From IMG/VR virus record IMGVR_UViG_3300019487_000105, positions 1 to 21,950 of that record: a DNA stretch of 21,950 nucleotides; one strand, 5' to 3'. How positions within the stretch are numbered: the first letter of the stretch is position 1; each line of letters opens with the position of its first letter. A program made the translations under genes and the position numbers. Origin of the DNA: a virus. Of the stretch, positions 1-21,950 are shown in pieces. The notes beneath the pieces are model-generated. The model did not search any database. It had not been told where the DNA came from and saw only the letters and a program-made list of their open reading frames with translations.

Positions 1-31
1 CGGCACCCTTCTCCACGATCCAGGCCGTCAT
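1..31 (-). CDS. Partial gene, first 10 codons only, unknown function
   Basis: On the minus strand an ATG at 31-29 overlaps the TGA stop (30-28) of the upstream 79-aa gene in an ATGA arrangement. The visible residues are MTAWIVEKGA and the frame is open to the window edge. The 4-base overlap matches the other junctions of this leftward cluster and implies translational coupling. Nothing can be said about function from ten residues, and the gene could also be a short chance frame. Confidence 0.45.
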   Translation of the reverse strand, partial: MTAWIVEKGA

Positions 32-267
32 CGCTCGTCATCTTCCGGCTGGACGCTCTGCGCAACCAGGTCCAGGTACCAGGTCTCGTATGACGCATCG
101 AGGTACCAACCATCCCAGGTCCTGATGACTCGGTGATGCGGGTCGTCGCCGACCGGCGTCTCGGGGTCGGGGTCGCCGGCGATGATGGCCACCATGTCGG
201 CTGGGTCGAGCCCATGCTCAGCGGCGTAGTCCGAGATCGTCTGTGCTGCCGGTCCGTTGGTCGTCAT
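28..267 (-). CDS. Hypothetical 79-aa acidic protein
   Basis: I do not recognise the family. The 79-residue product is acidic and has no membrane segment or cysteines. Its N-terminal third (about residues 9-31) could form a short helical element followed by a DPDPETP linker. The C-terminal half is aromatic-rich (TWDGWYL, ETWYLDL). Its ATG overlaps the stop of the upstream zinc-ribbon gene by four bases (264-267), and its own stop overlaps the next start in the same way, so it is the middle of a coupled leftward series. Small non-structural genes next to a terminase are common in phages and often act in regulation or host takeover, but here that is only inference from position. Confidence 0.7.
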   Translation of the reverse strand: MTTNGPAAQTISDYAAEHGLDPADMVAIIAGDPDPETPVGDDPHHRVIRTWDGWYLDASYETWYLDLVAQSVQPEDDER

Positions 268-470
268 CCGTGTCTCCTATGTTTCCCGGGCTTGTCAGCG
301 GGTCGCGCCGTCCGCCCGAACATCTCTCGCATGTGCTTTGTCATGAGAGCGCGGATCTCTCGTGGTAAGGGTGTCGTGAGGTCCCATCCGCATGTCTTGC
401 ATTTGCCATCGGGCAACGGCACCATGCATCGAGGACACCACGGATCTGATGTGACCATCTGGTCTCCCAT
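264..470 (-). CDS. Small zinc-ribbon protein, 68 aa
   Basis: The product has two CxxC knuckles, C12-P-R-C15 and C24-K-T-C27, separated by eight residues, which is the layout of a minimal zinc ribbon. The second half is basic (LPREIRALMTKHMREMF, then an RPADKPGKHRRHG tail), consistent with binding nucleic acid or a protein partner. Two starts are possible: ATG at 470, or ATG at 458 (residue 5), which has a better Shine-Dalgarno (GGGAG five bases upstream). Both keep all four cysteines. Its stop overlaps the next start (ATGA, 264-267). The zinc-ribbon call is secure from the motif. A role such as transcription or HNH-like regulation is not shown. Confidence 0.7.
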   Translation of the reverse strand: MGDQMVTSDPWCPRCMVPLPDGKCKTCGWDLTTPLPREIRALMTKHMREMFGRTARPADKPGKHRRHG

Positions 471-490
471 GATCCCCTGGCTCGTCAGCC

Positions 491-529
491 GCGGGATGGG
501 GGGTCCCGCAGGACCCGGCTAGACCGGGT
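491..529. other. Three overlapping inverted repeats between leftward genes
   Basis: Three G+C-rich hairpins share bases. GCGGGA (491-496) pairs with TCCCGC (504-509). GGGTCC (501-506) pairs with GGACCC (511-516). ACCCGG (513-518) pairs with CCGGGT (524-529). Neighbouring stems share bases and cannot form together, as in an attenuator. They lie in the 68-bp gap downstream of the 111-aa gene and upstream of the zinc-ribbon gene on the minus strand. No strong U-run follows on either strand, so a simple Rho-independent terminator is not supported. They could be an attenuator, an RNA processing site or an operator. Confidence 0.45.
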
Positions 530-538
530 TTCGCCTTG

Positions 539-874
539 TTAGAGGGCCTTGAGAGCGGCCGCGGCGTCATCCAGCAGTGTCGTGCCGTCGGACCGGACCT
601 GGATGTACTCGCGGGCTCCGGAACGCTGCCGGCTCCCGTTGTAGCCCTGGAGATCTCCGATCGACCAGCCGCGGCTGTTGCCGATCTCATAGATGCCCGG
701 CTCGGTGATCAGGTATTCGATGGTGCCGGTAGCGCCCGAACGGCTGAGGTCGCGTCGTACCGCGTGGAGGAACTCTCGACGGATGCCGTATCGGGCATCA
801 GCTCCGAGGACCCGGGCCACGTAGGGCCGCGCCTCGAAGCCCTTGTCAACGGTGAGTGTCTGGCTGGTCGTCAT
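539..874 (-). CDS. Hypothetical 111-aa protein, first gene of leftward operon
   Basis: The family is not recognised. The 111 residues look like a compact soluble domain. A charged N-terminal half (KGFEARPYVARVLGADARYG, then REFLHAVRRDLSRSG) is followed by a beta-rich middle (GTIEYLITEPGIYEIG) and a C-terminal helix ending AAAALKAL. There are no cysteines and no membrane segment. A good Shine-Dalgarno (AGGAG) lies nine bases before the ATG at 874, and a candidate promoter lies about 45 bases further upstream, so this is probably the promoter-proximal gene of the minus-strand operon. The repeat-rich gap after its stop separates it from the two coupled small genes. Confidence 0.75.
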   Translation of the reverse strand: MTTSQTLTVDKGFEARPYVARVLGADARYGIRREFLHAVRRDLSRSGATGTIEYLITEPGIYEIGNSRGWSIGDLQGYNGSRQRSGAREYIQVRSDGTTLLDDAAAALKAL

Positions 875-920
875 CTGTCCTGCTCCTGTTCCTGGTTGTC
901 TGGGACTATCTGATGCGCGT

Positions 921-948
921 AGCGTAGCAGATACATGGCATCAGTCAA
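921..948 (-). promoter_or_regulatory. Candidate sigma70-type promoter for leftward operon
   Basis: On the minus strand TTGACT (948-943, five of six matches to TTGACA) is followed after a 16-bp spacer by TACGCT (926-921), which keeps the T-A-x-x-x-T pattern typical of high-G+C -10 boxes. Transcription would start near 914, giving a leader of about 40 bases with the AGGAG site of the 111-aa gene at the right place. This is seen by eye only. Spacing and position are good but the -10 is weak. Confidence 0.45.
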
Positions 949-1050
949 GCCATCTGGACCACCCTTTTCCGACCTATCTCGTCTCTCTCCGGGATGGTCC
1001 TTCTGGGGACAGCGCTTGAGTCGGTGGTGTAGGCTTCATGCGGAGCACAC

Positions 1051-1071
1051 CGTGAGTCGCCTTGACTCGCG
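1051..1071. repeat. Palindrome/hairpin in the divergent region
   Basis: CGTGAGTC (1051-1058) and GACTCGCG (1064-1071) can pair over eight positions with one G-U wobble around a five-base GCCTT loop. No T-run follows, so it is not a typical terminator. It overlaps a TTGACT hexamer at 1062-1067 and lies upstream of the terminase genes, which would suit a repressor or activator operator or a leader hairpin for the late operon. Confidence 0.4.
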
Positions 1072-1076
1072 GGTCT

Positions 1077-1166
1077 ATGCTCCCATCGATGGCTGAGCCG
1101 GTGCGGAGACTCGACGACGGGATGCCTTGCTGGTGCGCGGACCGGCGGAGCACCCCGGATGCGTAA
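1077..1166 (+). CDS. Possible 29-aa peptide with PCWC motif
   Basis: An ATG at 1077 (or 1089) opens a short frame ending at TAA 1164-1166. The product is MLPSMAEPVRRLDDG then MPCWCADRRSTPDA. Its stop overlaps the first codons of the next frame (ATG 1159) by eight bases. The DGMPCWC segment closely resembles DGTPCWC encoded about 70 bases downstream at the start of the small terminase frame. The resemblance argues that the segment was once, or still is, translated. No good Shine-Dalgarno is visible and the frame is very short, so it may be a decayed duplicate. Confidence 0.3.
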   Translation: MLPSMAEPVRRLDDGMPCWCADRRSTPDA

Positions 1167-1791
1167 GGATCAGGATCCCACGCCGCCCCACGACCGTCGG
1201 ATGCCGGATGGCACGCCCTGCTGGTGCGTGACCGAGGACGAGCCCGGTCCTGGGTGGATACACTCGCCACGGTGCCTGATGATCCGGACCGTGACGGGTC
1301 AAGATAGGGCCATGACGCGGATGGGTCCCTATCGCAGCGCCTCACAGCGAGTCAAAAAGGATCACTTCCTCGCGGCCTATCGCCTGAACGGCAACATCAC
1401 CCGTGCCGCCGCGGAAGCTGGGATCCATCGGGTGACCGTGTTCCGTTGGCAGGAGTCGGATGAGCGGTTCTCACTGCAGATGCGCCAGGCGATGGAGGCG
1501 AGCATCGACCTTCTCGAGGAGGAGGCGCGCCGGCGGGCGTACCAGGGCACGACCAAGCCGATCTACCAAGGCGGCAAGCTGGTCGGTGCGGAGCAGGAGT
1601 ACAGCGATACCCTCCTGATATTCCTGCTGAAGGGAGCGCGCCCGACACGCTACCGGGACAACGCTCGTATCGAGGTCGCCTCAGACGCGCCGGCCGGGGT
1701 GCCGCCGTCGGTGGAGGTCCTGACGGAGGCGGAGCGTCGTCGGGTCCGGGACTGGATGGACCGCATCCTCGAGGAGAGCAAGCCCGGATGA
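1159..1791 (+). CDS. terS: Terminase small subunit, possibly with Cys-motif N-terminal extension
   Basis: The core (from about residue 52) is a small terminase: a helix-turn-helix of the type that recognises phage packaging sites (FLAAYRLNGNITRAAAEAG, then VTVFRWQ, residues 70-97), a helical middle (MEASIDLLEEEARRRAYQG) and a C-terminal helix likely to contact the large subunit. The stop overlaps the large terminase start (ATGA, 1788-1791). The start is uncertain. ATG 1159 has the best Shine-Dalgarno (GGAG, eight bases upstream) and gives 210 aa, including DGTPCWC, with C21 and C23, and a later C39. ATG 1312 gives 159 aa, the usual form, but has a weak ribosome site. The 1159-1311 part may be a separate small Cys protein lacking its own stop. 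Confidence 0.85.
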   Translation: MRKDQDPTPPHDRRMPDGTPCWCVTEDEPGPGWIHSPRCLMIRTVTGQDRAMTRMGPYRSASQRVKKDHFLAAYRLNGNITRAAAEAGIHRVTVFRWQESDERFSLQMRQAMEASIDLLEEEARRRAYQGTTKPIYQGGKLVGAEQEYSDTLLIFLLKGARPTRYRDNARIEVASDAPAGVPPSVEVLTEAERRRVRDWMDRILEESKPG

Positions 1792-3125
1792 CGGCGTATC
1801 AGCCGCCGCTCGATATCATCCGGTCCATCCGGCGCACCCTCGGCCCGGCGTTCGCGTCAGCCGCCCAGCGCGAGTTCTTCGATTCCGAGGCTCCGGAGCT
1901 GTTGTATTCCGGGGCGGTGGGCGCCGGCAAGAGTCGTATCCTGTGTGAGAAAGCGTGGTACCTCGCCAAGCGGTACCCCGGCGTGACCATCGGTGTATTC
2001 CGCAAGGTCGCGGCATCGTTACCGGCGACCACGCTCCGGACGTTCGAGCTGTACGTGTCGGAGCGGGAGTGGATCAAGGACCGTAACAAGACCGAGAACT
2101 GGTTTGACCTGACCAACGGGTCGCGTATCTATTTCCTGGGCCTGGACCGCGACCCCACGACCGGCGTGCCCACCAAGGTCGGGTCGCTCGAGCTGGGTTG
2201 GGCGGGCGTCGATGAGGCCATCGAACTCGATGAGGGTGACTGGTTGATGCTGCTGGGCCGCCTGCGCGACCAGCACATCCCGTGGCACCAGATCGCAGCG
2301 GCTACCAACCCGGCTCATCCGAAACACTGGCTCAAGCAGCGCTTCACCCCGTCGTCATCGGAGCGCCAGTACTTGCACACCAACGCGCAGGACAACCGCT
2401 TCCTGCCGGAGGATTACCGGGAGCGCATCCGGGGCATGCCGGACACGGCGATCGGTCGGCGCCTGGGGCGGGGCGAGTGGGCGGCTGCTGAGGGTGTGAT
2501 CTGGACACTGCCGGACACGGGGGTGCGCAAGACCGAGGGACCGTTCAAGCGGGTCGTCGCCGGCCTGGACTGGGGGTTCGTCCATCACTTCGCCACGGAG
2601 GTCGTCGGCCGGTCCGGGTCTGGTCGGCTCGCGGTCGTGGGCGAGATATGGACGGCCGGCCTGGGGCTGGACCAGCTGGCCGAGTCGCTGGCCGGACTGT
2701 ACGAGGCGCACGACGTTGACGCCGTGTACTGTGACCCGTCGGAGCCAGGGTTGATGGCGGAGCTGGGCCGGCACCTGGCCCGTCACCGGGCCGGACACCA
2801 GACACGGCATGCCAACGGGAACGGTGGGCCGTGCAAGCTACGGGCGGCGCTGCTGCCCGCGGTCAATGACGTGATGCCCGGCCTGGGCGCGGTGGACCGG
2901 GCCATCCGAGAGGGCATGACCGTCGATCCGGCCTGCACGGGGCTATTGACCGAGATGCCGGCATACACGTGGGCTCCCAATCGCACGGGGCAGTTGCAGG
3001 AGAAGCCCATCGAGATCAACGATGACGCCTGCGACGCCCTGCGGTATGCGGTGATGTCGTTCGAACCTGATGCCAATGACCCGTGGGCGGCTCTCTCGGG
3101 TCTGTCCGCCGGGGGTGTGGCGTGA
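1788..3125 (+). CDS. terL: Terminase large subunit (packaging ATPase and nuclease)
   Basis: This is the motor that pumps DNA into the prohead and cuts concatemers. The N-terminal ATPase has Walker A GAVGAGKS (residues 42-49), Walker B WAGVDEA (138-144, acidic pair D142/E143) and the coupling motif AAATNP (170-175). The C-terminal RNase H-like nuclease shows its acidic residues in LDWG (D261), YCDPS (D316) and DDACDALRY (412-420). The 445-aa length is normal for the family and all key residues are present, so it should be active. It is coupled to the small subunit by an ATGA overlap, and to the next small gene by GTGA (3122-3125). Confidence 0.96.
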   Translation: MTAYQPPLDIIRSIRRTLGPAFASAAQREFFDSEAPELLYSGAVGAGKSRILCEKAWYLAKRYPGVTIGVFRKVAASLPATTLRTFELYVSEREWIKDRNKTENWFDLTNGSRIYFLGLDRDPTTGVPTKVGSLELGWAGVDEAIELDEGDWLMLLGRLRDQHIPWHQIAAATNPAHPKHWLKQRFTPSSSERQYLHTNAQDNRFLPEDYRERIRGMPDTAIGRRLGRGEWAAAEGVIWTLPDTGVRKTEGPFKRVVAGLDWGFVHHFATEVVGRSGSGRLAVVGEIWTAGLGLDQLAESLAGLYEAHDVDAVYCDPSEPGLMAELGRHLARHRAGHQTRHANGNGGPCKLRAALLPAVNDVMPGLGAVDRAIREGMTVDPACTGLLTEMPAYTWAPNRTGQLQEKPIEINDDACDALRYAVMSFEPDANDPWAALSGLSAGGVA

Positions 3126-3328
3126 ATCCCTGGGAGCAACTCGCCAGGGCTGCCAAGGGGAAGCGCTGTGGGCAGTGCCAGGGGTGTCTGTGGGACGGAC
3201 CGTGCGCGGTACGGACGGCGAACACCCGTGACCCGTTGACGGCGGACCCGACCACCGGGAATGCGCTGTGGCGCAAGGACCCCGACGGCACCTGGACGGA
3301 ACTCACCAGCGTCGGTACCGAACGGTGA
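3122..3328 (+). CDS. Small Cys-rich protein, 68 aa
   Basis: The family is not recognised. I chose GTG at 3122 because it overlaps the terminase stop as GTGA, the junction used throughout this operon. An in-frame ATG at 3083 lies inside terL and is less likely. The product begins VNPWEQLARAAKGKRC and has four cysteines within 13 residues (CGQCQGCLWDGPC), a spacing that could bind one zinc ion. The rest is polar (DPLTADPTTGNALWRKDPDGTWTEL). It lies between terminase and portal, where HNH endonucleases or packaging accessory proteins are often encoded. It has no HNH histidines, so a packaging-helper role is only a guess from position. Confidence 0.65.
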   Translation: MNPWEQLARAAKGKRCGQCQGCLWDGPCAVRTANTRDPLTADPTTGNALWRKDPDGTWTELTSVGTER

Positions 3329-3510
3329 TGCTGGTGAAGGCGCTGCTCCTGTCCGCCGGCCAGTGGGTCAAGGTCACTGTAGAGGGGTGGGTCCCCGGCA
3401 ACATGGTCGGCTCGCCGTCCGCCATCTACTGGCGTGAGGACGACAAGGACCGGACGCTACACAGCGTCCAGCTGTACATCAAGGGCGTCAGCCAGCTGAG
3501 GCGCCAGTGA
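3328..3510 (+). CDS. Hypothetical 60-aa protein
   Basis: The start ATG at 3328 shares one base with the previous stop (TGATG), and the stop overlaps the next GTG (GTGA, 3507-3510), so it is tightly coupled on both sides. An upstream in-frame start at 3268 would overlap the preceding gene by 61 bases and is not needed. The product looks like a small all-beta fold (VKALLLSAGQWVKVTVEGW, then SAIYWREDDKDRTLHSVQLYI). It has no cysteines or membrane segment and ends in a basic QLRRQ tail. I do not recognise it. Confidence 0.65.
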   Translation: MLVKALLLSAGQWVKVTVEGWVPGNMVGSPSAIYWREDDKDRTLHSVQLYIKGVSQLRRQ

Positions 3511-3683
3511 ACGTGCTGGCGAGCCACTACGCGGATGCGGCGTTCGTCCTGTTGTGCACCGGCGCGGCGTTGACGCCATGGCCCTGGCTGGCACTGTTCG
3601 TGGCCGGAGCATATTTCGCCATCTTGGCCTTTGTCGTAGACCGTCGCACACAGACCAGGGCCTCTGACGTGGCATCCGAGTGA
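3507..3683 (+). CDS. Small membrane protein, 58 aa
   Basis: Translating from GTG 3507 gives 58 residues bounded by GTGA overlaps on both sides (3507-3510 and 3680-3683). Residues 11-22 (AAFVLLCTGAAL) form a short hydrophobic stretch. Residues 25-44 (WPWLALFVAGAYFAILAFVV) are a convincing transmembrane helix, with TPWPW making a turn between them. A charged tail follows (DRRTQTRASDVASE). Two hydrophobic spans plus a charged tail resemble a small class II-like holin, but holins normally lie with an endolysin and none is seen here. A membrane-anchoring or superinfection role is equally possible. Confidence 0.65.
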   Translation: MNVLASHYADAAFVLLCTGAALTPWPWLALFVAGAYFAILAFVVDRRTQTRASDVASE

Positions 3684-5890
3684 GCGTGTCCATCCCGTTG
3701 CCCGCCCGACCGGCTACGTCCACAGCGGTCGCTGTGCCTTCGCCAGCGAAAGCCGGGCCGGTCGGGCCGGGTGCTGGGGTGCTGATGACCGAATACCTGC
3801 TGCCGACCGTCCTGGGTACCGAACCCCAAGCGCGGATGGCCAAGGCGCTCAAGCTCGGGATGGAGATCGACTGGGTGCGCGCGGCGGAGCGTGTCATCGC
3901 CGGCAAGATCGCCGGGTGTGGATGGCACCTGGAGGACCCGGACGGGGAGACGATCGATGATGGGTGGACGGGTGACCCGCTCGCTCTTGATGCGTTTCGC
4001 TTGCTCACCCAGCCGCAGGCCGGGTTGCCGTTGCAGGGCGCCGGGGGCATCGGGCGGCGCCAGTCCCGCAGGCAGCAGATGGTCCTTCTCTCCCGGTGGA
4101 TCGGGCTCGCAGGTAACGCGGGTTATTTCCTCGATCTGCTCGATGGGAACGGCTGTCCTCACGCGCTGTGCACGGTCCGTCCCGACCGACTGACCCCGGT
4201 GTGCACCGAGGCCGGGGTGCTGCAGGGGTGGGTGCTGGACAAGCGCCCGGGCCACGCGGGCACCCCGATCGACGTGGAAGAGCTGTTGCTGCTGCAGTTC
4301 CAGCCGCCGGACTCGGGTGTGTTCGGGGTAGGGCTCATCGAGTCGTCCATGGCGAAGGCCATCAACACCGGGCTCATCGACCGCCACTACTCCGCGCTGC
4401 TGTCCTCCGGGGGGCGTCTCAGCGGTATCCTCGCGCCGAGGGAGGGCGCCATCACTGACGACAACGTGTATCACCAACTCGTACGTGACTGGCGAAACGT
4501 GACGGAGCAGCCCGAAGCTGCGCGCCGGCTACAGATCGTGCGTGCCCCGGTCGACTTCACCCCCACTGTCCAGAGCGTCGGGGAGATGCAGATCATAGAC
4601 CTTATGTACCTGAACCGTGACGCATTGCTAGCGCTGTGGGGGGTGCCGCTGTCACAGCTGGGTGGCACGGCCGCGAGTGGCCTCAACTCTGGTGAGACAC
4701 GCAAATATGACGAAGCCTCGCTGTGGCAGTCCGCCGTGCACGACCGGCTCACCGAGTTTCGTGAGACGTTCCAGGCGGGCATCCTGGACCGCTGGGAACC
4801 GGTGCTGGGCTGGGCTCCCACGCTGTGCTTCGACGAGCCGGGTTTCGACGATGAACTGCCCAACTTCGACAAGCTCGCCAAGGCCGCTGGCACGCCGTTG
4901 CGGAACAAGGAGCGGCGCGCCATCATCGGGCTTGACCCCTTCGGGGACGAGCTGCTGGACAACGCCATCTGGATGCCGGTGAACGTGGTCGCGATGGCGA
5001 TGGGTACGACCGAGGACACCGGCAGGGTCCCGGTAGGCGACGTGCCGGGCATCCGGGCGGTGACATCTCGGGGTATCGCGGTGCCGGTCACGCCGGGGGA
5101 TAGCGCACTAACGACTCCCGCAGTCGCGCCGAGAGGCGGGGTACCTGCCGTGGTCGCGGCTAAGGCGGACCTGGGTGTCCGGGCGCTCCGCGAGCAGTGG
5201 CAGGAGCGGCTGACCCCGAAGTTGCGGGACGCGGTACGGGCGGTGCTATCGACGCAGGCGCAGAGCATCTCCGAGCGCATCCGGAAGAACTGGGACACCA
5301 TCCGGCGGCATGGCGCCAGGGACGAGTCGCTGTGGCTCCCGCGGGGTGAGGACGCGGCGATGGACGAGCAGCTGATGAGGGCGCTGCGGCCCGCATTGGC
5401 CGGGATGGCCGAGAGCGTGGAAGCGCACATCAGCGGGGCGTTCGAGGGCACCGGTAAGGCCGACACGCAGCGTCGGGCTGCCCTGGGCGATGCGGATGTC
5501 GGCGCGGTGGAGCACGTCCTGCGTCGCGGTGGGGGCCGTATCACCGACATCAACGGATGGACCAGGGGGGAGATACGCAAGCTCGTGGCTCGAGCCATCG
5601 AGGAGGGCATGAGCCCACAGGAGGCGGGTGACCTCGTGGAGGGTTGGGCTGGGTTCGACGAGTACCGCGCCGAGCGTATCGCCCGGACGGAGCTGATGTT
5701 CGCCTACAACGCGGCAGCGCTGTCCACCTATGGCAGCTATGGCGTGACACAGGTCCAGGCCTCGGACGGTGACCAGGACGAGGTATGCGCCGACCGGGAC
5801 GGTCGGGTGTTCTCCATCCTCGACGCGCAGGGCATCGAGGACCACCCCAACGGGACGCTGGACTGGCTCCCGGTCATAGGCGCGCTGTAA
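3680..5890 (+). CDS. Portal protein fused to MuF-like domain
   Basis: This 736-aa protein joins two head-vertex functions. Residues about 36-440 match HK97-type portals, which form the dodecameric ring at the DNA-entry vertex and dock the terminase: VRAAERVIAGKIAGCGW near 66-82, NAGYFLDLLDGNG near 146-158, VGLIESSMAKA near 217-227 and LLALWGVPLSQLGGTAASG near 316-334. After a Pro/Ala/Gly linker (450-495) comes a long helical region. A MuF-type domain follows, with YRAERIARTELMFAYNAAAL (662-681), DQDEVCADRDGRVF (698-711) and DHPNG (721-725). The usual CRC next to the HP motif is missing (HPNGTLDWLP). The GTG start overlaps the previous stop. ATG at residue 36 is an alternative that would drop an Ala/Pro-rich leader. 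Confidence 0.92.
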   Translation: MSVSIPLPARPATSTAVAVPSPAKAGPVGPGAGVLMTEYLLPTVLGTEPQARMAKALKLGMEIDWVRAAERVIAGKIAGCGWHLEDPDGETIDDGWTGDPLALDAFRLLTQPQAGLPLQGAGGIGRRQSRRQQMVLLSRWIGLAGNAGYFLDLLDGNGCPHALCTVRPDRLTPVCTEAGVLQGWVLDKRPGHAGTPIDVEELLLLQFQPPDSGVFGVGLIESSMAKAINTGLIDRHYSALLSSGGRLSGILAPREGAITDDNVYHQLVRDWRNVTEQPEAARRLQIVRAPVDFTPTVQSVGEMQIIDLMYLNRDALLALWGVPLSQLGGTAASGLNSGETRKYDEASLWQSAVHDRLTEFRETFQAGILDRWEPVLGWAPTLCFDEPGFDDELPNFDKLAKAAGTPLRNKERRAIIGLDPFGDELLDNAIWMPVNVVAMAMGTTEDTGRVPVGDVPGIRAVTSRGIAVPVTPGDSALTTPAVAPRGGVPAVVAAKADLGVRALREQWQERLTPKLRDAVRAVLSTQAQSISERIRKNWDTIRRHGARDESLWLPRGEDAAMDEQLMRALRPALAGMAESVEAHISGAFEGTGKADTQRRAALGDADVGAVEHVLRRGGGRITDINGWTRGEIRKLVARAIEEGMSPQEAGDLVEGWAGFDEYRAERIARTELMFAYNAAALSTYGSYGVTQVQASDGDQDEVCADRDGRVFSILDAQGIEDHPNGTLDWLPVIGAL

Positions 5891-5900
5891 GGGAGGCAGG

Positions 5901-7118
5901 ATGTCTTTCACGACCAAGGCAGAGATGACCACGGCAGCCATCAACGACCTGCCCGATAGCGCCTTCGCGTATATCGAGCCTGGTGGCACCAGGGTCGGTG
6001 GCAGGACGGAGCCACGGAGCCTGCGCCATTTCCCCATCCACGACGCGGCGCACGTCCGGAGTGCGCTATCCCGGCTGTCGCAGTCGCCGCTCGGCCCGAA
6101 GGCACGGTCGAAGGTCCTTGCCGCGGCGCGCCGGTTCGACATCGAGGTCGAGGGCGCCGGGAAGGCGCACTCCATGGCCGCGGACCAGGCGCGGGAGGGT
6201 GCGAACGTGCTATCGCAGCTGTACGGCCTGCTGTCCGTCGAGTCGGACCAGCCGGGACAGGCGGCATTGCTCGACACCGCTATCGGCGCGCTCTCCCGAT
6301 GGCTGGAGGCAGAGCGCGCTGAAGTGGGCTCCGCTGCCGACATGGAGGCGTCGGGCTACCCGATGAAGGCATGGCAGGAGCCGATGAAGGCGGAAGACCT
6401 GACCCCGTCCGACATGGACAGGTGGCTCGCCGGGGAGCGCTCACGGCGCATCCTCGTGGTCCCGTTCGGCGGTCCGCTCCCGGGTGGCAAGGCCGGCCTG
6501 GATATCGATGGCGAGTATTTCGATGAGGAGACGGACCTGTACGGCCACCACGCGGGGCTCCGGCGCTCGCGGGAGCGACTGGTGGACTGGCATCACGACC
6601 TGCTCCATGGTGACCCGACCGGCGTGATGAAGGGCGCCATCCTGGGGCGCATCGTCCTGGACGCGGGACCGGAGGACGATGGGGTATGGGCGGATTTCTG
6701 GGCGAACGCGGGCGAGCGGCGACGCGAGCTATTGGCTGCCCTGGAGGCTCGGGGGGTGCCGCTCTACGGCAGTTCACAGGCGTTCGGGCCGGACGTGCGC
6801 CGGGCCCAGAGCGGGCACATCGAGGTCTGGCCCATCATCCGGCATACCATCACCACATCACCGCAGAACACGTTCGCCGTGGTCCCGCCATTGAAGGCGG
6901 TCCTGGCCACGGCAGCATCACTCGACGCTCTTAGCATCCCGGCGGTCCACGCCGCGATGTTCGGGGTGGACGTGGATGACCCCTTGCGCACCTTGTCCGA
7001 AGGACCGGGGAATGCGCCGGGCAAGGCCGGAGACGTCCTGTCTGACCAGGACCGGGCCGCCCTATCTCGTGCGCTGGACGACCTTGAGGGTGTCCTGCAC
7101 GGACGGGTAGCCCATTAG
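5901..7118 (+). CDS. Prohead protease with N-terminal DUF6582-like segment
   Basis: This is the likely capsid maturation protease that trims the capsid protein and scaffold. Residues about 15-83 (LPDSAFAYIEPGG, then RSLRHFPIHDAAHVRSALSRL) resemble the DUF6582-type segment found in phage head proteins. After a helical linker, residues 183-335 show a prohead-protease-like fold. The candidate catalytic histidine lies in DWHHD (229-233) and the candidate serine in YGSSQAF (S291/S292), with a conserved-looking GHIEVWPIIRHTITTSPQNTF (305-325). The C-terminal 60 residues are helical and could serve as scaffold. A purine-rich GGGAGG precedes ATG 5901, one of the few independent ribosome sites here. 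The His/Ser assignment is from motif context, not alignment. Confidence 0.82.
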   Translation: MSFTTKAEMTTAAINDLPDSAFAYIEPGGTRVGGRTEPRSLRHFPIHDAAHVRSALSRLSQSPLGPKARSKVLAAARRFDIEVEGAGKAHSMAADQAREGANVLSQLYGLLSVESDQPGQAALLDTAIGALSRWLEAERAEVGSAADMEASGYPMKAWQEPMKAEDLTPSDMDRWLAGERSRRILVVPFGGPLPGGKAGLDIDGEYFDEETDLYGHHAGLRRSRERLVDWHHDLLHGDPTGVMKGAILGRIVLDAGPEDDGVWADFWANAGERRRELLAALEARGVPLYGSSQAFGPDVRRAQSGHIEVWPIIRHTITTSPQNTFAVVPPLKAVLATAASLDALSIPAVHAAMFGVDVDDPLRTLSEGPGNAPGKAGDVLSDQDRAALSRALDDLEGVLHGRVAH

Positions 7119-7133
7119 GCAAGGGGAACAAAG

Positions 7134-8738
7134 GTGGAACCAGCTGTTCTTACCCAGTACCAGGGCAACGTGGAGGGTCTGCTACTCGCGACGCTCTACG
7201 TCGCGGCCGGGCTGGATGATCTCGCCCCGTTGGGGGTGACATCACGGGGAAAGCTCATGTGGCCCGTCGTGGGTGCGGACGACGGCGCGCTGAATGAACG
7301 CATCGACGCGCTGACGCGAGAGATCGCCAACCTGGCCAAGACGCGCGAGGATTCACATCCAGGCGCGAAGGCCGCAGACGGCGCACGCTACGCGGCGGCG
7401 CTTGAGGGGTCTGCTGCTGTCGCAGAAAAGCTCGCAGAACTAGACCGATTGCAGGCTGAAAAGGCCGACACTGCCAGAAAGGTCGCGCTCAAGGCCGAGA
7501 TCGACGCGGCTGTCAAGGCAGCGCTCGCGGACTTGCGAGCGCCATCCCGTGCGGCGACTATCGGTGACGGTCCGGGAGCCAGCCAGCGACTGGCTGAGCG
7601 GGCCATGAAGGCGTCGCCGGTCATGGAAGCCATCTTCGGGGTGGGCTACACACCGGGGACGTTCCTGGGTGCCCTGTCCGCCTACAAGGGCATGCTCTCG
7701 GACGGTATCGACATCGAGGCCATCGCAGCCGGCAAGGCGAAGCTGCAGGAACTGGGTGTCGCCTATCTGGACGCTCCGGCCACCACCGGCAAGGCGACCC
7801 TCGGCACGACCAGCGCGACCGGCGGGTATGTGCTGCCCAACAACCTGGTCGACGCGGTGGTCAAGCCGAATACCCAGAGCGCGGCCTATCGCGACCTGGT
7901 GACGGTGGTGTCGGGCGTGGCCGTCCGCGGTGTCGATCAGCCGTACCGGCTCGGAACGCCCGACCGGATGACGGCCCAGAACTGGGGTGCGACCAAGGAG
8001 AACCTCAACGAGTCCTATGGCAGCTATACCGCGAGCCTGGTCACGTTCGCACGCATCTACGATGTCGGCAAGCAGTACCTCCGGTTCTCCGCTGGTTCTG
8101 CCGAGCGCGATGTCCTCGATGAGTTGGCGAAGGCCGCAGACCTGGCTGAGAACTTCGAGGTCATCGCCGGTCCCGGTACCGGGACGGTCGGCTCGGGGGA
8201 TGCCTGCTTCGGCGTGTATACCTCCCTGAACGCGACACCGGCTTTCCTGGGCTATACGGGAGCCTTCGCGGCTGCGAGCAACTCCACCGTGGCGGGATCA
8301 CTCGCAACGGCCTGCGCACAGTTGATGGGTTCCCTGGCCGGCCGGGATCGGACACCCACCGGCATCGTCGTAGACTCGACGACGTACTTCACGGCGCTGC
8401 GGCAGGGTTCTGACGCGGCGGGTTTTTGGCTCAGTCCTGAGGGTGGTCCGATGGGCTTCACCCGCACGGAGAGCGGTGGGATCGCCTTCTGGGGCGTGCC
8501 CCTGTATTTCGACCGCAACCTCGGCACCAACGCGGCGACGAAGATCGCCATCGCGGCCGAGTGGGACAAGTTCAAGCTCTATCGCGGCATGGAATTCCGC
8601 ATCGACACGACCGATGTCGCGGGGGACCGCTGGGATAAGAACCTGGTTGGCTTCCGGGGCGAGATGGAGCTCGGTTTCAATGCCGAGACGGGGGTCCACG
8701 TCGGCGCTGCTCAGATGCTCACCGCGGTCATCCCGTAG
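7134..8738 (+). CDS. Major capsid protein, HK97 fold
   Basis: The product is 534 aa. Residues about 48-135 are strongly helical and charged (LNERIDALTREIANLAKTRE, then AEKLAELDRLQAEKADTARK), like the HK97 delta domain that acts as a built-in scaffold and is removed by the protease. The shell domain runs from about 195, with GTTSATGGYVLPNNLVDAVV, a long-loop (E-loop) region around 255-300, and a C-terminal half containing TPTGIVVDSTTYFTALRQG and GGIAFWGVPLYFDRNL. The start is GTG 7134 with AAGGGG seven bases upstream, suiting high expression. The position right after the protease supports the call. The first 45 residues before the helix are unusual and could be a longer leader. Confidence 0.93.
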   Translation: MEPAVLTQYQGNVEGLLLATLYVAAGLDDLAPLGVTSRGKLMWPVVGADDGALNERIDALTREIANLAKTREDSHPGAKAADGARYAAALEGSAAVAEKLAELDRLQAEKADTARKVALKAEIDAAVKAALADLRAPSRAATIGDGPGASQRLAERAMKASPVMEAIFGVGYTPGTFLGALSAYKGMLSDGIDIEAIAAGKAKLQELGVAYLDAPATTGKATLGTTSATGGYVLPNNLVDAVVKPNTQSAAYRDLVTVVSGVAVRGVDQPYRLGTPDRMTAQNWGATKENLNESYGSYTASLVTFARIYDVGKQYLRFSAGSAERDVLDELAKAADLAENFEVIAGPGTGTVGSGDACFGVYTSLNATPAFLGYTGAFAAASNSTVAGSLATACAQLMGSLAGRDRTPTGIVVDSTTYFTALRQGSDAAGFWLSPEGGPMGFTRTESGGIAFWGVPLYFDRNLGTNAATKIAIAAEWDKFKLYRGMEFRIDTTDVAGDRWDKNLVGFRGEMELGFNAETGVHVGAAQMLTAVIP

Positions 8739-9508
8739 TGAGCCGCGGGGTGTACTCGACGCAGACGGTGCACCCCGCACCCATCCGGGCTGCCGCGGTT
8801 CGCTCCGGCGGCAGCCCGGACCACGACACGGGGAGCGGGCAGGAGCGAACATCGCTGACTCACGAATGGGCCACACCCGGCGGCCATCGGGCGGTGATGC
8901 GGTACCGCCCGGACACGTCGGATTGGAACACCCTCACGTCGTGCATGTCCCCGGTCGACGAGTACCGCCTGCCGCGCGCCCTGGCAGGTTGGGCTCTCGA
9001 CGTGGGAGCGCACATCGGCGGAGTGAGCGTCCCGCTGTTGCTGGACAACCCTGACATGAGCCTGGTCGCCATCGAGGGTCTGCCCGAGAACGTGGAGCTC
9101 CTGGTGGCCAACCTGGAACGCAACGGCGTGGGTGGCCGCGCCGTCGTCATCAACGCACTGGCTGGTGACGGAGGACCGGGGCGCCTGTTCTACGGACCGG
9201 AGAGCCACCACGAGTTCATCGGTAACGTGGACATCGCGGAGCACGGTCGGGCAGCGGACCTGGAGGGTGTCACGCTGCGGGGCGCGATGCTCCGGCGTGG
9301 ACCGGCGCAGGACGAGCCGTTCGTCTGGGCCAAGATCGATTGCGAGGGTTGCGAGTACGGTTTCCTCGCGAGTCCCGCGCTCGCATCCGTCAGGCGGATC
9401 GTGGGAGAGGTCCACCACGGCATCGCACCCCTCCGGGCGATCCTGGCAGCGACGCATGAAGTGACCGGTGACGCGGACCTGGGAGCGTTCGAGGCGGTGC
9501 TCCGGTGA
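8738..9508 (+). CDS. FkbM-family SAM-dependent methyltransferase
   Basis: The protein has the class I methyltransferase fold in FkbM form: motif I LDVGAHIGG (87-95), an acidic motif II in LVAIEGLPENVELLVANL (109-126), and the FkbM signature KIDCEGCEYGFL (199-210). Family members usually O-methylate sugars or sugar-bearing products using S-adenosylmethionine. GTG 8738 shares one base with the capsid stop (TAGTG), so it is translated directly behind the capsid gene. The first 45 residues are low-complexity and poorly conserved-looking, so a later start is possible. The next three large genes are glycosyltransferases, which points to methylation of a sugar they add. Ordinary phages have no such gene at this place. 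Confidence 0.88.
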   Translation: MSRGVYSTQTVHPAPIRAAAVRSGGSPDHDTGSGQERTSLTHEWATPGGHRAVMRYRPDTSDWNTLTSCMSPVDEYRLPRALAGWALDVGAHIGGVSVPLLLDNPDMSLVAIEGLPENVELLVANLERNGVGGRAVVINALAGDGGPGRLFYGPESHHEFIGNVDIAEHGRAADLEGVTLRGAMLRRGPAQDEPFVWAKIDCEGCEYGFLASPALASVRRIVGEVHHGIAPLRAILAATHEVTGDADLGAFEAVLR

Positions 9509-10533
9509 ACCTGTTGCTGATGCTCGCGCACTCCATCGCCGAGTACGACGACGTGCGCATGTTCTCGGACGCGGGATATGACGTGTTCAGCATCGGCGCG
9601 TACGCCGACCCCGTGCATCCGGGCGACGACAAGCGTCCCCCATTGCCGGATGCGCCGCGCCACCCGGAGCTGGCTGCGCTGGTCCCGGACCAGATGAGGG
9701 CCAAGGAATACCTGCCGGATGATCTGATCGACTGGGCGGACGTGATCATCTGTCACCACTACCTGCGGGAGTGGGTCATGCCGCAGTGGGGCAGGATCAA
9801 GCACAAGCGCGTGGTGTGGCGCACCTGTGGCCAGAGCGACTTCGCACTCGAAGACGAGATGAAGCGCCTGCGCCGGGAGGGTCTGGTGATCGTGCGCTAC
9901 TCACCGGCCGAGGGGTGGTTCTTTCGGGAGTCCGGGCACTGGGCGGGTTGTGACGCCACGATCAGGTTCGGCAAGTACCCGACGGACTACCGGCCGTGGG
10001 TCGGTGACGGTATCTGGGTCGGTAACGTGACGCAGAACATGGCCGGTCGTGGTGAATGGGTAGGCCGGTCATACTGGGAGCGGGCGACCGCTGACCTGCC
10101 TACCCGCATGGCCGGTCCGGGCTCGGAGCAGATGGGCGGGTGCGGCACGCTCCCGTACGAGGAGCTGCTGCGGTACCTGCGCCGGACTCGGGTTTACCTG
10201 TACACCGGCACCCACCCCGCACCGTACACCCTAGGGCTCATCGAGGCGTTGATGTCGGGGACCCCCGTGGTGTCCATCGGGCGGCACGACTGGATGGGGC
10301 CGGATGCCCTGTTCGAGGCGGACAAGATAGCGCCGATCGCGGCACTCTCGCCCGAGGACGCTGCGCGGCACCTGCGGGGCTTGCTGGGCGACGAGGCGCT
10401 GGCCCGATACGTCGGTCAGGAGGGGCGAGATCGGGCGCTCGAGCTGTTCGACGTGGCCACGGTGACCGAGGACTGGGTACGACTGTTGGGTGGCGTACCA
10501 TCCCCAGATACGGCGGTGGGGATGCTAGCGTGA
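9505..10533 (+). CDS. GT-B-type glycosyltransferase 1
   Basis: The 342-aa product has a GT-B outline. An N-terminal Rossmann half starts MNLLLMLAHSIAEYDDVRMF and includes WADVIICHHYLREWV (77-91), the usual acceptor-side beta strand. The C-terminal donor-binding half has YLYTGTHPAPYTLGLIEALM (231-250) then SGTPVVSIG. That is the GT4-family sugar-nucleotide motif, keeping the second Glu (E247) but with Ala in place of the first Glu of EX7E. It probably transfers a hexose from a host UDP- or GDP-sugar, but the donor cannot be told. The GTG start overlaps the methyltransferase stop (GTGA, 9505-9508) and its stop overlaps the next GTG in the same way. Confidence 0.82.
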   Translation: MNLLLMLAHSIAEYDDVRMFSDAGYDVFSIGAYADPVHPGDDKRPPLPDAPRHPELAALVPDQMRAKEYLPDDLIDWADVIICHHYLREWVMPQWGRIKHKRVVWRTCGQSDFALEDEMKRLRREGLVIVRYSPAEGWFFRESGHWAGCDATIRFGKYPTDYRPWVGDGIWVGNVTQNMAGRGEWVGRSYWERATADLPTRMAGPGSEQMGGCGTLPYEELLRYLRRTRVYLYTGTHPAPYTLGLIEALMSGTPVVSIGRHDWMGPDALFEADKIAPIAALSPEDAARHLRGLLGDEALARYVGQEGRDRALELFDVATVTEDWVRLLGGVPSPDTAVGMLA

Positions 10534-11549
10534 ACGTCCTCATCGATCGCCACCACGCGGGGCTGTTCCGGTCGCTCCAGCTCCTGGGCGAGCGGCTGGG
10601 CTGGGATGTCTGGACACCGCTCGGGATGGAGTGGTTCGACGAGGGGTACTGGGGCTTCGGGCGCACGCACTTCGGACGCGAGCTCGCCGACCAGTACCTG
10701 CACCCCTCGCTGGGCATCTGGGCGCAGCCGTCACCTGGGCGCTACGTCATGCACGACGACGAGTTCCCGACAGTGCCCATCCAGGGTGTGACCCTAGACA
10801 CGGCACGCAGGATCGGTTGGGACATCGTCATGGCGACCGTGCAGGAGGATCAGGAGGGGTTCGCCCGGTTCGCTCGGGAGGTAGGCGCTACCTATGTCTA
10901 CCAGGTCGGCAACACCGGCCAACAGGTGGACTGGACGCTGGACCCGCTGGCGCTAGTGTCCGCGGAGAACGCCATCGAAGGGCGCGGCGTCCGGTATCAC
11001 CAGATGATGGACCAGAGCTTCCGCTGGCGCGACCCGCGGGACGCGGACCACCTGCGGATAAGCTCGTTCGTGAACCTCATGCCGCGCATCCAGTGCTGGC
11101 CATGGCTGCAACGTGCGATGGAGGTCGGACGGGGGTCGACCTTCCGGGTCTACGGTACCGACTGTCCAGATGGCACCATCAAACCGGCCAGCCTGATCGC
11201 AGACCTCATGGCGCGTTCGGGTTGGGGATGGCACGACAAGATCACCGGCGACGGATTCGGACACGTCATCCACGGTTGGGCGGCCGTCGGACGACCGCTG
11301 GTCGGGCACGCCAGGCACTACGCGGGCAAGTTGGCCGAGCCGTTCTGGCAGGATGGAGAGACGTGTATCGATCTGGACCGTCACGAGCCGGACGAGGCGG
11401 TCGAGATCATCCGGACGACCTCACGCGAACGGCACGCGCAGATGTGCGCCGCGATCCGGGCGGTATACGACCGGCTGGTCGACACCGAAGCAGAGGTCGA
11501 GGCGATCCGGGTGGTGTTCCAGGGTGCCGACCGGTCGGTGCTGGTGTGA
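10530..11549 (+). CDS. GT-B-like glycosyltransferase 2
   Basis: I chose GTG 10530 because it gives the GTGA overlap with the previous gene. An upstream in-frame start (10140) would read through the previous gene in a shadow frame. The product is 339 aa and starts VNVLIDRHHAGLFRSLQLLG, a Rossmann strand-loop-helix with GLFRSL in the position of the glycine-rich loop. The C-terminal half has FGHVIHGWAAVGRPLVGHA (243-261) and DGETCIDLDRHEPDEA (275-290). These match in position the donor-site helix and the strand after it in GT-B enzymes. No EX7E is present, so it is a divergent transferase or an inactive partner of a neighbour. The call rests on fold-like pattern and context. Confidence 0.7.
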   Translation: MNVLIDRHHAGLFRSLQLLGERLGWDVWTPLGMEWFDEGYWGFGRTHFGRELADQYLHPSLGIWAQPSPGRYVMHDDEFPTVPIQGVTLDTARRIGWDIVMATVQEDQEGFARFAREVGATYVYQVGNTGQQVDWTLDPLALVSAENAIEGRGVRYHQMMDQSFRWRDPRDADHLRISSFVNLMPRIQCWPWLQRAMEVGRGSTFRVYGTDCPDGTIKPASLIADLMARSGWGWHDKITGDGFGHVIHGWAAVGRPLVGHARHYAGKLAEPFWQDGETCIDLDRHEPDEAVEIIRTTSRERHAQMCAAIRAVYDRLVDTEAEVEAIRVVFQGADRSVLV

Positions 11550-11638
11550 GGTCGCTGGTGCTGCCGGCGGTCGGTCTGGTGCTGGCGATCGCGTATCTGT
11601 GGATCTGCGACACGACCTTGCGGAGCGTGGGACCGTGA
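11546..11638 (+). CDS. 30-residue single-span membrane peptide
   Basis: A GTG at 11546 overlaps the glycosyltransferase 2 stop (GTGA). The frame ends at TGA 11636-11638, itself overlapped by the next GTG at 11635. The peptide starts VRSLVLPAVGLVLAIAYLWI and ends CDTTLRSVGP. Residues 4-20 are a clear transmembrane helix preceded by one arginine, suggesting an N-in orientation. Precise stop/start overlap at both ends in the pattern used by all neighbours is the main evidence that it is real. It could anchor the glycosyltransferase complex to the membrane, where lipid-linked or nucleotide sugars are available. That function is inference. Confidence 0.6.
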   Translation: MRSLVLPAVGLVLAIAYLWICDTTLRSVGP

Positions 11639-13056
11639 GCAGGGCGGCGCGGAGGGCCGCGGTACGTTCACGGGGAGCCCGAGGGGTCGGCTCTCCTGCC
11701 ACGCTGACCCCCGGGATGGTCCCGGAGCAGGATACGCTGCCTCCGACCGGCGGGCTGCGTCTGCTCGTGCTGGGCGACACGGCGGGTACGGGGTTCGGCA
11801 CGGTGACCCGTGACCTGGGTTCGGCGATGGCCCGCCGGGGCATCGATCTGCGGCTGCTGTCCATGAACGAGGACGCCGGCTTCGCCATCGACCCAGCGTG
11901 GCCACAGGGGCTCCGCGAGCGGACCGTGCTGCTGGGTGTCCCGGACGGCTGGATGGGGGTCGATGGACCGGCCGCGGCGTCCATCGTGTCCAAGGCCCTG
12001 GGGGTGTTCAGCGGGCTGACGGTCCCTGGTTGGGTGCCTGAGGTGGTCCTCATCATCGGTGACCACGCCTCGCTGGAGATGAGCCCGTGGTGGAAGCTGC
12101 TTCCGAAGCACCTACCTGCATTCGTCTATTGCCCGATCGAGGGCATCGATCTGCCGCCGAGCTGGGCGAAGCTGTGGGAACGGATCAGGCCGGTCGCCAT
12201 GTGCCGCTTCGGGGCGGACCAGATCGAGGCTGTGACCGGAGAACGGCCCCCGATGGTCTACCACGGCATCGACCCGGACAGCTTCTGGCCGGTGACGGGA
12301 GCGAGGCCGCTCGTCCTCCGGACACCGAAGGGGCTCGTGACCCTGCGCTCGCGTGCCGAGTGCCGGGCGTTCCTGGGGTGGCCGAAGGCTTCCACCATCC
12401 TGTTCCGGGCGGATCGGCTCATGCCCCGCAAGGCGTACCCGGCGATGTTCCGGGCGCTCGCACCGGTCCTGGCCCGTCACCCCGATGTGGTGCTGTACCT
12501 GCATTGCCGGACGGTAGACCAGGGTGGCAACCTGTGGCATGAAGCCAGTAAATACCCGGAACACGTCCGGTCGCGCATCGGCACCACCGGTTTTCACGAT
12601 GCCGGGGGTGGTGTCCCGCGCGAGCTGCTGACCTGCATGTACAACGCGGCGGACCTTTACATCAGCACGTCAGCGGAGGGGTTCGGGCTCACCGTCGCGG
12701 AGTCTCTGGCGTGTGGCACCCCCGCGGTAGCACTCGACTACAGCTCGCTCCCCGAAGTGGTCGGTCCCGCGGGGGTGCTGGTCCCTGAGTACGCGCTCAT
12801 CGACAACATCTATTCGTACTTTTGGGCCATCCCTAAGGGCGACGGCTACACGCATGCGGTGGAGCGGTTGGTGACCGACCCGGCAGAGCGACGAAGGCTT
12901 GGCATGCTCGGACCGGGGCACGTCGCGCAGTTCAGCTGGGAGATGGCCGCAGAGCGGTTCGAGGCCATCCTGACCGGTGCTCCCGTCCCGGCGCCGGGGC
13001 CGGTCCCACCAGCGCGTCGGCTGGCGGCACTCGGACTCGTGGAGGCGCGGGCATGA
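11635..13056 (+). CDS. GT4-family glycosyltransferase 3
   Basis: From GTG 11635 (GTGA overlap with the small membrane gene) the product is 473 aa. After a basic, probably disordered leader of about 38 residues comes a GT-B fold. The N-terminal Rossmann domain starts LRLLVLGDTAGTGFGTVTRD (41-60). The C-terminal domain has YLHCRTVDQGGN (288-299), MYNAADLYISTSAEGFGLTV (335-354) and ACGTPAVALDYSSLPEVVG. The EX7E motif is intact (E348 and E356), so this is the best candidate for an active retaining enzyme in the set. The C-terminus is Pro/Ala-rich. The stop overlaps the connector start (ATGA, 13053-13056). ATG 11716 is an alternative start that would shorten the leader. Confidence 0.88.
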   Translation: MSRAARRAAVRSRGARGVGSPATLTPGMVPEQDTLPPTGGLRLLVLGDTAGTGFGTVTRDLGSAMARRGIDLRLLSMNEDAGFAIDPAWPQGLRERTVLLGVPDGWMGVDGPAAASIVSKALGVFSGLTVPGWVPEVVLIIGDHASLEMSPWWKLLPKHLPAFVYCPIEGIDLPPSWAKLWERIRPVAMCRFGADQIEAVTGERPPMVYHGIDPDSFWPVTGARPLVLRTPKGLVTLRSRAECRAFLGWPKASTILFRADRLMPRKAYPAMFRALAPVLARHPDVVLYLHCRTVDQGGNLWHEASKYPEHVRSRIGTTGFHDAGGGVPRELLTCMYNAADLYISTSAEGFGLTVAESLACGTPAVALDYSSLPEVVGPAGVLVPEYALIDNIYSYFWAIPKGDGYTHAVERLVTDPAERRRLGMLGPGHVAQFSWEMAAERFEAILTGAPVPAPGPVPPARRLAALGLVEARA

Positions 13057-13775
13057 ACCTCATCGTGACCTCGGACCAGGTGCGTGACTACCTGAAGCTC
13101 AACACACCCGGCTCGACTTCCCAATACAGCGACCAGACCATCGGTAGCAACATCCGGGCTGCGCAGTCGTACCTTGAGTCCGAATGCCATCGCTATTTCC
13201 ACGACCATCCAGCCGTGACGTGGGCACGGACCACGCTATTGCAGGCGCAGGTGTCCATCCCCGGTTTCCGGTCCATCACCAGCGCCACCTGGGGCGGCGT
13301 CGCACTCTCCGTGGCTGTCCCCGGTGATGGCAACACATCACCGAGCGCCTGGGGGATCTGGGAAGCTTCGCCCGGAGTGGAGGACGGTTCTCGGCTGATA
13401 GTGGCGCTGCAGTTCCGGCCGTGGCGCGTGGACAACGACCGGCCGTGGTATTACGCGGACTCGCGGTGGTGGGATAAGCTTCTGGATAGCCCGTTCTTCC
13501 CCGGCAACTGGGGCGGGGGTTACGCCTGGACATCGATGCCGAACGACCTGGTGATCGTCGGGAACGGGGGGTATGCCGCGGGCACCGAACCGGAGACGCT
13601 GAAGCACACCGTCAAGGTCCTGGCGGCCTGGTACACGATGCGGCCGGCGTCCATCCTCGCGACCGTCGCGGTGACGCCACAGGGCAGTGTCCTGAGTTAC
13701 GCGGACCTACCGCCTGAAGTGCGCGAATTCATCGTGGATTGGAAGATCGGTGAGCAGGTGGCTAGCGTCGGATGA
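13053..13775 (+). CDS. Head-tail connector / head completion protein
   Basis: The 240-aa product begins with MNLIVTSDQVRDYLKL and a helical segment, IGSNIRAAQSYLESECHRYF. This pattern is typical of the gp6/gp15-like adaptor family that binds below the portal after packaging. The middle (about 55-180) is beta- and Trp-rich (FRPWRVDNDRPWYYADSRWW), longer than the usual 100-120 residue adaptor. The C-terminal helices (TLKHTVKVLAAWYTMRPAS, then LPPEVREFIVDWKIG) resemble the end of such connectors. It is followed by gp10-like and terminator genes, which fits the neck order. The family call is moderately sure. The large insertion is unusual. Confidence 0.75.
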   Translation: MNLIVTSDQVRDYLKLNTPGSTSQYSDQTIGSNIRAAQSYLESECHRYFHDHPAVTWARTTLLQAQVSIPGFRSITSATWGGVALSVAVPGDGNTSPSAWGIWEASPGVEDGSRLIVALQFRPWRVDNDRPWYYADSRWWDKLLDSPFFPGNWGGGYAWTSMPNDLVIVGNGGYAAGTEPETLKHTVKVLAAWYTMRPASILATVAVTPQGSVLSYADLPPEVREFIVDWKIGEQVASVG

Positions 13776-13796
13776 ACACCATCGGGAGCCCGGTCG

Positions 13797-14258
13797 ATGG
13801 TTAGCGGCGGCGAGCAGCTGGTCCGGCGCTTGACCGCGGCCGGATTGCAGAACGGTCGGGTCGGGTCACGCATGCTCCGGCGGTGGCAACTGGTGACCGT
13901 CCGGCTGGCCAAGGAGCGGGTCCCCAAGCGCACGGGCAACCTGCAACGAAGCATCCATCCCGGCCCTGTCGGGGTGACGGCCGCTACCGTCGAGGCGTCC
14001 GCGTCCTATGCGGGCTACGTGGAGTTCGGGACCAGGCCGCACACCATCGTCCCGGTCCGGGCGAGGGTACTGGCCTGGGGCGGCGCTCGGCGCCTGACGG
14101 GCTCCCTTCGGACCGGGGCGCGACCGACCAATTTCGCTAGGTTGGTCCATCATCCCGGGACGCGACCTCGGCCGTTCCTGATGTCCGCGGGGCAGCAGGC
14201 CCTCGAGGAAGCGAACCTCGCGGCCGAGATAGTCGTTGCCTGGAACGAGGCCGCCTGA
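13797..14258 (+). CDS. HK97 gp10-like neck protein
   Basis: This 153-aa protein carries the familiar signature of gp10-like proteins: VPKRTGNLQRSI (residues 39-50), then ASYAGYVEFGTRPHTI, and a C-terminal HHPGTRPRPFL followed by a helix. The family takes part in the head-tail joining region and tail completion. GGGAG lies eight bases before ATG 13797, and the 21-bp gap from the connector is one of the few non-overlapping junctions. The stop shares a base with the next ATG (TGATG). Between the two signatures there is an Arg/Gly-rich insertion (about 85-110). Confidence 0.88.
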   Translation: MVSGGEQLVRRLTAAGLQNGRVGSRMLRRWQLVTVRLAKERVPKRTGNLQRSIHPGPVGVTAATVEASASYAGYVEFGTRPHTIVPVRARVLAWGGARRLTGSLRTGARPTNFARLVHHPGTRPRPFLMSAGQQALEEANLAAEIVVAWNEAA

Positions 14259-14719
14259 TGTCGTTCACACCGGTCATCCCGTCCTCGTACCAGACCGACC
14301 GGCAGGACCTCAATGGCGCCATCGCGGCGCTCATCGACGCCTTCATCCTCTCGGAGTCCTACGCGGTCGGGCGCATCTTCTGGTCCGAGGTCCCTGCGTC
14401 CCTGACAGGCGAAGCTCCGATGATCGTGCTAGGCGACATCGTGGAGTCCGTCTCTCACGACATGCAGGTACGTATCACGACGTTCACGGGTACGCTGTGG
14501 TACATCGACTGGATAACGGATCGTGCCGAATTCAACACCAGGGTCAACCGCTGGGCAGATAGGATGCGCGACCTGTTCACGTACAACGTGAGTCTTGTCA
14601 ACCCGAAGGCTGAACTACGCCAGACCGGGTTACAGGAGAGCGAATTGCGGCAGGGCGATATCGTCGTGGGCGCTCCATCACTGACCTTCCAATACATCGT
14701 CCAACAGGGCTACCGATGA
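14258..14719 (+). CDS. Tail terminator-like protein
   Basis: The product is 153 aa. Position between the gp10-like protein and the tail tube gene is where siphophages encode the tail terminator (lambda gpU role), the ring that caps the tail tube and joins it to the head. The sequence fits a small alpha/beta protein: DLNGAIAALIDAFILSESYA is a helix, VRITTFTGTLWYIDW is a strand pair, NRWADRMRDLFTYNV is a helix, and APSLTFQYIVQQGYR ends in a strand. I do not see a unique sequence signature, so the call is by position and fold pattern. It is coupled upstream (TGATG) and downstream (ATGA, 14716-14719). Confidence 0.65.
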   Translation: MSFTPVIPSSYQTDRQDLNGAIAALIDAFILSESYAVGRIFWSEVPASLTGEAPMIVLGDIVESVSHDMQVRITTFTGTLWYIDWITDRAEFNTRVNRWADRMRDLFTYNVSLVNPKAELRQTGLQESELRQGDIVVGAPSLTFQYIVQQGYR

Positions 14720-15003
14720 ACCTACAGGCTCCGACCACCGACCCCGACACACCGACGCACAGGCCGCCCGTCCAGCGTCCGTCCCGTCCGTCCAAGCCAT
14801 CCCACCCACGCCCAGGCAAACCAAGTCAGCCGGCGGCACACCGTGCTCCGGCTCGTCCAGAGAGGAAAGGGAAACAGAGCAAGACCACTGATCGCCGCAA
14901 GAGCGCACCAGACTCGGAGCGAACGCCACTATATATCGGTGGTGGAGCCTGGTTGCACGTCCCATCGCTCGGCACGTTGCCGAACAGGATAAGGAGGAAC
15001 TGA
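14716..15003 (+). CDS. Small basic proline-rich protein, 95 aa
   Basis: The first two thirds are low-complexity, with irregular Pro-Ser-basic repeats (RPSRPSKPSHPRPGKPSQP) and a Lys/Arg-rich stretch (PERKGKQSKTTDRRK), certainly disordered. The last 30 residues (TPLYIGGGAWLHVPSLGTLP) form a short ordered element. It resembles the YxGxG...xxVP segments of small phage proteins encoded near the neck and tail genes. Its ATG overlaps the terminator stop (ATGA). The strong ribosome site of the tail tube gene lies in its last codons. A tether or assembly role in the neck is possible, but the function is unknown. Confidence 0.6.
   Translation: MNLQAPTTDPDTPTHRPPVQRPSRPSKPSHPRPGKPSQPAAHRAPARPERKGKQSKTTDRRKSAPDSERTPLYIGGGAWLHVPSLGTLPNRIRRN
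14991..14997 (+). promoter_or_regulatory. Strong Shine-Dalgarno of the tail tube gene
   Basis: AAGGAGG lies nine bases before ATG 15007. It is the strongest ribosome site in the window and overlaps the end of the preceding small gene. It fixes the start of the tail tube gene and fits a product needed in very many copies. Confidence 0.75.
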
Positions 15004-15006
15004 GAC

Positions 15007-16029
15007 ATGCCTGTCGCAGCCCTGCCCGGCAACGTTCGTTTCCGGGCGTTTCAGTTGGGGCTCCAAACGACATTCGGGACCCCGGTCGCGGCCACCCGGC
15101 GGATGCCGTGGCGCTTCAACCCGACCGTGGACCCGCACTGGACCGATCCGGACGTGGATACCGGGACGCTCGATCCCGCGATCTCCCCATACCGAACGGC
15201 GCTCGACGTTACCGGACAAAGCACCGGGCCTCTCGCGGCCAACGATGCACAGGCCCTGTGGTCGGCGCTCCTCAAGAGCGAAACACCGACCGGCACCACT
15301 GCCAAGACCTGGGATTGGGATCCTGCCGCGACCTCCGCGGACGCCTACGAACTCTTGACCGCCGAATGGGGCGACGAAGTGGCGGGCGACCAGTGGCGGT
15401 ACCAGGACGGTATCGTGGACCAGCTCCAGCTCCAGTTCCCGCAGGACCTCGGTCCGATCATGCACACCGCCGACTGGCGGTTCGCGACGACGACCTACCC
15501 GCAGGCACGCACCGCGGGCCTGTCCGTCGATACCAACCCGACGTGGCTGTACGCGGCTGACACGACGCTCTCCATCAACGACACAGCCGGGTCGATCGGC
15601 ATCACGCCGCTGACCAACACCATGCACGACGCGTCCATCAACATCCAGGCCAACAACGACGTGAAGCGCTTCGCCAACGGTTCCAACACGAACTTCGCGG
15701 TCGCCGGTTACGGCCGTGGGCCTCGGACGATGGAGACCACGTTCACATTCGCGAAGTCGACGGCCGCGCTGTCCGAGTTCGCCAAGTGGCTGAATGCCAA
15801 CGCACAGGAGCGGTTCGTGCAGCTCGACACGACCACACGCGTCCTCATCACGGGGTCTACCTTCTACAGCCAACGCATCCGCTTCGCGGGGTACTGGTTC
15901 ACCAGATCGGAGCAGTCGGTCGGGAGCAACACCGCCGGGCAGCTCGTCTGTCGCCACATCCATGACCCGGCCCTCGTGACGCCCATCGGGGTCCGGCTGA
16001 TCAATACCATGAGCAACCTGCTCAGCTGA
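15007..16029 (+). CDS. Major tail (tube) protein
   Basis: The 340-aa product starts MPVAALPGNVRFRAFQLGLQ and then TTFGTPVAATRRMPWRF, an opening common in tail tube proteins of long-tailed phages. The rest is beta-rich and ordered without cysteine-rich motifs, with IDQLQLQ-like strands (VDQLQLQFPQDLG), DASINIQANNDVKRF and a C-terminal RIRFAGYWFTRSEQSVGSN. The tube protein stacks as hexamer rings around the tape measure. Support is its position before the chaperone and tape measure genes and the very strong ribosome site. At 340 residues it is longer than lambda gpV (246 aa), which leaves room for an extra decoration domain. Confidence 0.8.
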   Translation: MPVAALPGNVRFRAFQLGLQTTFGTPVAATRRMPWRFNPTVDPHWTDPDVDTGTLDPAISPYRTALDVTGQSTGPLAANDAQALWSALLKSETPTGTTAKTWDWDPAATSADAYELLTAEWGDEVAGDQWRYQDGIVDQLQLQFPQDLGPIMHTADWRFATTTYPQARTAGLSVDTNPTWLYAADTTLSINDTAGSIGITPLTNTMHDASINIQANNDVKRFANGSNTNFAVAGYGRGPRTMETTFTFAKSTAALSEFAKWLNANAQERFVQLDTTTRVLITGSTFYSQRIRFAGYWFTRSEQSVGSNTAGQLVCRHIHDPALVTPIGVRLINTMSNLLS

Positions 16030-16053
16030 TGGCAGGAGAAAGGACGAAAGGGG

Positions 16054-16566
16054 ATGGAGCGACCCCTGGAACGTGTCGATGTCGGACCCTGCAGATGTCC
16101 CGGCGAACCGCATGAGCGTGACTGGGTGGACCTCATCCCGGAGGCCACCATCCCCATCGGGACGGCGGTGTACGCGGCGGTCCGGGAGGCCGGGTCCGAT
16201 GTCATCCTCATGCAGGGGCACCTTGCCCGCATCTATGTGTCCCTGGGCATCCGCGCGTGGAGCTTCGTGGACGAGGCCGGGGAGCCGCTACCCATCGAGT
16301 CGGGGCGCTCGTCCTGGGGCGATACGGTGGAGCGGCTCCTGCCATGGGGCAATGGCGGCATGCAGGTCGCCGATGCGGCGGACAGGCTCTATTCGGACGC
16401 CATCCTGCGCCCATTGATGAGCCCGTCGTCGACGCGATCGCCGGGTGGACGGACGGACGGGCGGACATCAGCCACCCGGCCTACTGGGCCGAGGCGCCAG
16501 AAGCGCTCCGGGCCATCCTTGCCGGGCGATTCGGCTGGGATGCCGTCCGCGGTCCCGGAGAGTTGA
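16054..16566 (+). CDS. Tail assembly chaperone, short form (lambda gpG-like)
   Basis: This lies between the tail tube and tape measure genes, the fixed place of the tail chaperone, which coats the tape measure before the tube is built. Residues 1-122 form a folded domain: VGPCRCPGEPHERDWVDLIP (residues 10-29), then a helical region ending DAADRLYSDAILRPL. The last 48 residues (SPSSTRSPGGRTDGRTSATR, then GPRRQKRSGPSLPGDSAG) are Ser/Pro/Arg-rich, as in other G-type tails, and share DNA with the -1 frame described next. ATG 16054 follows a purine-rich leader (AGGAGAAAGGACGAAAGGGG). The CRCPGxPH group could bind a metal. Confidence 0.75.
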   Translation: MERPLERVDVGPCRCPGEPHERDWVDLIPEATIPIGTAVYAAVREAGSDVILMQGHLARIYVSLGIRAWSFVDEAGEPLPIESGRSSWGDTVERLLPWGNGGMQVADAADRLYSDAILRPLMSPSSTRSPGGRTDGRTSATRPTGPRRQKRSGPSLPGDSAGMPSAVPES

Positions 16567-16721
16567 ATTGGAGAGAAGCCCTGTTGAGCCTACAACTGCT
16601 GGCCGAAGAACGTGTCGGAAGTCCGGCGCGGAGGGCTACCCTGGAAGCGAAAGCCGCTGAGGACAGAGCGGCCGATGCCGCTGTGGCCGCGTTGAGAGGG
16701 ACGCCACCGGATGCTGGGTGA
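16054..16721 (+). CDS. Tail assembly chaperone, long form by -1 frameshift (gpGT-like)
   Basis: The coding signal moves by -1 at about 16405-16425. Downstream the -1 frame reads DEPVVDAIAGWTDGRADISH, then PAYWAEAPEALRAILAGRFG and ELNWREALLSLQLLAEERV, with mainly G or C in third positions, to the stop at 16719-16721. That frame has no ATG or GTG where its real-looking sequence begins, so it is most likely made as an extension of the short form, as lambda gpGT is. The extra T-like domain would recruit the tube protein to the tape measure. The fused product would be about 221 aa. I find no perfect X-XXY-YYZ slippery heptamer. The nearest is C-CCA-TTG around 16410. The stop overlaps the tape measure start by 11 bases. 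Confidence 0.7.
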
Positions 16722-18816
16722 GACTGCCCGGCTGGTCACGCAGCTGGATCTCAAGGACGGGCTCACCGGCGGGCTGAACCGCGCGTCACAGGCTGTCCGC
16801 GGCTTTAGCAATGCCTCCAACCAGAACCTCGCGCGGATGAATCAGGGCGTGGGGAAGGTCGCGGCCGGCATCGGGCGCATCGCCACGGTCGCGGCCGCGA
16901 CCACGCTTGGTGCCGGTGTCGCCATCACGAAATGGACCGCGGATTTCGGGGATCGCCTCAACATCATCAACACCATCGCCCAGACGACCCCAGACAAGCT
17001 CGCCGCCATCGGGGAGGGCATCAAGGACCTGTCAGCGGATACGGGCGCCGACCTGTCGGACCTGACCGACGGCTACTACGACTTGCTGTCGGCCGGGGTC
17101 AAGGTCAAGGACGCGCAGGATAGCCTGACTCTGGCGTACAAGCTCTCCCGCGGAGCGCTGTCCACCACTGCGGAGGCTGTGGATTTCCTTACCACGGCGC
17201 AGAACGCATACGGGCTCAGCAGCCAGCAGACGGCTAAGGCAGCTGACATGATCGCACAGGCCGTGGCGGACGGCAAGGTGAAACTGAGCGAGATAGCAGC
17301 CACATTCGCGGACGTGGCCCCCGTGGCTGCCCAGTACGGCATCGGCATCGATGAGATCGCGGCTTCATACGGCTCCCTAACGGCCAAGGGCAACACGGCT
17401 GGAGCGACCGTCACACAGATGAACCGGGCCATCATCGAGTTGGCCAAGCCATCCGGTCCGCTGGCGCTACTAGAAAAGTCCACCGGCAAGAGCTATATAG
17501 CGCTGGCCGGCAAGGAGGGGCTCGTCAACGCGCTAGCTGAGATGGGGCGTGATGCGCGCAAGGCTGGTATCGACATCGCCCAGCTCTATGGGCGGCAGGA
17601 GGCGCTGAAGTTTGCCCTCCAGCTGACCGGCCAGAATGCTAGAAAGTTCCGCGAGGAGCTGGAACGCATCCGCGATAGCGGCGGTGCTGTCAGCCGGCAG
17701 TACGATGAGCGCCAGAAGGGGCTTGCCTACCAATTCCAGCGGCTAGCGGCCAACATCAAGGTAGCCGGTATCGCGGTCGGGGAAGGGTTCGCTCCCGCGT
17801 TGGGGAGGATCGCGGACAAGCTCTCTGCGTTCCTCAAAGAGAACCGCAAGGAGTTGGTGGACTTCGGCAAGAGCATCGGCCAGGCCCTGGATGGGATCGA
17901 CTGGGGCGCGGTCAAAACCGGGGCACAGACACTCCTAGACATCCTCAGGGGCGGCTATGAGATCGTGCGCCTGATACCACCACAGATCGATGCCGTGGTC
18001 CTCGGTTTCATCGGGCTCAACAAGCTTTCGGGTGGCCTACTCGGTGGTGGGTTGCGGGACATCTTCGGTGGCCTGGTCGGTGGCATCACCGGTGCTATCG
18101 GGCGTGGTGTCGCCGGGAAACTCCCTGGACTCGGCAGCTTCATCGCCCAGCCGGTGTACGTGGTGAACTGGCCGGTCGGCGGGCTGGGCGGTGGCGCCGC
18201 GGGGGCTGTGGCGCCGTCCGGAGTGGGCCGCGTGATGGGCGCTGTCCGAGTCCTGGGCGCGGTCAGCATCGCAGGGGCCAGCATCGCTGCGCTCGGGGAA
18301 GCGTTCGGGCAGTTCCAGCAGCAGATCGGCCAGAGCCAGGCACGACTCCAGGCGCAGGCGAACGCTGCGGCGAACCAACCCGCGGTGGATGCGCTCCGGA
18401 ACATCCAGCGGTACACGGCACACCTGTCCGGACTACAGGGGCTTGACCGCATCCTCGCGGACACGTTCGGCGGCCAGCAGGAGGCGGAAGCGCTGGCCAA
18501 CCTCTCTCGCGCGCTGGTGTCCAACGGGACCCTGACGACGGACCAGCTACGGCAGGCCATCGAAGCCGCGAAACGGGCACAGGTGGAGGCGAACGCGCGC
18601 GGTTCGACGAAGGTGTCGCAGTCCATCGGCCAGGACATCGCGATCCTTCAGGCCAGATTGACTTCTCAGCTTTCCGGAGTGAACGCCGAATTGGACCGTA
18701 TCCGTGGCAAGGACACGAGCGTCACCGTTCACACCACGGTCAATACCAGCGTTTCTACACGAGATGTCGATACCCGAACACAGATGACCCGGCGCTACGG
18801 GATGCAGGCCATCTGA
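16711..18816 (+). CDS. Tape measure protein
   Basis: The 701-aa protein is largely helical and Ala/Gly-rich. The N-terminal region (1-45) is amphipathic, then VAAATTLGAGVAITKW (59-74) is hydrophobic. A TP901-type core follows (about 80-330: INTIAQTTPDKLAAIGEGIK, DLLSAGVKVKDAQDSLTLAY, then SYGSLTAKGNTAGATVTQMN), the usual hallmark of tape measures. Residues about 430-550 hold two Gly-rich hydrophobic stretches that may enter the host membrane at DNA ejection. The C-terminal part is a coiled-coil-like helix. By the usual rule of about 0.15 nm per residue the tail would be close to 105 nm long. ATG 16711 overlaps the chaperone stop by 11 bases. Confidence 0.92.
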   Translation: MLGETARLVTQLDLKDGLTGGLNRASQAVRGFSNASNQNLARMNQGVGKVAAGIGRIATVAAATTLGAGVAITKWTADFGDRLNIINTIAQTTPDKLAAIGEGIKDLSADTGADLSDLTDGYYDLLSAGVKVKDAQDSLTLAYKLSRGALSTTAEAVDFLTTAQNAYGLSSQQTAKAADMIAQAVADGKVKLSEIAATFADVAPVAAQYGIGIDEIAASYGSLTAKGNTAGATVTQMNRAIIELAKPSGPLALLEKSTGKSYIALAGKEGLVNALAEMGRDARKAGIDIAQLYGRQEALKFALQLTGQNARKFREELERIRDSGGAVSRQYDERQKGLAYQFQRLAANIKVAGIAVGEGFAPALGRIADKLSAFLKENRKELVDFGKSIGQALDGIDWGAVKTGAQTLLDILRGGYEIVRLIPPQIDAVVLGFIGLNKLSGGLLGGGLRDIFGGLVGGITGAIGRGVAGKLPGLGSFIAQPVYVVNWPVGGLGGGAAGAVAPSGVGRVMGAVRVLGAVSIAGASIAALGEAFGQFQQQIGQSQARLQAQANAAANQPAVDALRNIQRYTAHLSGLQGLDRILADTFGGQQEAEALANLSRALVSNGTLTTDQLRQAIEAAKRAQVEANARGSTKVSQSIGQDIAILQARLTSQLSGVNAELDRIRGKDTSVTVHTTVNTSVSTRDVDTRTQMTRRYGMQAI

Positions 18817-18817
18817 C

Positions 18818-20764
18818 GTGGCGCTGTTCTTCTATTACGGCTCCGGGGACCTCGGCGATAAGGCCATCCGGCTCGGTTCTGGGTTCCGGCTGGAGGAGTC
18901 CGCAGAGGCCGGGACCTATGGCATGTCCGAGGTCCTGGTCGATGACCCTTCCGGTGCCCTGGACCTGGTGGGGCTGCGCAACTTCCACGTAGCGGAGACG
19001 GCGTGTTCGTGGCCGCGGTTGTTCACCGGATACTTCGCGGAGCGCAACCTGTCACGGGCTGACTCACTACTCATCGGTGTGGCCCGGCGGTGGGATTGCA
19101 GCGTCACGGATATCAACACCGCGCTGTCCTTCGAGATCATCCGGGGGAGCGCGGCAAACCGGCCCGCTGAGACCGACATCGCACGGCTGACTTGGTGGTT
19201 GGGGTCCGGCTACACCGGCCCGATCGGCGGCGCCACCACATTCATCGACTCTACGGGGCCGAAGGACCTGGATGCCTCGGACTATCGAGGACGGACCGGT
19301 TACGACATCCTCAACGACTGCGCGCAGATGTCAGGGAAGAATTACTTCGTGGCGTACAACGATGCGACCGGTGCCATCGATGTCCATTACTACGCGCCGG
19401 CCTTTGCCATCAACGACTGCAGCCTGCGCATCAGCAACGTGCTCGCGGATGTCGACGAGTCCACCGTGTTCGCGCCCAACAAGGACGCGACGCTGATGCA
19501 GGACCCCTCAAGCCGTTGGAGCGGCGTCTATCTGTCGTACGGCTCCGGTGGGTCGGCGTCCTACCAGACAGATGCCACGGTGTTGGCCGATATCGGCCAC
19601 AAACGCGAGACATCCATCGTCGACCCCACCGTCACCAGCGAGACGAAGGCAGCCGCGAAGGCCAACAGGTTCCTGGCGCAGTCGAACACCGAACTGAAAC
19701 GGATAAGCGTCGTGCTGCACAAGGTCCCGCCGAGCCAGGTCAACCTGATCCGCGCTGGGCAACGTATCCAGGTCAAGTTCTCGCACCTGCCGGGTTTCAC
19801 GAGTTACACCTACATCCGTATCGCGCGGAGGACCGTCCAGCAAGACGGGGACGACCAGCTGCACTACATGCTCACATTGGAGCTGGCTGACACGAAGCTG
19901 CGGCCCGGTCGGCGCATCAACGACCCACCCGGCGGTTCCGACGAGGGGCAGCCTCCCGAGACGGACGCCTGCACCCGGTCTGCCGCGACCATCGGAGCAA
20001 AAAGCAACGCCAAGGACGCTCTCGGGGTGTTCACGTTCGCCATCGGGGGGACCACCCTCCAATCGGCGGTCACCGAGAACACGGCATACACGATCAGCGG
20101 CTGCCTCATCGGCTGCGGGATGTACGGACCACGGACCACGACCGAAGAAGCGTGGTGGCCGCTGACGGTGAGTGAGTTGACGAACGCCGATGTCGGTCTG
20201 CTGGTCCATGTCGGGGTCGCGGGGAGCCGTCAGGGTCAGGCGGATGGGGGTTCGCTGGTGGTCGGCATCGGGGAGGGCACCCCGACCGCGGTAGGCCAGT
20301 ACGTGGCCGTGGGTTCGGTGCCGGCGGCGACCGGTGGGGATGTCCTGGTCCCGCGCTCGCTCATCGGGTCGAACACGTACCTGGTGCTTGCTCCCGGCTG
20401 GAAGGCATCGGCCGGTTTCTACCGTTGCGCTGAGTTCCTGTCCGACCCTTGCTCGGGGCCGGTGGCGGGTGGGGAGGGTGGCTCGGGGGCCTGCGCTGTC
20501 CCGTCGGTCACCGCAGACTGGGTGAAACTGTGCAAGTCGGGCTGGACACAATGGGTGGCCGGCATCGGGAGCGTGAACGGCTCCAACCGGACGTTCACGC
20601 TCATCGACTGGAACGGGCACAGCGTACCGAAGGCGCGCGTGGATGCCGTCATCCTCTCGGCCAACGATGGCTACGTCTACAGCGCGTCCGCGAAGACGGT
20701 CACGCTGAACATCGCCCCGCCGTCCGGCTCCAAGGTCGGGTTCCGCTACCCGGTGCAGCAGTGA
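18818..20764 (+). CDS. Tail-tip / minor tail protein, 648 aa
   Basis: It directly follows the tape measure gene (one base between stop and GTG), the place of distal tail and tail-associated proteins. Residues 1-375 match the pattern of siphophage minor tail proteins of the VLVDDPSGALDLVGLRNFHV type: GYFAERNLSRADSLLIGVAR, DYRGRTGYDILNDCAQMSGK, LRISNVLADVDESTVF and a final RIARRTVQQDGDDQLHYMLTL. Residues about 390-585 are a Cys- and Gly-rich beta region. Residues about 585-648 (GIGSVNGSNRTFTLIDWNG, then TVTLNIAPPSGSKVGFRYP) form a repeat-type beta module often found in tail tip proteins. It probably builds the adsorption hub. No peptidase motif was seen. No clear ribosome site precedes the GTG. 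Confidence 0.82.
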   Translation: MALFFYYGSGDLGDKAIRLGSGFRLEESAEAGTYGMSEVLVDDPSGALDLVGLRNFHVAETACSWPRLFTGYFAERNLSRADSLLIGVARRWDCSVTDINTALSFEIIRGSAANRPAETDIARLTWWLGSGYTGPIGGATTFIDSTGPKDLDASDYRGRTGYDILNDCAQMSGKNYFVAYNDATGAIDVHYYAPAFAINDCSLRISNVLADVDESTVFAPNKDATLMQDPSSRWSGVYLSYGSGGSASYQTDATVLADIGHKRETSIVDPTVTSETKAAAKANRFLAQSNTELKRISVVLHKVPPSQVNLIRAGQRIQVKFSHLPGFTSYTYIRIARRTVQQDGDDQLHYMLTLELADTKLRPGRRINDPPGGSDEGQPPETDACTRSAATIGAKSNAKDALGVFTFAIGGTTLQSAVTENTAYTISGCLIGCGMYGPRTTTEEAWWPLTVSELTNADVGLLVHVGVAGSRQGQADGGSLVVGIGEGTPTAVGQYVAVGSVPAATGGDVLVPRSLIGSNTYLVLAPGWKASAGFYRCAEFLSDPCSGPVAGGEGGSGACAVPSVTADWVKLCKSGWTQWVAGIGSVNGSNRTFTLIDWNGHSVPKARVDAVILSANDGYVYSASAKTVTLNIAPPSGSKVGFRYPVQQ

Positions 20765-20774
20765 GTCCGGCGCG

Positions 20775-21950
20775 ATGAGCTGGTGGGTCAACCTGCTGAC
20801 ACAGGTCAGGAACAAGTTGCCCGTCAGCTCCGGCGGGACCGGGCACGACCAGGGCACGACGTGGGTCCTCAAGTCCTGCCAGAACATGACCGGCTCGTCC
20901 CTGGCGCTGGGGACCCTGGTCGAGATGCTCAACAGCTACGACGACACGCGGGTCAGGCCGGTCGTAGCGGCCGACGCGACCAACGTGGTCGGGGTCGTGG
21001 TCGGGTACTTCGCCGACTCCGACGGGACCACGTTGGTGCGGGCCGCGGCACCGAACGGGGGATACGCCGCGGTCTGTGTCGTGGGCTCGGTGGACGTGCG
21101 CATCGGGCAGGCCGTGACACGAGGACAATACGCCTACAGTCACGCCACGAGCGGGACGGCCAAGTCCACCGCCGCGCTGGGCGTCGGAGCCTTCGGCGTC
21201 TTCGAATCCTCCGCGTCCTCCGGGCTCGCACGGGTGCGCATCCCCGGCAGTACCGCGGCCTACGGCGCTCCATCGTTCGGCGACATCGTGTCCAAACCGA
21301 CCGCGGACCAGAGCATCACGGCGCAGTCGGCCACGGTCACCCCGCTGTACCTGGTCGGTGCAGCGAGCCAGAGCGACAACATGTTCGAGGTCCGGGACTC
21401 CGGTGGGGCTGTCCTGGCCTTCATCTTCATCGGCACCACGGCCGACCAGATCGAGGTACGACACCTCAGCGGCTCGGCGCCCGCGGCCCAGTTGCGGGCG
21501 GGCGCGTTCGGGGCCGCTCAGAGCGGCTCGCATGGGGTCATCGTCACGAAGTCGCGCGGGACCAGCATCGGCACACATGCCATCGTGAGCGACGGGGACA
21601 CCATCGGCATGGTGGACTATCGTGGCTCCGACGGGAGCACTTACGTGGGAGCCGCTCGGGTCCTGGCGCAGGTGGACGGCACACCCGGCTCCTCTGACAT
21701 GCCGGGGAGGCTCCTGCTGTCCACCACGCCGGATGGGAGCAGTGCGTCCATAGAGCGGGTGCGCATCGACAGCCGGGGCGTCGCCCGGTTCCTCTACGGT
21801 CTGGAGCTGACCGGCGTCATCTCGCCGAGCCAGATCACCAGTAACCAGAACGACTACAACCCGACCGATGGAGCCACGACGCTCTGGTGGCGCCTGACCA
21901 GTGACGCTTCCCGCACCATCACGGGGATCGTGGCCGGCAATCAGGGCGTC
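20775..21950 (+). CDS. Tail fibre or receptor-binding protein, N-terminal 392 residues
   Basis: From ATG 20775 the frame stays open through all 392 codons to the window edge, so the C-terminus is missing. Residues 1-155 include VGSVDVRIGQAVTRGQYAYS and ALGVGAFGVFESSASSGLAR, which look like a DUF2190-like beta module. Residues about 180-340 are fibre-like beta repeats (GTTADQIEVRHLSGSAPAAQ, then IGMVDYRGSDGSTYVGAARV and GRLLLSTTPDGSSASIERVR). The last part (SPSQITSNQNDYNPTDGATT, then LWWRLTSDASRTITGIVAG) is a module seen in phage fibre and appendage proteins. It would sit on the tail tip and contact the host surface. No ribosome site is obvious; an 10-bp gap follows the tail-tip gene. Confidence 0.8.
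   Translation, partial: MSWWVNLLTQVRNKLPVSSGGTGHDQGTTWVLKSCQNMTGSSLALGTLVEMLNSYDDTRVRPVVAADATNVVGVVVGYFADSDGTTLVRAAAPNGGYAAVCVVGSVDVRIGQAVTRGQYAYSHATSGTAKSTAALGVGAFGVFESSASSGLARVRIPGSTAAYGAPSFGDIVSKPTADQSITAQSATVTPLYLVGAASQSDNMFEVRDSGGAVLAFIFIGTTADQIEVRHLSGSAPAAQLRAGAFGAAQSGSHGVIVTKSRGTSIGTHAIVSDGDTIGMVDYRGSDGSTYVGAARVLAQVDGTPGSSDMPGRLLLSTTPDGSSASIERVRIDSRGVARFLYGLELTGVISPSQITSNQNDYNPTDGATTLWWRLTSDASRTITGIVAGNQGV

Follow-up and report, generated by a model that had tools for sequence, protein, structure and literature searches.

Small sets of phage-borne glycan genes that act together are familiar from the gtrABC serotype-conversion cassettes. Glycosylation of the virion itself by phage-encoded glycosyltransferases has been described for a few mycobacteriophages (PMC12363180), and according to PMC12619734 both capsid and tail-tube subunits are glycan-bearing; for Che8, Corndog and Myrna glycans are proposed on the capsid and additionally on the tail tube (Freeman 2023, as cited in these two papers). 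In the chlorovirus PBCV-1, virus enzymes build a conserved glycan core on a capsid protein step by step (PMC7826918). A parallel in gene order is found in the Pontimonas phage phiPsal1 (MG835450), where the order is MCP-GT4-methyltransferase-GT2-neck, GT2 being in this case a GT-A family 2 enzyme.

The window analysed here is the whole stretch of 21,950 bases that makes up positions 1-21,950 of IMG/VR record IMGVR_UViG_3300019487_000105 and is probably a fragment. Gene reading combined with Pfam and PHROGs identified the left arm of a tailed phage, including a tape-measure gene. Small and large terminase are followed by a portal/MuF-like fusion, a gene in the protease/scaffold position, the HK97 capsid gene and the cassette, after which come neck (head-tail adaptor), tail completion, a putative tube gene named by its position and tape measure. 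The capsid-to-neck section is laid out as follows.

7134..8738, plus strand: major capsid protein (HK97 type), upstream border (PF05065 5.5e-16; phrog_10 major head protein 8e-21)
8738..9508, plus strand: FkbM-type SAM methyltransferase, predicted sugar O-methylase, exchangeable (PF05050 8.2e-7)
9505..10533, plus strand: GT1, GT-B type glycosyltransferase, exchangeable (PF13524 2.4e-9)
10530..11549, plus strand: GT2, GT-B type glycosyltransferase without a Pfam family, exchangeable (AlphaFold2/Foldseek)
11546..11638, plus strand: hydrophobic peptide of 30 aa (from sequence; 4-base overlap with both GT2 and GT3)
11635..13056, plus strand: GT3, GT4-family GT-B glycosyltransferase, conserved core enzyme (PF13692/PF00534 2e-11; phrog_2170)
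13053..13775, plus strand: neck / head-tail adaptor, downstream border (phrog_442 1.5e-4; 71% identical to the neck of L002, the nearest relative)

An earlier note on this DNA had described an FkbM enzyme, three GT-B-like transferases and a tiny membrane peptide in a gapless run between capsid and connector genes. This inventory is borne out by gene reading, Pfam and a model of GT2, and the position by the capsid stop (TAG, 8736-8738), the neck start (ATG at 13053) and the match of the latter gene to the phrog_442 head-tail adaptor. The run is gapless since each gene from FkbM to neck shares its first 1-4 bases with the end of the one before. Being made of overlapping ORFs in the head operon, the cassette is translated together with the head genes. 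The locus resembles gtrABC in consisting of a few co-acting phage-borne glycan genes but differs in its head-operon location and in encoding GT-B enzymes of cytoplasmic type rather than membrane Gtr proteins; neither a GtrA flippase nor a GtrB bactoprenol glucosyltransferase was found in 8738-13056 by reading the genes and by Pfam search of the four enzymes.

Enzymes of the FkbM family methylate sugars. The FkbM gene of the window starts with GTG, and its product belongs to this family, as it scores 29.7 bits against PF05050, above the curated cut-off of 22.7, and contains a SAM-binding motif. The motifs DVGAHIG and KIDCEGCE are largely common to L002 (DIGAHIG there), and a methylated glycan is a reasonable expectation. 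For GT1, 33 homologues were aligned, and a profile matched TarM and HepE in the PDB. GT2 matched no family in a Pfam search, and its AlphaFold2 model (pLDDT 92.5) has a GT-B fold, for which Foldseek returned 96 PDB matches at E<=0.001, the best being HepE (4xsu, E 4.9e-9) and a distant one T4 alpha-glucosyltransferase (1xv5). As modelled, GT2 is a GT-B enzyme with two Rossmann-like domains that match solved GT-B enzymes, and the term GT-B-like is thus correct for GT1, GT2 and GT3 despite the missing Pfam match.

GT3 starts with GTG at 11635; a start at 11353, given by the mechanical ORF call, was rejected as too long. Its Glycos_transf_1 domain, EX7E motif and fold identify it as a GT4-type GT-B enzyme, and E348 and E356 of the motif are invariant among 36 aligned homologues. 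The GT3 model (pLDDT 86.9) has as its best PDB fold the glycosyltransferase 3oy2 of Chlorella virus NY2A (E 4.9e-16), to which it is only about 15% identical, and it is also like the lipid-acting GT4 enzymes PimB' and PimA. Structure prediction, which the earlier note had proposed for the transferases, gave GT-B folds for both GT2 and GT3. The chlorovirus likeness extends from this nearest solved fold to the proposed stepwise action of virus-encoded transferases, but PBCV-1 infects a eukaryotic alga, its glycans are N-linked and its enzymes have several domains. The 30-aa peptide, MRSLVLPAVGLVLAIAYLWICDTTLRSVGP, also has a GTG start and is the sole poorly conserved part of the cassette. No counterpart was found in L002, and only one virus group (L020/L021) has an analogue, a hydrophobic peptide of 33 aa in the matching position. 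It might be a membrane anchor, a suggestion made with low confidence.

The nearest relative, L002, has a capsid protein of 68% identity and the four enzymes in the matching slot, with identities of 74% for GT3, 71% for neck, 51% for GT1, 39% for FkbM and 34% for GT2. Scans with GT1 and GT2 retrieved dozens of contigs sharing the cassette order. That the four enzymes recur at this position in L002 and in dozens of further contigs shows that the cassette is not a chance assembly. Because GT1 and GT2 as queries favour contigs that have the cassette, IMG/VR was scanned with the capsid only. This returned 80 contigs, 41 of which run from the capsid as far as the neck or the structural genes that come after; GT3 was in the slot in all 41 and all four enzymes in 32. 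Of the 80 best matches to a scan with GT3, 75 have a neck gene 3' of it; the other five are two contig ends, two contigs where the tail-completion gene further on is the only one recognised and one in which portal and protease are the next genes detected. The neck was scanned with 8 close sequences, a 25-sequence alignment being too divergent. Upstream sequence of 277 bases or more was available in 38 contigs; GT3 was detected directly in 36 of these, and in the remaining two its frame overlaps that of the neck and the pair sorts in reverse order, as verified for one contig. One contig with an integrase and a capsid of 63% identity (L116) had neither a GT nor a neck gene. By this distribution the locus is a core part of the virus group and not a recent insertion, so that the word inserted, used in the earlier note, has to be dropped, and the link to the head genes is much stronger than could be told there from the letters alone.

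Nine of the 41 spanning contigs miss at least one of FkbM, GT1 and GT2, and GT3 is present in all nine. L157 is without FkbM only and the other eight are without all three. In the slots examined, the replacement partners include GT-A family 2 enzymes, small methyltransferases, an NDP-sugar epimerase/dehydratase, a MobA-like nucleotidyltransferase, a rhamnosyltransferase-like protein and an Asn synthase; the slot of L136, a contig that ends before the neck gene, holds in addition a GNAT acetyltransferase, a short-chain dehydrogenase and a ketoacyl synthase. GT1, GT2 and FkbM are thus swapped between viruses while GT3 is constant. Correlation of pairwise distances over the 32 contigs carrying all genes gave r values for GT3 of 0.83 with the capsid, 0.88 with the neck and 0.79 with the protease, comparable to the head genes among themselves (0.76-0.82). 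With the tail tube, GT3 had an r of 0.57. Tracking of the head genes was low for FkbM (0.16), GT1 (0.36) and GT2 (0.47). In Mantel tests GT3 with all head genes was at the permutation floor (p <= 0.0005), and the weak correlations were non-zero too. GT3 could track the head genes by linkage alone, though its neighbours do not: FkbM, GT1 and GT2 lie between GT3 and the capsid gene, which argues against simple linkage.

The phages of this group, uncultured and from soil and sediment, have GT3 as the constant enzyme of the slot. They resemble the mycobacteriophages in encoding glycosyltransferases; unlike there, GT3 is fixed between capsid and neck, mostly within a multi-enzyme set that includes a methylase, and the host is probably not a mycobacterium. 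No mycobacteriophage match was obtained by tblastn of GT1, GT2 and GT3 against 50,697 phage records, perhaps without Che8, Corndog and Myrna, and homology to Che8 gp110, Corndog gp38 or the Myrna GT was accordingly not detected by this search. The actinobacterial host implied in the earlier note is also unsupported, as WhiB was absent from the 16 related records searched. Bacterial genome contigs scanned with a two-sequence capsid alignment gave no match; enlarging the alignment to 32 sequences yielded two contigs from Chloroflexota MAGs. Among bacterial genomes, strong relatives of the capsid came from Chloroflexota MAGs only, this being the sole phylum searched in depth and the remaining phyla being covered by one pattern scan. 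The cellular genes of L162 agree with its bin. The MAG of L161 has a second mnmA that is only 50% identical to the L161 copy, and L161 may therefore be misbinned, which weakens the host inference drawn from it. Chloroflexota are a tentative host assignment.

Neither megablast of the whole window nor tblastn of capsid, neck, GT1 and GT2 against phages returned a match. Similar kits are carried by other lineages. In phiPsal1 the slot is identical and its GT4 is remotely related to GT3 (27% identity), but the partners are the GT-A family 2 enzyme and a reversed SAM methyltransferase, and the capsid and neck are not recognisably related by tblastn, the neck being so by profile only. In Microcystis phage Mae-JY09 a GT gene lies between those for the capsid and the head-tail adaptor, the metagenomic L060 has the order scaffold-MCP-GT3-GT3-GT1-GT2, L039 has its kit between MCP and tail-fibre genes and in L089 GT1-GT2 adjoins the terminase. 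In an unrelated AT-rich lineage (L051, L052, L054, L056 and relatives) the stretch from DNA polymerase to UvsX, far from the head genes, contains GT3, GT1 and GT2 in this order, with FkbM, another gene or nothing between the last two, and a DNA methyltransferase is nearby. Related phages with the same genes far from structural genes and acting on host glycans had been named beforehand as a finding against capsid decoration; this was encountered in part, as a related kit in an unrelated lineage. It indicates that the kit is portable and weakens a reading restricted to the capsid.

We regard it as fairly probable that the slot is a virion-glycosylation locus in which GT3 puts the first sugar on a head protein, for lengthening and methylation by enzymes that can be exchanged. 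As GT3 always lies between capsid and neck and mostly with partners, these phages probably build a variable glycan on their own heads, the putative target. GT3, as the fixed enzyme, would prime the head protein with a sugar from a host NDP-sugar, the acceptor most likely being the major capsid protein. GT1 and GT2 would then lengthen the chain and FkbM would cap a hydroxyl with a methyl group, in an order that is itself presumed. Unrelated phages with similar enzymes in or near the slot (phiPsal1, Mae-JY09, L060 and L039) support virion glycosylation, as does the glycosylation of capsid and tail tube by phage GTs in mycobacteriophages. The head-operon position on its own suggests late co-expression rather than the target.

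There is one main rival, which we consider unlikely. Phage GTs that alter host surface glycans are well known. Such changes are also mentioned in PMC10202952. The enzymes would in that case act on the envelope of the infected or lysogenic host, for instance on a receptor glycan, and exclude other phages, the late operon serving for expression only. The exchange of the outer enzymes between viruses, the small membrane peptide here and in one other virus group and the likeness of GT3 to PimB' and PimA are in line with this. Expression from the head operon, however, comes late for exclusion, and no GtrA flippase, GtrB-like or polymerase genes were identified in the slot. The fixation of GT3 in 41 of 41 contigs and its co-variation with head proteins are unexpected for a host-surface moron, and an integrase was found in only one of 13 related records tested.

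The glycan may instead sit on the tail tube, the neck, the tail fibre or another non-capsid protein of the virion, which seems less likely still. The neck is the gene that GT3 tracks most closely, L039 has its kit next to tail-fibre genes and mycobacteriophage tail-tube subunits are glycosylated as well as the capsid according to PMC12619734. Against this, the tail tube is tracked less by GT3, and the slot is next to the capsid gene in several unrelated lineages.

Glycosylation of phage DNA at hypermodified bases is unlikely for this group, and we give it very little credence. It would fit the AT-rich lineage, with its kit near a DNA methyltransferase, and the distant match of GT2 to T4 alpha-glucosyltransferase, but in the window clade the kit is in the head operon and outside the replication region, FkbM enzymes methylate sugars and a thymidylate-synthase-like base maker was missing in 15 of 16 related records (PF00303 in one). 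Tet_JBP (PF12851) was found in none of 18 records, with a silent control and records that are perhaps fragments. That the genes just ride along in an insertion spot which tolerates them, without a fixed role in the virion, is scarcely credible, for the gene content of the slot is variable but GT3 is in 41 of 41 contigs with invariant catalytic residues and the overlapping ORFs form a tightly packed run.

Under virion glycosylation, the exchange of partners around a retained GT3 would give different outer glycans on a common core, in the manner of a serotype locus. The full form of this idea, in which a head-linked GT primes the capsid protein, recombination swaps the enzymes for the outer sugars and related virions differ in their methylated or otherwise decorated glycans, is put forward tentatively. 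The novelty lies in a head-linked GT that is universal across a large uncultured group while its partners are exchangeable. This group appears to depend on virion glycosylation, with GT3 as constant as the capsid and an inherent means of varying the outer sugars. If true, it would offer a tractable test of what a head coating is for, be it protection, environmental binding or escape from predators or host defences, together with a set of new sugar-transferring enzymes that have a predicted protein acceptor.

Relatives of the window's capsid gene were also encountered on contigs with the following features:

L116:1879-8148, region with a capsid gene (63% identical), a tape-measure-like gene and an integrase
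L261 (G083:C9):147-719, minus strand, HNH endonuclease gene immediately after a related capsid gene

Neither a glycosyltransferase nor a neck gene is present on contig L116, which is possibly a satellite or a degraded prophage. L261 is a Chloroflexota MAG contig and reaches its end at the endonuclease gene. A related kit, in the order GT3-GT1-(FkbM or other)-GT2, was found in the AT-rich phages L051, L052, L054, L056, L058 and L059 (35–38% GC), where it belongs to the replication region, with DNA polymerase on one side, UvsX on the other and a DNA methyltransferase after it.

In the window itself the portal is a fusion, its counterpart in the nearest relative, L002, being two separate frames:

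3680-5890, portal with MuF-like domain, single 736-aa protein (PF04860 + PF04233)

Between the capsid and neck genes, relatives L049, L105 and L150 carry two FkbM methyltransferase genes each. Further features were observed in two other relatives:

L020/L021:9038-9139, 33-aa hydrophobic peptide at the GT2-GT3 junction
L136:10344-17146, capsid-to-GT3 interval with GT-A enzyme, GNAT acetyltransferase, short-chain dehydrogenase and 3-oxoacyl-ACP synthase III

The peptide of L020/L021, a distant relative, occupies the position of the window's 30-aa peptide. The gene content of the L136 interval suggests that its enzymes would produce an acylated sugar.
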